From: Alcanivorax sp. DSM 26293
GTDB lineage: Bacteria; Pseudomonadota; Gammaproteobacteria; Pseudomonadales; Alcanivoracaceae
Reading direction: 5' to 3'
DNA length: 64,000 bases
NCBI RefSeq assembly: GCF_900107995.1
Contig: NZ_FNUM01000002.1
Span: 332,283 to 396,282 of the forward strand
Below, one piece after another: positions 1 through 64,000 of the stretch. Under the pieces are notes generated by a model. It had not been told where the DNA came from. It saw nothing but the letters and a program-made list of their open reading frames with translations, and did no database searches. A program made the position numbers and the translations under genes. Position 1 is the stretch's first letter, and each line of letters begins with the position of its first letter.

Positions 1-952
1 TGAGCTTCAGGTATTCCAGGGTGTTATCGTCGATGAAGAACATGCCGGCAGTGGCGCCATATTCCGGCGTCATGTTGGCGATGGTAGCACGATCGCCCAC
101 GGACAGGCTGTCAGCGCCTTCGCCGAAGAATTCCAGGTAGGCACCGACAACACGCTCGCGGCGCAGGAACTCGGTGATCGCCAGTACCAGATCAGTACCG
201 TTAATGCCGGGACGCAGTTTGCCGGTGAGCTCCACGCCGACGATGTCAGGCAGACGCATCATGGACGGGTTGCCCAGCATCACGTTCTCGGCCTCGAGAC
301 CACCGACACCAACAGAAATTACGCCGAGCGCATCCACCATGGGCGTATGGCTGTCGGTACCGACACAGGTATCCGGGTAGGCAACGCCATCGCGCACCTG
401 GACCACCGGCGACATTTTCTCCAGGTTGATCTGGTGCATGATGCCATTACCCGGCGGAATCACGTCCACGTTATCAAAGGCGGTCTTGGTCCAGTTGATG
501 AAGTGGAAACGGTCTTCGTTGCGGCGTTCTTCCACCGCCCGGTTTTTCTCGAAGGCATTATCTTCAAAGCCCGGGTGTTCCACAGCCAGGGAGTGATCGA
601 CGATCAGCTGGGTCGGTACCACCGGGTTAACCTTGGACGGATCACCGCCCTGCTCGGCGATGGTGTCGCGCAAGCCGGCCAGATCCACCAATGCGGTCTG
701 GCCCAGGATGTCGTGACAGACAACCCGGGCCGGATACCAGGGGAAATCCAGATCGCGTTTACGCTCGATCAGCTGGTTCAGCGAGTCGGTCAATGCTTCC
801 GGCGCACAGCGGCGAACCAGCTGTTCGGCGAGAATCCGTGAAGTGTACGGCAGTTTGTCGTAGGCCCCAGGCTGGATCGCATCGACGGCCGCACGGGTGT
901 CGAAATACTCCAGCTCGGTGCCGGGAAGGGCTTTGCGGTATTCGGTGTTCAT
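1..952 (-). CDS. acnD: Fe/S-dependent 2-methylisocitrate dehydratase AcnD, 5' part
   Basis: This gene runs off the left window edge, so only about the first 317 codons are visible. I translated it from the complement: it begins [18 protein letters not shown] and continues with an aconitase-type core including [27 protein letters not shown] and [16 protein letters not shown]. The opening and its place behind prpB and prpC identify the AcnD branch, which dehydrates 2-methylcitrate in the methylcitrate cycle together with PrpF. PrpF would be expected just outside the window. The ATG at 952 follows a modest CCAGG ribosome site. The 168-base gap to prpC contains a strong hairpin and a copy of the candidate PrpR operator, so this gene may have its own promoter as well as operon readthrough. 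Confidence 0.93.
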
Positions 953-1042
953 AGCCTGGGACTCTTTAGTCAATCCTGGGGACGTCTTACAGTCGCACGT
1001 CAGACGCTTTAAACAATTTCTGCTGCGCTCAAATGGGTATCG

Positions 1043-1054
1043 AATGTTGACAAT
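1043..1054. promoter_or_regulatory. Candidate PrpR (GntR) operator upstream of acnD
   Basis: AATGTTGACAAT differs by one base from the two ATTGTTGACAAT copies upstream of the regulator gene. It lies about 90 bases ahead of the acnD start. The core ATTGT-N2-ACAAT is a short palindrome of the type bound by FCD-family GntR dimers. Assignment to this regulator is inference from shared sequence and location. Confidence 0.5.
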
Positions 1055-1082
1055 CAAGCCACCTCGATCCGCATCGGCTTGA

Positions 1083-1114
1083 GCGCCGGGCGTCCGACAT
1101 CAGACGCCCGGCGC
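1083..1114 (-). other. Perfect 12-bp hairpin between prpC and acnD
   Basis: GCGCCGGGCGTC and GACGCCCGGCGC form a perfect stem around an 8-base loop, just after the prpC stop. No T-run follows in the direction of transcription, so it does not look like a simple intrinsic terminator. It may be a transcript processing or stabilising element, or a weak attenuator that lowers acnD relative to prpBC. Confidence 0.6.
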
Positions 1115-1120
1115 GGTCAA

Positions 1121-2251
1121 TCAGCCGCGCTCGGCGATCGGGGTTACCTTGCGCAGTTCCGGACCGGTGTACTCCGCACTGGGACGGATGATGCGGTTAT
1201 CGGCACGTTGCTCGAACACGTGGGCGGCCCAGCCAGTCAGACGGCTCATCACGAAGATAGGGGTGAACAGTTTGGTGGGAATGCCCATGAAGTGATACGC
1301 AGATGCATGGAAAAAATCCGCGTTGCAGAACAGTTTCTTCTCGCGCCACATAACTTCTTCACAACGCACGGATACCGGATACAGCACCGTATCGCCCACA
1401 TCCTTGGCCAGCTTTTCGGACCATTGCTTGATGATGGCATTCCGCGGATCGGATTCGGTGTAGATCGCGTGGCCGAAGCCCATGATCTTTTCCTTGCGCT
1501 CCAGCATGCCCATCATTTCTTTCTCGGCATGCTCCGCATCGGAAAACTTCTCGATCATGTCCATGGCCGCTTCGTTGGCGCCGCCATGCAACGGACCCCG
1601 CAAAGAACCGATGGCACCGGTGACACAGCTGTGCAAATCGCTCAGGGTGGATGCACAAACACGGGCAGTGAAGGTAGACGCGTTGAACTCATGCTCTGCA
1701 TAGAGAATCAGAGATACGTTCATTACCCGCTCGTGCAGCTCGTTGGGCTTTTCGCCGCGCAGAAGATGCAGGAAGTGGGCGCCAATGGACTCGTCGTCAG
1801 TTTCCGGATCGATTTTCACGCCATCGTGGCTGAAACGGTACCAGTAGCAGATGATGCTGGGGAAAGCGGCCAGCAGACGGTCGGTGGCATCTTCCTGCTG
1901 ACTGAAATCGGTTTCCGTTTCCAGATTACCCAGCATGGAGCAGCCGGTGCGCATCACATCCATGGGGTGCGCATCCTTGGGGATTTGCTCCAGAACAGTT
2001 TTCAGCGCATCAGGCAGACCGCGCAGGCTTTTCAACTTGGCCTTGTAGGTGGCCAGCTGATCCTGGGTAGGCAGCTCCCCTTTCAGGATCAGGTGTGCCA
2101 CTTCCTCGAACTCGCAGTTCTCGGCAAGATCTTTCACATCATAACCACGGTAGGTCAGCCCCGAGCCACTCTTGCCAACGGTGGAGAGTGCGGTTTTACC
2201 TGCTACCTGGCCGCGCAGGCCTGCGCCACCGAGTTTTTTGCCTTCTGCCAT
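1121..2251 (-). CDS. prpC: 2-methylcitrate synthase PrpC
   Basis: PrpC condenses propionyl-CoA with oxaloacetate to 2-methylcitrate and CoA in the cytosol. The 376-residue protein has the length of 2-methylcitrate synthases and shows the citrate-synthase active-site segments: GPLHGGANEAAMD, MGFGHAIYTESDPR with its catalytic His, and CNADFFHASAYHFMGIP with the catalytic Asp region. The last segment is typical of the PrpC branch. A strong ribosome site (AAGGAG) precedes the ATG at 2251. It lies 86 bases downstream of prpB on the same strand and is followed by a hairpin and acnD. Confidence 0.95.
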   Translation of the reverse strand: MAEGKKLGGAGLRGQVAGKTALSTVGKSGSGLTYRGYDVKDLAENCEFEEVAHLILKGELPTQDQLATYKAKLKSLRGLPDALKTVLEQIPKDAHPMDVMRTGCSMLGNLETETDFSQQEDATDRLLAAFPSIICYWYRFSHDGVKIDPETDDESIGAHFLHLLRGEKPNELHERVMNVSLILYAEHEFNASTFTARVCASTLSDLHSCVTGAIGSLRGPLHGGANEAAMDMIEKFSDAEHAEKEMMGMLERKEKIMGFGHAIYTESDPRNAIIKQWSEKLAKDVGDTVLYPVSVRCEEVMWREKKLFCNADFFHASAYHFMGIPTKLFTPIFVMSRLTGWAAHVFEQRADNRIIRPSAEYTGPELRKVTPIAERG

Positions 2252-2337
2252 TGTTTATCTCCTTGTGAAACTCATTTTCAGCAATACGAATTCTGCTCTG
2301 TGGGAACGTCTTTCAAGCCGCTCCCAGATAAAATCTC

Positions 2338-3225
2338 TCAGCCCTTGCCTTTGGCGAAGAGCGCATCCAGCTTCTGTTCGTAATCGTGGTAGTTCAGGAA
2401 ATCGTACAGTTCCATACGTGTCTGCATGATGTCTACCACATCCTTCTGATGACCCTGCTCGCGGATGCTCTGGTACACCTTCAACGCCGCCTGGTTCATG
2501 GCACGGAAGGCACTCAGCGGATACAGGATCATGTCGGCGCCAGCCTCTGCCAGCTCTTCGCGGGTGAAGAGTGGCGTCGCACCAAATTCAGTGATATTGG
2601 CCAACAGGGGCACATCCCCAAGCCCTTTCTTGAAGGCCTTGTAATCTTCCAGGGTGTGCACAGCCTCAGCAAAGATGCCGTCTGCTCCGGCATCAATACA
2701 GGCTCTGGAACGCTCGATGGCCGCCTCCAGGCCATCTTTCTGGAAGGCGTCGGTACGGGCAATGATGAAAAAATCATCATCGGTCTTGCCGTCTACGGCC
2801 GCCTTGACTCGGTCAACCATTTCTTCCTGGGAAACAATTTCCTTGTTCGGACGGTGCCCACAACGCTTCTGGGCCACCTGGTCTTCCAGGTGCACCGCGC
2901 CAGCGCCGGCCTTGATCATTTCCTTGACGGTACGGGAGATATTGAACGCCCCACCCCAACCGGTATCGATATCCACCAGCAACGGGGTTTCCACGGCACT
3001 GGAGATGCGGCGCACGTCTTCCAGCACGTCATTCATGCTGGTCATGCCCAGATCCGGCATGCCGTAGCTGGCATTCGCCACGCCACCGCCTGACAGGTAA
3101 ATAGCCCGGTAACCGGTCTGCTCTGCCATCATTGCCGCATAGGCGTTGATGGTGCCCATCACTTGCAGCGGTTTTTCTTCGGCCAGTGCCTTGCGGAAAC
3201 GACCGCCGGCGGTGAGTTTGCTCAT
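2338..3225 (-). CDS. prpB: 2-methylisocitrate lyase PrpB
   Basis: PrpB splits 2-methylisocitrate into pyruvate and succinate, the last step of the methylcitrate cycle. The 295-residue protein shows the isocitrate-lyase superfamily signatures [13 protein letters not shown] (metal-binding region), [13 protein letters not shown] with the catalytic Cys, and a C-terminal [12 protein letters not shown] typical of PrpB. The start at 3225 follows GAGGAG. It sits 72 bases after the GntR regulator gene and before prpC, consistent with one minus-strand operon of regulator, prpB, prpC and acnD. Confidence 0.96.
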
Positions 3226-3275
3226 GGTAAATCTCCTCGTTATGAGCCCAGGGAGCTTGTTTCCAAACGAACTAC

Positions 3276-3304
3276 GTTCGCCATGCGGGCATGGCTCCTA
3301 CGGG
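3276..3304. repeat. Dispersed palindromic repeat, single arm (copy 1)
   Basis: The run from GTTCGCCATGC to TCCTACGGG closely matches one arm of the larger inverted repeat at 16061-16131. It lies between the regulator gene and prpB and overlaps the last codons of the regulator gene. It is probably a REP-like intergenic element. Confidence 0.6.
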
Positions 3305-3993
3305 GTATTAGCCGGTGTGGTGTACTGGTTTTCGATATTCTTGCGCGCACTGCTGATATGGCGACGCATTAACAGCTCGGCCATTTCCGCATCCCGGGCC
3401 TCGATGGCTTCTACGATTCGGCGGTGTTCATTGAGGGCTTTCTGGGGTCGATTAGCCACGGTGCTGAACTGATAGCGGTACATACGCACCAGGTGATACA
3501 GCTCCCCGATCAGCAGTTGGCTTAGCGTGGCATTGTGGCTGCCCTGGATAATGCGATAGTGAAAATCCAGGTCCCCTTCGCGCTGAAAATAAGCCACATC
3601 TTCGCGCAGATCCTGCTGCTGCTCATGCTGGGCCAGCACATCATAGAGGCCACGTACTTCCTCAGCGGTCATGTGCTCGGCGGCCAGCCTGGCAGCCATG
3701 CCTTCCAGGGCTTCGCGCACATGGTAGATTTCGATCAGGTCGTTGACGCTGAGGGAGGCCACGCGAGTCCCCACATGCACCACTCTTTCAAGCAATTTGC
3801 GGGATTCCAGGCGGCGTATCGCTTCACGAAGGGGGCCGCGGCTGACGCCATAGCGGCTGGCCAGCTCGGTTTCGCTGACCTTGGAACCAGGCAGGATTTC
3901 CCCACGCACAATATCGTCCTGGAGCCGGGCGAAGACCCGATCTGCCAGTGTGCGAGTGTTTTCAGGCAAGGAGCCCGGGGAAGCAACAGACAT
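3298..3993 (-). CDS. GntR-family (FCD) transcriptional regulator of the prp operon
   Basis: The 231-residue protein has an N-terminal winged helix-turn-helix of the GntR type (about residues 15-80, with SETELASRYGVSRGPLREAI) and a C-terminal FCD ligand domain containing DLDFHYRIIQGSHN. It is the first gene of the prp operon, and two exact copies of a palindromic ATTGTTGACAAT site flank its predicted promoter. This supports an autoregulated, propionate-metabolite-responsive regulator, often called PrpR although unrelated to the sigma-54 PrpR of enterics. No clear ribosome site precedes the ATG, which sits 5 bases from a hairpin containing the proximal operator. The role is inferred from context. 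The family assignment is firm. Confidence 0.9.
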   Translation of the reverse strand: MSVASPGSLPENTRTLADRVFARLQDDIVRGEILPGSKVSETELASRYGVSRGPLREAIRRLESRKLLERVVHVGTRVASLSVNDLIEIYHVREALEGMAARLAAEHMTAEEVRGLYDVLAQHEQQQDLREDVAYFQREGDLDFHYRIIQGSHNATLSQLLIGELYHLVRMYRYQFSTVANRPQKALNEHRRIVEAIEARDAEMAELLMRRHISSARKNIENQYTTPANTP

Positions 3994-3998
3994 AAAAC

Positions 3999-4031
3999 AG
4001 CCCGATTGTTGACAATCTGAACAACCGGGCT
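3999..4031 (-). promoter_or_regulatory. Leader hairpin containing the proximal PrpR operator
   Basis: AGCCCGATTGTT at 3999-4010 pairs with AACAACCGGGCT at 4020-4031, with one mismatch and a 9-base loop. The operator ATTGTTGACAAT occupies 4005-4016. In the transcript the hairpin ends 5 bases before the regulator start codon, which lacks a visible Shine-Dalgarno site, so it could limit translation as well as carry the operator. Confidence 0.5.
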
Positions 4032-4033
4032 GG

Positions 4034-4062
4034 ACTTTACGCCCCTAAACAGGATGTTTCAA
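4034..4062 (-). promoter_or_regulatory. Predicted prp operon promoter
   Basis: On the minus strand TTGAAA (4062-4057) and TAAAGT (4039-4034) are separated by exactly 17 bases, a sigma-70-like arrangement. One exact operator (4068-4079) lies just upstream of the -35 box. The other (4005-4016) lies just downstream of the expected start site. No experimental start is known. Confidence 0.5.
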
Positions 4063-4067
4063 GAGGC

Positions 4068-4079
4068 ATTGTTGACAAT
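4068..4079. promoter_or_regulatory. Distal PrpR operator
   Basis: A second exact ATTGTTGACAAT lies 63 bases from the copy at 4005-4016, close to six helical turns. This places both sites on the same DNA face and would permit looping by a dimeric or tetrameric GntR protein. Binding is inferred from the repeated palindrome. Confidence 0.55.
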
Positions 4080-4090
4080 TAGCGTTAAGT

Positions 4091-6112
4091 CTAAGGCGCC
4101 ATTGGGTCACAGTTCTGGTCGCCAGGGGCTCCCTTGAAGAATTGCACGGCGCCCACGGTCAGTGAGTTAAAAACCTTACTCTCTAACTCAGTGGGGGGAT
4201 CCTGGAACGTCTCTTCCCGCATTATGAGGGGAAGATAGCTCTGCTCTACCCACTTTGCACGAAGACCGATTTCGAAATTTTCGTCACCCAGTCGGTACAT
4301 TGGCGCACATTCATCAGCCTCTTCCCTCAAATCAATTCGACCTTCAATCGCCGTATTGTAGTGAGGAATAGCGCTTCGAACGTCAAGACCGGGGGCCAAC
4401 ATCAATGACACATTGGCACTTCTAGGGGTCTCAAAAGTACGCGTCACAAAGCCCACATCATGGTTACTGAGCTGGCAGCTATCCTTGGCTTGGTTCCAGG
4501 TTCCAACTTCAATAAAACCATCGCTCTTGACTGATAAACAGAACTCGCCAACCGGGCCATCTGGCCCGAGACCTTCATCAAGACGAATACGCTCATCCGT
4601 CGGGCCATCGCCTGTTTGCTGATAATTACCAGCAACAAAGCAGTTTTCGCCATTGCGATCACAGGAGACCGGGGTAACTTCCTCGTTCTCTTCCGGACTG
4701 TCGTCATCAGGGCTGGGAATTTCTGAGCATACCGCATCGTCATCATCTTCACCGACACAGGCACGCATCAGACGAAGTGTATAAACTCCCACAAGATCTG
4801 AGACAATGGAACCATCAGGTCTGGCTTGAACAACGGCAGTTTTGCTTGCCCGAAACGGCAAAGGTTTATCATCGGCCAGATTCTGGGTAAGCAGAGTACC
4901 CGTCACCTTGCCTTTTTCCGAGTCTGCCAGCGGCTCAACGCCACTGGGGAAATCCAGATTGAAATCACTGCGGCCTTCAACCGTTACACCAGAATAAAGC
5001 CCACTGGCAAGGAATCGACCAGAGAGATCTGCAACGGTATCAAGTTCATCGGCATCGCCGATACCACGGCCCAAAAGGCCGACAAACAAATTTGAAGGCG
5101 CCCCCTGCTCTTGAAACTCAAGCAAATCTGACAAGCTGGCATTGGATCTGAAACCCACATAATCAAATGTGCTATCTTGCTGACTTGTAGCTCTAAGACC
5201 CAGTCCACCACCAAGGATTTGACCGTCTGGTAAAACCAATGCATTCAATGATAGAGAAATATTCGTGCCGGGCGCCCCACCATAGTCACACGCTTCAAGT
5301 TCAACCCCTTGAAGTATGCATTCCTCTGAAACGCTGAGGGCGTAAAGACCGGAACGTGTGCGGTCATTGGCGAACTCGACATTTTCCTGGTATGACTCGG
5401 TACTGGAAGGGTCAAAACCATCCACGTTGTACAACTGGCTCGCATTAACGTTATCAATCAATCCCTGCCAGGCATCCTTGAATGCAGCATAATCAGAGTA
5501 TGCAAAGCCATCCGCAGGAATCAATTGCGGCTGAGCATCAATGATAGTATTCGGATCGCCATCATCCCCATTCTCATCGGGCTCTCCTGGAATAATGATG
5601 GCTTCGTCAGAGTCATTGCCCTGTTCGTTGAGAGCATGAAGCAAGGCCGAGCGATTCAATACGGAGCTTGCTGTGCCCAGCTGCCCCTCCTGAACGGCCA
5701 ACCGTCGAGGCGGATCCAGCAAATCGGCTATCGTTACCTGATAAAGCTCTTTACGTTGCTCAAGAGGGAATACATATTCCCCTAAAGTCACACGATTCCC
5801 CTCGAATACTCCGTTCCCGATATAAAACTCGATAGAGCGTGAGCTTGCCGGACACAATGCATGGTATGCGGGCACCTCGATATCACCAATGGGGGTGTCA
5901 CTGCCCCTAGTGAAGCCGTTAGAGCTGCCACATCGGTAGCCCAAGTTGGCAACTCTGGGACCCTGTAGCTCGACCAGAGATTCCCCACGAGGGTTGATGT
6001 TACAGGTAGCCCCTAGCGGACACCCCGGAACCGTAGCATCAGAAAAATCCTCGCCGCCATTACAGCCAGCCAGCGCCAGGGCAGCAAAAGCCATTAATGT
6101 TAGATGTCGCAT
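4091..6112 (-). CDS. FilF-like outer-envelope lipoprotein
   Basis: The 673-residue protein begins MRHLTLMAFAALALAGCNGG, a short lipoprotein signal with lipobox LAGC. The mature part is acidic, with Asp/Glu-rich stretches near residues 175-195 and 465-490, has many Cys residues, and has no membrane segments after the signal. I do not recognise an enzymatic domain. By position, as the last gene of a six-gene cluster, by size and by its lipobox, it resembles the protein annotated in Acinetobacter as putative pilus assembly protein FilF. It probably sits on the outer membrane and serves a surface structure. Base composition looks more AT-rich than the flanking prp genes. Function unknown. Confidence 0.6.
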   Translation of the reverse strand: MRHLTLMAFAALALAGCNGGEDFSDATVPGCPLGATCNINPRGESLVELQGPRVANLGYRCGSSNGFTRGSDTPIGDIEVPAYHALCPASSRSIEFYIGNGVFEGNRVTLGEYVFPLEQRKELYQVTIADLLDPPRRLAVQEGQLGTASSVLNRSALLHALNEQGNDSDEAIIIPGEPDENGDDGDPNTIIDAQPQLIPADGFAYSDYAAFKDAWQGLIDNVNASQLYNVDGFDPSSTESYQENVEFANDRTRSGLYALSVSEECILQGVELEACDYGGAPGTNISLSLNALVLPDGQILGGGLGLRATSQQDSTFDYVGFRSNASLSDLLEFQEQGAPSNLFVGLLGRGIGDADELDTVADLSGRFLASGLYSGVTVEGRSDFNLDFPSGVEPLADSEKGKVTGTLLTQNLADDKPLPFRASKTAVVQARPDGSIVSDLVGVYTLRLMRACVGEDDDDAVCSEIPSPDDDSPEENEEVTPVSCDRNGENCFVAGNYQQTGDGPTDERIRLDEGLGPDGPVGEFCLSVKSDGFIEVGTWNQAKDSCQLSNHDVGFVTRTFETPRSANVSLMLAPGLDVRSAIPHYNTAIEGRIDLREEADECAPMYRLGDENFEIGLRAKWVEQSYLPLIMREETFQDPPTELESKVFNSLTVGAVQFFKGAPGDQNCDPMAP

Positions 6113-6156
6113 AATTCTTTACCTGTCATCTCAAGCCGGGAAGGCCCCGACTGAAT

Positions 6157-7044
6157 TCATTGGGCGGATAGCAGCAACTCGCCGTTCAGTACTGCCTGCA
6201 ACCCATCAGTGCTTGGCTGTTCTTGTTGATAAGGCAGGAAAACCACCAAGTGGCGTTGACCGGATTCACGCGGAAAGGTTCCTTGCAGATAGCCGTAACG
6301 GTACCAGGTCTCCGGGTATTTTCGACTGAACGGTTGATCGACAAGAAGCAGTGGCCGCCCCTGCTCATCCAGCCAGAGAAGCTGGGCAGCCACATAGTCT
6401 TTTTTCCGGATAAATGCCTTCAGATCAAGACTGTTCACATCTTCGGCAAACTTAAGCGCCTTGGCCTTGAATGGCTGATCACCAAGCAAGACCGGACTGT
6501 CCGGGGCAAACGTAATCAGTATTTCCTGCCCGGCGCCAAGGGTTTCGCTTTCGTCAAGCAAGTGCAGGCAGCAATCCTGCCTTATCGTCCGATAGGTTTC
6601 CAGGAACCCATCGCCGCCGGATAATTCCGCATAGTCAGGCTCAACCCGGTTTTTGGCTTCTTTCTCTGCCACCATATCCACCGGACGGCTCACTAGCTGG
6701 CCGCTTTCATCCATATAGGTGATGAAGCGGTCTCGCTCTTTCGCTGCAAGCTCCTGGTCAATCTCTTCACTGGGCCGGTAATCCTCAAGGGGTGCAGACA
6801 GCAAATCACCACCGGATGTGTCGATAGTGTCGATAGTGTCGACAGTTTCAACACTGTCTTCCTTGGCCTCTTCCGCGGCTTGCTCCGACAGGGGCTTTTC
6901 AATGGTAACCAGGTTCCCCTGGGCATCCGTGTAAACGTAAAACTCACCCTGCCCCGGGTTGCTTTGGCAGGCAGAAAGAAGCAGGCAAAAGGTCATTACC
7001 AATGCAAAGGTATGCAGTATTGGTTTCACGCCATCACCCTGCAT
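6157..7044 (-). CDS. FilE-like lipoprotein
   Basis: I place the start at 7044 (MQGDGVKPILHTFAL), preceded by GGAG. An upstream in-frame ATG at 7131 would add 29 residues ahead of the signal peptide. The 295-residue product has a lipobox LSAC. The mature region opens with FYVYTDAQGNLVTIEKP and has a similar motif FITYMDESGQLVSRPVD about 80 residues later. A short Thr/Asp repeat (VDTIDTIDT) lies between them. The C-terminal half (from about residue 150) is a beta-rich domain reminiscent of MalM-type periplasmic proteins. Position between the FadL-like gene and the large lipoprotein matches FilE of Acinetobacter. Function unknown. Confidence 0.6.
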   Translation of the reverse strand: MQGDGVKPILHTFALVMTFCLLLSACQSNPGQGEFYVYTDAQGNLVTIEKPLSEQAAEEAKEDSVETVDTIDTIDTSGGDLLSAPLEDYRPSEEIDQELAAKERDRFITYMDESGQLVSRPVDMVAEKEAKNRVEPDYAELSGGDGFLETYRTIRQDCCLHLLDESETLGAGQEILITFAPDSPVLLGDQPFKAKALKFAEDVNSLDLKAFIRKKDYVAAQLLWLDEQGRPLLLVDQPFSRKYPETWYRYGYLQGTFPRESGQRHLVVFLPYQQEQPSTDGLQAVLNGELLLSAQ

Positions 7045-7133
7045 CTTCTTCTGTTCTCCACGACTGCATGCACCCATGATGATTCTGCAGGACTCCTCGC
7101 AAGCCAACCTGGCAGCGTTCGTTGTATGCAATA

Positions 7134-8801
7134 TTAGAAACGGGTTCTGAACGCCAGCCCCATAATCGTGACTGTCGCTTCGGTTTTGATATCCAGCCCT
7201 GCATAGGGGTTGTACACCACATTGTCGATACCCGTACAGTTTGCCGCACAGCTTGAATTCGCCGGGATTTCATCCTCGCTGCGAAGCTGGGCAATCCCCA
7301 GGTCGATATCCGTATCCTTATCCCATTTGTAGCCAAGGCCGAGGCTGTAGTATTTGGCCTCGTTGATCGGCACCAGCGGGCTGCGACGGTCCTCAGGAAT
7401 GGCCGACGCCCGCGGCTCGTAGCCGGCACGAAGCTGGATACGACCGGTGAGATCATAGGAAGCACCAAACGCCAGATTCCACGTGGACTGGTAGTTCAGC
7501 GGATAATTTAAACGCGTTGAGGTAGAACCCGGTGAAAACAGACGCGCCAGACTAAGCACCGCTGAGCTGCGGTCAAAGGCAAACTCGAAGGAATCCCACT
7601 CTTTGTAATCCGCCCAGACCGCATCGATATTAAACTGCAGTCTTTCGGTGGGGCGAATTTTGATGCCGGTCTGAAATGACGCCGGCATGGTCAAATCCAT
7701 GCTGACTCGGCCCACTTCCTCTGGCGCAACACGAGAAGGAATTCCAAGCACCGCCAGGGCAATGGCACCGGTGGCAGAACTCCCAATACCATTAATGGTT
7801 TCCTGGGCAGCATTGGAGTAGCTGATTTTGTAATCACCGCGCATATGCGTCTTGGCCGCTGAGCGCCATACGGCCCCCCAGGCAAACCGGTCATTAGGCT
7901 CCCACAGAACACCCAGGTTGTAAGAGGGACTGAACCGCTGATCCATTTTGACGTCCAGGGATGCCAGATTCTTGAACGGACCCAGGCCTTCCTCCGGGCG
8001 ACAGATCCCGAACAGGATCAGATCGAGAGCAATATTTGATTCCCCTTTGAAGGGAGCACAGATGCTTTCATCCAGCACTCGTGCAAAGCCCAAAAGCTCG
8101 TTGGGAGCACGAAAATCCTGCTCCAGTGCAACCGCCTGAAAACTCATGCCGATGGAGGCACCGATCGAAAGCTCATCATTCACCCGGTAGCCCACCGATG
8201 GGGAAAGATAGGTAATACGCTCCAGGGCAACCCTTTCCCCCATGAAGTTACCGACGTCATCTTCATCGCGATAAAAACCGGCCGCCATGGGCAAATACGT
8301 GGCTGTGCCGAAGGTAAATTTGGAGCCTGCAGGGCGAATGGAAAATGCCGGCAACGGGCCGGCAATCAACGGCCCCGGCGGCAGATCCACGGTATCGTTA
8401 ATAAAGGGGACATAGAGAGAAATCCCCTCAATAGTACTGTTCGCGGTTTTAAAATCCCGACAGAAATCCACACCATCATTGGGGGCATCATTACAAACCA
8501 CCGGATCATCGGAAAAGCCGAAAACGTTATAGTCCGGTGGCGCGGAGAACTCCGAGTTCAAGCTGAAGTCCGCAGCGAGGAACTGCAAATCAACCCTGCG
8601 ACCATCCAGTTTGGCAAGACCCGCCGGGTTAAAGTGAATAGCCATAATCCCCGGTGGATCGGCCGTGACTGCGTGGCCCATGCTCATGGCCCGCACATCA
8701 ATCGCCAGGTTGTTCGCCAGCTGGGCGTTGACACTCGTTGCAAACGCCCCACCCAGCAGAGCCACCAGGCCAAAGACCAACGCCTTCTTGTTATTTTTCA
8801 T
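7134..8801 (-). CDS. FadL/OMPP1-family outer membrane beta-barrel (FilD-like)
   Basis: The 555-residue protein starts with a signal peptide ending SVNAQLANN. The next segment, AMSMGHAVTADPPGIMAIHFNPAGLAKL when read in pieces, is the N-terminal hatch signature of the OMPP1/FadL/TodX family, which import long-chain fatty acids and other hydrophobic compounds. Many alternating aromatic strands follow, and the protein ends in a terminal aromatic (LAFRTRF), as expected for a barrel. It is larger than E. coli FadL (about 446 residues). Its place inside a fil-like operon suggests a dedicated role there rather than general fatty acid uptake, but hydrophobic substrate import is equally possible. Confidence 0.75.
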   Translation of the reverse strand: MKNNKKALVFGLVALLGGAFATSVNAQLANNLAIDVRAMSMGHAVTADPPGIMAIHFNPAGLAKLDGRRVDLQFLAADFSLNSEFSAPPDYNVFGFSDDPVVCNDAPNDGVDFCRDFKTANSTIEGISLYVPFINDTVDLPPGPLIAGPLPAFSIRPAGSKFTFGTATYLPMAAGFYRDEDDVGNFMGERVALERITYLSPSVGYRVNDELSIGASIGMSFQAVALEQDFRAPNELLGFARVLDESICAPFKGESNIALDLILFGICRPEEGLGPFKNLASLDVKMDQRFSPSYNLGVLWEPNDRFAWGAVWRSAAKTHMRGDYKISYSNAAQETINGIGSSATGAIALAVLGIPSRVAPEEVGRVSMDLTMPASFQTGIKIRPTERLQFNIDAVWADYKEWDSFEFAFDRSSAVLSLARLFSPGSTSTRLNYPLNYQSTWNLAFGASYDLTGRIQLRAGYEPRASAIPEDRRSPLVPINEAKYYSLGLGYKWDKDTDIDLGIAQLRSEDEIPANSSCAANCTGIDNVVYNPYAGLDIKTEATVTIMGLAFRTRF

Positions 8802-8831
8802 GGCATGCCTCTCACAACTGCAAATGTCGGC

Positions 8832-9860
8832 TTAGGCACCGGGTTTCAGAGCACTGAAATCAATCGGCATTGACAACCCAAGCAACACATCGGGAGAGTC
8901 TTCGGTGAGACCGAAGCCGAAACTGAAATTAATGATTCGGTTCTTGGAAGTACGCAGGCCAATGGAGGTGTTTACCACACTGGAGGTGGAGTCTTCAGAT
9001 GGAGCAATTATTTTGTTCCCGTCTTTGTCTTCGAAAATAAAATCCGTGGTGAAATTATAAGATTGCTGGTAACTGGCACTCAGTGAAACTTCATAAGACA
9101 AAGCATAGGCCAACCCCAGAGAGAAGTTTATGCTGTCACCCGGTTGCACCTCTTTTAGATCAGAACGCCCTCTCGGCTGATTCAACCCGGACACATCAAA
9201 GGCCATGGTGTAGCCCAAGGAACCGTAGAGTACGACCGGATCAACAACCTTGCTCATACTCACGCCACCGCCCAGGGAATAGAAGCCGGAGCCACTGGAC
9301 ACCTCACTATTGACGTTGATCTCGTATGGACTGTCACCGGTAGGAGTGGTCAATGTGGTGTAAAGGGTGGTGTTAACCGCACCCGGTCGCACCGGGAAAG
9401 GCTGATAACGCAAACCGAAGGAAACATCACCCAGGGCAGCCTGGGACACATCTTTTTCGGTGTCATATTTGTAGGAAACCGGCAGGCGGGTATTGAAGGT
9501 CAGGTTGTTCCAGATCCCGTAGTCAAAGGACAAGGACGAGCCGAAGGAATGCTGGGCGTCCTGTTCAATGCGAAACCGGCTGATGTCACCGCTGTCTTCG
9601 TCCAGAGCGATATCAATACGGTCATCACGGAAATAATTATAGTTGGCAGAGAAATTCAGCGACATCTGGCCACTGGGCAGCAGGGAGTACTGTTTCTCTG
9701 CGGCCTGAAACACCTCTTCCAGGTTCTTTTCTTCGGTTACATCGTCTTCTTTGGTCTGCAGGGCATCACGCGCTTCCTCAACGCTTTCAGCCGCCCAGGC
9801 AACGGGCTGGGCAAGCAGAAGAGCAGCCAGGGCTGCCACTTTTCCAGACTTCATGTTCAT
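8832..9860 (-). CDS. Outer membrane beta-barrel 'transporter' with N-terminal helix (FilC-like)
   Basis: I chose the ATG at 9860 (MNMKSGKVAALAALL), which follows AAGGAAGG, over an upstream ATG at 9896. The 342-residue protein has a signal peptide (cut near AWA-AES) and then a charged, probably coiled-coil stretch of about 45 residues (EEARDALQTKEDDVTEEKN). The rest is a beta barrel starting LPSGQMSLNFSANYNYF, resembling the MetA-pathway 'transporter' barrels. This order, periplasmic helix followed by barrel, is that of FapF, the secretion channel of Pseudomonas functional amyloid. In the cluster it lies directly after a C39 peptidase gene, as FapD and FapF lie in one operon. Role as an export channel is inference. 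Confidence 0.6.
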   Translation of the reverse strand: MNMKSGKVAALAALLLAQPVAWAAESVEEARDALQTKEDDVTEEKNLEEVFQAAEKQYSLLPSGQMSLNFSANYNYFRDDRIDIALDEDSGDISRFRIEQDAQHSFGSSLSFDYGIWNNLTFNTRLPVSYKYDTEKDVSQAALGDVSFGLRYQPFPVRPGAVNTTLYTTLTTPTGDSPYEINVNSEVSSGSGFYSLGGGVSMSKVVDPVVLYGSLGYTMAFDVSGLNQPRGRSDLKEVQPGDSINFSLGLAYALSYEVSLSASYQQSYNFTTDFIFEDKDGNKIIAPSEDSTSSVVNTSIGLRTSKNRIINFSFGFGLTEDSPDVLLGLSMPIDFSALKPGA

Positions 9861-9905
9861 GCAAAGCCTTCCTTTATTCTGTTTGTTATTTGCCACTGCA
9901 GGCTC

Positions 9906-10715
9906 TTATTTTCTGAAATAGGTACGGGTTGGCACATTGATGACCCTCTCTGTGCCATCCTGTTCCTCAATCAATACTCGGCGAAGCGTGCTGGCTTTGT
10001 CAGCCCAGTTCTCAATGGTATTGGTGAATACAGGAAACTCCTGGAACGCCAACCGATTGACAGTCCGCTCGTCGAGCAAACGGAGGTCGTAATCTGTTAA
10101 TTCCAGACCATCCTGAGGCTCAAAGCCATTGGGGAAGACAATAAAGAGGACGTTCTGGTCCCAGACCTCAAGGAATTTGGATTCGGTAAAACTGATATTT
10201 CCCAGTGCAGGATCAGCCACAAACACATGGCCATTCTGGTATTTCTTCAAAACGACGAAGTGCTTGAAGCCCCCATAGGCGATAGGCACGATGGCGGGGT
10301 GGTCCAGCGTTTTAATGTCTTTCATTTCCGCCTTGAAACCACCACTGGGGTGACCCAAAGCCGTTGCCAATCGTTTCATATCCAATAACGAAAAGCCTCG
10401 CCGCTGGACAATCTTCTCGGTTTCGCCAAACCGCAGAAGCCCCTCCATGATCTGCCGCTCCTGGAACTGGCGCCCAAGATATTGATTCAACACGGTGGTC
10501 AAGGCGGCGGAGCCGCAGGAATAATCGTACGCCTGGCGTGTGACATTGTGATAACGGAATTCGGAAACCGGTTTGACGGGTAACCCCCGCTCACGGAGAG
10601 GACCGGCACCAGTCGGGTGCTCGTAGTAGATCACGCCTTTTTCAGGGGGCTCCACCACAACCGACTCGTTGGCCGCAAAGTAGATCAGCGCTACACCCAG
10701 CATGGACGTCAGCAT
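9906..10715 (-). CDS. C39-family cysteine peptidase (FilB/FapD-like)
   Basis: The 269-residue protein has a short hydrophobic N-terminus (residues 5-15), then a papain-like C39 domain. Catalytic Cys67 lies in YDYSCGSAALTTVL, His152 in GGFKHFVVLKKY and Asp168 in VFVADPALGN, so the triad appears intact. There is no fused ABC transporter, unlike bacteriocin exporters. This stand-alone form matches FapD of Pseudomonas functional amyloid operons and the C39 protein of the Acinetobacter fil cluster. It is likely tethered in or exported to the periplasm, where it could process the FilA-like protein or the barrels. A substrate cannot be read from the sequence. Confidence 0.75.
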   Translation of the reverse strand: MLTSMLGVALIYFAANESVVVEPPEKGVIYYEHPTGAGPLRERGLPVKPVSEFRYHNVTRQAYDYSCGSAALTTVLNQYLGRQFQERQIMEGLLRFGETEKIVQRRGFSLLDMKRLATALGHPSGGFKAEMKDIKTLDHPAIVPIAYGGFKHFVVLKKYQNGHVFVADPALGNISFTESKFLEVWDQNVLFIVFPNGFEPQDGLELTDYDLRLLDERTVNRLAFQEFPVFTNTIENWADKASTLRRVLIEEQDGTERVINVPTRTYFRK

Positions 10716-10844
10716 GGCAAGTTATCCGCTATTATTGTTATTGTTTGTTTCTAACATAGGCAGACATGTTAACCATGTACCCGTAGGCAGGCAACCACCT
10801 ATTCTGACAACCAATGGATGCGATTCGGCCAATGGTTGACTCAT

Positions 10845-10871
10845 AAAAAAGCCCGGCCGAGGCCGGGCTTT
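10845..10871 (-). terminator. Intrinsic terminator/attenuator after the filA-like gene
   Basis: Read on the minus strand, AAAGCCCGGCC and GGCCGGGCTTT pair tightly and are followed by TTTTTT. It lies 20 bases after the first gene of the cluster and 130 bases before the peptidase gene. Partial readthrough would make the first gene product much more abundant than the rest. Confidence 0.85.
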
Positions 10872-10890
10872 AACGAGATCAAGCTGGAGA

Positions 10891-11724
10891 TTAATGGCCA
10901 GAGATCGTAATTGTCTGGCCAGACAAATCCAGACCAGTAATGTATACATTACCAATTGCGGGAGCAGTCCCGTCATCTGCACCAAGGGCCAGGCCCATCA
11001 TGGCAACATCGATACCTGACAGTGCCGAATTAGTTGCAATTGCGAGCCCGGCATTCGTAATGGAACCAGTGATACCGTTTACATCGACATTACGAATGGC
11101 AACTTGATCAGCAATCAGAGCGCCGCCACCACTTGCGCTTTGGTCGCGCAGTGTAAGGTTGTCAGTACCGTCATTGAGGGTACCGATATCAATATCAAGA
11201 ACTGAAGTCGTTGCGAGAGACAAGAAGTTGCTTGCTTCACTACCCAGCTGAATGGTGAGATCCACGTCATTCAGGGTAAGACTAACACTATCGAGCAACG
11301 GGTCACCCGCTGAAACCGCCGCTACTTCAGTGCCAAGGTTAGTCAGGCCCGCACTCACATCAGAACCGTCCGTACCCTGGCCAACATACAAATCACCCGT
11401 CTGAATTGTCAGGGTAGGAATGGAAACACCGACTTCAAGCACACCCCCACCACTGGCGGTACTGGCTGCGTCAACTTCAATTGAAATATCGCCTGCCAAA
11501 CCCACATTATCCATGATAATCAAACCGGAATTGGTAGAGGGCGCACCAAGACCATCGGTATCTTCAATACCCACATCCAGCGTTGCATTCAAAGATAGGC
11601 CAATACTAATACCATCCTGACCAGTTACACCGGACAGCGCGCTATCTTCCATGGCTTCCATGGAAAAACCGGTAGCCGGAAGGGCTGCAACGGCGGCCGC
11701 CAGAGCAAGCTTCTTGAATTTCAT
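10891..11724 (-). CDS. FilA-like secreted protein, DUF6160 type, candidate fibre subunit
   Basis: The start at 11724 (MKFKKLALAAAVAALPATGFS) follows GAGGAG and gives 277 residues. A longer in-frame extension to 11970 lacks a ribosome site. After the signal peptide comes MEDSALSGVTGQDGISIG, the conserved opening of proteins annotated as pilus assembly protein FilA. The mature chain has very few charged residues, is rich in Gly, Ser, Thr, Asn, Asp, Leu and Ile, and alternates hydrophobic and polar residues with repeated LSLN/LTLNDVDLTI-like strands, suggesting a beta-solenoid or amyloid-like fold. It is the first gene of the six-gene cluster and has its own terminator, as expected of an abundant structural subunit. 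The fibre role is inference. Confidence 0.65.
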   Translation of the reverse strand: MKFKKLALAAAVAALPATGFSMEAMEDSALSGVTGQDGISIGLSLNATLDVGIEDTDGLGAPSTNSGLIIMDNVGLAGDISIEVDAASTASGGGVLEVGVSIPTLTIQTGDLYVGQGTDGSDVSAGLTNLGTEVAAVSAGDPLLDSVSLTLNDVDLTIQLGSEASNFLSLATTSVLDIDIGTLNDGTDNLTLRDQSASGGGALIADQVAIRNVDVNGITGSITNAGLAIATNSALSGIDVAMMGLALGADDGTAPAIGNVYITGLDLSGQTITISGH

Positions 11725-12029
11725 TGTAATCTCCTCGTGTGCACAACGTTTTGTTGTAATCGTTCGGGTGCCACGCTTGTCAGGGCACGCCTCTAAGTTA
11801 ACACAACAGTTACAAAAACAAATGTTCCCGTTACAAAAGTTGTGACTTCTAGAAAAAACCCGTATCTCTCTGTTTTTATTCGCTAATATTGTTTTTGGAA
11901 CCACCGTCACAGCCATGAACGCATGTAAACAATGAAAAACAATAAGTCTACCTGTTACGCGCGGTAACAAGGTTGGGCAAGTCCGACCATGGCAGGTAGA
12001 CTAGCTCGCTCCTTCACCGGGTTACCGCA
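11725..12029. promoter_or_regulatory. Divergent intergenic region between the fil-like cluster and pabB
   Basis: This 305-base AT-rich stretch holds no gene. On the fil side there are two direct GTTACAAAA copies (11809-11817 and 11830-11838) spaced 21 bases, i.e. two helical turns. On the pabB side a 10-bp perfect inverted repeat, AGTCTACCTG at 11945-11954 and CAGGTAGACT at 11993-12002, encloses a smaller palindrome GTTAC-N5-GTAAC (11954-11968). A possible pabB promoter is TTGGGC (11973) and TAGACT (11997) with an 18-base spacer. The bound regulators are unknown. Confidence 0.45.
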
Positions 12030-13184
12030 ATGACACCGAGCTGCCTCTTTAATAGCACAGACGGTCTGGTCGCGCTCCAGCAACCGGATCTGACGTTAAC
12101 TGCCAACAACAAGGCGGAACTCATGCGCTGTGTGGCTGACACTCAAGAGGCGCTGGCGGACGGGTTTCTTTTTGCTGCCGGCATTCTGCCCTATGAGGCC
12201 GGCGCCTGGTTAAGAGAGGTTAGCGCAACGTCCGCCGTGACCGAGAGTGGTGAGTCTGCCCCTTCGGTGATGCCTGCAGTGATCCACCTTTACCGGGAAT
12301 TGCCAACGGCCTTAAGCGGTTCAGATGCCGCTCTCAAAGGCCAGTTCAGCCTCTGTGGAGCCTTTCGGGAAGAGCAGCGCCGGGAGCAATATCTGCATAG
12401 CCTGAGTCAGATCAAGGACTACCTGTCCGCCGGGGACTGCTACCAGGTCAATCTGTCCCAGCGCTTCTGCACCAAGTTCACGGGGAACCCCCTGGTTGCC
12501 TGGTTGGGATTGCGGGACGCCCACCCTGCCCCGCACAGTTGTTACTTTGATGCGGGTGATAACCAGGTATTCGGTGTCTCGCCTGAACGGTTCTTGTCCA
12601 TCCGCGACAGGCAGGTAGTGACCGAACCGATCAAGGGATCGCGGCCACGGGGGGCAACCCCTGAGGAAGACCAGGCGTTCGGTGCGGAACTGCTGTCCAA
12701 CCCGAAAGATCGGGCCGAAAACCTGATGATTGTGGATCTGCTGCGTAATGACTTGGGAATCTGCTGTGAACCGGGCAGCGTCCAGGCCGACCCCCTGTTC
12801 GAGTTACGGCGTTTCAGCAATGTTCAGCATCTGGTCAGCACCGTGACCGGCACCCTGCGCCAGGACCTGTCGCCCCTGGACGCCCTGCTTGGCGCTTTTC
12901 CCGGTGGTTCCATTACCGGCGCCCCCAAAAAACGAGCCATGGAGATTATTGCCGAACTGGAACCCGTGCCCCGCGGCGCCTATTGCGGCAGCTTCTTCTG
13001 GATGGACAACCAGGGCAATCTGGACAGCAACATCCTGATTCGCACGCTGCAGACCGATGGTGACAGGCTCTACTGCCATGGCGGAGGCGGGATTGTGTTC
13101 GATTCCGTGCCAGAGGCCGAGTATGAGGAAAGCCGCTTTAAGGTCGCCAAGCTGATGGGGGCACTGGAGGAACGATTTCTCTAG
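12030..13184 (+). CDS. pabB: Aminodeoxychorismate synthase component I PabB
   Basis: PabB converts chorismate and ammonia to 4-amino-4-deoxychorismate for folate synthesis, with PabA supplying ammonia. The chorismate-binding domain is complete: PIKGSRPRGATPEEDQA, ENLMIVDLLRNDLG, FPGGSITGAPKKRAMEII and HGGGGIVFDSVPEAEYEES are the family signatures. PIKGS carries the Lys that distinguishes PabB from TrpE/EntC types. At 384 residues it is shorter than E. coli PabB (about 450) because the N-terminal half is reduced. An in-frame stop at 11997 excludes a longer start. A bidirectional terminator follows. Confidence 0.9.
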   Translation: MTPSCLFNSTDGLVALQQPDLTLTANNKAELMRCVADTQEALADGFLFAAGILPYEAGAWLREVSATSAVTESGESAPSVMPAVIHLYRELPTALSGSDAALKGQFSLCGAFREEQRREQYLHSLSQIKDYLSAGDCYQVNLSQRFCTKFTGNPLVAWLGLRDAHPAPHSCYFDAGDNQVFGVSPERFLSIRDRQVVTEPIKGSRPRGATPEEDQAFGAELLSNPKDRAENLMIVDLLRNDLGICCEPGSVQADPLFELRRFSNVQHLVSTVTGTLRQDLSPLDALLGAFPGGSITGAPKKRAMEIIAELEPVPRGAYCGSFFWMDNQGNLDSNILIRTLQTDGDRLYCHGGGGIVFDSVPEAEYEESRFKVAKLMGALEERFL

Positions 13185-13209
13185 AAAGCACCGTTGCATT
13201 CAGCCCTCG

Positions 13210-13246
13210 AAAAAAAGCCGCGCCCAATTCTGGGCGCGGCTTTTTT
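13210..13246. terminator. Bidirectional terminator between pabB and thrH
   Basis: GCCGCGCCCA and TGGGCGCGGC form a 10-bp stem with an ATTC loop. A-runs on the left and T-runs on the right serve both convergent genes. Confidence 0.95.
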
Positions 13247-13276
13247 GACTCTACCATCCTGGCCAAGGCCGCGGTG

Positions 13277-13894
13277 TTACAGCGGGATATCGCGGGGGCT
13301 GGCCTTGACGATTTCCTTCTTCAGGTCCTCATAGCTGTGCACGGCAGGGAACTGGGGAAATTCGGCTATCACATTGTCGGGAGCATGAAACAGGATCCCC
13401 TGCTCCGCTTCTGACAGCATGGTGGTATCGTTGTAGGAATCACCTGCCGCGATACAGTGGTAATTCAGGGAATGAAATGCCTTGATGGATGCCCGTTTGG
13501 GGTCTTTCTGGCGCAATTTATAGTCGGTGATCCGGCCATTGCCGTCCACTTCCAGGCGATGGCAGAACAGGGTCGGCCAGCCAAGCTTCTTCATCAGCGG
13601 CCTGGCGAACTCGTAGAAGGTGTCGGAAAGAATGATCAGCTGGAAGTTCTCGCGAGCCCACTCGACAAACTCCCTGGCACCTTCCAGAGGCTCCAGGGTA
13701 TCAATAACCGCCTGAATATCCGGCAGGCCATAGCCGTGCTCGTCCAGCAGCCGCAGGCGCATCCGCATCAACTCATCATAGTCAGGAATATCCCGGGTGG
13801 TGGCTCGAAGCTCGTCAATACCGGTCTTTTCCGCAAAGTTGATCCAGATTTCGGGGATCAACACCCCTTCCAGGTCCAGGCACAGCAATTCCAC
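13277..13894 (-). CDS. thrH: Bifunctional phosphoserine phosphatase/homoserine phosphotransferase ThrH
   Basis: I use a GTG start at 13894 (VELLCLDLEGVL). It is preceded by AGGGG and gives exactly 205 residues, the length of Pseudomonas ThrH; the upstream ATG at 13966 would add 24 unlikely residues. It is a HAD-superfamily enzyme with motif I DLEGVLIPEIW, motif II LSDTFYEF, motif III Lys near RQKDPKR, and motif IV AGDSYNDTTML. ThrH dephosphorylates phosphoserine and can pass the phosphate to homoserine, linking serine and threonine pathways. It is transcribed towards pabB and shares a terminator with it. Confidence 0.9.
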   Translation of the reverse strand: MELLCLDLEGVLIPEIWINFAEKTGIDELRATTRDIPDYDELMRMRLRLLDEHGYGLPDIQAVIDTLEPLEGAREFVEWARENFQLIILSDTFYEFARPLMKKLGWPTLFCHRLEVDGNGRITDYKLRQKDPKRASIKAFHSLNYHCIAAGDSYNDTTMLSEAEQGILFHAPDNVIAEFPQFPAVHSYEDLKKEIVKASPRDIPL

Positions 13895-14092
13895 GGTTTT
13901 CCCCTTTGGGTGAATAAGGCGCGCACAATGTAGCGGCGGGCGATGCGCTTTGCAACGACTGGCCACATTCAGCCTGGTTTAGCCTGTGAGAGCCTTGCTG
14001 GCCAGGCTGGCACGGGGAAGGCCGCCAGTGCTGCCGAGACTCTTCACCTTGCAGGCAGGACACCAACGGCAACCTTGAGCAGTTCTGAGGGG

Positions 14093-15239
<1,147 letters not shown>

Positions 15240-16037
15240 ATGCCGCTACTGCAACCGGAGCTGTTTCTCTATATAGGCGCCGGTGCCTTGGTCGGTTTTG
15301 CCGTTGGCCTGACCGGAGTCGGAGGCGGGTCGTTGATGACGCCACTGCTGCTCCTGTTCGGTTTCCCGCCCCAGGTTGCCATTGGCACCGACCTGCTTTA
15401 TGCCGCTATTACCAAGTCATCCGGTATGGTCATACATGCCCGTCGCGGCAACGTTGACTGGACCATTTTGAAGCGCATGGCTGCCGGCAGCATCCCGGCC
15501 GCCTTGCTCACCGCTGCAGCGCTGTGGTTACTGGCATCTGATGCTGGTGACTATGCCCCGTTACTGACAACGGCATTGGGCATCACCCTGATCGTCACCG
15601 CTCTGGTGCTACTGTTCAAGCATCGTCTGCAGGCCCTGGCGAACCCGCAATCGGCCAGCTTAATGAGGGCCGTACAGCAGCGGGCCGAGGCATGGACGGT
15701 GGCCATGGGGATTCTGTTGGGGGTTTTCGTGACCCTGTCCTCTGTGGGTGCCGGCGCCATCGGTACAGCCGTCTTGCTGATTCTCTACCCTGCCCTGGCA
15801 CCCGTTAAAGTGGTGGGCACCGATCTGGCCCATGCGGTCCCGCTGACTCTCGTCGCCGGCCTGGGCCACCTGGCACTGGGGCATGTAGATCCGGGTCTGC
15901 TGTTAGCCCTGCTGATGGGGTCCCTGCCGGCAATTTATATCGGTACCCACGTGGGGCACCGGGTACCCAGCCATATCATGCATCCGCTGTTGGTCACAGT
16001 GCTGTTGGCGTTGGGGGTCAAATATGCGGTGTTTTGA
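15240..16037 (+). CDS. TSUP (TauE/SafE) family membrane exporter
   Basis: The 265-residue inner membrane protein has about eight hydrophobic segments. Its N-terminal repeat LTGVGGGSLMTPLLLLFG and later SSVGAGAIGTAVLLILYP are the duplicated glycine-rich signatures of the TSUP family (sulfite or other sulfur-containing anion export). HARRGNVDW is the usual cytoplasmic loop. The divergent position next to cysB suggests a sulfur substrate such as sulfite, but this is inference. A palindromic repeat follows the gene. Confidence 0.85.
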   Translation: MPLLQPELFLYIGAGALVGFAVGLTGVGGGSLMTPLLLLFGFPPQVAIGTDLLYAAITKSSGMVIHARRGNVDWTILKRMAAGSIPAALLTAAALWLLASDAGDYAPLLTTALGITLIVTALVLLFKHRLQALANPQSASLMRAVQQRAEAWTVAMGILLGVFVTLSSVGAGAIGTAVLLILYPALAPVKVVGTDLAHAVPLTLVAGLGHLALGHVDPGLLLALLMGSLPAIYIGTHVGHRVPSHIMHPLLVTVLLALGVKYAVF

Positions 16038-16060
16038 AGGAAAGCCCCAGTAATAGAGAC

Positions 16061-16131
16061 GTAGGAGCCCATGCTGCATGGCGAACCGGCTTGCGATGGC
16101 AGCTGTTCGCCATGCAAGCCTGGGTTCCTAC
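16061..16131. repeat. Dispersed palindromic repeat, full inverted copy (copy 2)
   Basis: The left arm starts GTAGGAGCCCATGC and ends CATGGCGAAC (16061-16086). The right arm starts GTTCGCCATGC and ends GGGTTCCTAC (16105-16131). The arms are imperfect reverse complements. The right arm recurs almost unchanged at 3276-3304. Lying between two convergent genes, it may also act as a transcript-end hairpin. Confidence 0.7.
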
Positions 16132-16164
16132 GGGAATCCGAAAAACCGGAAGGCTACACAGGCT

Positions 16165-17094
16165 TCAGCCCTCGCCGCTTTTGCGCCGATTTGCCACGCC
16201 ATGGGGAACATGCCCGGCGGCCACATGGTGGGCAGCTGATTCACAGTGGCCCTGCTGATCATCGAAGAACACGTCCGCACCGAATGCCCGCAGAAAATCC
16301 CCTTTCGCCAACCCGCCTAAAAACAGGCTTTCATCCAGACGGATATTCCAGTCGCGCAGGGTTCGTACCACGCGCTCATGGGCGGGGGCGCCCCGAGCGG
16401 TCACCAGCGCGGTACGGATCGGGCAAGATTCCACTGGGAAACTGTTCTGGAGTTGATGCAAGGCCGCCAGGAAGGGTTTGAAAGGCCCCCCGTCCAGCGG
16501 CTGGCGGGCCGAGCGCTTCTCGTTTTCGGTAAAGGCTTCGAGTCCATCACTCTGGAAAATCTGTTCAGACTCATCGGAAAACAACACGGCATCACCGTCA
16601 AAGGCGATCCGCAAGATGCCATCCGGGCGCTGGCACTGCCCGCCGGAAAGGATCGTCGCGGCGGCGTAACCCGCTTCAAGTACCTGCTGCACATCGTCCG
16701 GATCGGTTGAGAGAAACAGATGCGCGCCGAAGGCAGAGACATAGCGGTGTGGGCTCTGCCCCCCTGCGAAGGCAGCGCGGGTAATGGGCAGCCCGTAGTG
16801 TTCAATGGAATTGAAGACCCGCAGCCCGGTATCCGAACTGTTGCGTGACAACAGGATCACTTCGACCCGGCCCTTGCCTTCCTTCAGCTCATTGATGGCC
16901 AGCAATTTCTGCACCAGAGGGAAGGCATCCCCCGGTTCCAGTACATCATCCTCGTGGCGGGTCTGGTAATCCTGAAAGGCCTCAAGCCCCTCTTCCAGAT
17001 AGACCCGATGGCTGTCAGCCAGGTTGAACAGGGCGCGTGAGCTGATCGCTACAACCAACTTGCCATCAAAGGAAACCGGCATCATGGCTCTCAT
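16165..17094 (-). CDS. Cytosolic 5'-nucleotidase (PF06189 type)
   Basis: The 309-residue protein opens with FDGKLVVAISSRALFNL and contains ILLSRNSSDTGLRVFNSIEHYGL and AFGAHLFLSTDPDDV when read in parts, then RIAFDGDAVLFSDESE. This pattern is characteristic of the bacterial 5'-nucleotidase family distantly related to eukaryotic cytosolic 5'-nucleotidase I and HAD enzymes. It is expected to dephosphorylate nucleoside monophosphates. The start is uncertain: ATGs at 17094, 17085 and 17082 are all possible and no strong ribosome site singles one out. It stands alone, convergent with the TSUP gene. Confidence 0.85.
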   Translation of the reverse strand: MRAMMPVSFDGKLVVAISSRALFNLADSHRVYLEEGLEAFQDYQTRHEDDVLEPGDAFPLVQKLLAINELKEGKGRVEVILLSRNSSDTGLRVFNSIEHYGLPITRAAFAGGQSPHRYVSAFGAHLFLSTDPDDVQQVLEAGYAAATILSGGQCQRPDGILRIAFDGDAVLFSDESEQIFQSDGLEAFTENEKRSARQPLDGGPFKPFLAALHQLQNSFPVESCPIRTALVTARGAPAHERVVRTLRDWNIRLDESLFLGGLAKGDFLRAFGADVFFDDQQGHCESAAHHVAAGHVPHGVANRRKSGEG

Positions 17095-17346
17095 GGTCAG
17101 AGTATTTAGCCCAGTATCCTGTGCAGGTCAGCAATTCGCAACAGCCCTTTCACCGTCATTCAAAGGTTACTGATCGAGAAAAATTGCCATTCGCGTGATC
17201 AGGAAATTGATCAATGGTTGTTCAGTGCTGGGATGTGGCATAAAGTTGCTACAGCAACGGCGTTGCACGTTAGCATTGAAACAGGGCATTGCTGCTCTCC
17301 GGCACAAAGCCACTACGAACAATCCGAAGGGGAAAGGGAGTCATCC

Positions 17347-17976
17347 ATGGCTGCTAGCAAGGTGAAAGATACTGTCGAGGAACTTCAGGCTCAGATTCGC
17401 AAGCTGGCTGAGCGCTTCGACAAGGAACGCGAGAAACAGATCAGTCAACTTGAGAAACAACTGGAGAAGGTGCGCGATCGCCTGAACCAGGAAATGAAGC
17501 GCCAACGGGAGTACTTCGCCAAGCTTGAAAAGCTCCAGGCTGAATACCGTGAACGAGCCACTGCTACCGTCAAGAAGCAGATTGAGCGGGCTCGCAAGGC
17601 AGCCGAGGATGCCCGCAAGCAGGTTGAAGCCTCAGAAGGCCGCAAGCGTATTCTGGAAACCGAGGTTCGCGTGCTGAAAGCCACCGCCAAACAGGCACAC
17701 AGCCTGTCACGGGTGATCGGCCAGTACGAAAAAGACCTGGAAAAGCGGGCCAAGGAAATCGAACGCAAAGTCGCCCCCAAGAAGGCAGCTACCCGCAAGG
17801 CGCCTGCCAAGAAAAAGGCCGCTGCAACGAAGAAAGCCGCCACTCGCAAGGCACCTGCGAAAAAGAAATCCGCTGCCAAAAAGGCCCCCGCCAAGAAAGC
17901 AGCAACCAAGAAGAAAGCGGCTGCCAAGCGCGCACCTGCCAAGAAGAAAGCAGCAGCGCCCTCCTCCGGCAGCTAA
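17347..17976 (+). CDS. algP: AlgP-like histone H1-type DNA-binding protein
   Basis: The start at 17347 (MAASKVKDTVEELQAQ) follows AAGGGAG and gives 209 residues. Residues 1-140 are a charged, heptad-like coiled coil. The C-terminal 70 residues are lysine- and alanine-rich repeats (KKAATRKAPAKKKAA variants), as in AlgP/AlgR3 of Pseudomonas, a histone-like protein implicated in regulation of alginate genes. It probably compacts DNA or modulates transcription. The repetitive tail is prone to length variation by slippage. The nearby regulatory role in alginate synthesis cannot be assumed here because no alginate genes are visible. Confidence 0.85.
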   Translation: MAASKVKDTVEELQAQIRKLAERFDKEREKQISQLEKQLEKVRDRLNQEMKRQREYFAKLEKLQAEYRERATATVKKQIERARKAAEDARKQVEASEGRKRILETEVRVLKATAKQAHSLSRVIGQYEKDLEKRAKEIERKVAPKKAATRKAPAKKKAAATKKAATRKAPAKKKSAAKKAPAKKAATKKKAAAKRAPAKKKAAAPSSGS

Positions 17977-17989
17977 GCTGCCCGCAACC

Positions 17990-18017
17990 AAAAAAGCCGC
18001 CCAAGGGCGGCTTTTTT
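17990..18017. terminator. Bidirectional terminator between algP and the PilZ gene
   Basis: AAAAAAGCCGCC and GGGCGGCTTTTTT pair around a short loop and lie between two convergent genes. Confidence 0.95.
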
Positions 18018-18032
18018 GTTTTCATGAAGCGG

Positions 18033-18422
18033 TTACCCTTGGGGTAAAAGCTGTTCTTCCATACCTGCCAGATAGCGAATCTGATGCTGGCGAGCATCGC
18101 CCGCCAGTTCACGCAGATTGGAGTAGGTGCGAAGCCCAATACGGTACGCCTGCCCTACCCGCTGGCAACTGACGACCTCGGCAGAGACCTGTCGCAAGAT
18201 CATGCCCGGCGCATAGAGATCCAGCTTGAGGCGGGTTCCCGGCGACAAACTCACCGGAGACGTCAGTCCAACGCCGTAACGGTTATAGTCCATGGCCTTG
18301 GCGCGGGTAAGAAAGCGCCACCCACCAATCAGGCGATGTCGAAAGATGTCCACCCGCATCTGGGTGTGGATTCGTGCCAGCTTGCGACGATTGGCGCCGC
18401 GATTTTCCCTGCTATCCATCAT
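18033..18422 (-). CDS. PilZ-domain protein
   Basis: The 129-residue protein contains an arginine-rich N-terminus (ANRRKLARIHTQMRV) and a beta-barrel core with DYNRYGVGLTSPVSLSPGT, matching the PilZ fold that binds cyclic di-GMP through RxxxR and D/NxSxxG motifs. The second motif is degenerate (DYNRYGVG, with Arg-Tyr in place of the usual Ser region), so ligand binding is uncertain. It overlaps the upstream gene by 11 bases, indicating translational coupling with the unknown protein there. Confidence 0.75.
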   Translation of the reverse strand: MMDSRENRGANRRKLARIHTQMRVDIFRHRLIGGWRFLTRAKAMDYNRYGVGLTSPVSLSPGTRLKLDLYAPGMILRQVSAEVVSCQRVGQAYRIGLRTYSNLRELAGDARQHQIRYLAGMEEQLLPQG

Positions 18423-19089
18423 CGAACCGTATCAGCATCTGATCAAAATAATGTACCACCGCCTTCCTGGCGCTGGCCTCCATGCCCGGCAGCCCTTTGT
18501 GGGTGGCGGACGATGTAGCTTTACAAATTGTAACACGAGCAGCGGCGACGAGTGCACGGTTTACTCGCCCCAATGCCAGACAAGCTACAGAGTTATCCAT
18601 AAAATGAGTGATCGCCCCGTCATTGATGGCCTGCAACACGTCAAGCAGTGCCGCCATGTCCTCTTCACCCTGCAGGCTGGCCTGGAACACCAGGCTGGCT
18701 TTTTCAGCCATTGATGGGCTTAGCGGATAGGCCACATACAGCCTGTCCTGCTGGTAATAGCGCAAATTCGAAAAGTACCGCGCCAGGGCAAGCTGTTCAG
18801 CGACGGTGGTATTTTTCAGCAACCGCCCAATGAGACTGTCCGCCGAGCGGTTGATGACACGCATGGCACCCAGAATCAGCCTTGCCGAAGCGCCCTTTGC
18901 TTGAGCGGCTTCGAGGGGACCTTTGAAGAACACCGACAGCACCTCATCAACAAAAGGCGCGACCAGCGCATCCAGTTGTGCCAGATGACAACGGTGCGGG
19001 GCAGCCAGCATGCCATCAATAAATTGCTCAATGGATTGCTGAAGCGGAGGTGATGCCTCGAAGGCGATGTGTAGCGTGCTATGATCCAT
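18412..19089 (-). CDS. Conserved hypothetical protein coupled to PilZ gene
   Basis: The 225-residue, mostly helical soluble protein begins MDHSTLHIAFEASPP. I recognise no domain, signal peptide or membrane segment. The gene overlaps the PilZ gene by 11 bases, so the two proteins are probably made together and may act together. It is divergent from the DUF3108 gene across only 28 bases. It could be an effector whose activity is set by the PilZ partner, but nothing in the sequence proves this. Confidence 0.65.
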   Translation of the reverse strand: MDHSTLHIAFEASPPLQQSIEQFIDGMLAAPHRCHLAQLDALVAPFVDEVLSVFFKGPLEAAQAKGASARLILGAMRVINRSADSLIGRLLKNTTVAEQLALARYFSNLRYYQQDRLYVAYPLSPSMAEKASLVFQASLQGEEDMAALLDVLQAINDGAITHFMDNSVACLALGRVNRALVAAARVTICKATSSATHKGLPGMEASARKAVVHYFDQMLIRFDDG

Positions 19090-19117
19090 ATTCGTTTAAC
19101 TGGCGGACACAGGGAAA

Positions 19118-19855
19118 GTGGCGAATCTTACTGTAATTTTCAGGCCCTTACGGCTGCTGACGGGCCTGGTTCTTCTGGCGTCCCAGTCACTTTTCGCGGA
19201 AGCAGAGCCCCCGATCTCGTCCTTCCCGATGACACTGCAACCCGCTGAAGCCCAGTACCGGGTTGTCGTCAATGGTATCCCGCTAGGCCTCGATGCCACC
19301 ATTCGCCTGACGCAGAGTGATCAGGATTACCAACTGCACTTCCAAATTGAAAACCGACTATTTCAACATGAAGAAATTGCCACCTTCCGCTGGCATGACT
19401 GTAGTGCCCGTCCGTATCACTATCGTCATGCCAGCGCCGGTTTTGGCATGCGCCGGGAAGGCGAAATCCGCTTTGACTGGAAAGAAGGCCAAGCGCAAGG
19501 AAGCAAGGCCGTTTACCCTTTAGTGGACAATGCGCTGGATGCACTCAGCGTGGCCATGATGGCACGCTGCAATATGGCCAGAGGCGATACCGCATTCAGC
19601 TATCAGGTGGCGGAACCTGATGGCATGACGCACTATCAGTATCGCTCTCTGGGAGAGGAAAGCTTGGAGACCCCCGCTGGCGAGTGGGATGCAGCCAGCA
19701 TCGAGAGGGATTACCCTGAGCGCAGCAAACGTTCACGATTCTGGGCCGCCAGAGAGCTGGATTACTTCATGGTCCGCATGGATCATCAGGAGAATCTGTT
19801 CGTACGGGGGCGTATTGAAATGACCTCATTCAGATATCTCGCGAGCACCCCGTAA
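19118..19855 (+). CDS. DUF3108 periplasmic protein
   Basis: The 245-residue protein has an N-terminal signal (RLLTGLVLLASQSLFAEA). It then has a beta-rich domain with AQYRVVVNGIPLGLDATI, the typical opening of DUF3108 proteins, and LVDNALDALSVAMMAR in the middle. Family members are exported and of unknown function, and are often encoded near purine or envelope genes. It stands alone here, divergent from the gene pair with PilZ. Confidence 0.8.
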   Translation: MANLTVIFRPLRLLTGLVLLASQSLFAEAEPPISSFPMTLQPAEAQYRVVVNGIPLGLDATIRLTQSDQDYQLHFQIENRLFQHEEIATFRWHDCSARPYHYRHASAGFGMRREGEIRFDWKEGQAQGSKAVYPLVDNALDALSVAMMARCNMARGDTAFSYQVAEPDGMTHYQYRSLGEESLETPAGEWDAASIERDYPERSKRSRFWAARELDYFMVRMDHQENLFVRGRIEMTSFRYLASTP

Positions 19856-19915
19856 CCCGGTAGCCTCTGAATTACACCTTGCGTGTCATGCCTCAGAGAT
19901 TGGGTAAACAAGGCA

Positions 19916-20389
19916 TTATTCAGCGCCTCCCTGGATTCCCAATCCACTGCGCCAGGCCGGCAGCACCTTGGCCAACCGCCGAGTCGCCTGATTGATTACT
20001 TCATTCTGGTCCTCTTCCATTTGCCAGCGACGGGAGTCCTGCTGGAAACGGGCTCGCGGCGTGAGTTCCTGCCGCTGCTCACCACGGTCAAACTGGCGGC
20101 ACGTCTCGGCAAACTGGTGAATGGCAGCAAGATCTACCTTCGGTTCAATGCTGTCAGGCAGGCAGTCAAGCAACGCGCTGATGCGAATGGAGGCTTCACT
20201 CAGCTCCACCTGTTTCTGCTCTACGGCGCGACATAACACCTCCAGGCTCTCAATGATATGCACCTGCTGGGCTCGCGTTTCCCTTGCCTGGCGACGGGCC
20301 AACCATAACCGCCAGAGCCCCAAACCCAGCATAGCGCCAATCAACAGCCCGATGAGCGCTGCCAGTATGAGTTGTCCGGCCTGGGCCAT
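19916..20389 (-). CDS. DUF2489-type membrane-anchored protein
   Basis: The start at 20389 (MAQAGQLILAALIG) follows TAGGAG and gives 157 residues; a longer frame to 20644 has no support. There is one N-terminal membrane segment (residues 5-27), then a helical cytoplasmic part with LEVLCRAVEQKQVELSEA, matching the DUF2489 family of unknown function. It is divergent from the PGPGW membrane protein gene. Confidence 0.75.
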   Translation of the reverse strand: MAQAGQLILAALIGLLIGAMLGLGLWRLWLARRQARETRAQQVHIIESLEVLCRAVEQKQVELSEASIRISALLDCLPDSIEPKVDLAAIHQFAETCRQFDRGEQRQELTPRARFQQDSRRWQMEEDQNEVINQATRRLAKVLPAWRSGLGIQGGAE

Positions 20390-20510
20390 AACAGATTCTC
20401 CTAGGGGTATGTGAGGATAAAAGTGACATTTGCGGGATTGAAAATCCCCGAGCATAGCCGCATTGTACGCGGCACACTCTCTCTGCACAGCACCGCAAAC
20501 CGGAGGCCCA

Positions 20511-20966
20511 TTGAACGCAGAGTTACCTGCCTGGCTGGCGCCCTTGGCCCAGCAACTGGAACCCTGGGTGCCCGCACTCACAATCACCGGGTTTATCATG
20601 GCTCTGGCCTCCTGTGTTGCCATTCCCTGGCTGCTGCTGCGCATGCCTGCGAATTACTTCACCGAAAGCTACTTGCCACACGCTCATCGCGGCCCTCTTG
20701 CCTGGTTTTTCTGGGTGATTCGAAACGTGATCGCGGTAGTATTGCTGGTAGCCGGCATCCTGATGCTGGTGCTTCCCGGGCAAGGGCTGCTCACCATTCT
20801 GATCGCCCTGATGGCCAGCACCTTTCCAGGGAAATACCGGTTGGAACGCGCTATCATGCGCCGCCCTGGGGTGTTCCGGGCTGCCAACTGGATACGTCGC
20901 AAATACCACAGAACACCGCTGAAACACCCTGACGGACACGATGAGGACATCACCGATGGCGATTAA
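20511..20966 (+). CDS. PGPGW-family membrane protein
   Basis: I place the start at a TTG at 20511, immediately after a strong GGAGG (20502-20506). An upstream ATG at 20463 lacks such a site. The 151-residue protein has two membrane segments (about residues 22-45 and 75-108), with LVLPGQGLLTILIALMAS, the Pro-Gly-rich signature of PF09656. The C-terminus is charged. Its 3' end overlaps the mtnA start, so it is transcribed with the methionine salvage genes although no functional link is known. Confidence 0.75.
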   Translation: MNAELPAWLAPLAQQLEPWVPALTITGFIMALASCVAIPWLLLRMPANYFTESYLPHAHRGPLAWFFWVIRNVIAVVLLVAGILMLVLPGQGLLTILIALMASTFPGKYRLERAIMRRPGVFRAANWIRRKYHRTPLKHPDGHDEDITDGD

Positions 20967-21984
20967 TAGCGCTGCCATCCGTTGGCATGACGACCACCTT
21001 GAGTTACTGGATCAGCGGCGACTGCCCGCGGAGACCGTTTGGCTGCCTGTGCATGGCAGCGATGATGCCGCCAGCGCCATTCGGGACATGGTGGTCCGCG
21101 GCGCACCTGCCATCGGCATTACCGCCGCCTATGGCCTGGCATTGGAAGCCGCACGCCTGGGTGATAGTGCATCAGCAGCAGCGCTGGCCCCGGCCATTGC
21201 CACTCTGGCCGCCAGCCGGCCAACCGCCGTCAACCTGTTCTGGGCCCTTGAGCGCCTGCAGAGGCTGGCCGGTGAACAGTCCGGAGAAGCCCTGGTCAAC
21301 GCCCTGAAAACGGATGCCCAGGCCATCCACGAAGAAGACCTGGCAGCCAATCAGCGCATGGGCGAGCTGGGTGCAGACCTGCTCCCAGACAACGCCAGTG
21401 TCTACACGCACTGCAACACCGGTGCCCTGGCGACCGGCGGCCATGGGACAGCGCTCGGCATCATCCGTACGGCGTGGGCGCGGGGAAACCTGCAGGAAGT
21501 CTACGCCGGAGAAACCCGGCCCTGGTTGCAAGGCAGTCGCCTGACTAGCTGGGAGCTGCTCAATGATGGCATTCCCGTTACCCTGGTGGCAGACAGTGCC
21601 GCAGGTCAGCTCATGCAGCAGGGCAAGATACAGGCCGTGATCGTGGGCGCAGACCGCATTACTGCCAATGGCGATACGGCCAACAAGATCGGCACCTACA
21701 ATCTGGCCGTCCTGGCGCGTCACCATGGCATTCCCTTTATCGTGGCAGCGCCATTGTCGACTCTGGATGCGGAACTCCCGGACGGCAGCCATATTGTCAT
21801 CGAAGAGCGCGACGGTAGCGAAGTCCGAAGCATTCAGGGCAAGACCCTGGCGCCAGCCCATTGTCCCGTGTACAACCCGGCATTTGATGTCACCCCGGCT
21901 GCGTTGATCTCCGCCATCGTCACCGAGCGAGGCGTGATCCAGAACCCCAGCACCGCTACACTGATGGCCCATCTTCGTGGATAA
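20956..21984 (+). CDS. mtnA: S-methyl-5-thioribose-1-phosphate isomerase MtnA
   Basis: MtnA isomerises 5-methylthioribose-1-phosphate to the ribulose form in methionine salvage from methylthioadenosine. The protein shows MVVRGAPAIGITAAYGLAL, HCNTGALATGGHGTALG with the catalytic Cys, ETRPWLQGSRLTSWEL and VIVGADRITANGDTANKIG with the catalytic Asp. I use the ATG at 20956 with GAGG upstream, giving 342 residues; the ATG at 20941 would add five. It overlaps the PGPGW gene by 11 bases and is followed directly by mtnB. Confidence 0.95.
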   Translation: MAINSAAIRWHDDHLELLDQRRLPAETVWLPVHGSDDAASAIRDMVVRGAPAIGITAAYGLALEAARLGDSASAAALAPAIATLAASRPTAVNLFWALERLQRLAGEQSGEALVNALKTDAQAIHEEDLAANQRMGELGADLLPDNASVYTHCNTGALATGGHGTALGIIRTAWARGNLQEVYAGETRPWLQGSRLTSWELLNDGIPVTLVADSAAGQLMQQGKIQAVIVGADRITANGDTANKIGTYNLAVLARHHGIPFIVAAPLSTLDAELPDGSHIVIEERDGSEVRSIQGKTLAPAHCPVYNPAFDVTPAALISAIVTERGVIQNPSTATLMAHLRG

Positions 21985-21988
21985 CCGC

Positions 21989-22624
21989 ATGACTGATCGC
22001 CCCTACTCTACTGCCGATTACCGTGAAGCTGCCCGGGCTCTGGCCGCCGTGGGACAGCGTATCTATCAACATGGCTGGTCGCCGGCCACCAGTAGCAACT
22101 ACTCCGTGCGCCTGAATGCCACCCATGCTGCCATTACCCGTTCCGGCAAGGACAAGGGCCTGCTGCAGGAAACCGATATCATGGCCGTGGACATGGATGG
22201 CCAGTCCGTCAGCGATGGCAAACCCTCGGCCGAAACCCTGCTGCACACACAGCTTTACCGTCGCCATGACAACGTGGGGGCTGTCCTGCATACCCACAGC
22301 CATGCCAGTACCGTGCTGACCATGCACTGGCCTGCCAACAGCATCACCCTGGAAGGCTATGAGCTGCTCAAGGCTCTGGACGGCTATACCACCCATGACA
22401 GCCGGCTACGGATTCCTGTGTTTGATAATACCCAGGACATCGCCACCCTGGCCGATCAGGTGGATGCCGCCATGGCGGACGATGGCATTAGCCATGCCTA
22501 CCTGATCCGCGGTCATGGCCTTTACACCTGGGCACGGGATTTACCCACCTGTTACCGTCAACTTGAAGCGCTGGAGACCTTGCTCGCCGTAGAGCTGGAT
22601 CGTCGCCGTTTGCAAGGAGTATGA
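21989..22624 (+). CDS. mtnB: Methylthioribulose-1-phosphate dehydratase MtnB
   Basis: MtnB is a class II aldolase-fold, zinc-dependent dehydratase acting after MtnA. GWSPATSSNYSVRL, ITRSGKDKGLL, the metal site VLHTHSHASTVL and LIRGHGLYTWARDL are all present. The ATG at 21989 lies 4 bases after the mtnA stop. A GTG at 21977, overlapping mtnA by 8 bases, is an alternative that adds four residues. Neither has a strong ribosome site, which suggests translational coupling to mtnA. Length of about 211 residues is normal for the family. Confidence 0.94.
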   Translation: MTDRPYSTADYREAARALAAVGQRIYQHGWSPATSSNYSVRLNATHAAITRSGKDKGLLQETDIMAVDMDGQSVSDGKPSAETLLHTQLYRRHDNVGAVLHTHSHASTVLTMHWPANSITLEGYELLKALDGYTTHDSRLRIPVFDNTQDIATLADQVDAAMADDGISHAYLIRGHGLYTWARDLPTCYRQLEALETLLAVELDRRRLQGV

Positions 22625-22628
22625 CCCC

Positions 22629-23171
22629 ATGAGCGAACTGAAAATCTTTCAAGACAGTCAGCCTGACACCCTTGAACAACACCTGACTGACAAGGCAGCC
22701 ATGGCCAAAGTGTTGGCCGATGCAGGCATTCGCTATGAGCAATGGCAGGCCACACAAGAGTTGTCGGATAATCCGCAGCAGGAAGAAGTGATTGCCGCCT
22801 ACAAGGCAGATATCGATCGCTTGATCGCGGATGAAGGCTACCAGACTGTGGACGTGGTCAGCATGGTGCCCGATCACCCGGAAAAGGCGGCTTTCCGTCA
22901 GAAGTTTCTGGAAGAACATCGACACAGTGAAGACGAGGTACGTTTTTTCGTGGAAGGCCAGGGCCTGTTTACCCTGCACATCGGCGAGCGTGTCTACGAG
23001 GTGCTCTGCACCAAGGGGGACCTGATCAGCGTTCCTGCCAACACGCCGCACTGGTTTGATATGGGGTCCAATCCGCGCTTCGTGGCCATCCGCCTGTTCA
23101 ATAATCCGGAGGGCTGGGTGGCCAATTTTACCGGTAGCGATATCGCACAGCGGTTCAACCGTTTGGGCTAA
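22629..23171 (+). CDS. mtnD: Acireductone dioxygenase MtnD
   Basis: The 180-residue cupin enzyme oxidises the salvage intermediate acireductone to the methionine precursor 4-methylthio-2-oxobutanoate when iron-loaded (the nickel form gives an off-pathway product). The metal-binding set is visible in FLEEHRHSEDEVRFFVEG (two His and Glu) and in the second His of VPANTPHWFDMG. It lies 4 bases after mtnB and precedes mtnC, although mtnC acts one step earlier. AAGGAGTATGACCCC at the mtnB end provides the ribosome site. Confidence 0.95.
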   Translation: MSELKIFQDSQPDTLEQHLTDKAAMAKVLADAGIRYEQWQATQELSDNPQQEEVIAAYKADIDRLIADEGYQTVDVVSMVPDHPEKAAFRQKFLEEHRHSEDEVRFFVEGQGLFTLHIGERVYEVLCTKGDLISVPANTPHWFDMGSNPRFVAIRLFNNPEGWVANFTGSDIAQRFNRLG

Positions 23172-23216
23172 TCACCTCGCTGCCTGCAGGAGCGACGCTT
23201 GAGTCGCGAAGCGATC

Positions 23217-23251
23217 GAGTTGCGAGTTGCGAGTTGCGAGTTGCGAGTTGC
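23217..23251. repeat. Five tandem GAGTTGC heptamers
   Basis: Five perfect copies of GAGTTGC lie head to tail in the 206-base gap between mtnD and mtnC. A small palindrome GCGAC-N6-GTCGC (23192-23207) lies just upstream. The pure short repeat is a likely slippage site. No gene is present in the gap. Confidence 0.9.
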
Positions 23252-23377
23252 GAAATCCAAACACGAGCATCAGACCTTTGCCTTTCGAAACTTGCACCGG
23301 ATCACTCGTCACTTCAGTGCTTGTTCGCAACGCTCCGCCCCTGCAGAGCCTGTTGAGGCTTGAAAGTAAGGATCCCC

Positions 23378-24052
23378 ATGATCAAGGCAATTGTCACCGA
23401 CATTGAAGGCACCACCAGCAGCATTTCCTTCGTCAAGGAAGTGCTGTTTCCCTATGCTGCCAGGCAATTCCCGCGGTTTCTGGAAATGCACTGGGACAAA
23501 CCGGAGGTACAGGCTCAGCTGCGAGCGGCCGAGCAGGAAAGCGGCCAGAGTCTGGGCAGTCCGGCCGCCGCCAATGCCCTCTTCCAGCAGTGGATCAGTG
23601 AGGACCGCAAGGCCACACCGCTAAAAGCCCTGCAGGGAATGATCTGGAAGGCCGGCTATCAAAATGGGGATTACACCGCTCACCTCTACCCGGATACCGC
23701 CGCGGCCCTGCGAGCCTGGAAGCAGCAGGGACTGGACCTGTATGTCTATTCTTCCGGTTCCATTGCCGCCCAGCAGCTGTTCTTCGGCTATAGCGATGCG
23801 GGGGATCTGACAGGCCTGCTCTCCGGTTATTTCGACACCACCTCCGGGCATAAACAGGAAGTAGACAGCTACCGCACGATTCAGCAGGCCATCGGTTTGC
23901 CGGCGGAACAATTGCTGTTCCTGTCGGATATAGAAGCAGAGCTTGATGCGGCCGCGGAAGCTGGATTCCAGACAATCCGACTGGACCGGGAAGGCAGTCA
24001 GGGGGAAAGCCAGCACCGGGTAGTGAGCTCGTTTGAAGAAATCGTCCTATAG
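23378..24052 (+). CDS. mtnC: Enolase-phosphatase E1 MtnC
   Basis: MtnC is a bifunctional HAD-family enzyme that enolises and dephosphorylates 2,3-diketo-5-methylthiopentyl-1-phosphate, giving the substrate of MtnD. Motif I is VTDIEGTTSSISFVKEVLFPY, motif II YSSGSIAAQQLFFGYS, and motif IV LFLSDIEAELDAAAEAG when read in parts. The start at 23378 follows TAAGGAT and gives 224 residues. The gene is separated from mtnD by a repeat-containing spacer, so its expression may differ somewhat from mtnABD. Confidence 0.94.
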   Translation: MIKAIVTDIEGTTSSISFVKEVLFPYAARQFPRFLEMHWDKPEVQAQLRAAEQESGQSLGSPAAANALFQQWISEDRKATPLKALQGMIWKAGYQNGDYTAHLYPDTAAALRAWKQQGLDLYVYSSGSIAAQQLFFGYSDAGDLTGLLSGYFDTTSGHKQEVDSYRTIQQAIGLPAEQLLFLSDIEAELDAAAEAGFQTIRLDREGSQGESQHRVVSSFEEIVL

Positions 24053-24078
24053 GGCCGCACAACGGGGAATCGGAAAAT

Positions 24079-24160
24079 GTAGGGTGCACTGAGCCTAAGG
24101 CGAACTGCACCATTCGAGCGCCGGTTCGGTGCAGTTCGCCCCAGGCTCAGTGCACCCTAC
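24079..24160. repeat. Large inverted repeat (33-bp arms) at the mtnC/rlmG convergence
   Basis: The left arm (24079-24111) begins GTAGGGTGCACTGAGCCT. The right arm (24128-24160) is its reverse complement at 31 of 33 positions. The loop is 16 bases. The right arm overlaps the last bases of rlmG and provides its TAG stop codon. A half-copy, CGGTGCACCCTACG, is at 35436-35449. It is probably a mobile REP-like palindrome that also acts as a transcript-end hairpin. Confidence 0.85.
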
Positions 24161-25263
24161 GAACAGCGCCAAACGACGAATTTCTGGTTGCTGCCCAACA
24201 CCTCTACCTTGCCAAACAGCTTGCCCAGTAATTTGTGGTAGCCCAGATGGCGATTACCGATCACCCGCAGTTCTCCGCCAGTGTTCAGCGCCTGTTTCGA
24301 TTGCCGGAACAACCGCCGCGCCACGTGATCACCGACCACATGCCCTTCATGAAACGGCGGGTTGAGAAGGATCAGATCAAAACGCTCATCGTACTCGGCC
24401 AGGCCATCACCAAGATGAAAGTCGCAGGTGCTTTCCGGGCAATACCTGGCCACATTGTCACGGGCGCTTTGCAGGGCCAGCCAGGATTCGTCGCAGAACA
24501 CCAGATGACTGCTCGGATGTGCCTGAAGCAGCGATAGCCCGATCACCCCGTTGCCGCAGCCAAGATCCGCCACCTTGGTCCCCGCTGACAGAGTGCCGGG
24601 AAGGTGCTCGAGGAAAAACCGCGCCCCGATATCCTGCTGCTGCTGGGCAAACACGCCCGCATGCACCGTCAACGGCCCCATGGGGCCCTCCACCGCGGTG
24701 GGGTACGGCGCCTCGGCCAGCCGCTCACCAGGCGCCACGGCACTGAACAAGCGGGCTTTTTTCCAGCCCAGCTCTGCCCGACCATTGCCCAGATACAGTT
24801 GCATCAACGGCACCAGCTGGCGAGGCAGGTGCTTGTCCATCCCCGACAGCCAGACCGGCGTGTCTTTTGCCAGCTGCTCACTCAGCCACTGCAACTGCCA
24901 TTCCAGCAATGCCAATGACTTGGGAACCCGCATGATCACCTGATCCGGAGACTCCGGGAGAGGATCGAAGGGCCACAGATGCCTCCCCTCCTCCGGCAGC
25001 CCGTTCAGATCCCGGTTATGACAGCGGGCCCGCCGGGCCAGAAAAGAATCGCCGGTACTCACCACAGGCCCCTGCTGAAGTGAAGCCAATGCCAATGCTC
25101 CCTGCTGATCATTCACCACCAGCGTGGACGGCCCAAGCGCCCGCGCTTTCAAGGTATTCAGCAGGTAGAGATCCGCATTATCCCAGGCTTGCAGAGGGTC
25201 ATTGCGGCGTCGGGGCCAGCGCTGCAGTGTCAATCGGCCCCAGGGGTGCTCAAAGGTTGTCAT
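24157..25263 (-). CDS. rlmG: 23S rRNA (guanine-1835-N2)-methyltransferase RlmG
   Basis: The 368-residue protein begins MTTFEHPWGRLTLQRWP (ATG at 25263 after GGGAA). It has the two-domain form of RsmC/RlmG enzymes: a degenerate N-terminal methyltransferase-like domain, then a catalytic domain with VADLGCGNGVIGLSLL (SAM site) and ILLNPPFHEGH (catalytic NPPF). Segments RVPKSLALLEWQL, GWKKARLF and DIGARFFLEHLP match RlmG rather than RsmC. It methylates G1835 of 23S rRNA. The stop codon lies inside the palindromic repeat, so the last residue or residues may have been changed by insertion of that element. Confidence 0.88.
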   Translation of the reverse strand: MTTFEHPWGRLTLQRWPRRRNDPLQAWDNADLYLLNTLKARALGPSTLVVNDQQGALALASLQQGPVVSTGDSFLARRARCHNRDLNGLPEEGRHLWPFDPLPESPDQVIMRVPKSLALLEWQLQWLSEQLAKDTPVWLSGMDKHLPRQLVPLMQLYLGNGRAELGWKKARLFSAVAPGERLAEAPYPTAVEGPMGPLTVHAGVFAQQQQDIGARFFLEHLPGTLSAGTKVADLGCGNGVIGLSLLQAHPSSHLVFCDESWLALQSARDNVARYCPESTCDFHLGDGLAEYDERFDLILLNPPFHEGHVVGDHVARRLFRQSKQALNTGGELRVIGNRHLGYHKLLGKLFGKVEVLGSNQKFVVWRCS

Positions 25264-25405
25264 GCCGTTCCCGGTTGTGTCGTTCAGGCGGCGCATTCTG
25301 CCTGCCCTGCCCGTCGTTGACCAGAATCTGCGCAAACAGGCCGGCGACGGTTATTTAGGTATGGTATTTTGAAATTTCGCTGCTAGAATGCGCCAGCACA
25401 AGATC

Positions 25406-25482
25406 CGGAATATAGCTCAGCCTGGTAGAGCACTACGTTCGGGACGTAGGGGTCGCAGGTTCGAATCCTGCTATTCCGACCA
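25406..25482 (+). tRNA. tRNA-Pro (anticodon CGG)
   Basis: A complete cloverleaf is visible: acceptor CGGAATA/TATTCCG, anticodon stem CTACG/CGTAG with loop TTCGGGA giving anticodon CGG, T stem GCAGG/CCTGC with loop TTCGAAT, and an encoded ACCA end. It reads proline codon CCG. A TAGAAT -10-like box (25384) followed by a GC-rich discriminator lies about 17 bases upstream, as is usual for stringently controlled tRNA promoters. Confidence 0.97.
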
Positions 25483-25508
25483 ATTCAGACCCTCGCCGAA
25501 GGGTCTAC

Positions 25509-25536
25509 AAAAAAGGCCGCGAAAGCGGCCTTTTTT
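25509..25536. terminator. Bidirectional terminator after tRNA-Pro
   Basis: AAAAAAGGCCGC, GAAA loop and GCGGCCTTTTTT form a strong hairpin with U-runs on both strands. It serves the tRNA and the convergent YbhB-like gene. Confidence 0.95.
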
Positions 25537-25555
25537 GTGTCTGCACATGGCAGGT

Positions 25556-26185
25556 TCAGTCCGCCAGTCGCGGATTCAGTGTGTAGCTCACCGTGATACT
25601 GGCCTTGTCCAGCACATGCCCTTCAAGGGCGGCCACAATCGCCGCTCCGCTCATGTCATCTGCCACCGGCAGCTTGTCCACATCCAGGGCATAGACAGTA
25701 AAGACGTAGCGATGAACGATACTGTCGTTCCAGGGCGGACAGGGGCCGTCATAACCGAAGTAGTTCCCCTCCATCTCACCATCGCCGGCGAACCAGCTGG
25801 TGTAGTCATTGAGACCATGTCGCAGCCCCTGGGGAGCAGACGGTCCCGACTTGCCCCGCGGGGTGATCCCCTCACAATGGCTGCCTTCCATGATTTCGCT
25901 CTGGTCTGCGGGAATATCGAAAAGGGTCCAGTGATAAAAATCCACCCGGGGCAAGTCCGCAGGCACCTCACGGTCTTCCTGGTTCACATCGTCCCCGGCG
26001 CTGGGCACATCCGGGTCGTGACAGATCACCGCGAAGGAACGGGTTCCTGCAGGCTCGCCTTTCCAGGCCAGATGAGGATTGATGTTGCTGGACAAGGCCA
26101 CATGGTTGTCCGGGTCAATCACCGCAAAGGCAAACTTTTCAGCTATGGGAGCCTGATCGGTGAGACTGTTACTGACTAGCTCCAT
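25556..26185 (-). CDS. YbhB/YbcL-family (phosphatidylethanolamine-binding-like) protein
   Basis: The start at 26185 (MELVSNSLTDQAPI) follows AAGGAG, giving 209 residues; an upstream frame to 26257 is unsupported. The protein shows NINPHLAWKGEPAGTRSF, CHDPDVPSAGDDVN, FYHWTLFDIP and GYDGPCPPWNDSIVHRY, the ligand-pocket signatures of the bacterial Raf-kinase-inhibitor-like family. It is predicted cytosolic. The physiological role is unknown. It lies on the same strand as and downstream of thpR. Confidence 0.88.
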   Translation of the reverse strand: MELVSNSLTDQAPIAEKFAFAVIDPDNHVALSSNINPHLAWKGEPAGTRSFAVICHDPDVPSAGDDVNQEDREVPADLPRVDFYHWTLFDIPADQSEIMEGSHCEGITPRGKSGPSAPQGLRHGLNDYTSWFAGDGEMEGNYFGYDGPCPPWNDSIVHRYVFTVYALDVDKLPVADDMSGAAIVAALEGHVLDKASITVSYTLNPRLAD

Positions 26186-26276
26186 GGTAAGACTCCTTGG
26201 GTCCGGTTTTGCAGAGGCTCCAACCTTGCAGGTGCCGAGGAAAAATTCAACCGGCAATCCCTCATTCCGCTTCCTG

Positions 26277-26783
26277 TCACCCCGCCAAAGGGTGCTGGGA
26301 GAGAGGCCGATAGGTAGGAACCTCCCCCTGGATCAACTCACTCTGGTACAAACATAACTGGTCTACGGTCAACTGCCAGGCGCCGGTTTGCGTCGCAAGG
26401 GCCAGCCCCGGCTTCGCCAGGGTAATGTGCGGGCGAAAGGCGCGCTGTTCGCGATCAATGCCCTGTCGGCCAAGACATTCCCATAGCCCCTCATGCAGCG
26501 CGCTGAGCGCCTCTGAACAGGTAGCGGTCAGCGCCAGGAATGGCCCCTGCTCTGCGGGGAAGGGTTCACAACGATCAAAGGTCAGGTCAAAGGCCGCGAA
26601 GCGGTCGGCCAACGACCGTAATTCTGCAGACAGCCGGGCCACTCCAGCCGGGGTGCACTGCCCCAGAAAGGCCAACGTCATGTGCAGATTGGGTCGAGGG
26701 GTGGCACGCGGCAACCCCAGGGCAAGCTCCTTGCATTCCCGGGCCAGGGGCCCGGTCACCGGTACGCCGACAAAACAGCGCAT
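26277..26783 (-). CDS. thpR: RNA 2',3'-cyclic phosphodiesterase ThpR
   Basis: The 168-residue protein is a 2H phosphoesterase with the two signature motifs HMTLAFLG and HITLAKPG, each with a catalytic His. The ATG at 26783 follows an ideal AGGAGG. The family hydrolyses 2',3'-cyclic phosphates at tRNA or other RNA ends and was formerly called 2'-5' RNA ligase LigT. It is divergent from rimO across 130 bases. Confidence 0.92.
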
Positions 26784-26913
26784 CAAAAACCTCCTGTCTG
26801 ATAGACCAGCCCTGTGGCATGGCTTCAAAGCGGTGACGGCGGTAGAATTGCGCCCCCGTTCGCCCAGCCAGTGTCAGCCATCAGCGAACGGCAGCCAATC
26901 TCGAGGTATCACT

Positions 26914-28239
26914 ATGTCCGGTAAAGTCGGTTTCATCAGCCTGGGTTGCCCCAAGGCCCTGGTGGACTCTGAACGTATTCTGACCCAGCTTCGCACGGAA
27001 GGCTACGAGGTCACACCCAGTTACGACGATGCGGATGTGGTGGTGGTCAACACCTGTGGTTTTATCGACGATGCCAAGGCGGAGTCCCTGGAAACCATTG
27101 GTGAAGCCCTGAGCGAAAATGGCAAGGTCATTGTCACCGGTTGCATGGGCGTGGAAGAGGATACCATCCGCAAGGTGCATCCCTCGGTACTCTCTGTCAC
27201 AGGCCCCCAGCAATATGAACAGGTGGTCAACGCGGTTCACCAGGTGGTGCCACCCAGCCAGAACCACGACCCCTTCCTGGACCTGGTGCCGCCACAGGGT
27301 ATCAAGCTGACACCCCGTCACTACGCGTATCTGAAAATTTCCGAAGGCTGCAATCACAAGTGCAGTTTCTGCATTATCCCCAGCATGCGTGGCAAACTGG
27401 ATTCACGGCCCATCGGCGATGTAATGGATGAGGCCGAACGACTGGTGAAATCCGGTGTTCAGGAGTTGCTGGTTATCAGCCAGGACACCAGCGCCTACGG
27501 AGTGGACCGCAAGTACCAGACCGGGTTCTGGCAAGGCATGCCGGTAAAGACCCGCATGCTGGAGATGTGTCAGGCGCTGGGCCAACTGGGTGCCTGGGTA
27601 CGACTGCACTATGTGTACCCCTACCCGCATGTGGACGACATCATCCCGATGATGGCCGAAGGTCATATCCTGCCTTATCTGGATATTCCTTTTCAGCATG
27701 CCAGCCCCAGTGTTCTCAAGAACATGAAGCGCCCAGCCCATGCCGAAAACACCCTGGAACGCATTCGTCGCTGGCGGGAAATCTGCCCGGATATTACCCT
27801 GCGCAGCACCTTCATCACCGGCTTCCCCGGTGAAACCGACGCGGATTTCGAAATACTGCTGGACTGGCTGGAGGAGGCCCAGTTGGACCGTGTGGGTTGT
27901 TTCACCTACTCCCCGGTGGAAGGCGCGCCGGCCAACGCCCTGCCCGACCCGGTGGACCCGGACGTGGCGGAAGAGCGCCGCGAGCGGTTCATGAATGTGC
28001 AGGCACGCATCAGTGCTGCCAAGCTGCAAAAGAAAATCGGCCGTACCCTGGAAGTCCTGGTGGATGAAGTGGACGAGGAAGGCGCCATTGCCCGCTCCCA
28101 GGCGGATGCCCCGGAAATCGACGGGCTGGTCTATCTCAACGGGGAAAGCGATCTGAAACCTGGCCAGCGCCTGAAGGTCAATATCGAACACGCTGACGAG
28201 CACGACCTGTGGGGCACTCCCTTGCCGGCCAGCCAGTAA
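26914..28239 (+). CDS. rimO: Ribosomal protein S12 methylthiotransferase RimO
   Basis: RimO adds a methylthio group to an Asp of ribosomal protein S12. The 441-residue protein shows the N-terminal UPF0004 domain with Cys in [23 protein letters not shown] and VIVTGCMG for one [4Fe-4S] cluster. The radical-SAM motif CNHKCSFC follows in [17 protein letters not shown], and a C-terminal TRAM domain ends the protein. The ATG at 26914 follows GAGG. The open frame continues upstream to 26425 without a stop, but that part is antisense to thpR and is not coding. Confidence 0.96.
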
Positions 28240-28243
28240 TCCC

Positions 28244-29089
28244 GTGAACGACCAGCCTCTTAAAGGCGCCCTGCTACTGGTCCTTGGCGAGGGCCTGCTG
28301 GCGGTCATGGCCGCCATGATCAAGCACCTGTCCGATCACCTCGATACCGAGGTGATCGTGTTTGCCCGCAATCTGTTCGGCCTGCTGATTCTGATTCCGA
28401 TCATTGCCTCCCGTGGCGGCTTCGGCCAGCTGCGCACCCGCTTTCTGCATCTGCACATGATCCGCGGCTTCACCGGCGTCACCGCCATGTTCTGCTTTTT
28501 CTACACCATCGGGCATATTGCCCTGGCGGAAGCCGTACTGGTGAAGATGACCGTGCCGTTTTTCCTGCCCATCGTGGCCTGGTTATGGCTGCGCGAAGTC
28601 ATCAGTCTGCACACCTGGCTGGCCATCATCGGCGGGTTTGCCGGGGTTGCGGTGATCATGGATGTGGGCAGTGGCAGCGTGAACCCGGTGATGTGGGTGG
28701 CATTGGCCGGTGCCGCCATCATGAGCGTGGCCAAGGTGAGCATTCGGCGTATGGCGGTATCGGAACCGGCCCAGCGCGTGGTGTTTTACTTTGCCCTGTT
28801 CGCCACCCTGTTTTCCGCCCTGCCCCTGCCCTGGGCCAGCACCTTGCCTGTTGGCACGGATTATCTGTGGCTGTTCGGCATCGGCCTGGTGGCCACCGGC
28901 GGGCAATATGCCATGACCACCGCCTATCAAATCGCCCGTCCGGGCCAGGTAGGCGTCTACAACTATTCCTCCGTAGTCTGGGCCGCTCTGCTCGGCTGGA
29001 TGTTCTGGGGAGAAACCCTGATCCTGACCACCCTCATTGGCACGCTGCTGATCGTCGCCGCCGGTGTCTGGAATCTGAAGAGTCGATAG
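28244..29089 (+). CDS. DMT-superfamily (EamA) transporter
   Basis: The 281-residue protein has about ten hydrophobic segments arranged as two EamA repeats, with VKMTVPFFLPIVAWLWLRE and YNYSSVVWAALLGWMFWGE at the ends of repeats 1 and 2. These are the family signatures of drug/metabolite exporters. The substrate cannot be inferred. It uses a GTG start 4 bases after the rimO stop, indicating coupled translation with rimO. Confidence 0.85.
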   Translation: MNDQPLKGALLLVLGEGLLAVMAAMIKHLSDHLDTEVIVFARNLFGLLILIPIIASRGGFGQLRTRFLHLHMIRGFTGVTAMFCFFYTIGHIALAEAVLVKMTVPFFLPIVAWLWLREVISLHTWLAIIGGFAGVAVIMDVGSGSVNPVMWVALAGAAIMSVAKVSIRRMAVSEPAQRVVFYFALFATLFSALPLPWASTLPVGTDYLWLFGIGLVATGGQYAMTTAYQIARPGQVGVYNYSSVVWAALLGWMFWGETLILTTLIGTLLIVAAGVWNLKSR

Positions 29090-29212
29090 GGTCTCTGCAG
29101 GCTGATTTCAGAACCATTAACGACGCACGGTATATTGGCCCGCAGGGAAGGACACTCGACCACAAAATCCCCTATCCTCATGGCTCGGCAAAACAACAAA
29201 CGGGATTCCTGC

Positions 29213-30163
29213 ATGCATACATTCAAACTCAGCCTGCTGTTGGTCAGCACCCTTCTTCTTTCCGGCTGTGACGGCCTGGCAAAATGGGCCTATGAAACCG
29301 GCCTGGGTCTGGAAAAAAGTCGTGCCGGCCTGACAGATCAGACCGTAGAGACCGCTGATGGCATTCAATGGCACCTGCTGCGCAGTGAAGGCCAGCTGGA
29401 CAAACCGGTGGTGCTGTTGATCCACGGCTTTGGCGCCGATTCCAGTAACTGGGTGCGCTTTGTCAACGAACTGGAGGGCGACTTCCACTTTGTGGTGCCG
29501 GACCTGCCGGGCCACGGTGAAACCACCCGCACTACCACTCTGGACTACACCATGGCCGCACAGGCCGAGCGTCTGGTTAACCTGATGGAAACCCTGGAAA
29601 TTCCGGCTTATCACGTGGCCGGCAATTCCATGGGCGGCGCCATCACCCTGGCGCTGGCGCAGGCAGCACCGCAGCGGGTGCTTTCCATGGGGCTGGTGGA
29701 TTCCGCCGGCCTGACCCGCCAGACGGAGGAATTCAAGGCTATACTCGCCTCCAGTGACAGCAATCCCCTGATCCCTCGTAGCCCTGAACAGTTCCACACC
29801 ACGCTCAAATGGGCCATGGAAGATGCCCCCTATATTCCCGAATTCTTTATCGACATCATGGGCGCAAAGAAGGCCGAGAATGCCCCGGTGGCGGACAAGA
29901 TCTGGCAAGACATGGACACGGACCCGGGCATGAGCCTTGAGGGCACCGGTACACTGGCGACCCTGAATCAGCCGGCGCTGATTCTCTGGGGCCGTGAAGA
30001 CCGACTGCTGGGCGTGGACAACGTGGAGGCGTTCCTGGAAGCGTTACCCCGCGCTCGGGCAGTGATTCTGGATGGCATTGGTCATGTGCCCATGGCAGAA
30101 GCGCCCACCAAAAGTGCCGATGCGTTCCGGGTGTTCTGGCGCGAAGCCCAGTCGGAATCCTGA
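29213..30163 (+). CDS. Alpha/beta-hydrolase lipoprotein (lipase/esterase-like)
   Basis: I use the ATG at 29213 (MHTFKLSLLLVSTLLLSGC), which places a canonical lipoprotein signal at the N-terminus; ATGs at 29180 and 29135 would precede it with charged residues. The 316-residue protein has the oxyanion segment LIHGFGADSSNW, the nucleophile elbow GNSMGGAI with catalytic Ser, and a C-terminal GIGHVPM with catalytic His. LILWGREDRLL supplies the likely acid. It is probably an envelope-anchored esterase or lipase, in keeping with a lipid-using marine organism. Substrate unknown. Confidence 0.85.
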   Translation: MHTFKLSLLLVSTLLLSGCDGLAKWAYETGLGLEKSRAGLTDQTVETADGIQWHLLRSEGQLDKPVVLLIHGFGADSSNWVRFVNELEGDFHFVVPDLPGHGETTRTTTLDYTMAAQAERLVNLMETLEIPAYHVAGNSMGGAITLALAQAAPQRVLSMGLVDSAGLTRQTEEFKAILASSDSNPLIPRSPEQFHTTLKWAMEDAPYIPEFFIDIMGAKKAENAPVADKIWQDMDTDPGMSLEGTGTLATLNQPALILWGREDRLLGVDNVEAFLEALPRARAVILDGIGHVPMAEAPTKSADAFRVFWREAQSES

Positions 30164-30209
30164 TCTGATCCGCACGGGGAGCCCGCCTGAAAAACTGAGC
30201 CGGGAAAAG

Positions 30210-31496
30210 TCATTCAGAGGCTCCCTTTGACGGGACCCGCCGCTGCTCTGGCGGGGTCCAGTCAAAGGGCACCTGATAACTCATCAGAAAGCCCCCCAGG
30301 GTAATCAATACCCGGGAGATGCCGATATAGGAATCGGGAATACTGATTCGCTCTTCCCGGAACCGCTGCATCAGCTCGCCCATGGCGGCCACCGGCCCCT
30401 GCTGATTGACCTTGTCAGTCAGCACAAAGAGTGCCAGCTCTTTCAGTGTTTCCGGGCTCCCGCCTTTAAAACCGGCCTGAACAAAGAGTTCGCCAATATC
30501 CACCTCGCCCTCAAAGCCCATCAGACCGTAAAGCAGTCGTGAGTAGCGACGGACCTGATCCGGCGTCAGCACCCCGATGGCACCGAAATCCAGTATCACT
30601 ACCTGACCCTGATCGTTGACCAGAAAATTGCCCGGGTGCGGATCTGCCTGGTAGACCCCGAAACGGGTCACCTGCTGCAAGTAACTGGTCAACAGTACCG
30701 AGAGCAGATCTTCTGCCTGTTCCGGATTCGCATCCAGATGGTTGCGCAATCGCTGGCCCTGCTCCCAGCTGGTAACCAGAATCCGTTCCGAGCACAGCCC
30801 ATCGATCAAATCAGGAATACGGATACGGTCATGATGGGGCTGGCGCGAAAAGCGCCGGGTATTGGCCGCCTCGTTACGAAAATCCAATTCCATGGCGGTC
30901 ATAATCAACAGTTGCTCGATGGCTTGTTTGAGATCGAACTCACGGAATCGGGGCGCCGCAATCGCTGCCAGAACCTGAAATACCTTTGCATCCTGCTCGA
31001 ACAGCTTGCTGACACCGGGCAGGCGCACTTTCACGGCCACATCCGTGCCATCCTCGAGGCGTGCGCGATGCACCTGGGCTATGGATGCGACCGCCACCGG
31101 GGTTTCTTCAATCCAGCGAAACCGCTCACGCCAGTCCCGGCCCCAGGATTTCCTCAACACCTTTTCGATGCGTGCAAAGGAAACCGGCGCCGCGTCATTC
31201 TGCAACGCCTGGAACGCTTCAATATATTCCTGCGGCAGCACGTCCGGTCGGCAACTGAAGAACTGGGCCGCCTTGACCCAGAACGCACCATTACGACGAC
31301 ACAGAGCCGCCAGAATATCTGCGCCCCGGCAATGCCGTTGATGTCGGTCGTCCTTGCCAACCCCCCCGGCATAGACAGCCGCCACACGAGACATGGCTGT
31401 CAGGGCACGTAAATAACGGGTTCTTCCGGCGGCGAGACCACTGACACCGGCAATACTTTCTCTCATCATCTGGGTGTAATCGTTATGGTTATTCAT
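30210..31496 (-). CDS. AarF/ABC1/UbiB-family atypical kinase
   Basis: The 428-residue protein has the UbiB-like core: a KxGQ-like segment WVKAAQFFSCRPDVLP, the alanine-rich nucleotide loop VAVASIAQVHRA, VAVKVRLPG with the invariant Lys, ADPHPGNFLV (catalytic region) and ILDFGAIG (metal site). The Gly of KxGQ is replaced by Ala. There are no obvious C-terminal membrane segments, unlike UbiB itself, so this is a paralogue rather than the ubiquinone operon member. Family members support isoprenoid-lipid metabolism through ATPase activity. The specific role is unknown. Confidence 0.85.
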   Translation of the reverse strand: MNNHNDYTQMMRESIAGVSGLAAGRTRYLRALTAMSRVAAVYAGGVGKDDRHQRHCRGADILAALCRRNGAFWVKAAQFFSCRPDVLPQEYIEAFQALQNDAAPVSFARIEKVLRKSWGRDWRERFRWIEETPVAVASIAQVHRARLEDGTDVAVKVRLPGVSKLFEQDAKVFQVLAAIAAPRFREFDLKQAIEQLLIMTAMELDFRNEAANTRRFSRQPHHDRIRIPDLIDGLCSERILVTSWEQGQRLRNHLDANPEQAEDLLSVLLTSYLQQVTRFGVYQADPHPGNFLVNDQGQVVILDFGAIGVLTPDQVRRYSRLLYGLMGFEGEVDIGELFVQAGFKGGSPETLKELALFVLTDKVNQQGPVAAMGELMQRFREERISIPDSYIGISRVLITLGGFLMSYQVPFDWTPPEQRRVPSKGASE

Positions 31497-31592
31497 CCAG
31501 AAACTGTCTGCCCATAGTATGCCTGCATAATACGGCTTGAATCCCGCCGGGCTTGACCTTACTGTTTCTAGCTTTGCCGCTGGTGAGCGATT

Positions 31593-32228
31593 ATGTCAGG
31601 AACAGTTATACGCGCCGGAGAGCCGCATACCATTCGCACTCGCGGCATCACCCTGCTGCGTTCCGGCCACCGGAAAATCCGCCGCCTGAAACGTGCCAAT
31701 CACACACCGTCCATTCATGGCAACAAGGTCTGGAACTCCAGCTTCCTGATCATGGACCATCTGACGCGACGAAAAGTGTCCGCCGATGAGCACATGATGG
31801 ATATCGGTTGCGGCTGGGGGCCTCTGTCGATCTTTGCCGCCAAACGTTTCGGCTGCCGGGTCACCGCTGTGGATGCGGACCCGGACGTTTTCCCCTATCT
31901 GGATTTGCATGCCCAGATCAACAAGGTCCAGATAACCCGGCAGCAGGATCGCTTTGAAAAACTGACTAAAAAACGGCTGGCGGACGTGGATATTATCGCT
32001 GGCGCCGATATCTGCTTCTGGGATGAACTGACCCCGGTGCTCTTCAACCTGATACGCCGGGGACTGCGCAGCGGGGTCAAGCAGGTAATCATTGCCGACC
32101 CGGGACGTTCGCCCTTCTATGCCCTGGCAGAAAAGTGTGAGAATGCGGGGATGGACGCCCGTGTGGTGGAGCGCCGCACCAAAACCCCGAAATCCCTGTC
32201 AGCCGACCTGTTGATCATCAACAATTGA
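31593..32228 (+). CDS. Class I SAM-dependent methyltransferase
   Basis: The 211-residue protein contains the SAM-binding motif MMDIGCGWGPLSIFAAKRFG and acidic loop VTAVDADPDVF, followed by IIAGADICFWDE. The layout resembles the small Methyltransf_16 or lysine-methyltransferase-like proteins, but no substrate can be named. It is divergent from the AarF-family kinase gene and 54 bases upstream of lon on the same strand. Confidence 0.8.
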   Translation: MSGTVIRAGEPHTIRTRGITLLRSGHRKIRRLKRANHTPSIHGNKVWNSSFLIMDHLTRRKVSADEHMMDIGCGWGPLSIFAAKRFGCRVTAVDADPDVFPYLDLHAQINKVQITRQQDRFEKLTKKRLADVDIIAGADICFWDELTPVLFNLIRRGLRSGVKQVIIADPGRSPFYALAEKCENAGMDARVVERRTKTPKSLSADLLIINN

Positions 32229-32282
32229 TTTTTTGCCCATCGCCACCATGTTGTTTCCACGCTGAATGGAAGTGACAACACT

Positions 32283-34655
32283 ATGAGCCAAGACAACACC
32301 AATACTGTTGAGCAATCCTCGGGCAGCCTGGCGTTGCCCGACCAGCTGAAACCCCAGCGAATATACCTGATCCCCGTGCAGCATCGCCCCTTTATGCCCG
32401 GGCTGGTGCAACCGGTCATGCTGGACAAGGAACGCTGGCAAGCCACCCTGGAACGGGTGAGCCAGACACCCCACCAGTCTCTGGGCCTGGTCTACGTGGG
32501 TGACAAGGACCCGAATACGGTCACCCAGGAGGATTTCCCGGAATACGGGTGCCTGGTCAAGGTCCATGCCCTCAATGAGGAGAACGGCCAGTTCCAGATG
32601 GTGGCCCAGGGCACCACTCGATTCCGAATTGAGCACTGGCTGAACCGCAAGCGGCCTTTCATGACCGAGGTCAGCTACCCGGAACCCCGCGCCGAGGCGG
32701 ATGAAACCATCCGCGCCTTTGGCATGGCCATCATCAATACCATTCGTGAACTGCTGCCGTTGAACCCTCTCTACAATGAGGGGCTGAGGCACTATCTGCA
32801 GAACTTTTCCCCCAGCGAACCGTCACCGCTTACCGACTTTGCCGCAGCGCTGACCAGTGCCAATGGTTCGGAGCTCCAGGCCATTCTGGAAACCGTGCCA
32901 TTGAAACCACGCATGGAAAAAGTGCTCACCCTGGTGAAAAAAGAACTGGAAGTCGCTCGCCTGCAAAGCCAGATCTCCGAAGAGGTGAACGAGAAAGTCA
33001 GTCAGCACCAGCGTGAGTTTTTCCTGCGCGAGCAGCTTAAGATCATCCAGCGTGAATTGGGCCTGAGCAAGGACGACAAAACCGCCGAAGCCGAGGAGTT
33101 CCGTGAGCGCATGAGCGCGCTGGCTCCCCCGGAACCGGTACAGAAGCGATTTGAGGACGAGTTACAGAAACTATCGGTGCTGGAAACCGGCTCCCCGGAA
33201 TATGGCGTTACCCGCAACTACCTGGACTGGCTCACCAGTGTGCCCTGGGGGCAGTACAGTGACGACAACCTGGATCTGCAACACGCCCGCCGCATTCTCG
33301 AAGCGCACCACAGTGGTCTGGATGATGTAAAGGACCGTATTGTCGAGTTCCTGGCCGTCGGCGCCCTGCGTGGTGAAGTGAAAGGCTCCATCATTCTGCT
33401 GGTGGGCCCGCCTGGTGTGGGCAAGACCAGTATCGGCAAATCCGTAGCCGATGCCCTCGGTCGGCAGTTCTATCGTTTCAGTCTTGGCGGTATGCGCGAT
33501 GAGGCCGAGATCAAGGGCCACCGGCGCACCTACATCGGTGCCATGCCCGGCAAACTGGTGCAGGCACTCAAGGAAGCCGGCACCGCCAATCCGGTGATCA
33601 TGCTCGACGAGGTGGACAAACTGGGCCAGTCTTTTCAGGGTGACCCGGCCTCGGCCCTGCTGGAAGTCCTGGATCCCGAACAGAACCAGGACTTTCTCGA
33701 CCACTACCTGGATGAACGGCTGGACCTGAGCCACGCCCTGTTTATCTGTACTGCCAACACGCTGGACAGTATTCCGGGGCCGTTGCTGGATCGCATGGAA
33801 GTGATCCGTCTGTCCGGTTACATCACCGAAGAGAAGGTGCAAATTGCTCGCCAGCATCTGTGGCCCCGGGCCCTTGAATGTGCCGGCGTAAAATCGGGAC
33901 AACTTCGCATCAGCGACAGTGCACTTCGGCAAATTGTCGAGGGCTACGCACGCGAAGCCGGGGTTCGAAACCTGGAGAAGCAGCTCAACAAGATTATCCG
34001 CAAGGCAGCCGTCAAACTGCTCGCCGGTGAAAAGAAACTGAGTATCTCCGGCAAGAACCTGGCGGATTTTCTGGGCCAGCCCTACTTCCAGACGGAAAAA
34101 ACCCAACGTGGTGTCGGAGTGGTCACCGGGCTCGCCTGGACCTCCATGGGCGGCGCCACCCTCTCGGTGGAAGCCAGCCTGGTCCACAGCAAACAGCGCG
34201 GTTTCAAACTCACCGGCCAGCTGGGCGATGTGATGAAGGAGTCCGCGGAGATTGCCTATAGTTACGTGGCCAGCCATCTGAAGGAATACGGTCTCAGCGA
34301 GGAGCAGCTGGATGAGGCCTTCATTCACCTTCATGTGCCGGAGGGAGCCACTCCCAAGGATGGCCCCAGTGCAGGCATTACCATGGCCACTGCCCTGCTG
34401 TCTCTGTTACTGAAAAAGCGTCTGCCCCGCAAGGTCGCCATGACCGGCGAGCTGACCCTCACCGGTCAGGTACTGGCCGTGGGAGGCATCCGCGAGAAAG
34501 TCATCGCCGCCCGGCGGGTGGGTATCCGTGAGGTAATCCTTCCGGACGCTTGCCAACGTGATTTCAATGAGCTGCCCCAGTATCTGAAAGCCGGCCTCAC
34601 CGTGCACTTCGCCAGCCGATATGACGACGTGTTTGCGATTCTCTGGGGAAAATAA
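32283..34655 (+). CDS. lon: ATP-dependent protease Lon
   Basis: The 790-residue cytosolic protease has an N-terminal substrate domain and a coiled coil near residue 240 (SQHQREFFLREQLK). The AAA+ module has Walker A GPPGVGKTSIGKS and Walker B VIMLDEVDKLG. The Ser-Lys protease domain has GATPKDGPSAGITMA with the catalytic Ser and REKVIAARRVG with the catalytic Lys. It degrades misfolded and regulatory proteins. In Pseudomonas lon stands beside hupB and ppiD; here ppiD is about 29 kb away. I see no clear heat-shock promoter in the 54-base upstream gap. Confidence 0.97.
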   Translation: MSQDNTNTVEQSSGSLALPDQLKPQRIYLIPVQHRPFMPGLVQPVMLDKERWQATLERVSQTPHQSLGLVYVGDKDPNTVTQEDFPEYGCLVKVHALNEENGQFQMVAQGTTRFRIEHWLNRKRPFMTEVSYPEPRAEADETIRAFGMAIINTIRELLPLNPLYNEGLRHYLQNFSPSEPSPLTDFAAALTSANGSELQAILETVPLKPRMEKVLTLVKKELEVARLQSQISEEVNEKVSQHQREFFLREQLKIIQRELGLSKDDKTAEAEEFRERMSALAPPEPVQKRFEDELQKLSVLETGSPEYGVTRNYLDWLTSVPWGQYSDDNLDLQHARRILEAHHSGLDDVKDRIVEFLAVGALRGEVKGSIILLVGPPGVGKTSIGKSVADALGRQFYRFSLGGMRDEAEIKGHRRTYIGAMPGKLVQALKEAGTANPVIMLDEVDKLGQSFQGDPASALLEVLDPEQNQDFLDHYLDERLDLSHALFICTANTLDSIPGPLLDRMEVIRLSGYITEEKVQIARQHLWPRALECAGVKSGQLRISDSALRQIVEGYAREAGVRNLEKQLNKIIRKAAVKLLAGEKKLSISGKNLADFLGQPYFQTEKTQRGVGVVTGLAWTSMGGATLSVEASLVHSKQRGFKLTGQLGDVMKESAEIAYSYVASHLKEYGLSEEQLDEAFIHLHVPEGATPKDGPSAGITMATALLSLLLKKRLPRKVAMTGELTLTGQVLAVGGIREKVIAARRVGIREVILPDACQRDFNELPQYLKAGLTVHFASRYDDVFAILWGK

Positions 34656-34746
34656 GTGGCGAGAAGCGAGTAATGCATAGCGAAAGGCAAAACCGGGCCG
34701 GTGCTTCGTCACTCGACACTTGCGACTCCCTACGGCGAATTGCCTC
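34656..34746. repeat. CGAG-rich intergenic repeat between lon and rluA
   Basis: The gap has AAGTGGCGAGAAGCGAGTAATGC near its start and an imperfect inverse, GCTTCGTCACTCGACACTTGC, near its end. It resembles the CGAG-rich palindromes at about 23.2 and 44.0 kb. Confidence 0.4.
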
Positions 34747-35424
34747 ATGAGTTCCCTCGCCGACAAACCCTACTATATTGTGCCCACCTGCCATGAGCGG
34801 GTCGGCACAATATACCGGGATGATCATGTTCTGCTGATCAACAAACCAGCCTATCTGTTGAGTGTGCCCGGGCGGGCACCGGAAAATAAGGATTGTGCGG
34901 TTAGACGGCTGGCGATCAAGGATCCGGATATACGACTGGTACACCGGTTGGATCTGGATACCTCCGGCATCATGGTGTTCGCCCTGACCCGTCAGGCACA
35001 AAGCCAACTGAGCCGACTGTTTCAGCAAAGGACCGTCAAGAAACGTTATCAGGCAGTAGTACACGGTCTGGTCGAAAAGGATCAGGGAAGCATCGAATTG
35101 CCATTGATCGCGGATTGGCCCAACCGTCCGCTGCAGAAAGTCTGCTACGAGACCGGTAAGCCCGCCCTGACCCATTACCAGGTGCTGGAACGGGACGAAG
35201 TCCACAACCGCACGCGGCTGGCGTTAAGTCCGGTCACCGGCCGCAGCCATCAACTGCGTATTCACTGCCGGGAGCTTGGCCACCCCATCATCGGCTGCGA
35301 CATGTATGCGCCGCCGGAGGTTGAAGCACTAAGCCCGAGATTGCTGCTGCACGCCCAGTGGCTGGCCTTCAACCACCCGCTGACCGGGCTCTGGCAGGAA
35401 TTCACCTCGCCCTGCCCGTTCTGA
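34747..35424 (+). CDS. rluA: RNA pseudouridine synthase, RluA family
   Basis: The 225-residue protein has the catalytic motif HRLDLDTSGIMVFAL with the Asp nucleophile and the C-terminal TGRSHQLRIHCRELGHPI, both typical of RluA. Size (E. coli RluA is 219 residues) and absence of an S4 domain fit RluA, which modifies 23S rRNA U746 and tRNA U32. The start at 34747 (MSSLADKPYYIV) has only a weak ribosome site; an in-frame ATG at 34720 is an alternative. A half copy of the GGTGCACCCTAC repeat follows the gene. Confidence 0.85.
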   Translation: MSSLADKPYYIVPTCHERVGTIYRDDHVLLINKPAYLLSVPGRAPENKDCAVRRLAIKDPDIRLVHRLDLDTSGIMVFALTRQAQSQLSRLFQQRTVKKRYQAVVHGLVEKDQGSIELPLIADWPNRPLQKVCYETGKPALTHYQVLERDEVHNRTRLALSPVTGRSHQLRIHCRELGHPIIGCDMYAPPEVEALSPRLLLHAQWLAFNHPLTGLWQEFTSPCPF

Positions 35425-35435
35425 GGCGACCCAAT

Positions 35436-35449
35436 CGGTGCACCCTACG
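35436..35449. repeat. Half copy of the GTAGGGTGCAC palindrome
   Basis: CGGTGCACCCTACG matches the outer end of the inverted repeat at 24079-24160. It lies between two convergent genes, as the full copy does. Confidence 0.5.
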
Positions 35450-35463
35450 CATAGCTCCTGCGG

Positions 35464-35787
35464 TTAATCCCAATCGTCGCCGTAGTCGTGGAGCAGCTCT
35501 TCGCCGGGCTTGATGGACTTGAGGGCCACCACGGTCAGGTCGTCATAGTAAGCTACGTTGGGCTTCTTGCCGTGGTTGATGAAACGCAGATCGCACAGCA
35601 CCCGGTAGCGCTCATTGCCCTCGTCATCCAGCGATAACACATAGGGGCCATCTTTTTTGGCAGGCTTGGTTTTACACAGACCCAGCTCGGTCCCCTTCTT
35701 GATAGGCAGGCTGGCAAAGAGGCCTCGGCCATGGACTGCGCTTCGGCGCACTTCCAGTAAATCGTCACGCAGGTAGGGTTTTGGCAT
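35464..35787 (-). CDS. Stand-alone SET-domain protein
   Basis: The 107-residue protein is almost entirely a SET domain: SAVHGRGLFASLPIKKG at the start, LCDLRFINHGKKPNVAYYDD with the NH-x-C/K-PN type pocket, and KPGEELLHDYGDDWD at the end. SET domains are protein-lysine methyltransferases, common in eukaryotes and sporadic in bacteria. It lacks pre- and post-SET regions. The target is unknown. It is divergent from the dehalogenase-alkyltransferase fusion gene across 89 bases. Confidence 0.88.
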   Translation of the reverse strand: MPKPYLRDDLLEVRRSAVHGRGLFASLPIKKGTELGLCKTKPAKKDGPYVLSLDDEGNERYRVLCDLRFINHGKKPNVAYYDDLTVVALKSIKPGEELLHDYGDDWD

Positions 35788-35876
35788 TTTTTTGCACTTT
35801 ACGTTGATAACACGGCCATGGCATCTTGCCAGAAAAGCGCTAACAGTTGAAAAATTCGATGCAAGGGATGCATGTC

Positions 35877-37298
35877 ATGGGTTTTGCGGATTTTCCATTT
35901 GAGTCACGTTTCGTCACGCTGAATGGGCATCGCCTGCATTACATCGATGAAGGTGAAGGACCGCTTATTCTGTTCATCCATGGCAACCCCACATCCAGTT
36001 ATCTGTGGCGTAATGTCATCAAACCCCTGCGCGGCAAATACCGCTGTATTGCCCTGGACCTGATCGGTTTCGGCAAAAGTGACCAGCCCGACCTGGATTA
36101 CCGCTTTCTCACCCATTACCAGTACCTGGAAGAGTTCGTTGCCGCCCTGGCACTCACCGATATCACCCTGGTTCTGCACGATTGGGGCGGTCCGCTGGGC
36201 TTCCGTTTGGCTCAACAGCATCCCGGGAAGGTCAGCCGTCTGTGTTTTATGGAAACCTTCCCGTTCACCTTTGACTGGGATGAATTCCCCCTGCCCTTGC
36301 GGCCCGTTTTCTTTGCCTTTCGGCAGGAACGGCTGGGCCGGTTTCTGATCATCAACCGTAACCTGTTTGTCAGGATGGTGCTGCCCTTCGGGGTTATCCG
36401 CCATCTGCCACGCAGTGTCAGACGTATCTATCAACGTCCTTTTCGTCAGCGCGAGTCCCGCTATCCGGTGTATGTCTGGCCCAACCAGTTGCCGATCAAT
36501 GATCGTCAGGATGAAACCTGGCAAGCCATCGAGCAGATTGAAAAGGGCCTCAGACGCATGTCGCAGCCCATGCTTTTATTGCGTTTTCGCCCTGGCGCAG
36601 TACTCGGCCCGGCTCGAATCCGTTGGTTGCTGGACCAGATCCCCAATCTGGATATTTCCGATTGCGGACGCGGACTACACTATGTGCAGGAAGATAACCC
36701 CAAGGCCATCGCCGAGGCGATCGGGCAATGGCTTCAACCCCCTGCACAAACTGACACTGGGCAATCGCCCGCGTCAGCCGCTCACCGCATTTATCAGTCC
36801 GATGATTATGCGGATTCACTAACCTGGTACTACGGTGAAAGCGGTTACGGCAACGCCCTGGTCGCCGAGTCGCCTCATGGCTTGATCCATTTCGATTTCT
36901 GTGACCACAAGGACGACGCTGTGACCAGATTGAAGCAGCGCTTTCCGGATGCGTGCCTTAACGAGCAGCCGACCCCTGCACTGCTCTCGGCCCTGGAAAA
37001 CCCGGGCACCTCGCACGCCCCATTGCATCTGTGCGGAAGCTCATTCCAGCGTCAGGTTTGGCACGCCTTGCTCGACATCCCCGCCGGCAGCACCCGGCAC
37101 TATGGTGACATTGCCCGGCAAATAGGCAGCCAGGCGCGGGCTGTCGGGCAAGCGGTGGGCAAGAACCGCCTGGCAATACTGGTACCTTGCCACCGGGTTA
37201 CCCGTGCCGATGGTAGTGCGGGCGGCTTTTACTGGGGCGCAGAGTTGAAACAGCAATTACTGGAGCAGGAGCGAACCACAGCAGGACATACCCCATGA
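35877..37298 (+). CDS. Haloalkane dehalogenase-O6-alkylguanine-DNA alkyltransferase fusion
   Basis: One continuous frame of 473 residues (ATG at 35877, AAGGG 9 bases upstream) joins two complete enzymes. Residues 1-285 are a haloalkane-dehalogenase-type alpha/beta hydrolase: His35-Gly-Asn37-Pro in FIHGNPTSSYLW, nucleophile Asp102 and Trp103 in LVLHDWGGPLGF, Glu126 in CFMETFPF at the HLD-II acid position, and the catalytic His in GLHYVQEDNP. Residues 300-473 are a DNA alkyltransferase (Ogt type) with SFQRQVWHALLDIPAG, an HTH region, and acceptor Cys438 in LVPCHRVTRADG. Both active sites look intact. It could couple breakdown of alkylating haloalkanes with DNA repair. The joint function is inference. 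Confidence 0.88.
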   Translation: MGFADFPFESRFVTLNGHRLHYIDEGEGPLILFIHGNPTSSYLWRNVIKPLRGKYRCIALDLIGFGKSDQPDLDYRFLTHYQYLEEFVAALALTDITLVLHDWGGPLGFRLAQQHPGKVSRLCFMETFPFTFDWDEFPLPLRPVFFAFRQERLGRFLIINRNLFVRMVLPFGVIRHLPRSVRRIYQRPFRQRESRYPVYVWPNQLPINDRQDETWQAIEQIEKGLRRMSQPMLLLRFRPGAVLGPARIRWLLDQIPNLDISDCGRGLHYVQEDNPKAIAEAIGQWLQPPAQTDTGQSPASAAHRIYQSDDYADSLTWYYGESGYGNALVAESPHGLIHFDFCDHKDDAVTRLKQRFPDACLNEQPTPALLSALENPGTSHAPLHLCGSSFQRQVWHALLDIPAGSTRHYGDIARQIGSQARAVGQAVGKNRLAILVPCHRVTRADGSAGGFYWGAELKQQLLEQERTTAGHTP

Positions 37299-37573
37299 GA
37301 ATCCCTGATACCGGCAAACGGCCGCCCCAAAGAAAGGTATATCGATCCGCACCATCGGGAGAGGCTGATGTCATGCCTGCAATCCGGCCAAATATCATCT
37401 GCTGCAGGCCTGCAGGTATCAGCCGGTTTTACCGGCTTCGGGCTGATGCTGGCTCCCGGCACCATGGGAAATTTCCCTGTTTGGCCTTATCATCTTCCCC
37501 GGAAGCGCCGGCTGGGCAGGCTGGCTTATGTTTGTATCCCGCCGTTTTCTGCGGGAATGGGAGTAACTGAACA
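37299..37573 (+). pseudogene. Possible degenerate small membrane-protein gene
   Basis: The 275-base gap between the fusion gene and the M48 gene has no convincing ORF with a start. One frame ending at a stop at 37566-37568 encodes a membrane-protein-like tail (PWEISLFGLIIFPGSAG, then WLMFVSRRFLREWE) but is closed upstream by a stop and has no start codon. A second frame supplies hydrophobic residues just before it (AAGLQVSAGFTGFGLMLAP). This could be a frameshifted remnant or chance. Confidence 0.25.
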
Positions 37574-38365
37574 ATGAAATGTCGCCGTTTGATCACGGTT
37601 TCCGTCCTCACCGCCGGTCTGCTGGCCTGCGCCACCTCACCACTGGGACGCAACCAGTTCCTGCTGATGCCAGCGGACCAGATGGATGAGATGGGGAGCA
37701 CCGCCTACGCCCAGATGAAGCAAGAAAAGCCCCAGAGCAAGAACAGCCGTGAAGTGAATTATGTCCTTTGCGTCAGCAATGCCATCACCAGCACCCTGGA
37801 TGGGAATCAGCAGTGGGAAGTGACCGTATTCCAGGAAGACAGTGCCAATGCCTTTGCCCTGCCTGGTGGCAAGATCGGCGTTCATACCGGGCTGCTGAAA
37901 GTGGCCGATAACCAGAGTCAGCTTGCGGCTGTGATCGGCCATGAGATTGGTCATGTGCAAGCGCAGCACTCCAACGAGCGCATGTCCCTGCAATATGCTA
38001 CCCAAAGTGGCATGCAGCTATTGGGCGCCCTGGCGGGCCAGGACAGCGCCGCTAAACAGGGAATAATGGCAGCCCTGGGTGTGGGCGCAGAATACGGTCT
38101 CGCCCTGCCCTTCAGCCGCAAGCATGAAGCCGAAGCCGATATCATTGGCCTGCAGCTGATGGCCCAGGCCGGCTTCGATCCCCGTGAGAGCGTGGGCCTG
38201 TGGCAGAACATGGCCGCGGCCAATGGGGGGAGCGAGCCACCGGAATTCATGTCCACTCACCCGTCCAATTCCACCCGGATTGAAGGTCTGCGCGCGCGTA
38301 TACCGGAAGTGATGCCGCTGTATCAGCAGGCCCAGGCTGCGGGTCGTAAACCGCAGTGTGGGTGA
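37574..38365 (+). CDS. M48-family metalloprotease lipoprotein
   Basis: The 263-residue protein has a lipoprotein signal with lipobox LLAC near residue 19, the zinc site HEIGHVQAQHSNE, and a third ligand Glu in KHEAEADIIGLQLM. The layout matches periplasmic M48 proteases such as LoiP/YggG and the catalytic part of BepA. It probably acts in outer-membrane protein quality control. It follows the degenerate region, has its own start at 37574, and is closed by a terminator. Confidence 0.9.
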   Translation: MKCRRLITVSVLTAGLLACATSPLGRNQFLLMPADQMDEMGSTAYAQMKQEKPQSKNSREVNYVLCVSNAITSTLDGNQQWEVTVFQEDSANAFALPGGKIGVHTGLLKVADNQSQLAAVIGHEIGHVQAQHSNERMSLQYATQSGMQLLGALAGQDSAAKQGIMAALGVGAEYGLALPFSRKHEAEADIIGLQLMAQAGFDPRESVGLWQNMAAANGGSEPPEFMSTHPSNSTRIEGLRARIPEVMPLYQQAQAAGRKPQCG

Positions 38366-38427
38366 GGAAAGCAATTACCCGTTAACAGTGAATAGCGCGC
38401 GGGACAGGTTAACTCTGTCCTGAAATG

Positions 38428-38465
38428 CAAAAGGCCGCGTCCAGACTTTGGGCGCGGCCTTTTTG
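38428..38465. terminator. Bidirectional terminator between the M48 gene and nfuA
   Basis: AAAAGGCCGCG and CGCGGCCTTTTT pair across an intervening loop. It lies between two convergent genes. Confidence 0.9.
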
Positions 38466-38518
38466 CTTTCGGGCTATTGAATCGCCTTACTCGTGTTACA
38501 ACTTTGAACTTGCCACTT

Positions 38519-39115
38519 TTAACTGTAGTAAGCGTTATCCGTGACAGAGTGGTCGGTCTTGTCGCGGACACCGGTCAGGTCCGGCACGCGTTCTTTGAGT
38601 GTCTTCTCCACGCCATCTCGCAGGGTTACGTCGACCACAGAGCAACCCTGGCAGCCGCCACCGAACTCCAGCACCGCCACGTTATCCTCGGTCAGCTCCA
38701 GCAGCTGGACGCTGCCGCCGTGGGCCGCCAGGTTGGGGTTGATCTCGGCATACAGCACGTAATTGATCTTCTCTTCGATGCTGGCATCTTCACTGATGTC
38801 CGGCACCCGGGATTTCGGGGCGCGGAAGGTGAGCTGACCGCCCATGCTGTCTTTCTTGTAGTCGATCACCGCATCTTCCAGGTAGCGCACGCTCTTGCCT
38901 TCCACCCAGGCATGAAAGCCCTCGTAGTCATAGCGAACGTCGCTCTCTTCCTGCTCACCCTCCGGGCAGTAAGCCATGCAGCACTCCGCATGGGGGGTAC
39001 CCGGACGCTCTACAAAAATGCGCACGCCGATATTGCCCTGATCCTGCTTGCCCAACAGGTCACGCAAGTAGTCCTGGGCGGTTTCGGTAATGTTGATCAA
39101 CTGCTCTGCCATCAT
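38519..39115 (-). CDS. nfuA: Iron-sulfur biogenesis protein NfuA
   Basis: The start at 39115 (MMAEQLINITETAQ) follows AGGAA and gives 198 residues. The N-terminal domain is the degenerate A-type carrier fold (GVRIFVERPGTPHAECC). The C-terminal Nfu domain has AAHGGSVQLLEL and GGGCQGCSVVDVTL with the CxxC that binds a [4Fe-4S] cluster. NfuA stores and delivers clusters to apoproteins, especially under oxidative stress or iron limitation. It is convergent with the M48 gene and divergent from the DUF2970 gene. Confidence 0.95.
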   Translation of the reverse strand: MMAEQLINITETAQDYLRDLLGKQDQGNIGVRIFVERPGTPHAECCMAYCPEGEQEESDVRYDYEGFHAWVEGKSVRYLEDAVIDYKKDSMGGQLTFRAPKSRVPDISEDASIEEKINYVLYAEINPNLAAHGGSVQLLELTEDNVAVLEFGGGCQGCSVVDVTLRDGVEKTLKERVPDLTGVRDKTDHSVTDNAYYS

Positions 39116-39316
39116 GATTCCTGTTCGGGATGAATGGCCACCTGGGGGTGGTAATGCTTTCCTGACTATTTTAGTCAGGTACTCCCCAGTTGCAATGGTG
39201 CCGTTGTGAAGCGAATTCAACCCTGCCTTTCTGCGCTGTTACCCGGGCCCCGGCAAGCGTACAATAGATGCCAGTAGCATCAACGTTTAGCCCAACGCCA
39301 AAACGCAGGATTTTCC

Positions 39317-39550
39317 ATGTCCGAGCAACATCACAACCCCGCCAATCAGGACAAGAAACCCACCCTGATTCAGACCATCAGCAGTATTCTGGCCGCCTTG
39401 TTCGGGGTCCAGAGCGCCAAAAACCGCGAGCGCGACTTTACCAAGGGCGATGCCGGGAACTATATCGGTGTCTATGTGCTGCTGGTTCTGGCACTGGTCA
39501 TCGGCATGGTGGTCACGGTCAATATGGTGCTGGACGCCGCCGCAAAGTAA
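39317..39550 (+). CDS. DUF2970 small membrane protein
   Basis: The 77-residue protein has a soluble N-terminus with ISSILAALFGVQSAKNRERDF, the DUF2970 signature, and one C-terminal membrane segment (VYVLLVLALVIGMVVTVNMVL read in parts). Members are short, single-span and uncharacterised. It lies 180 bases upstream of cysI on the same strand. Confidence 0.85.
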   Translation: MSEQHHNPANQDKKPTLIQTISSILAALFGVQSAKNRERDFTKGDAGNYIGVYVLLVLALVIGMVVTVNMVLDAAAK

Positions 39551-39668
39551 GCCCTTCTAATGGCCCGCCGTTATAGCGATATGCCAAGATATTTCTTTTC
39601 ACTATAAGGGCGCTTTGTTAGAGTGCCGCTCTCCCTCCCCCGAGGGAGGCGCTTACCTGTTGAATTCT

Positions 39669-39702
39669 AACCCGAATCTGTGATTTGCCATGGATTCGGG
39701 TT
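39669..39702 (+). promoter_or_regulatory. cysI leader inverted repeat
   Basis: AACCCGAATC (39669-39678) and GATTCGGGTT (39693-39702) form a perfect 10-bp inverted repeat with a 14-base loop, ending 28 bases before the cysI start. It may be an operator or a leader hairpin. The preceding 120 bases include a second small hairpin (CTCCC-CCGAGGGAG region) near 39640. No known riboswitch fold is evident. Confidence 0.45.
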
Positions 39703-39730
39703 CAAGCATAAAGGACGGTGAATCGGTCCC

Positions 39731-41377
39731 ATGTACGTCTATCAGGAACATGACCAGCGATTGCTGGAAGAGCGGGTTGCGCAGTATCGCGACCAGACCC
39801 GTCGTTATCTGGCTGGAGAACTGAGCGAAGACGAGTTTCTCGCCCTGCGTCTCCAGAACGGCCTCTATATTCAGCGTTATGCGCCGATGCTGCGCATATC
39901 CGTTCCTTATGGCTTACTGGCGAGCCGTCAGTTGCGCCGTCTGGCTCATATTGTGCGCACCTATGACAAGGGCTTCTGCCACGTCAGCACCCGTCAGAAC
40001 ATTCAGCTGAACTGGCCGTCCGTAGAGGAAGTGCCGGACATTCTTGCCGAGCTGGCCGAGGTGCAGATGCACGCCATCCAAACCAGCGGCAACTGTATCC
40101 GTAACATCACCACCGATGAATTCGCCGGTGTGAACCCGAAGGAAATTGAAGATCCTCGCCCCTGGTGTGAAATCATTCGCCAGTGGTCCACGTTCAATCC
40201 GGAGTTCGCCTACCTGCCACGGAAGTTCAAGATTGCCGTGAATGCGGTGCCCGATGCGGACCCGGCCCTGATTGGCGTTCACGACATCGGTGTCCAACTG
40301 GTTCACGGTGCCGACGGAGAGACCGGCTTCCAGGTTTGGGCCGGTGGTGGCCTAGGCCGTACCCCGATGACGGGCTCGCTGATCGGCGAGTTTGTTCCCT
40401 GGCAGGATCTGCTGCCCTACCTGGAATCCATCCTGCGGGTGTACAACAAGTACGGTAACCGGGACAACAAGTACAAGGCGCGCATCAAGATCCTGGTGAA
40501 AGCCCTGGGTGCCGACAAGTATCGGGAACTGGTAGAACAGGAGTTCGCCGAGCTGAAAGATGGCCCCATGACGCTGACCCGGGAAGAAGTGGAGCGCATC
40601 CAGTCCTGCTTTACCGCTCCGGCCTACCAGGCAGTGGACACTGCAGCCCTGGACAGCAAACTGGCCGAAGACAAGGCATTCAATCGTTGGTATCACACCA
40701 ACACCCGTGCGCACAAACAGGCCGGTTACCGTGCGGTGACCCTGACCCTGAAGAAAACCGGTCGGATTCCCGGCGATATCAGCGATGAGCAGCTGGAAGC
40801 CGTCGCCGACCTGGCAGACCAGTACAGCTTCGGGGTGCTGCGTAACAGCCATCAGCAGAACATGGTGCTGGCGGATGTGGCTGCCTCGGATCTCTACGAC
40901 CTGTGGAAAGCCCTGGATGCCCTGGGTTTCGCCACCCCCAACCTGGGTCTGATCACCGATATCGTCGCCTGCCCCGGCGGCGATCTGTGCGCCCTGGCCA
41001 ACGCCAAATCCATTCCAGTGGCGGAATCCATCCAGCGTCGCTTCGACAATATGGATTATGTTCACGATCTCGGCCCCATTGACCTGAACATCTCCGGTTG
41101 TATGAACGCCTGTGGTCATCACCACATTGGTCACATCGGCATTCTCGGCGTGGACAAGAAAGGCAAGGAGTTTTACCAGATCACCCTGGGCGGTCGTGGT
41201 GACAGGGAATCCCGGGTGGGTGAGAAACTGGGCCCGTCCTTCGAGTCTGACCAGATCACCGATGTGGTAGAAAACATCATCAAGCTCTACGTGGAAAAAC
41301 GCCTCGAAAACGAGCCGTTCATCGACACCTACGAGCGGATTGGCATGGAACCGTTCAAGGAGCGCATCTATGGGTAA
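39731..41377 (+). CDS. cysI: Assimilatory sulfite reductase (hemoprotein) CysI, PA1838 type
   Basis: The 548-residue enzyme reduces sulfite to sulfide for cysteine synthesis. Repeated ferredoxin-like half-domains contain HVSTRQNIQLNWPS and GVLRNSHQQNMVLADV. The siroheme/[4Fe-4S] ligands are in TDIVACPGGDLCALANAKS and LNISGCMNACGHHHIGH (C-x5-C and C-x3-C pattern). The sequence type and the overlapping DUF934 gene downstream match the Pseudomonas form that does not pair with CysJ but likely uses another electron donor. A strong AAGGAC ribosome site precedes the ATG. Expected control by CysB, encoded at 14093. Confidence 0.92.
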   Translation: MYVYQEHDQRLLEERVAQYRDQTRRYLAGELSEDEFLALRLQNGLYIQRYAPMLRISVPYGLLASRQLRRLAHIVRTYDKGFCHVSTRQNIQLNWPSVEEVPDILAELAEVQMHAIQTSGNCIRNITTDEFAGVNPKEIEDPRPWCEIIRQWSTFNPEFAYLPRKFKIAVNAVPDADPALIGVHDIGVQLVHGADGETGFQVWAGGGLGRTPMTGSLIGEFVPWQDLLPYLESILRVYNKYGNRDNKYKARIKILVKALGADKYRELVEQEFAELKDGPMTLTREEVERIQSCFTAPAYQAVDTAALDSKLAEDKAFNRWYHTNTRAHKQAGYRAVTLTLKKTGRIPGDISDEQLEAVADLADQYSFGVLRNSHQQNMVLADVAASDLYDLWKALDALGFATPNLGLITDIVACPGGDLCALANAKSIPVAESIQRRFDNMDYVHDLGPIDLNISGCMNACGHHHIGHIGILGVDKKGKEFYQITLGGRGDRESRVGEKLGPSFESDQITDVVENIIKLYVEKRLENEPFIDTYERIGMEPFKERIYG

Positions 41378-41861
41378 GCTGATCATCGATGGCGCCATCG
41401 TGGACAACCAGTGGCAGCGTCTGGAAACAGATGCGCTGGAAAATGGCGTCCCGGCACAGGGCAAGATCATTGTGCCGCTGGCCTACTGGCAGGAAAATCG
41501 CGAAGCCCTGATCGCTCGTGGCGACGTGGCGGTTTGGCTGGCCCCCGGCGAGGAGCCGAAAGACCTTGAAGACGATCTTGCCGCTTTGCCGCTGGTGGCA
41601 ATCCACTTCCCTGCCTTCAAGGACGGACGCGGCTACTCCTACGCCCGGGAGCTGCGTACCCGCTACAAATTTGACGGTGAGGTGCGCGCCACTGGCGACG
41701 TACTCCGTGACCAGCTGTTCTACATGACCCGTTGCGGATTCAATGCCTTCGAGGTTCGTGCAGATCGCAATATTGAAGAAGCACTACAAGGCCTCAAGGA
41801 CTTCAGTGTCACCTACCAGGCTGACGTGAACGACCCGAGACCAATTTATCGACGTGCCTGA
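41370..41861 (+). CDS. DUF934 protein, CysI partner
   Basis: The start at 41370 (MGKLIIDGAIVDNQW), preceded by AAGGAG, lies inside the end of cysI with an 8-base overlap, so the two are translationally coupled. The 163-residue soluble protein shows IHFPAFKDGRGYSYARELR and VLRDQLFYMTRCGFNAFEV, the DUF934 signatures. The family is nearly always next to this type of sulfite reductase and is presumed to assist it; its molecular role is unknown. Confidence 0.9.
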   Translation: MGKLIIDGAIVDNQWQRLETDALENGVPAQGKIIVPLAYWQENREALIARGDVAVWLAPGEEPKDLEDDLAALPLVAIHFPAFKDGRGYSYARELRTRYKFDGEVRATGDVLRDQLFYMTRCGFNAFEVRADRNIEEALQGLKDFSVTYQADVNDPRPIYRRA

Positions 41862-41884
41862 TCAGGCTCTGACGGTAGATTCTG

Positions 41885-41914
41885 AAACGCCGCTGGTTAC
41901 AACCAGCGGCGTTT
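41885..41914. terminator. Bidirectional terminator overlapping the zntB 3' end
   Basis: AAACGCCGCTGGTT and AACCAGCGGCGTTT form a perfect 14-bp stem with a 2-base spacer. It ends the cysI-DUF934 transcript and overlaps the last codons and stop of the convergent zntB gene. Confidence 0.85.
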
Positions 41915-42853
41915 TCGCATCCAGACACCCACTCCAAGGGCAATCACTGCGACACCGGAACAGAACCACCAGAACGCATTGGGATCCTCGACACCGGGCA
42001 AACCGCCCACGTTGATGCCGAACAGACCGGTGAGAAACCCCAACGGCAAAAATAAAGCCGAAATAATTGCCAACAGATACATGCGATCATTGATCGCCTC
42101 GTTCTGTACCGAGAACACTTCTTCCTGAAGCAGCGTGGCATGCTCTCTTGCCGCATCCAGATCTTCCAGCAAGCGCTGCAGCCTGTCCGTGGCTTCACGG
42201 ATCAACAGGGTATCGGCTGCCGCAAAGAGACTTTCGTTCTGCAGCTTGATCAGAGCTTCCCGCTGTGGCGCCAGGTATCGCCGCAGGGTAATCGCCCGGC
42301 GACGCAGCAAACTCAAATGTGACGTCAGGCTGGCGGTGGGCGATTCCTCCAGTTGCTGGGCACAGGCCTCCACCTCCAGCTCAAGATTCTCAATGACCTC
42401 TTCCATTCGCCAGATAAGTTGGTCGATCAACTCTGCCACCAGCGCACTAATGGATTCCGGCCCTTGCTGACTGTCCAGAGTCTTCCGGACCGCCTCGACA
42501 CTGAGCAAGGTGCGCTTCTGTGTGCTGATCAATCCTCCCGGTGACACCCACATGCGCAAAGCAATCATGTCCTCCGGCCGTGCCCCCGGGTTAAGATTCA
42601 CACCCCGCAGATACACCAACACCCCCCCGGCGACTTCCGATGCCCGGGGACGGGTTTCCGCGGCGGTCAGGGCATCTATGACGGCTTGGGGAACGGCTTC
42701 GTTCTGCAGCCACTGCTCGCTCTCTTCCCGGGTATAATCCAGGTGAACCCAGTAGCCCGTGGTGTCAGCCAGTTGCTGCTGGGGGTCCAGTGGCTGTGCG
42801 CCCCCGTTTCCGGTCAACTGAAGTGCAATTTTCAGCCAGTTGTTGTCACTCAT
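41897..42853 (-). CDS. zntB: CorA-superfamily zinc transporter ZntB
   Basis: The 318-residue protein has a large N-terminal cytoplasmic domain with long helices (residues 140-255) and two C-terminal membrane segments (LAIISALFLPLGFLTGLFG and WFCSGVAVIALGVGVWM). The loop between them is GINVGGLPGVEDPNAFW, the ZntB form of the CorA GMN signature. It ends with a basic tail MRKRRWL. ZntB moves zinc or other divalent cations. Its stop codon lies inside a terminator hairpin shared with the convergent operon. Confidence 0.87.
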   Translation of the reverse strand: MSDNNWLKIALQLTGNGGAQPLDPQQQLADTTGYWVHLDYTREESEQWLQNEAVPQAVIDALTAAETRPRASEVAGGVLVYLRGVNLNPGARPEDMIALRMWVSPGGLISTQKRTLLSVEAVRKTLDSQQGPESISALVAELIDQLIWRMEEVIENLELEVEACAQQLEESPTASLTSHLSLLRRRAITLRRYLAPQREALIKLQNESLFAAADTLLIREATDRLQRLLEDLDAAREHATLLQEEVFSVQNEAINDRMYLLAIISALFLPLGFLTGLFGINVGGLPGVEDPNAFWWFCSGVAVIALGVGVWMRKRRWL

Positions 42854-42916
42854 TGCGGCCTATGCCCCTGTGTTCTGTTACCCATAGAATGCGTGAGCAG
42901 ATTTCGTCAGACAAAT

Positions 42917-42944
42917 AAAAAAGCGCGGTAATCCGCGCTTTTTT
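42917..42944. terminator. Terminator after the AcuI/YhdH-family gene
   Basis: AAAAAAGCGCGG, TAAT and CCGCGCTTTTTT form a hairpin with a U-run for minus-strand transcription from the oxidoreductase gene. It lies upstream of zntB. Confidence 0.93.
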
Positions 42945-42970
42945 ACTTTCACTGGCACCACATCAATGAA

Positions 42971-43960
42971 TCAAGGCAACCGCACCACGACACGCCCCTG
43001 AACACCGCCCTGAAGGATTTTTTCCACCCAGGCATTGACGCCATCAAGCGCTACCTCATCCGCTTCCAGCAAGGCCAGATCCGCGGGCATCCATTCGTCC
43101 GCAAGCAACTGCCACATCTGCTGCTTTATCTCGCAGGGCAGCTCAACACTGTCCACACCCAGCAGGTTCACGCCGCGCAGGATAAACGGTAATACGGTCA
43201 TTTCCAGCTTGGGGGACGCCGCCAGACCACAGCAGGCGGCAGAGCCACCATACTTCAGGCTTTTCAGTGCCGTGGTCAGCATGTCACCACCGGCACAATC
43301 CACGGCCCCGGCCCATTGTTCTTTGAGCATGGGCTTGCCGGTATTTTCCAGAAAACGGTCGCGGTCAATCACCTCACTGGCGCCCAGGGACTGAAGCCAC
43401 TGATGGGATGCCTGTTTGCCACTGACGGCGCTGACGGAAAAGCCCAGCTTGGCCAGGATGGCCACAGTGATGCTCCCCACACCACCGGTGGCACCGGTTA
43501 CCAACACCGGGCCCTGGTCCGGATTGAGGCCGGTATCGAGCAAGGATTCCACGCACAGGGCTGCGGTCAGTCCAGCGGTGCCCAGCACCATGGCATCACG
43601 GGGAGCCAGACCTTCGGGCAAAGGAACCAACCACTCGGCCGGTACACGGATATACTGGCCGTAACCTCCATCCGTATTCATGCCCAGGTCATAACCGGTG
43701 CAGATTACGGCATCACCCACACTGAATGGGCCGTCAGAGGTTTCCTCCACCACACCCACCGCGTCAATCCCCGGCGTGTGAGGGAACTGGCGGGTGACGC
43801 CCTTGTTGCCGGTGGCGGAGAGGGCATCCTTGTAGTTCAGGGATGACCAGTGCACCCGCACCAGCACACCCTCCTCCCCAAGATCGGCCAGTTCGCGTTC
43901 TTCAACCGCGTTTTCATAGCCGTTCTCGGTTTCACGGGTCAGCAGGGCTTGGAAACTCAT
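42971..43960 (-). CDS. acuI: Acrylyl-CoA reductase AcuI/YhdH-family oxidoreductase
   Basis: The 329-residue MDR-family enzyme has an N-terminal GroES-like domain with WSSLNYKDALSATGNKGVTR, the YhdH/AcuI signature, PHTPGIDAVGVVEE, and the nucleotide motif VTGATGGVGSITVAILAKLG. AcuI reduces acryloyl-CoA to propionyl-CoA with NADPH. In marine bacteria this detoxifies acrylate from DMSP, and the product would feed the methylcitrate pathway encoded at the left end of the window. The start follows AAGGAG. The exact substrate is not proven. Confidence 0.85.
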   Translation of the reverse strand: MSFQALLTRETENGYENAVEERELADLGEEGVLVRVHWSSLNYKDALSATGNKGVTRQFPHTPGIDAVGVVEETSDGPFSVGDAVICTGYDLGMNTDGGYGQYIRVPAEWLVPLPEGLAPRDAMVLGTAGLTAALCVESLLDTGLNPDQGPVLVTGATGGVGSITVAILAKLGFSVSAVSGKQASHQWLQSLGASEVIDRDRFLENTGKPMLKEQWAGAVDCAGGDMLTTALKSLKYGGSAACCGLAASPKLEMTVLPFILRGVNLLGVDSVELPCEIKQQMWQLLADEWMPADLALLEADEVALDGVNAWVEKILQGGVQGRVVVRLP

Positions 43961-43979
43961 GGTCGACTCCTTTGCGTTG

Positions 43980-44062
43980 CGAGAGACGGGGAGCGAGCAG
44001 CGAAAACCTGACTTTTTCCGACTTCCGGGTTTTGGTTTTCGAAACTCGCTGCTCGTCTCTCG
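43980..44062. repeat. CGAG-rich inverted repeat between acuI and sohB
   Basis: CGAGAGACGGGGAGCGAG at 43980 onward and its imperfect inverse ending at 44062 (CTCGCTGCTCGTCTCTCG) give 29-base arms matching at about 23 positions, with a 25-base loop. A GCGACGCTCCTACAA tail at about 44088-44102 resembles the dispersed repeats at 3.3 and 16.1 kb. Confidence 0.7.
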
Positions 44063-44129
44063 TGACTGTCGGGTTATCGCGCCGCCAGCGACGCTCCTAC
44101 AACAAGGGATAACTCGCTAAGGCTAAGCG

Positions 44130-45182
44130 TTAATGAATCTGGCGCTGACTGCCACGGTGCCAGAATTTCTCCACAGCACGTTGCAGGCTGCTCTCCAGGG
44201 AGAATCCAAGTCGCTCTCCCAGCTTGCGCTTGGCTTCCCACTGTACCTGATAGAGTGCATGGGAACTCTGCCGCAGTTGCAACAATTCATCACTGGTCAT
44301 GATCTCATCGACCAGGCCCAGCTCCTTGGCCTGAGAACCGAACCAGTGCTCGCCGGTGGCCACCTTGTCCAGATCCAGACCACGGCGGTTATCGCGGACA
44401 AAGGACTTGAACAGCTGGTGAGTCTCTTCCAGTTCTTCCTGGAACTTGGCGCGGCCTTTTTCGGTATTTTCCCCCAGCATGGTCATGGTCCGCTTGTATT
44501 CACCAGCGGTCATCAACTCCACGTCGATATCGTTTTTCTTCAACAACCGGTGGAAGTTGGGAATCTGGGCAACCACGCCAATGGAACCGATGACGGCGAA
44601 TGGCGCAGCGACAATGCGGTCAGCAATGCAGGCCATCATGTAACCGCCACTGGCAGCCACCTCGTCAACGGTGACCGTCAGTTTGATGCCACTATTGCGG
44701 ATACGGCGTAATTGCGACGCGGCCAATCCATAGCTGTGTACCAGCCCACCCGGGCTCTGCAGCCGTACCAGCACCTCATCATTCTGGGTCGCAACCTGCA
44801 GCACTGCACTGATTTCACGGCGCAGATGATCCACCGCACTGGCCTGCACATCGCCATCAAAATCCAGTACAAACAGACGCGGCTCCACCTTGTCTTCCGT
44901 TCCGGCCTTTTTCTTCTGCTTGGCCTCCAGCTTCTCTTGTTTGCGCTTTGCCTTGTGCGCTTTCTTGCGCTGGGCCTCGGGGAGAATCTCTGCCTCCAGG
45001 GAATCCTTCAGGTCCTCGAATTCCTCATTGAGGTGACGCACCTTCAGCTCCCCGTCCTGGCCGGCCTTTTGCCGGCCACGGGACGCGGTGGCGGCGATGC
45101 CGCCGATCACAAACAAGATTGCCACCACCAGGGTGGCAACCTTGGCCAGAAACATGCCGTATTCGGATAAAAACGCGATCAC
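44130..45182 (-). CDS. sohB: SohB, S49-family membrane protease
   Basis: The 350-residue protein uses a GTG start at 45182 with AGGT upstream. It has two hydrophobic N-terminal segments, a lysine-rich charged linker (residues 60-100), and an S49 signal-peptide-peptidase domain with SPGGLVHSYGLAASQL, the catalytic Ser in DEVAASGGYMMACIAD, and GSIGVVAQIPNFHRLL. SohB is an inner-membrane protease with its active site probably periplasmic; its overproduction in E. coli relieves loss of DegP. The gene stands between a repeat region and a membrane-protein gene. Confidence 0.92.
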   Translation of the reverse strand: MIAFLSEYGMFLAKVATLVVAILFVIGGIAATASRGRQKAGQDGELKVRHLNEEFEDLKDSLEAEILPEAQRKKAHKAKRKQEKLEAKQKKKAGTEDKVEPRLFVLDFDGDVQASAVDHLRREISAVLQVATQNDEVLVRLQSPGGLVHSYGLAASQLRRIRNSGIKLTVTVDEVAASGGYMMACIADRIVAAPFAVIGSIGVVAQIPNFHRLLKKNDIDVELMTAGEYKRTMTMLGENTEKGRAKFQEELEETHQLFKSFVRDNRRGLDLDKVATGEHWFGSQAKELGLVDEIMTSDELLQLRQSSHALYQVQWEAKRKLGERLGFSLESSLQRAVEKFWHRGSQRQIH

Positions 45183-45316
45183 TGGTTACCTGCTTGTCCG
45201 TGGGATTGGCACCTGCCCAATATCGACAGATGAAAAGAAGTGGGGTGATTCTACCTAACAGAGCCCCAATGGGGTATGGCAGTCACCACAGGGAGGGCCT
45301 GTGGTGACGGAAAACC

Positions 45317-45964
45317 TCAATCCCAGCCGGAGATGGCCTGCTGGGCACTGCCGTTCATGGGGCGAGCGACCAATCCAGTGGGGCCTGCATTGACCTCAAA
45401 CAAGGCCCCTTCAGCCATGGGCAAATAGGCGGCACTGCCATAGCTGGCATCGACCAGCAGGCTCCAGCCCTCTCGCGCCATTTCCCAGACATCAATGCCC
45501 ACCGGGTCACGATGGAGACTGTAGACGGTTCGATCACGGGAGCGTTCATCTTCCAGGGCATAGTATCTGCCTGAGATGCGATCCAGTTGATAGCCCGGCT
45601 GCAGGCCCAGCAGGCTGAATGGCATCTTCCACTTGATGATGCGGGCATCCAGTTGCCATTGATCGCCTTTCAGGCGGAAATCTTCGGTGGTTCCGTCCGT
45701 GCGGGTCACGGTGGCGATAAAGGATTGATCACCTGACTGGCGGAAGCTCACTGTGGCTACGGAGACTTCCTGGGCGTATTCCCGATAACCGTAGATATTC
45801 AGGGCAAACAGGCTGAGATAAATGGCCAGCCCCACCATTAGCAGGCCGGCTGTGCCTTTGAGCCATTGCAGCAGCCATTGCTGTCGCAGCAGCACCCAGG
45901 CGCCCAGCAATACGAACACCAGGCTGAAAATAAAAATTACCAGAGGCGCGAGTGTGTAATTCAT
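45317..45964 (-). CDS. Conserved hypothetical membrane protein
   Basis: The 215-residue protein has two N-terminal membrane segments (about residues 5-27 and 36-58) and a C-terminal soluble domain of about 150 residues with DFRLKGDQWQLDARIIKW and GRYYALEDERSRDRTVYSL. Homologues next to nudC in pseudomonads are sometimes annotated as multidrug transporters, but two spans and a beta-rich tail do not support that label. It is 12 bases downstream of nudC, suggesting a fimL-nudC-this gene operon. Confidence 0.7.
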   Translation of the reverse strand: MNYTLAPLVIFIFSLVFVLLGAWVLLRQQWLLQWLKGTAGLLMVGLAIYLSLFALNIYGYREYAQEVSVATVSFRQSGDQSFIATVTRTDGTTEDFRLKGDQWQLDARIIKWKMPFSLLGLQPGYQLDRISGRYYALEDERSRDRTVYSLHRDPVGIDVWEMAREGWSLLVDASYGSAAYLPMAEGALFEVNAGPTGLVARPMNGSAQQAISGWD

Positions 45965-45976
45965 TGATTCTATCCC

Positions 45977-46783
45977 TTATTGGAAGCGCGCTACCCAATG
46001 GTCAATCAGTGTCCGGGCAATACTGCCCGGGGGCGGTATCATCGGCAATGACTGGTAGTGGAACCAGTCCGCCGCGACAATTTCGTCATCATCAATGCAG
46101 ATTTCCCCGCCGGCATAATCCGCATGGAATCCCAACATGAGGGAGTGAGGAAACGGCCAGGACTGACTGCTCAGATATTGCAGGTTGGTCACCTCGATAC
46201 CGCTCTCTTCCCGGACTTCCCGGGCCAGAGCCTGCTCAGCGGACTCCCCGGCTTCCATGAAACCGGCCAAACAGGAATACATGCCCTCCGGGAAGCGTGT
46301 CGAACGCCCCAACAGGGCATGTTCCCCGCGCGTCACCAGTGCAATGATGCAAGGCGTGATTCTCGGGTACTGAAAATAGCCACAGGCCGGGCACGTCATG
46401 GCCAGATCACGGGGATGGGGCTCGGTGGGCGAACCACAACGACTGCAGAACCGGTGATTTTTCTGCCAACTCAAGAACTGCAGGGCCCGACTGACCATGG
46501 TAAACCCGGCTTCATCGAGCCCACCGGCGATCAGCCGCCGCAACGGCACCGGTTGCAGGGAGCCGTCGTCGAGCTCGTGGTTGCTCAGCTCACAGACGTA
46601 GCAGGGCTCGCCATTCAGAAGGCCAAGATAATAGTAATGCGGGTGCTGACGCAGCATGTACGCCGGTAAGACCGGTAATTGCCACGGATCCGCAGCAATC
46701 AGGATATTCTGTTCATGAATCACATAGCAGCGTGCGTGCTCGGCGTGCTTCGGTTCGGGGCTGGACAGATCAATCATGGGCAT
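45977..46783 (-). CDS. nudC: NAD+ diphosphatase / RNA decapping hydrolase NudC
   Basis: The 268-residue protein has a zinc ribbon (FCSRCGSPTE and MTCPACGYFQYPR, four Cys) followed by a Nudix domain with GFMEAGESAEQALAREV and REESGIEV forming the Nudix box, then SQSWPFPHSLMLGF, the SQPWPFPxS motif diagnostic of NudC, here SQSWPFPHS. NudC hydrolyses NAD(H) and removes NAD caps from RNA 5' ends. Its start codon overlaps the fimL stop (TGATG). Confidence 0.94.
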   Translation of the reverse strand: MPMIDLSSPEPKHAEHARCYVIHEQNILIAADPWQLPVLPAYMLRQHPHYYYLGLLNGEPCYVCELSNHELDDGSLQPVPLRRLIAGGLDEAGFTMVSRALQFLSWQKNHRFCSRCGSPTEPHPRDLAMTCPACGYFQYPRITPCIIALVTRGEHALLGRSTRFPEGMYSCLAGFMEAGESAEQALAREVREESGIEVTNLQYLSSQSWPFPHSLMLGFHADYAGGEICIDDDEIVAADWFHYQSLPMIPPPGSIARTLIDHWVARFQ

Positions 46784-48462
46784 CAGGCCACTTTGGCAAC
46801 CGGGTAACCCAGCGCTTTCATGCTTTCTTCGGCAACTTCCAGCACGCCGTCACCGATAGGCTTCTGCTCTTCCATGCTTTCCAGGTAGTAATCGACTCCG
46901 GTCAGAGCGTCCGCGAGGGTTTCCATGTTCTCTCTCGTAGGAGGCGTGCCCCCCTCGATGAGCTGGTGAACAATATATTGATGACAGGCCTGCGTCACAC
47001 CACGGGCCCGCTGCAGCTCCAGGAACATCAGCCCCCCGGCAATGGATGCGAAGGTACCCGGAAGATTGGAAAGGTGCATGGCATCCCAGTTGTTATCCAT
47101 GAACGAGCTGATGGAGCGTTTTGCCAGGGCCAGGCCGGCGCGACACTCCCCCACCACGGTCATCCGGGCATCGTCCAGCTGATAGAGGGAAATGCCGCTG
47201 TTGTTGCTGCCACGGTGGATATCATCTTCCGGGCTGATGCTGCGCTCGAGATTGGCGGCAACGTTCTCCACCATCAGCAGGTCATCCACCAGCGAGTGGA
47301 AAGCGTCGCTCTCCACATTCTGGTCCGCCTGCCAGTCATTGACCTTGGTGGCCTGCTGTTTGATGACACCGGCCTCATCATCCTTGCCGATCATGGCCAG
47401 GGTACTGCCGAGGCGATTAAGGCTGGCGGCCACAGACTGGTAATTGGTATCTGCCACACCCTGGGATGCCATATCCAGGCTTTCCTTGAGTTCACTGATT
47501 TCATCACGCATGGCACTGGCAACCGACCGGATCACCGAACCACTGGCTCCGGTCATCAACGCCAGTTCACGCTGCAGGATGGCATCGGACACATCGCTGT
47601 CCAGGGCAAACGCCTGCTTCACTTGCCCGACAACCCCGGAATTCAGGGAAGACAGGGACACCAGGTAGAGGCTTTCCTTGATCATCAACAGCGGCGCTTC
47701 TTCGCTGAGCGCCTGATCGCCACCGTAAACCAGCTTCTTCAATTGCCTGTCGTACTGGGAGAGCAAGGCCTTCCTGGCCGGGGTGAGGGCCATGTCGTCC
47801 GCCACCATGGCCGTAATCACCGCCTGGCCAATCCACAGGAAACGACTCAGGCCACAGTCGCCGGCAGCGCGGTCCAGGCGCACCATGGCGCGGCCCATCA
47901 GACGCAGGTTGACCGAGGGATTCAGGTCCCGGAGTACGCCTAACAACCCGGTTTGATACATATGCCGCAGGCGCCGGGCCAGGGCCGGCAGTTCGGCGCG
48001 GGGCAAGTCACTCTCGGGAGCGGGCGGTGTGCGCGGGCGAGACAGATTGGCACTGAAAAAATGGCTTTCCTGAATCAGTGCTTTGCCACCAGCGCGACGT
48101 AATTCATTGATACCGCCGATCAGCAACGCCGGCAGCGTGCGGTTCTTGAGTTGCACGTAATCGAAATAGCGGGTCAGCAGGACAATGGCATTACTGAGGG
48201 CCTGAACGCGGGCGTCGGACTGCTTTTCACGCAGCTCCCGGGCGGCGAGTGCCATTTCTTCACTCATCAGCGCCGCTGCAGGCAGCTCAACCACCTGGCA
48301 GATACCCCGTAATTGCTGGAAGTCTTCGGCACACCGTGCCAGCTCTTCCTGACGGGAGGGATCGTCGGAAAACGCCTCCAGGCTGGTTTCCGCTTCCGTC
48401 AGGGTGGCGTCAATCGCTTCCTTGAGAAAAGTCAGGGAGGTGGTATTCGTTATGGCGACCAT
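46783..48462 (-). CDS. fimL: FimL-like twitching motility regulator
   Basis: The start at 48462 (MVAITNTTSLTFLKEA), preceded by CGGAGAG, gives 559 residues, close to FimL of P. aeruginosa. The protein is all-helical and resembles the N-terminal Hpt-like region of ChpA, with DFQQLRGICQVVELPAAALM near residue 55 and later AFASIAGGLMFLELQ-like segments. The Hpt-like modules appear to lack the phosphorylatable His. FimL controls type IV pilus function through cAMP signalling in Pseudomonas. Adjacency to nudC matches that genus and supports the call. Confidence 0.82.
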   Translation of the reverse strand: MVAITNTTSLTFLKEAIDATLTEAETSLEAFSDDPSRQEELARCAEDFQQLRGICQVVELPAAALMSEEMALAARELREKQSDARVQALSNAIVLLTRYFDYVQLKNRTLPALLIGGINELRRAGGKALIQESHFFSANLSRPRTPPAPESDLPRAELPALARRLRHMYQTGLLGVLRDLNPSVNLRLMGRAMVRLDRAAGDCGLSRFLWIGQAVITAMVADDMALTPARKALLSQYDRQLKKLVYGGDQALSEEAPLLMIKESLYLVSLSSLNSGVVGQVKQAFALDSDVSDAILQRELALMTGASGSVIRSVASAMRDEISELKESLDMASQGVADTNYQSVAASLNRLGSTLAMIGKDDEAGVIKQQATKVNDWQADQNVESDAFHSLVDDLLMVENVAANLERSISPEDDIHRGSNNSGISLYQLDDARMTVVGECRAGLALAKRSISSFMDNNWDAMHLSNLPGTFASIAGGLMFLELQRARGVTQACHQYIVHQLIEGGTPPTRENMETLADALTGVDYYLESMEEQKPIGDGVLEVAEESMKALGYPVAKVA

Positions 48463-48959
48463 GGACTCTCCGCAAGCACCCAACTGTTATTATCATCGGT
48501 CGTACGCCGTGCAACCCCCGCATACGCCGCATTTCTCATCATAGAAGTGTCGACATAGGGTTTAAACCCACTTGGCAGACAAGAAAAAGGCCCCTTCCCC
48601 ATCAACAGAGTCATCGCAATTGACTCTGTTCAGCGTGGGCAGAATCTACCAATAAGGCGGGTCGAAAAGGCCTGAAGCCCACTTTCGACACCCACCGCGA
48701 AAGGCGCATCAACTTTTGCACGTCATCAAACAATGCGTCAACTTTCATTTGTAAGCAACTGATTTATTGGCTATTTGTTAACCTGGCCACACTCTGGAAA
48801 CGGCACTTAATCGGCCCCTAACCCGAATCCCGCCATAACCCTGTCAATCCCGACCATGGTCCTGGCCACTTCTTGCCTTTCTGCACTGTACCGGGGCACA
48901 GCAAATCCGTATGATTGCCGCCGCCTCGACTCCGTTCATCCCTCGCACAGGATTTCGCC
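48463..48959. other. 497-base intergenic region between fimL and nhaB
   Basis: I find no gene here. A perfect hairpin AACAGAGTCA-N7-TGACTCTGTT lies at 48604-48630, and a smaller GTCGAAA/TTTCGAC inverted repeat lies at 48661-48689. Two similar boxes, GCATCAACTTTTGCA (48706-48720) and GCGTCAACTTTCATT (around 48735-48749), precede an AT-rich stretch. These are probably the divergent fimL and nhaB control elements. Confidence 0.5.
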
Positions 48960-50549
48960 ATGTCCGCCACGCTTGGCCGTGCCTTTCTGCACAATTTCCT
49001 TGGGCAAGCCCCTGCCTGGTACAAATACACCATCATTGCCTTTCTGGCCGTCAATCCGCTGATTTTTCTGACACTGGGCCCCGTTGTCGCTGGCTGGCTG
49101 CTGCTGGCCGAGTTTATCTTCACCCTGGCCATGGCCCTCAAGTGCTACCCGCTCCAGCCGGGCGGGCTGCTTGCCATTGAGGCCGTGCTGATCGGGCTGA
49201 CTTCCGCTGAGACCGTGTTGCACAAGGTAGAAAGCAACCTGGAAGTCATGCTGCTGCTGATTTTCATGGTGGCGGGGATTTTCTTCCTCAAGGATCTGCT
49301 TCTGTTCCTCTTTACTCGCATCCTTCTGGGGGTGAAGTCCAAGGTTCGCCTGAGCCTGCTGTTCTGTGTCGCGGCGGCCGTCCTCTCCGCGTTTCTGGAT
49401 GCGCTCACCGTCACCGCCGTGGTCATCGCGGTGTGTACCGGCTTCTACGGGATCTACCACAAAGTGGCTTCCGGCAAGACCTTTCAGCAGAAGCATGATC
49501 ATGGCGACGATACCAGCGTCGAAGACCTGCACCGGGAAGACCTGCGCCGCTTCCGGGCCTTCCTGCGCAGCCTGCTGATGCATGCCGCAGTAGGCACTGC
49601 CCTTGGTGGAGTCTGCACCCTGGTCGGCGAACCCCAGAACCTGCTTATCGCCAACAAGGCCGGCTGGGAATTTGGTGAGTTTTTCCTGCGCATGGCGCCG
49701 ATTACCCTGCCTGTCCTGGTAATGGGCCTGCTGACCTGTGTCTTCCTGGAAATCAGCGGCAGCTTCGGCTACGGCGAGGACATTCCGGAAAAGGTGCGCG
49801 GCATTATGCGCCAGTACGCGCTGGAGCAGGACCGCAAACGCACCGTACAAAATCGGGCTGCGCTGGTCATACAGGCGCTCACCGCTGTGTGGCTGGTGGT
49901 CGGCCTGGCCACCCACGCCGCCTCAGTGGGGCTGGTGGGCCTGACGGTGATTATTCTCGCTACCTCGTTTACCGGCATCATTGAGGAACACCGACTCGGC
50001 GCCGCTTTTGAGGAGGCCCTCCCCTTCACCGCCCTGCTGACGGTCTTTTTCGCCGTGGTGGCGGTTATTGCAGACCAACAGCTCTTTGCCCCGGTCATTG
50101 AGTATGTGCTGAGTCTGGAGAAGCAGATCCAGGGGCCGGCATTCTATGTGGCGAACGGGGTGCTTTCGGCGGTTTCCGACAACGTTTTTGTGGCCACGGT
50201 CTATGTGGATGAGGTTGGCCAGGCACTGTTGAAAGGCGAGATCGACCGGGACACTTTTGACCTGCTGGCGGTGGCAATCAACACCGGCACCAACATTCCT
50301 TCGGTGGCCACCCCCAATGGCCAGGCCGCGTTCCTGTTCCTGCTCACCTCGGCACTGGCTCCCCTTGTGCGGCTCTCTTACGGACGAATGGTGGTCATGG
50401 CCCTGCCCTATACCATCGTCATGTCGATTACCGGCTTACTGATGTCCATGATGGCACTGGGGCCGGCCACGGATTACCTTTACGAGAATGAGTGGATCGA
50501 ACACCACGATGTGAGCGAGTTCCAGCTGTCACCGAACAAGAGCCACTGA
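48960..50549 (+). CDS. nhaB: Na+/H+ antiporter NhaB
   Basis: The 529-residue inner membrane protein begins [20 protein letters not shown] (ATG at 48960 after AGGAT) and has about twelve hydrophobic segments. Characteristic segments are [58 protein letters not shown] and [13 protein letters not shown]. NhaB exports Na+ in exchange for protons, useful to a marine bacterium. It is convergent with dnaQ, sharing a terminator. Confidence 0.95.
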
Positions 50550-50555
50550 CCCCGG

Positions 50556-50581
50556 AAAGCCCGCTTAATGAAGCGGGCTTT
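50556..50581. terminator. Bidirectional terminator between nhaB and dnaQ
   Basis: AAAGCCCGCTT and AAGCGGGCTTT pair with a short loop. It overlaps the dnaQ stop codon. Confidence 0.85.
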
Positions 50582-51302
50582 CTTCCTTCTGGCGGTCCCA
50601 CAACGTGGTTTCACCATTGCTGTCGGCAATGGCGGCCAGCTTGTCGCGATGCCGTTGCAGCTCCTGGTCAGAGGCTCGTACAACCTTCAGCCCGGGGCGT
50701 TGACCATCCAGGCGGCGAATCGCCTCAGCAGCCATTTCCCCGCCCTGGCTGGCACCGTCACTACCATCCAGTGACAAGCGGGTCTGCCCGCCGGTCATGG
50801 CCAGGTACACATCGGCGAGAATCTCCGCATCCAGCAAGGCGCCGTGCAGCTCACGATGGCTGTTCTCGACCCCATAGCGGCGGCACAGCGCATCCAGGTT
50901 GTTTTTCTGGCCAGGGTGTTTCTGGCGTGCCATCACCAGGGTATCGAGGACACCACAGCGTTGCTCGATGGTGCCATAACGGCTGCCCAGGCGACGTAAT
51001 TCATGGTTCAGGAAGCCCACATCGAACGGCGCGTTATGGATCACCAGTTCCGAACCGTCCACAAAGGCCAGAAACTCATCCACCACCTTGTCGAACGTCG
51101 GCTTGTCTGCGAGAAACTCGGTGCTGATCCCGTGGACCGCCAGGGCGCCCTCATCAATCTCTCGCTGGGGATTGAGATACAAATGCAGGCTATTGCCTGT
51201 CAGACGTCTGTTGACCACTTCCACACAGCCAATTTCGATCACCCGGTGGCCATCGTTGGGTTCAAGACCCGTGGTTTCCGTATCCAGTACTACCTGACGC
51301 AT
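50565..51302 (-). CDS. dnaQ: DNA polymerase III epsilon subunit (proofreading exonuclease)
   Basis: The 245-residue protein is a DEDDh 3'-5' exonuclease: Exo I VVLDTETTGLEP, Exo II HNAPFDVGFLNHEL, and Exo III HGALLDAEILADVYLAM with the catalytic His and Asp. A C-terminal tail of about 60 residues binds the polymerase alpha subunit. The start overlaps the rnhA stop (TGATG) on the same strand, giving a coupled methyltransferase-rnhA-dnaQ operon. In E. coli dnaQ and rnhA are instead divergent neighbours. Confidence 0.95.
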   Translation of the reverse strand: MRQVVLDTETTGLEPNDGHRVIEIGCVEVVNRRLTGNSLHLYLNPQREIDEGALAVHGISTEFLADKPTFDKVVDEFLAFVDGSELVIHNAPFDVGFLNHELRRLGSRYGTIEQRCGVLDTLVMARQKHPGQKNNLDALCRRYGVENSHRELHGALLDAEILADVYLAMTGGQTRLSLDGSDGASQGGEMAAEAIRRLDGQRPGLKVVRASDQELQRHRDKLAAIADSNGETTLWDRQKEESPLH

Positions 51303-51757
51303 CAGCTTGGCATTCCTTTTTTCTGGAGAAGTTCATCGATGCCACGATTGGCAAGCGCATCGGCTTTTTCATTCTCGGGGTGACCGCTGTGCCCCTTCAC
51401 CCATTGCCATTCAATGGTGTGCTTGCTGCAGGCCGCATCCAGACGCCGCCATAAATCCGCATTCTTTACCGGCTGTTTCGACGCCGTTTTCCAGCCCCGC
51501 TTTTTCCAGTTGGCCATCCACTGCGTGATGCCATCCATGACATAGCGGGAATCGGTGGTCAGCACCACCTGACAGGGCTGCGTCAGGGCCTCCAGGGCCA
51601 TGATCGCCGCCATCAGTTCCATCCGGTTGTTGGTGGTATCAGGCTCCCCACCGGAAAGGGTCTTTTCGGTACTGCCATAACGCAGCACGGCGCCCCAGCC
51701 ACCGGGGCCGGGATTGCCGCGGCAGGCGCCGTCGGTAAATATCATCACTTGCTTCAA
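51302..51757 (-). CDS. rnhA: Ribonuclease HI
   Basis: I place the start at a TTG at 51757, read [21 protein letters not shown]. coli RNase HI has the same opening (LKQVEIFTDG). AAGGAG lies 10 bases upstream. An ATG at 51745 would cut into the first strand. The 151-residue enzyme has the acidic catalytic residues in [13 protein letters not shown] and [10 protein letters not shown], plus [12 protein letters not shown]. It removes RNA from RNA:DNA hybrids. The start lies 4 bases after the methyltransferase stop. Confidence 0.93.
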
Positions 51758-51761
51758 TGAA

Positions 51762-52538
51762 TCAGGACTCCTTGTTTTGCTGCCCCCAGCGGGCAACCGG
51801 TACCGGGACAACGGTATTTCGCGGCACCCTTTTTTGCCGGTTGGGCAATAACTTGGCCATACCGGCCCGCTTGCGGGCAACCAGCAGATAGGTATTGCCA
51901 TGGCGAGGCCAAAGCAGGCTACCCAACCATTCCAGCAGCCGCAGACGCTCACGGCCGCGACCGGAAAGCGGCATAGTATAGAAGCCGCTGGCCATGCCAT
52001 CGACCTCAAATCCCAATACCTGCAACCAGTCGGTAAGACGATTGGGGCGATAAAACCGCCCGGACCAGCCCGGCCGTTTCCGCCAGAAAAACCAGCGTGC
52101 CAGCCCCATCAAGCTGACCGGATGGAAGCCGATGATGGCCACCTTGCCACCCGGGGCGATACTGCGCGTTGCTTCTCGTAGCACCTGATGGGGGTCCTGG
52201 CTGAAATCCATGACATGATGCAGCAGAAGTAGATCCACACTGGCCTTCGCCAAGGGTAACAACTCCAGACGGGCCTGAACCCGGGTGCCGCCAAAGCCCT
52301 CTGTGGAAATACTGGTTTGCCAGGGCAGCGGGCTTTCCGCCAGCAAATCTCTCCCCGTGCCGCTGTACAGGGCGACCGCTCGCTGGCCCGCCTGACTGCG
52401 CAACCATTCACCGAGCATTTCACGCTCCGCTGCAAGCAAGGCCTGACCGGGCTCACTGTCCAGCCAGTTATCAAAATTGCGCCCCAGCTCCGGGGAAGAG
52501 GCGTTATAGGAAATACGGTTGAGTGGAGGCAGCTGCAT
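51762..52538 (-). CDS. SAM-dependent methyltransferase (PA1814-like)
   Basis: The 258-residue protein (ATG at 52538 with GGGAG upstream) has a divergent SAM pocket [17 protein letters not shown], then [20 protein letters not shown] and [18 protein letters not shown], typical of Methyltransf_11 proteins. It is coupled to rnhA and divergent from gloB, an arrangement also found in Pseudomonas. The substrate is unknown. Confidence 0.83.
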
Positions 52539-52592
52539 GACGGACAATGACTCCCACAAAAGATTGCCGTTTTATCAGGAGCGTAGCACGAC

Positions 52593-53366
52593 ATGTTGCC
52601 CAGCCCTACTGCCATCCCCGCATTCAGAGACAATTACATCTGGGCCATTCGCCAGGAAGACCGCTGCGTGGTCGTGGACCCTGGCGATGCAGAACCGGTG
52701 GAGCAGTTCCTGCAGGAAAACGGTCTGCAACTCACCAGTATTCTGATTACCCATCATCACCCGGACCATGTGGGCGGCATTCCGGCTCTGCTCAAGCAAC
52801 GGGAGATCCCCGTGTATGGGCCTGCCAGGGAAACCATCCCCGCAATGACCCACCCCCTGGCTGAAGGCGATGTCATTCAACCCGCCGGACTCGACATCAG
52901 CTTGAGAGTCATGGAAGTCCCCGGCCATACCCTTGGACATATCGCCTTCCACAATGCTGAACTGAACTGGCTTTTTTGCGGCGACACCCTGTTCGCCGGG
53001 GGATGTGGACGCCTTTTCGAGGGCACTCCAGAGCAGATGTATGACTCACTGCAACGTCTGGCCAGCCTGCCCGCCTCCACCCTGGTGTACTGCACCCACG
53101 AATACACCCTCGCCAACCTCACCTTTGCAGCCGCAGTGACGCCGGATGACACGGCAGTGACCCAACGGCTTGAGGCCGTAAAAGAGGCCCGTGACGCCGG
53201 GCAAATCACCCTGCCATCGACGCTTGCCGAAGAGGCACGCAGCAACCCTTTCCTGCGTGCCCATGAACCGGCCCTCAAGCATGCCTGTGAGGCATGGGAA
53301 CCCGGGGCTGGCAACAGTGATATGCAGTGTTTTGCCACCTTGCGTCGCTGGAAAGACAACTTTTGA
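52593..53366 (+). CDS. gloB: Hydroxyacylglutathione hydrolase (glyoxalase II)
   Basis: The 257-residue metallo-beta-lactamase-fold enzyme hydrolyses S-lactoylglutathione to lactate and glutathione, the second step of methylglyoxal detoxification. Metal ligands are visible in THHHPDHVGG, VPGHTLGHIAF and FCGDTLFAGGCGR, and the C-terminal glyoxalase II domain has YCTHEYTLANLTFA and RSNPFLRAHEP. The gene is divergent from the methyltransferase and followed 69 bases later by mltD. Confidence 0.95.
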   Translation: MLPSPTAIPAFRDNYIWAIRQEDRCVVVDPGDAEPVEQFLQENGLQLTSILITHHHPDHVGGIPALLKQREIPVYGPARETIPAMTHPLAEGDVIQPAGLDISLRVMEVPGHTLGHIAFHNAELNWLFCGDTLFAGGCGRLFEGTPEQMYDSLQRLASLPASTLVYCTHEYTLANLTFAAAVTPDDTAVTQRLEAVKEARDAGQITLPSTLAEEARSNPFLRAHEPALKHACEAWEPGAGNSDMQCFATLRRWKDNF

Positions 53367-53435
53367 CCGACACGGCTTGTGGCGCCCCTTACCCTGCCCC
53401 TAGAATGATTGAAACATTTTGCTGTCGTTATATTT

Positions 53436-55037
53436 ATGAAAAGAATTATTACTCTCGCCCTTTGTGTGGGCCTGGGAGTCCTCAGTGGTTGTGCCTCGAA
53501 ACAGTCACTGGATGAACTCCCGCCCATGCCAGCCGCCGAGCCTTCGGTGGACGATGTCAATCTCGCCAACGGCATGACAGAACCCTCTCCTCTGGAGAGA
53601 AAAAAGGAAAAAACGCAGGAAAACAATGATATATGGGTTAGGCTTCGACAGGGTTATGGCCTTGATCTGTCGATAGAAAACGATCGTATCCGCGTACAAC
53701 GAGACTGGTACGCCCGCCACCCGCAGTATTTCACCCGCGTCACCACCCGCTCCGAACGCTACCTGCATTACATCATCGAGCAAGCCGAAGCCCGCGATAT
53801 GCCTCTCGAGCTGGCATTACTGCCTATCGTGGAAAGCGCTTTCGACCCCTTCGCCTATTCCCATGGTCGTGCCGCCGGGCCCTGGCAGTTTATTCCTTCC
53901 ACTGGCGACTATTTCGGCATGAAGCGTACCTGGTGGCAGGACCAGCGACGGGACATTCTCAAGTCCACCAATGCCGCACTGGATTACCTTCAGCAGCTGT
54001 CCGACCGATTTGAGGGTGACTGGTTGCTGGCGCTGGCCTCCTACAATGCCGGCGGCGGTACGGTATCCAGGGCCATTCGCCGCAACGAAGAAGCCGGCAA
54101 ACCAACGGATTTCTGGAACCTGAGCCTGCCACGGGAAACCACCGCCTACGTTCCCAAGCTTCTGGCCATTGCCCAGATCGTTCAGGACCCGGACAGCTAC
54201 GGCGTGACCCTGCACCCGATCCGCAACGAGGCCTACTTCAGTACCGTGGATACGGGCGGCCAGATTGATCTGGCTCAGGCTGCGCGACTGGCTGATATTT
54301 CCGTGGAAGAACTCTACCTGCTGAATCCGGCCTACAATCGTTGGGCCACCTCCCCGGATGGCCCTCACCGGCTTCTGGTCCCGGCAGACCGGGAGGAACG
54401 CTTTTTGGCTGGCCTGGCCGAATTACCGAAAGATCAGCGTATGCGCTGGGCTCGCTATGAAATTCGTCCCGGTGACAACCTGGGCGCCATTGCCCGCAAA
54501 CACCGCACCACCCCCCAGGTACTGCGCAGCATCAACAAACTCAACGGCAACACCATCATCGCCGGGCGAACCTTGCTGATTCCGGGCCCCTCTTCCGGTG
54601 ATGACGACTACAGCCTGAGTGAAGAGGCGCGCTTGACTGCCAACCAGTCCCGGGAGCGCAAAGGCCGGCAACGGATCAATTACACGGTACAGTCCGGGGA
54701 TACACTCTGGGATATCTCCAGACGTTATAACGTGGGCGTAAAAGAGCTGGCCAAGTGGAACAACATGGCTCCCGGCGACAGCTTGCGTATCGGCCAGTCC
54801 CTGGCTGTGTGGAGCGAATCCCGCCAGGCCGCCAGCGCCGTTCCACCGGAAAACGACAAGATGGTCCGCAAGCTGCGCTACGCTGTTCGCAATGGTGACT
54901 CCTTGTATGCCATCGCAGACCGTTTTAATGTATCGGTCAATGACATCAAGAGCTGGAACGACCGCGTTGCCAGCAATCGTTACATTCAACCCGGGCAACG
55001 GCTGACACTCTACGTTGATATTCGCAAAACGTTCTAG
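53436..55037 (+). CDS. mltD: Membrane-bound lytic murein transglycosylase D, three LysM domains
   Basis: The start at 53436 (MKRIITLALCVGLGVLSGC) gives a 533-residue lipoprotein with lipobox LSGC; no strong ribosome site is visible. The SLT domain has LPIVESAFDPFAYSHGRAAG with the catalytic Glu and LLALASYNAGGGTVSRAI. Three LysM peptidoglycan-binding repeats follow: YEIRPGDNLGAIARKH, YTVQSGDTLWDISRRYN and YAVRNGDSLYAIADRFN, spaced by about 70 residues. MltD cleaves glycan strands during wall remodelling. Its 3' end overlaps the next gene by 23 bases. Confidence 0.94.
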   Translation: MKRIITLALCVGLGVLSGCASKQSLDELPPMPAAEPSVDDVNLANGMTEPSPLERKKEKTQENNDIWVRLRQGYGLDLSIENDRIRVQRDWYARHPQYFTRVTTRSERYLHYIIEQAEARDMPLELALLPIVESAFDPFAYSHGRAAGPWQFIPSTGDYFGMKRTWWQDQRRDILKSTNAALDYLQQLSDRFEGDWLLALASYNAGGGTVSRAIRRNEEAGKPTDFWNLSLPRETTAYVPKLLAIAQIVQDPDSYGVTLHPIRNEAYFSTVDTGGQIDLAQAARLADISVEELYLLNPAYNRWATSPDGPHRLLVPADREERFLAGLAELPKDQRMRWARYEIRPGDNLGAIARKHRTTPQVLRSINKLNGNTIIAGRTLLIPGPSSGDDDYSLSEEARLTANQSRERKGRQRINYTVQSGDTLWDISRRYNVGVKELAKWNNMAPGDSLRIGQSLAVWSESRQAASAVPPENDKMVRKLRYAVRNGDSLYAIADRFNVSVNDIKSWNDRVASNRYIQPGQRLTLYVDIRKTF

Positions 55038-56847
55038 ACCCTTCCTTGCCCTTGTGGCCCTGTTCCTCGGCGTGGTCTGCCACGCCGAGGTAACCCGCAG
55101 CCACGGCTATCATCCCTTCGGGGACCTGAAGTATCCCGCCGATTTCAGCCATTTCGACTACGTGAATCCCGACGCCCCGAAAGGGGGCTCCATCACCCTG
55201 TTCGGCAACGGCACCTTCGACAGCCTCAATCCCTATATCCTCAAGGGTCGCAGCCCTGCTGACACCCCCGGCATGCAGATGTACGGGGTGACCGAATTGG
55301 CGGACAGCCTGCTGATGGGCAGCCAGCCACATAACCCCCTGGGCGATGAAGCCGGTGCCGCCTACGGTCTGATCGCTGAGTGGCTGGAATACCCCGAGGA
55401 CCGGAGCTGGTGCGTATTCCGCCTCCGTGACCAGGCCCGTTTCCATGATGGTGAGCCGATCCGTGCTGACGATGTGGTATTCACCTTCAATATCCTGCGC
55501 GAAAAGGGTCACCCCGAATACAGTCTTCGCCTGGCGGATGTGGACAGCGTTGAAGCCTTGGACGAACGCACGGTCAGGTTCACCTTTACCGAGGGCCGCC
55601 GCGACCTGCCTCTGCTGGTGGGAGCCATCCCGATCCTGCCCCGCCATTATTGGCAGACCCATGATTTTGAACGGTCTACCCTGGAAGCGCCGGTGAGCAG
55701 TGGGCCCTACCGGGTTGCCGACGTTCAGGGCGGCAAGCAGGTCACATTCCAGAGGGTGGCGGATTACTGGGCCAAAGACCTGCCGGTGAACCGGGGACGG
55801 TACAACTTTGACCAAGTGGTATTCGAATTCTATCGGGATGCGGATGTGGGATTCGAAGCCTTCAAATCCGGTGCCTATGACCTTCACTACACCTACAGCT
55901 CAAAACGCTGGTCCACTGCCTTCGACTTTGCGGCCATGAAGGATGGCAGAGTGAAACGGGCGGAAATTCCCCACAGCGTGCCTCGACCGGTGCAGGCCTT
56001 CTTCTTCAACACTCGGCGGGCCCCCTTTGACGACCCCAATGTCCGTGAAGCTGCCGCCCTGTTGTTCGACTTTGAATGGTCCAACCGCAACCTGTTTGCC
56101 GATGCCTACACACGCACGGTGAGCTGGTTTCCCAATAGCCCCTACTCTGCCGATATTCCGGCAAGCGCCGAAGAGCAGGCCTTGCTGGAGGACTTCCGCA
56201 AGACGCTGCCGGCGGACTACTTTTCCGCAGACATTACCCCTCCGGTCAATGATGGTAGCGGCCAGATTCGCAACCGCATGCGTGAAGCGCTGGCCTTGCT
56301 GAAAGAGAGCGGCTGGCAGCTGCAAGGTAACCGACTGGTGAATGATGCCGGCAAACCGCTGCGTTTTACGGTTCTCAACTACCACAATCCCGGCATCTAC
56401 CGCATTCTGGCCCCCTGGTTTCGCAACCTGAAGCGCCTGGGAATCGATGCCGACTATCGGGAGGTCGACCCCTCGGCCTACAAGGAAAAACTGGATAATT
56501 TCCAGTACGACGTGGTGCTCTTCGTGCTTCCCATGCGTGACTACCCCGGCCCGGAACTGAAAGACTATTTCCTGTCCAGCAGTGCTGACATTTCCGGCAG
56601 CCGTAACCTGGCAGGCATTGCCGACCCGGTGGTGGACTTCCTGGTCAAACGTGCGCTGGCGGCTGATACCGAAGCCGACTATACCCTTGCCTTGAAAGCG
56701 CTGGACCGTCGTTTACGCTACCAGCACTACGGTGTACTGAACTATCATATCCGCCATCACAGGATCGCCTGGTGGGACAAGTTCGCCAGGCCCCCGGAAC
56801 CAATCCCCTATGGCCTGGGTCTCGATACCTGGTGGATGAAACAATAA
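55015..56847 (+). CDS. Extracellular solute-binding protein, YejA-like (copy 1)
   Basis: The 610-residue periplasmic protein probably uses a TTG start at 55015 (reads MIFAKRSRPFLALVALFL), giving a signal peptide cut near CHA-EVT. It overlaps mltD by 23 bases. PADFSHFDYVNPDAPKGG, FDSLNPYILKG, WLEYPEDRSWCVFRL and ADDVVFTFNIL are family 5 (peptide) binding-protein signatures of the YejA subgroup. It delivers oligopeptides or microcin-like compounds to the YejBEF transporter. It is followed 12 bases later by a same-length paralogue. Confidence 0.9.
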   Translation: MIFAKRSRPFLALVALFLGVVCHAEVTRSHGYHPFGDLKYPADFSHFDYVNPDAPKGGSITLFGNGTFDSLNPYILKGRSPADTPGMQMYGVTELADSLLMGSQPHNPLGDEAGAAYGLIAEWLEYPEDRSWCVFRLRDQARFHDGEPIRADDVVFTFNILREKGHPEYSLRLADVDSVEALDERTVRFTFTEGRRDLPLLVGAIPILPRHYWQTHDFERSTLEAPVSSGPYRVADVQGGKQVTFQRVADYWAKDLPVNRGRYNFDQVVFEFYRDADVGFEAFKSGAYDLHYTYSSKRWSTAFDFAAMKDGRVKRAEIPHSVPRPVQAFFFNTRRAPFDDPNVREAAALLFDFEWSNRNLFADAYTRTVSWFPNSPYSADIPASAEEQALLEDFRKTLPADYFSADITPPVNDGSGQIRNRMREALALLKESGWQLQGNRLVNDAGKPLRFTVLNYHNPGIYRILAPWFRNLKRLGIDADYREVDPSAYKEKLDNFQYDVVLFVLPMRDYPGPELKDYFLSSSADISGSRNLAGIADPVVDFLVKRALAADTEADYTLALKALDRRLRYQHYGVLNYHIRHHRIAWWDKFARPPEPIPYGLGLDTWWMKQ

Positions 56848-56859
56848 CAAGGAGTCGAT

Positions 56860-58692
56860 ATGGCCATTCACGGCACCATTCGCACGCGAATGCTGCGTGG
56901 GCTGTTTCTTGGTCTGTGTGTTTGCACCGGCCTGGCAAATGCCGAGATTCACAGGGGGCATGCCATCGCCATGCATGGCGAGCCGCTCTACCCCGCTGAT
57001 TTTACCCACTTCAACTACACCAACCCGAATGCCCCCAAGGGCGGCGAGCTGCGCCTGCACGTTGTCGGCAGCTTTGACTCGCTCAATCCCTTTGTGCCCA
57101 AGGGACGGCCTGCCGCCGGCATGGGCGCCACCGACAATTCGTACCTTTACGATTCACTGACCGTTCGTGGCGAAGATGAACCTTTCACCCAGTACGGCCT
57201 GTTGGCAGAAACCATCGAATGGCCCGATGACCGCAGCTGGGTCCGCTACCACCTGCACGAAGAGGCCACTTTCTCGGATGGCCACCCGGTGCGCGCAGAA
57301 GACGTGGCCTGGACCTTCAATACCCTGTTAGAAAAAGGGCGCCCCTTCTACAGCTACTACTATGCGGAAGTGGACCGGGTGGAAGTGCAGGACCCGCTTA
57401 CCGTGACCTTTCACTTCGCCAACGACAGCGTCAACAAGGAGCTGCCACTGATCATTGGCCAGTTACCGATTCTTCCCAAGCATATCTGGGAGGAAAAAGA
57501 ATTCGGCAAGGACGGCATGGCCATTCCCGTGGGGTCCGGCCCGTACCGCATTATCAAGGCAGACCCGGGCAAACAGATCGTTTATCAGCGCCGCGACGAT
57601 TACTGGGCCAGGGACCTTCCCGTAATGAAAGGCCGGAATAACTTCGGCACCATCACCTATGATTACTATCTGGAAGGCAACGTGGCACTGGAAGCCTTCA
57701 AAAGCGGCAACTACGACTGGCGCCACGAAAACAATTCCAAACTGTGGGCCACCGCCTACAAGGGACCCGCGTTCGCCAAGGGTGAGATCAAGACCGAATC
57801 CGTCACGCATCATAATCCCTGGGGCGCCCAGGGCTTCCTGTTCAATCTGCGCAAGCCGCTTTTTCAGGACAAGACGTTGCGCAAGGCCATCGGCTATGCC
57901 TTTGATTTCGAATGGTCCAACAACAATCTCTTCTACGGCCAGTACAAGCGTAACCGGAGCTACTTTGAAAACTCCGATATGGCAGCCACCGGACTTCCCT
58001 CCAAAGCCGAGCTGGCCCTGCTCGAACCCTACCGCGACCAACTCCCGGAAGAAGTCTTTACCCGGGAATATCAACCCCCGAAAAGCGACGGTTCAGGCAG
58101 GCCCCGGGAAAACCTGCGCACGGCGCAGGAGCTGCTGAAAGCCGCCGGTTACCAATTTCGTGAAGGCACCCTGTACACGCCCGATGGTAAACCGGTGCAA
58201 TTTGAAATCATGCTGGGTTCCCCCGCGTTTGAACGGATCGTGCTGCCCTTCTCCCGCAATCTGAAGGCCCTCGGTATCAAGGCCAATGTGGTTACCATTG
58301 ATTCCGCCCAATACGTGGAACGCCTTCGGCACTTTGAGTTCGATATGGTGGTGGGCCGTATCGGCCAGTCCAGCTCCCCGGGTAACGAGCAGAAAGAATA
58401 CTGGAGCTCGGAAGCCGCCAAACAGACTGACAGCCGCAACCTGATCGGCATCCAGAACCCGGTGGTTGACGCTCTGGTAGACAAGATTATTGCCGCTCCG
58501 AGCCGGGAGGCACTGGTTACCAGCTGCCAGGCCCTGGACCGGGTGCTGCAATGGAATTATTACAGTGTGCTTAACTGGTACACGGATCAGCACCGTATCG
58601 CCTACCAGTCGCGGCTGCGACACCCGGAGTTTGGCAAGTACGTCCCACTCGATACCTCACTGGATACCTGGTGGGATAGCACCGCGAAATGA
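56860..58692 (+). CDS. yejA: Extracellular solute-binding protein, YejA-like (copy 2)
   Basis: A second 610-residue binding protein, starting [17 protein letters not shown] after AAGGAG. The signal peptide is cut near [35 protein letters not shown] and [14 protein letters not shown] show that it is a paralogue of the preceding gene, diverged but colinear along its length. It ends in an ATGA overlap with yejB. Two binding proteins probably widen the peptide range of one transporter. Confidence 0.92.
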
Positions 58693-59765
58693 AACTCTAT
58701 ATCAGCAAACGCCTGCTGCTGGTGCTGCCGACCCTGTTCGGCATTCTGCTGCTGAACTTTGTCGTTATCCAGGCCGCTCCGGGCGGCCCGGTTGAAAAGA
58801 CACTGGCCGAACTCCAGGGGGTTGGCACCGGCGGTGCCGGCAGCAGTTTTGCCGGCAGCAGCGCCGACACCATGACGGGGGGCAACTACCAGAATGCCAA
58901 GGGTCTGCCCCCTGAGCTGGTGGAACGCATCGAGAAAATGTACGGCTTCGACAAGCCCGCCCACGAGCGTTTCTGGTTAATGATCAAGAATTACTTCACC
59001 GGCAATTTTGGTGAATCCTATTACCGTGATCGCTCGGTGACCGAACTGATCCTGGAGCGTCTGCCGGTGTCCATTTCTCTCGGTCTGTGGAGCACCGTGA
59101 TCGCCTATCTGGTATCCATACCGCTGGGCATCCGCAAGGCAGTGAAGGACGGCAGCCGCTTCGATGTGTGGAGCAGCACCGCCATCATCATCGGTTTTGC
59201 CATTCCCAGCTTCCTGCTCGGCCTGTTGCTGATCGTCCTCTTCGCGGGCGGCTCCTACTTCGAGTGGTTCCCGCTGAGGGGGCTGACCTCGGATAATTTC
59301 GATGAACTGAGCTTTCTGGGCAAGGTGGGCGATTATCTCTGGCACATTACCCTCCCCACCATCGCCATTGTCGCCGGCAACTTTGCCACCCTCTCCATGC
59401 TGACCAAGAATTCCTTCATGGACGAGATTCGCAAGCAATATGTGCAGACCGCCCGTGCCAAGGGACTTACCGAAAAACAGGTGCTTTACGGCCATGTGTT
59501 TCGCAATGCCATGCTGATCATCATCGCCGGCTTTCCAGCGGCCTTTATCAGCATGTTTTTCACAGGTGTGCTGCTGATCGAATATATCTTCTCGCTGGAC
59601 GGTCTCGGACTGCTGGGGTTCGAATCGGTGATCAGTCGGGATTACCCGGTGGTGTTCGGCACCCTCTTCATCTTCACCCTGTTCAGTCTGGTGATGAAAC
59701 TGATCAGTGATCTGACCTATATGTGGGTGGACCCGCGTATTGATTTCGAGCGGAGGGATCATTGA
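58689..59765 (+). CDS. yejB: Peptide ABC transporter permease YejB
   Basis: The 358-residue permease begins [20 protein letters not shown] and carries the glycine/serine-rich insertion [17 protein letters not shown] after the first membrane segment, typical of YejB. The BPD permease loop is [20 protein letters not shown]. The start overlaps the binding-protein stop as ATGA. It forms the inner-membrane channel with YejE. Confidence 0.94.
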
Positions 59766-60817
59766 TGCCTCTGTCCACGTTCCTCAAGCCAGCCTGGTCG
59801 AATCCCGTGTGGGCTCGGCAGTGGCAGGCATTCCGCAGTAACCGGCGTGGCTACTGGTCCCTGTGGTTATTTCTGTTTCTGTTTATCCTCAGCCTGGGCG
59901 CCGAGCTGGTAGCCAATGAGAAGCCATTACTGGTTAGCTACGAGGGTGAGTTCTATGTGCCGGTGGCAAAGGTTTATCCGGAAACCACGTTCGGCGGTTT
60001 TTTCGAATCCGAAGCCAACTACCGGGATCCGGTGGTCAAGGACCTGATCAACGACAAGGGATGGATGCTTTGGCCTCCCATTCGTTTCAGCTACAACACC
60101 ATCAATTACGACCTGGACGTTCCCGCCCCGGCACCGCCCTCTTCAGAAAACTGGCTGGGCACTGACGATCAGGGCCGCGATATTCTTGCCGGTCTGATCT
60201 ACGGGTTTCGTATTTCGGTATTGTTCGGGCTGATACTGACCATCCTCTCGAGCATCGTGGGGATCATTGTCGGCGCTATCCAGGGTTACTATGGCGGCAA
60301 GCTGGACCTGTTCGGGCAGCGTTTCATCGAAATCTGGTCAAGCATGCCCACCCTCTTCCTGATCATCATTATTTCCAGCTTCCTGATTCCCAGTTTCTGG
60401 ACACTGCTGGCCATCATGCTGCTGTTCTCCTGGATGACACTGGTCGATCTGGTACGGGCGGAGTTTCTTCGCTGTCGCAACATGGACTATGTCCGTTCCG
60501 CAAAAGCCATGGGCGTAGGGACACCGGTCATCATGTTTCGCCATATGCTGCCCAATGCCATGGTGGCAACGCTGACCTTCTTGCCGTTCATTCTCAATAG
60601 CGCGGTGGTCACCCTCACCTCCCTGGATTTTATCGGTTTCGGGCTGCCACCCGATGCCCCTTCACTGGGACGCCTGGTCGGCCAGGGCAAGGCCAACCTG
60701 CATGCTCCGTGGATCGGTATCAGTGTGTTTGCCACACTGACGCTGATGCTGACCTTGCTGGTCTTCATCGGTGAGGCCGTCCGGGATGCCTTCGACACGA
60801 GGAAGTTCCTGCAATGA
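59765..60817 (+). CDS. yejE: Peptide ABC transporter permease YejE
   Basis: The 350-residue permease begins [20 protein letters not shown]. The ATG at 59765 overlaps the yejB stop (TGATG) and follows CGGAGGG. It has an OppC-type N-terminal segment, a large periplasmic loop, LGTDDQGRDILAGLIYGFR and the ATPase-contact loop DYVRSAKAMGVGTPVIMFRH. It ends in an ATGA overlap with yejF. It pairs with YejB. Confidence 0.94.
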   Translation: MPLSTFLKPAWSNPVWARQWQAFRSNRRGYWSLWLFLFLFILSLGAELVANEKPLLVSYEGEFYVPVAKVYPETTFGGFFESEANYRDPVVKDLINDKGWMLWPPIRFSYNTINYDLDVPAPAPPSSENWLGTDDQGRDILAGLIYGFRISVLFGLILTILSSIVGIIVGAIQGYYGGKLDLFGQRFIEIWSSMPTLFLIIIISSFLIPSFWTLLAIMLLFSWMTLVDLVRAEFLRCRNMDYVRSAKAMGVGTPVIMFRHMLPNAMVATLTFLPFILNSAVVTLTSLDFIGFGLPPDAPSLGRLVGQGKANLHAPWIGISVFATLTLMLTLLVFIGEAVRDAFDTRKFLQ

Positions 60818-62388
60818 GCTTGCTGACCTTACGTGGCCTGACCATCCGCTTTGGGCAACAGCGGGTTGTCGATGATATGTCACTGGATCTCGAGCCAGGC
60901 CACATGCTGGCACTGGTAGGAGAATCCGGCTCCGGCAAGTCGCTCACTGCCATGTCTTTGCTCGATTTACTGCCCGAGAGCGCCATCTGGGAAGCCGAGA
61001 CGCTGACGTTGGGCGGTGAGAACCTGCTGGGTCTCAACGAGAATCGCAAGCGTTCCCTGCGTGGGGGCCGTATCGGCACTATTTTCCAGGAACCGCTGAC
61101 CGCGCTGAATCCGTTACACACGGTGGAAAAGCAGATCAGTGAAAGCCTGTTCGTCCACCAGGGCATGAGTCGGCAGAAAGCCCGTGAGCGCTGCCTGGAA
61201 CTGCTTGGGCAGGTTGAGCTGCCCACCACCGACGAGATGCTGGCGCGCTACCCGCATCAGCTCAGCGGCGGCCAACGGCAACGTGTCATGATCGCCATGG
61301 CGCTGGCCAACGATCCCCAGATTCTGATTGCCGACGAGCCCACCACGGCACTGGATGTGACGGTTCAGGAAACCATCCTTACCCTGATCAAACGCCTTCA
61401 GAATGAGCTGGGACTCTCCATCCTGCTGATTAGCCATGACCTGGGCGTCGTCAGCCGTTTTGCCGATGATATTGTCGTTATGCATAACGGCAAAAAGGTA
61501 GAGGCCGGGCCCACCGCTCAGGTGCTCCAGTCACCCAAAGAAGCCTACACCCGTCATTTGATCGAGTCGGAGCCGCGGGGAAAGATGCCCCCGCTGAATG
61601 ATGACGCCCCTCTCCTGCTCGATGCCAGTGACATCGCCGTGACCTTCAAGGAACGTCGACGCAGCCTCTTTTCACCTGCCCCACTGTTCCATGCCGTGGA
61701 TCGTATTGATCTCAACCTTCGCCGCGGGGAAACCCTGGGCATTGTCGGCGAGTCCGGTTCGGGCAAGTCCACCCTGGCCCTGGCGCTACTGAGGCTGATT
61801 AGGAGCGAGGGGCGCATCATCATGGACGGCCACGACCTGCATAGCCTGAATCAGCGCCAGATGCGTGACTGGCGCCGTCGCCTGCAGGTGGTCTTTCAGG
61901 ACCCGTTCGGCAGCCTCAACCCCCGCATGACCGTGGGCCAGATTGTGGCGGAAGGCCTGGCAGTACATGCCAGCAACCTGTCCCGCCAGGAACGGGACAT
62001 GAAGGTGGCGCAGATCCTCGAGGAAGTGGATCTCCCGGCATCGGCACAGGGCCGTTACCCCCATGAGTTTTCCGGTGGCCAGCGACAGCGTATCGCCATC
62101 GCCCGGGCCCTGATCATGGAACCGGAGCTGCTGATTCTGGATGAGCCCACTTCCGCCCTGGATCGGAGCGTGCAATATCAGATTCTCGAGCTACTGAAGT
62201 CTCTTCAGAAGAAACATGATCTCAGCTATCTGTTTATCAGCCATGATCTGAAAGTCATACGGTCCATCTGTCACCGGGTCATGGTGATGAAAGATGGCAA
62301 AGTGGTGGAACACGGCGAGACCGAGGCCGTTTTCGACCAGCCGCAACACGGTTACACCCTTAAGTTGATGTCCGCCGCCTTCGCCTGA
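60814..62388 (+). CDS. yejF: Peptide ABC transporter duplicated ATPase YejF
   Basis: The 524-residue protein has two complete ABC ATPase domains: Walker A GESGSGKSLTAM and GESGSGKSTLAL, signature LSGGQRQRVMIAM and FSGGQRQRIAIAR, and Walker B ILIADEPTTALD and LILDEPTSALD. Such tandem ATPases power YejABEF peptide uptake, which in E. coli also brings in microcin C. It closes the operon; fabI begins 133 bases later. Confidence 0.95.
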   Translation: MSLLTLRGLTIRFGQQRVVDDMSLDLEPGHMLALVGESGSGKSLTAMSLLDLLPESAIWEAETLTLGGENLLGLNENRKRSLRGGRIGTIFQEPLTALNPLHTVEKQISESLFVHQGMSRQKARERCLELLGQVELPTTDEMLARYPHQLSGGQRQRVMIAMALANDPQILIADEPTTALDVTVQETILTLIKRLQNELGLSILLISHDLGVVSRFADDIVVMHNGKKVEAGPTAQVLQSPKEAYTRHLIESEPRGKMPPLNDDAPLLLDASDIAVTFKERRRSLFSPAPLFHAVDRIDLNLRRGETLGIVGESGSGKSTLALALLRLIRSEGRIIMDGHDLHSLNQRQMRDWRRRLQVVFQDPFGSLNPRMTVGQIVAEGLAVHASNLSRQERDMKVAQILEEVDLPASAQGRYPHEFSGGQRQRIAIARALIMEPELLILDEPTSALDRSVQYQILELLKSLQKKHDLSYLFISHDLKVIRSICHRVMVMKDGKVVEHGETEAVFDQPQHGYTLKLMSAAFA

Positions 62389-62458
62389 AGAAGGCACCGG
62401 GAAACACACCGTTGCATTTGTCAGCCCGTGAAGAGACGTCAAACCCGCTTTAATTGCC

Positions 62459-62464
62459 TATACT
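62459..62464 (+). promoter_or_regulatory. Possible fabI -10 element
   Basis: TATACT lies 58 bases before the fabI start, in the yejF-fabI gap. No good -35 box sits at the usual spacing, so the promoter call is weak. Confidence 0.25.
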
Positions 62465-62521
62465 TGGCCCAGTCGTTATGTTGGCCACCAATCGGAACAA
62501 CCAGAACCACGAGGGATGACC

Positions 62522-63322
62522 ATGGGATTTCTAGCAGGCAAACGCTACCTGATTGTCGGCGTCGCCAGTGACCGCTCCATTGCCACAGGTATCGCCGAAG
62601 CAATGCATCGCGAGGGTGCTGAGCTGGCCTTTACCTTCCAGAACGAGAAACTGAAAAGCCGGGTCGTGAAAGCGGCCGAACGCTATGGCAGTAGCGAAGC
62701 CCTGTGCTACCCCTGCGATGTGGCAAGCGATGAAGAAATCGAGGCAGTGTTCACCTCCCTGGGCAAGCAGTGGGACGGTCTGGATGGCATTATCCATGCG
62801 GTGGGCTTTGCCCCCGGCAATGAGCTGGATGGCAACTTTGCCGACGTGGCCACCCGGGAAGGCTTCCGTATCGCCCATGATATTTCCAGCTACAGCTTCG
62901 TTGCCCTGGCCAAGGCCGGCCGCCAGATGATGGCCAACCGCAATGGTTCCCTGCTGACCCTGACCTATCATGCCGCCCGACAAACCGTGCCGAACTACAA
63001 CGTGATGGGTCTGGCCAAGGCGAGCCTGGAAGCCTCTGTCCGGTATCTGGCTTCCAGCATGGGCCCGGATGGCATCCGCGTGAACGGCATCTCTGCCGGC
63101 CCGATCCGCACCCTGGCAGCATCCGGTATCAAGAAATTTCGCAGCATGCTGGACTACAATGCCGCCAAAGCGCCTTTGCGTCGCAATGTGACCATCGAGG
63201 AAGTGGGTAACGTAGCCGCTTTCCTGTGCTCTGATCTGGCTTCCGGCATTACCGGTGAAATCACCTACGTCGATGCCGGGGCAAGCACCGTATCCATGCC
63301 TTTCGAAATGGATAGCGAGTAA
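62522..63322 (+). CDS. fabI: NADH-dependent enoyl-[acyl-carrier-protein] reductase FabI
   Basis: FabI carries out the last reduction of each fatty acid elongation cycle and is the target of triclosan-type inhibitors. The 266-residue protein (ATG at 62522, with GAGGG at proper spacing; an ATG at 62516 is too close) has the cofactor motif [14 protein letters not shown] and the active-site region [20 protein letters not shown] with both Tyr and Lys of the Y-x6-K set, plus [17 protein letters not shown]. The usual SYLGAE is replaced by TYHAAR, as in some Pseudomonas-type FabI. Confidence 0.95.
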
Positions 63323-63345
63323 CCCCGAAACAGACCATTCAGCAC

Positions 63346-63380
63346 AAAAAAAAGCTCACCATCGCTGGTGAGCTTTTTTT
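63346..63380. terminator. Bidirectional terminator between fabI and ppiD
   Basis: AAAAAAAAGCTCACC and GGTGAGCTTTTTTT form a strong hairpin with T-runs on both strands, between convergent genes. Confidence 0.95.
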
Positions 63381-63394
63381 GTGCCCTGGTCAGG

Positions 63395-64000
63395 CTACTG
63401 ATCGGCAGTGTTACTGCTCAGCCGTCCCAGGTTGAGGTCCACGTCGCCCTCATCGCGCAGCAGTGCCACCACCTGGCGGAAACTGCGTTGCCCTTCAATA
63501 TTACCAAGCTGAAGCAGCGCAGCCTGTTGCTGGACTTCGGACAGAGGCTCAACGTTACCGTCTTCCACACGGGTTACCTGATAAGCAACCAGGGAACCAT
63601 CTCCCACCCGAGTCAGCTCGATGGAGGAAGGCGCACCTTCATTGCTCTTGGGCAAGGCAAAAGCACCGTTGACCACTTCCATGAACGGCTCGGCGCCACC
63701 GCGCTGAAGCCCTTCCTGTTCCTCGATTTCGCTACCAAACAGGGAGGCGATCTCATCCAGTGTTGCCCCTTGCTGTAATTGCTCCTCTGCCTGGGCGGAC
63801 AACTGCTGGGCCTTGTCCGCTGCCAGCTCGGCCTTGAGCCGCTCGCGAATCACAGCGGCGACGTCCTCCAGTGGCAGAGCTTCGGCAGGCTTTTCTTCAG
63901 CAATGCGAACCGCCAGATACTCACCCGGCGCCGTTTCGATCAGATCACTGTTATGGCGATCCTTACGCACCTGATCGCTGTTAAGTGCCTGTTGAACCTG
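63395..64000 (-). CDS. ppiD: Periplasmic folding chaperone PpiD, C-terminal part
   Basis: The gene continues beyond the right window edge; about 201 codons are visible and no start lies inside the window. The frame is open from 64000 (reads QVQQALNSDQVRKDRHNSD) to the stop at 63395. The sequence YLAVRIAEEKPAEALPLEDV and LFGSEIEEQEGLQRGG, with regular helical linkers, matches the C-terminal region of SurA_N-3/PpiD proteins after the parvulin domain. Location next to fabI, as in Pseudomonas, supports the call. PpiD is an inner-membrane-anchored chaperone at the Sec exit. Confidence 0.85.
   Translation of the reverse strand, partial: QVQQALNSDQVRKDRHNSDLIETAPGEYLAVRIAEEKPAEALPLEDVAAVIRERLKAELAADKAQQLSAQAEEQLQQGATLDEIASLFGSEIEEQEGLQRGGAEPFMEVVNGAFALPKSNEGAPSSIELTRVGDGSLVAYQVTRVEDGNVEPLSEVQQQAALLQLGNIEGQRSFRQVVALLRDEGDVDLNLGRLSSNTADQ

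What the first reader, a model, noticed from the sequence alone, without database searches (positions are those of the whole stretch)
35877..37298. Natural fusion of haloalkane dehalogenase and O6-alkylguanine-DNA alkyltransferase
One uninterrupted frame carries a dehalogenase with Asn37, Asp102, Trp103, Glu126 and the GLHYVQED His all in place, and a complete Ogt-type domain with acceptor Cys438. These are the same two protein families from which the HaloTag and SNAP-tag labels were derived. Both form covalent alkyl intermediates: one hydrolyses haloalkanes, the other repairs alkylated guanine. A functional pairing against alkyl halides such as marine methyl halides is a reasonable inference and would be a new detoxification-repair enzyme.
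Basis: partly seen in the sequence, partly recalled or inferred. Interest (0 to 1): 0.85.

Follow-up and report, generated by a model that had tools for sequence, protein, structure and literature searches.

The report
Natural dehalogenase–DNA-repair alkyltransferase fusion protein
A marine oil-degrading bacterium and some of its relatives carry one protein that joins an enzyme of the haloalkane-breaking kind to an enzyme of the kind that repairs alkylated DNA; the join is real, old and kept by selection, but that the two halves work together has not been shown.

Summary
Window 35877-37298 (+) encodes one 473-aa, 54-kDa protein: an HLD-II-type haloalkane dehalogenase (N37, D102, W103, E126, H268), a loose linker, and an O6-alkylguanine-DNA alkyltransferase with acceptor C438. 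It is no artefact: the window is Alcanivorax, and a full-length fusion occurs in 12 of 46 genomes of the family, in three genera (a 13th is split over contig ends). The catalytic residues are invariant in 12 of 12, and both halves are under purifying selection. None was found outside the family in order, class and phylum samples. The gene sits at one site where other members carry the dehalogenase alone (DadA, known but not assayed in its report), the alkyltransferase alone, or nothing; one keeps a start-codon scar. So the fusion is old and has decayed repeatedly. The second half is Ada-C-like rather than Ogt-like; W453 predicts small alkyl adducts. In its Alcanivorax carriers it is the only dehalogenase over the family cut-off, and the only full-size alkyltransferase match besides an Ada-length one. 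A joint role against small alkylating haloalkanes is the best reading but is inference: either half surviving alone shows coupling is not obligatory. Methyl halides specifically are unsupported.

The parts
35877..37298 (+). HLD-AGT fusion gene, 473 aa (an alternative in-frame TTG start lies at 35847)
   Evidence: full-length orthologues
35877..36740 (+). haloalkane dehalogenase half, residues 1-288 (pentad codons: N37 35985-35987, D102 36180-36182, W103 36183-36185, E126 36252-36254, H268 36678-36680)
   Evidence: NF002938 over cut-off; PDB match to AncHLD5 and DhaA variants; residues invariant in 12 of 12 fusions
36741..36800 (+). linker, residues about 289-308, variable in length and sequence among relatives
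   Evidence: alignment A2; dN/dS 0.36-0.83 in the 6 of 8 pairs where it could be computed
36801..37031 (+). N-terminal (ribonuclease-like) domain of the alkyltransferase, residues about 309-385, diverged
   Evidence: alignment to Ada-C 1sfe spans it; Pfam PF02870 reached in only 1 of 12 fusions; dN/dS 0.13-0.36
37032..37280 (+). alkyltransferase catalytic / DNA-binding domain, residues about 386-468: R421 37137-37139, N430 37164-37166, acceptor C438 37188-37190 in PCHRV, W453 37233-37235, E465 37269-37271
   Evidence: PF01035, TIGR00589; residues invariant in 12 of 12; dN/dS 0.07-0.18
35863..35867 (+). AAGGG, probable ribosome-binding site 9 nt before ATG 35877
   Evidence: sequence; same block in the four other Alcanivorax fusions (L002-L005)
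35819..35831 (+). palindrome TGGCA-TCT-TGCCA in the spacer between the divergent SET gene and the fusion, possible promoter or operator element
   Evidence: only TGGCATYTTGCCA in the genome; TGGCA-N3-TGCCA is also in 13 of 13 fusion-less spacers tested, so not specific to the fusion
35464..35787 (-). flanking SET-domain gene marking the conserved site
   Evidence: PF00856; next to the site in 17 of 17 Alcanivorax genomes
37295..37570 (+). remnant of the 553-aa UbiB/ABC1-kinase gene that follows the fusion in the four other Alcanivorax carriers; here only its 5' start and 3' end are left
   Evidence: no Pfam match

Best explanation
It is a genuine two-enzyme protein. SHOWN: one chain carries an HLD-II-type haloalkane dehalogenase with a complete catalytic pentad, a loose linker, and an Ada-C-type O6-alkylguanine-DNA alkyltransferase with its acceptor cysteine, arginine finger, asparagine hinge and glutamate; the chain is old within the family of Alcanivorax, selected in both halves, and lost piecewise. 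INFERRED: the dehalogenase half hydrolyses small haloalkanes to alcohol and halide through an Asp102 alkyl-ester intermediate; the other half takes small (methyl- or ethyl-size) groups off O6-alkylguanine onto Cys438 once. Both act on the same threat, small alkylating haloalkanes, one before and one after the DNA is hit, as beads on a string, so that the cell makes both in fixed ratio and the dehalogenase is carried to DNA by the alkyltransferase.
For: All pentad and alkyltransferase residues named are invariant in 12 of 12 fusions from three genera. Low dN/dS in both halves (HLD 0.04-0.20; AGT catalytic domain 0.07-0.18; 8 chosen pairs, simple NG86 counts, dS above 0.8 in some) against a loose linker. 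HLD halves of 13 fusions and 4 DadA form one clade, 100/100; AGT halves of 13 fusions with the stand-alone AGT of G020 form one clade, 100/99. Same chromosomal site: 13 of 13 fusion genes begin 1.1-1.4 kb from the Lon gene (positions). W453, in 12 of 12, stands where Ada has the Trp held responsible for its limit to small alkyl groups (passage of PMC10779285; alignment). In its five Alcanivorax carriers the fusion is the only HLD over the family cut-off and the only full-size AGT match besides an Ada-length one (the third, short match in the window genome is an ATL with PWHRV). DadB of A. dieselolei is active and prefers brominated and C2-C3 substrates (abstract of PMC3938430).
Against: No activity is shown for either half. 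The pentad alone does not prove dehalogenation (recalled: Renilla-type luciferases keep it). DadA, the nearest studied relative, was insoluble in E. coli and not assayed in that report. Each half survives alone at the same site and 12 of 17 Alcanivorax lack the gene, so coupling is dispensable. All 17 Alcanivorax genomes also hold a separate HLD-like protein below the family cut-off (about 169-183 bits), so the fusion may not be their only dehalogenase. No regulator or haloalkane-pathway gene was seen beside it. The linker is not conserved, so no fixed interface is indicated. The AlphaFold model is weak (mean pLDDT 62) and says nothing about contact between halves.
Confidence: 0.55

Rival explanations
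1. Two useful enzymes joined by accident: both halves are active, but they serve unrelated needs (haloalkane use or detoxification; everyday alkylation repair) and the join only gives co-expression.
For: Either half is kept alone at the same site (DadA in 4 genomes; AGT alone in G020); loose linker; in Alcanivorax carriers no other full-size AGT match besides the Ada-length one was found, so the AGT half would be useful by itself.
Against: The join is found on both sides of a deep split (g7 against g1+g3; the g7 side has only 88/90 support), although separation is easy here, as the losses show.
Confidence: 0.27
2. Self-protection: the reactive cysteine of an alkyltransferase turns dihaloalkanes such as 1,2-dibromoethane into DNA cross-links; the tethered dehalogenase destroys such molecules near DNA before they reach Cys438.
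For: [quoted passage not shown] DadB prefers brominated and C2-C3 substrates.
Against: The Ada-length AGTs of the same cells are not tethered to a dehalogenase. The narrow Ada-like pocket of this one (W453) may react less. No data on this protein.
Confidence: 0.1
3. The alkyltransferase half is not used for repair but as a DNA tether, an alkylation sensor or a folding partner for the dehalogenase.
For: The stand-alone relative DadA formed inclusion bodies in E. coli; the AGT N-terminal domain is diverged.
Against: Cys438, Arg421, Asn430 and Glu465 are invariant in 12 of 12; a tether would not need the cysteine. The G020 orthologue keeps PCHRV with no dehalogenase attached.
Confidence: 0.07
4. 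Sequencing or assembly artefact joining two genes.
For: None found.
Against: Complete in 12 genomes of three genera; absent or halved at the same site in others.
Confidence: 0.01

Closest known systems
DadA of Alcanivorax (Alloalcanivorax) dieselolei B-5
   Same: Orthologous to the HLD half: same locus, 60% identity, 294 aa as published, HLD-II pentad.
   Different: Stops after the dehalogenase; its tree position beside the g3 fusions is most simply read as loss of the alkyltransferase half. Not assayed in its report (insoluble).
DhaA / HaloTag, LinB, DadB (haloalkane dehalogenases, subfamily II)
   Same: Fold, catalytic pentad, HGNPTSSYLWRN and GLHYxQED motifs.
   Different: Those are single-domain proteins; here an alkyltransferase follows. 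DWGGP replaces DWGSA after the nucleophile.
Ada C-terminal domain (PDB 1sfe) and Ogt
   Same: PCHRV acceptor motif, Arg finger, Asn hinge, Trp at the pocket rim as in Ada.
   Different: No Ada regulator half; instead a dehalogenase. Two residues shorter just before the Arg finger than the other AGTs of alignment A4 apart from G020's, and N-R after the hinge Asn where they have NP, NT, NS or NK.
Known natural AGT fusions: AGT-EndoV of Ferroplasma acidarmanus, C. elegans AGT-2 (histone-like)
   Same: AGT catalytic domain joined to another functional domain (passages of PMC10779285).
   Different: Those partners act on or bind DNA; here the partner is a small-molecule hydrolase. The word haloalkane does not occur in that review's main text.
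Engineered HaloTag and SNAP-tag fusions
   Different: Man-made labels with altered active sites (recalled); unrelated by descent of the fusion.

Membership tests
Haloalkane dehalogenase, subfamily II (HLD-II) | Curated family profile over its cut-off | tested here: met
   NF002938 316.8 bits vs 241; over the cut-off in 12 of 12 fusions
Haloalkane dehalogenase, subfamily II (HLD-II) | Catalytic pentad Asp-His-Glu plus halide-binding Asn and Trp | tested here: met
   D102, H268, E126, N37, W103 present and invariant in 12 of 12
Haloalkane dehalogenase, subfamily II (HLD-II) | Dehalogenation of a haloalkane | not testable with these tools
   needs an assay; the orthologue DadA was insoluble
O6-alkylguanine-DNA alkyltransferase (AGT) | PF01035 / TIGR00589 over cut-off | tested here: met
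   104.9 bits vs 27; 100.8 bits vs 46.4; PF01035 over the cut-off in 12 of 12 fusions
O6-alkylguanine-DNA alkyltransferase (AGT) | PCHRV acceptor Cys, Arg finger, Asn hinge, Glu | tested here: met
   C438, R421, N430, E465 invariant in 12 of 12
O6-alkylguanine-DNA alkyltransferase (AGT) | N-terminal ribonuclease-like domain (PF02870) | tested here: inconclusive
   Pfam matches in 1 of 12 at E 0.003, but the alignment to Ada-C covers the region; the domain is less conserved among AGTs in general
O6-alkylguanine-DNA alkyltransferase (AGT) | Alkyl transfer from O6-alkylguanine to Cys | not testable with these tools
   needs an assay
Ada (bifunctional regulator and methyltransferase) | N-terminal zinc/phosphotriester domain and AraC-type regulator half | tested here: not met
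   no such Pfam match; NF011964 reaches 105.8 bits against a cut-off of 345 and aligns only to positions 188-350 of 354
Alkyltransferase-like (ATL) protein | Trp or other residue in place of the acceptor Cys (PWHRV) | tested here: not met
   C438 present; a separate ATL with PWHRV exists in the same genome

The most novel reading that the evidence does not exclude
A single-chain 'intercept and repair' enzyme: the alkyltransferase half carries a dehalogenase onto DNA, where it destroys alkylating haloalkanes, including dihaloalkanes that would otherwise turn the alkyltransferase's own cysteine into a DNA cross-linker, while the other half mends what gets through. To my knowledge it would be the first detoxifying hydrolase found tethered to a DNA-repair protein.
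Probability: 0.22. Interest if true: 0.82.

Novelty: new variant of a known kind. Interest (0 to 1): 0.62.

Why it matters
Both halves belong to well-studied families of covalent enzymes, yet I found no account of a natural fusion of them in the searches named in the report. It links removal of an alkylating agent to repair of its damage in one chain, so that idea can be tested with one purified protein and two point changes. It explains a loose end in the literature (DadA, insoluble and not assayed) as one half of a broken fusion, and suggests that the full-length relatives are the ones to express. The locus with four states (fusion, each half alone, nothing) is a natural set of controls.

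Tried and rejected
Sequencing indel: rejected. Recent horizontal gain by Alcanivorax: not favoured, since the site is the same in three genera, the Lon tree puts the fusion in two deep clades and G059 keeps the fusion's first codons as a scar; but a gain by the 5-species Alcanivorax clade from a relative at the same site is not excluded by these trees alone. Functional tie to the downstream UbiB/ABC1 gene: rejected as obligatory (fusion without it in the window and in L035; UbiB without fusion in 12 of 17 Alcanivorax). A gene pair HLD + AGT as precursor: no AGT match in the fetched flanks of 25 stand-alone HLD loci, 5 of them DadB-type copies inside the family. Plasmids: 1599 of 72,556 records match; one has a joined match covering at least 80% of the query, but it was not among the 60 rows listed, so I could not look at it. 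Phages: 33 of 50,697 records match, none over 80%. AlphaFold too weak to judge contact between halves; fold search only confirms the HLD fold. Reactivation of the used-up Cys438 by the dehalogenase: considered and dropped as chemically implausible (a thiolate is a poor leaving group; own reasoning). The profile searches beyond the family used strict limits (1e-60, 1e-60, 1e-80) and the tool scored at most 4 first-look candidates per genome, so a distant fusion could be missed.

Full report
OBSERVATION. The frame from ATG 35877 to stop 37296-37298 on the + strand is open and encodes 473 aa, 54.0 kDa. An in-frame TTG at 35847 gives 10 more residues, but AAGGG lies 9 nt before ATG 35877, and a start MGFAD is found in all 12 complete fusions, the window's included. 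Residues 1-288 match the curated haloalkane dehalogenase model NF002938 (316.8 bits, cut-off 241) and, among solved structures, the ancestral AncHLD5 and DhaA variants. The rest matches PF01035 (104.9 bits, cut-off 27) and TIGR00589 (100.8, cut-off 46.4).

WHERE IT IS. The species named among the closest records is Alcanivorax jadensis T9 at 82%, beside two Alcanivorax metagenome genomes at 83%, so the window comes from an Alcanivorax; its assembly is G000, 3.7 Mb. Of the 46 genomes of the family searched, 12 hold a full-length fusion: 5 of 17 of the window's genus (the window's own included), 6 of 13 of genus g3 (which includes Alloalcanivorax venustensis) and 1 of 2 of genus g7. In a thirteenth, G062 (g3), the dehalogenase part runs off one contig end and the alkyltransferase part off another, both open. 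Four g3 genomes (G025, G029, G057, G064) carry the dehalogenase alone, 294 aa. The other two g3 genomes, G059 and G061, have no copy; G061 is 86% complete and its locus was not found at all. Beyond the family, profile searches of 390 genomes of the order, 398 of the phylum and 369 of the class (overlapping samples that include family members) gave full-length matches in 5, 2 and 1 genomes, all in the family. A pattern scan of one genome per species in 84,980 species, which finds only close relatives, gave ten loci: four full-length fusions, one fusion cut by a contig end (L034, from the same draft genome as L031), and five that match the dehalogenase half only, one of them (L040) a short partial match. 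Phage records had no match over 80% of the query; one plasmid record did, but it was not listed and remains unseen.

CONSERVATION. In the alignment of the 12 complete fusions all pentad residues of the dehalogenase and R421, N430, PCHRV (C438), W453 and E465 of the alkyltransferase are invariant. In 8 chosen pairs of the 66 possible, dN/dS (simple NG86 counts; dS above 0.8 in some) is 0.04-0.20 for the dehalogenase, 0.13-0.36 for the N-terminal alkyltransferase domain, 0.07-0.18 for its catalytic domain, and 0.36-0.83 for the linker in the 6 pairs where it could be computed. Both active halves are therefore selected, and the tether is loose.

HISTORY OF THE SITE. The gene lies after Lon, an RluA-type pseudouridine synthase and a divergent SET-domain gene, and in many relatives before a UbiB/ABC1-kinase gene. 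In 13 of 13 fusion-bearing genomes (the split one included) it begins 1.1-1.4 kb from the Lon gene (positions). In 12 of 12 Alcanivorax genomes without the fusion, RluA, SET and UbiB are neighbours with no dehalogenase or alkyltransferase match between; the SET-UbiB spacers are 92-462 bp. In G029 the same site holds the dehalogenase alone. In G020 (genus g5) it holds the alkyltransferase alone, 174 aa. A maximum-likelihood tree of the dehalogenase halves puts 13 fusions and 4 stand-alone copies in one clade (100/100), the stand-alone copies with the g3 fusions (96/93). A tree of the alkyltransferase halves puts 13 fusions and the G020 protein in one clade (100/99), though G020 and G028 have long branches and their exact place is unsure. 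A Lon tree of 26 loci puts the fusion in two deep clades, g1+g3 (98/96) and the group with g7 (88/90), which also holds genomes without it. G059, without the gene, keeps the bases in front of the fusion start and its first codons (ATGGGTTTCGCC, M-G-F-A) before the sequence changes: a deletion scar. The simplest account is one old fusion, later lost whole or by halves. In genus g4 an MsrA-like frame lies at the site in the 4 of 7 genomes looked at (the name MsrA is my reading of the sequence).

WHAT THE HALVES ARE. The first half has the HLD-II pentad. [quoted passage not shown] coli and not analysed further there (passages of PMC3938430). The second half is nearer to Ada's C-terminal domain (NF011964 105.8 bits; PDB 1sfe, E 2.9e-25) than to Ogt (NF007626 66.9 bits), without Ada's regulator half. 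W453 stands where Ada has the Trp that a review names as the likely cause of its limit to small alkyl groups (passage of PMC10779285). In alignment A4 the fusions and the G020 protein lack two residues just before the Arg finger that the other rows have; L110, from another family, also looks shorter there, so this is not a unique mark. Each Alcanivorax genome has an Ada-length match (351-461-aa frames) and a short one (103-183-aa frames; G016 showed only one match in all), and the carriers have the fusion besides; in the window's genome the first carries an Ada-type Cys motif and the second is an ATL (PWHRV), which I take to hold for the others. The fusion is the only dehalogenase over the NF002938 cut-off in its five Alcanivorax carriers, and the 12 non-carriers have none; but all 17 hold another HLD-like protein below that cut-off.

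HOW IT MOST LIKELY WORKS. Shown: the architecture, the complete sites, the selection, the history. Inferred: hydrolysis of small haloalkanes by the first half and one-time transfer of small alkyl groups from guanine O6 to C438 by the second, joined because the same small alkylating haloalkanes call for both. DadB of the same lineage prefers brominated and C2-C3 substrates (abstract). A sharper version is suggested by work on AGT: its cysteine reacts with 1,2-dibromoethane and then cross-links to DNA, and extra AGT raises toxicity in bacterial and mammalian cells (passages of PMC8024977); a tethered dehalogenase would remove that hazard. Nothing here tests this. Against any strict coupling stand the surviving single halves and the many losses. 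Methyl halides are not indicated by anything in the sequence.

STRUCTURE. AlphaFold on the nine sequences allowed gave mean pLDDT 62 and pTM 0.54; Foldseek matched the first half to haloalkane dehalogenases (TM 0.84 by target length). Most of the alkyltransferase catalytic part was below confidence, so no claim on contact between the halves is made.

LITERATURE. Ten full-text searches in total; those bearing on novelty were (two were on AGT chemistry). Several lists were capped (for example 20 of 49 papers, 20 of 25, 20 of 33, 10 of 31, 10 of 12). I saw listings only, except for passages of PMC3938430, PMC8024977 and PMC10779285. No title or abstract start listed names a natural dehalogenase-alkyltransferase fusion. 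The library holds only open-licence papers, and protein architecture databases were not searched, so an automatic annotation of this architecture may well exist.

VERDICT. Observation confirmed; interpretation partly supported; a new domain pairing of two known families, found so far in one family of marine bacteria, worth expressing.

Noticed in passing
35819-35831: Perfect palindrome TGGCA-TCT-TGCCA in the SET/fusion spacer, the only TGGCATYTTGCCA in the 3.7-Mb genome. TGGCA-N3-TGCCA is also in 13 of 13 fusion-less spacers (12 Alcanivorax and G059). Regulator unknown.
   Followed up: partly
37295-37570: The UbiB/ABC1-kinase gene that overlaps the fusion stop (ATGA) in the other Alcanivorax carriers is deleted here; its first codons and its 3' end remain. 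A. venustensis (L035) also lacks it at this site.
   Followed up: yes
30210-31496 (-): A second, different ABC1-kinase-like gene (428 aa, PF03109) lies nearby and has relatives in the related loci.
   Followed up: no
L141 9207-9731 (G020): The stand-alone AGT at the fusion's site begins MNLFADLP, which resembles the fusion's start MGFADFP; it may be the fusion with the dehalogenase deleted from inside. Could be chance.
   Followed up: partly
G010 contigs C73, C104, C160 (L003, L059, L067): This draft genome holds one complete fusion and two further pieces at contig ends with a somewhat different sequence: a second copy or a mixed strain bin.
   Followed up: no
L038, L039 (Psychromonas): Two stand-alone haloalkane-dehalogenase-like genes plus a third partial match within about 8.5 kb.
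   Followed up: no
L135, L136 spacers (G007, G013): In two fusion-less Alcanivorax the SET-UbiB spacer carries a 285-bp and a 266-bp insert bounded by identical 24-bp inverted repeats, like a small mobile element.
   Followed up: partly
L092 (G000 C7): The window's genome has a separate ATL protein with PWHRV, outside the window.
   Followed up: yes
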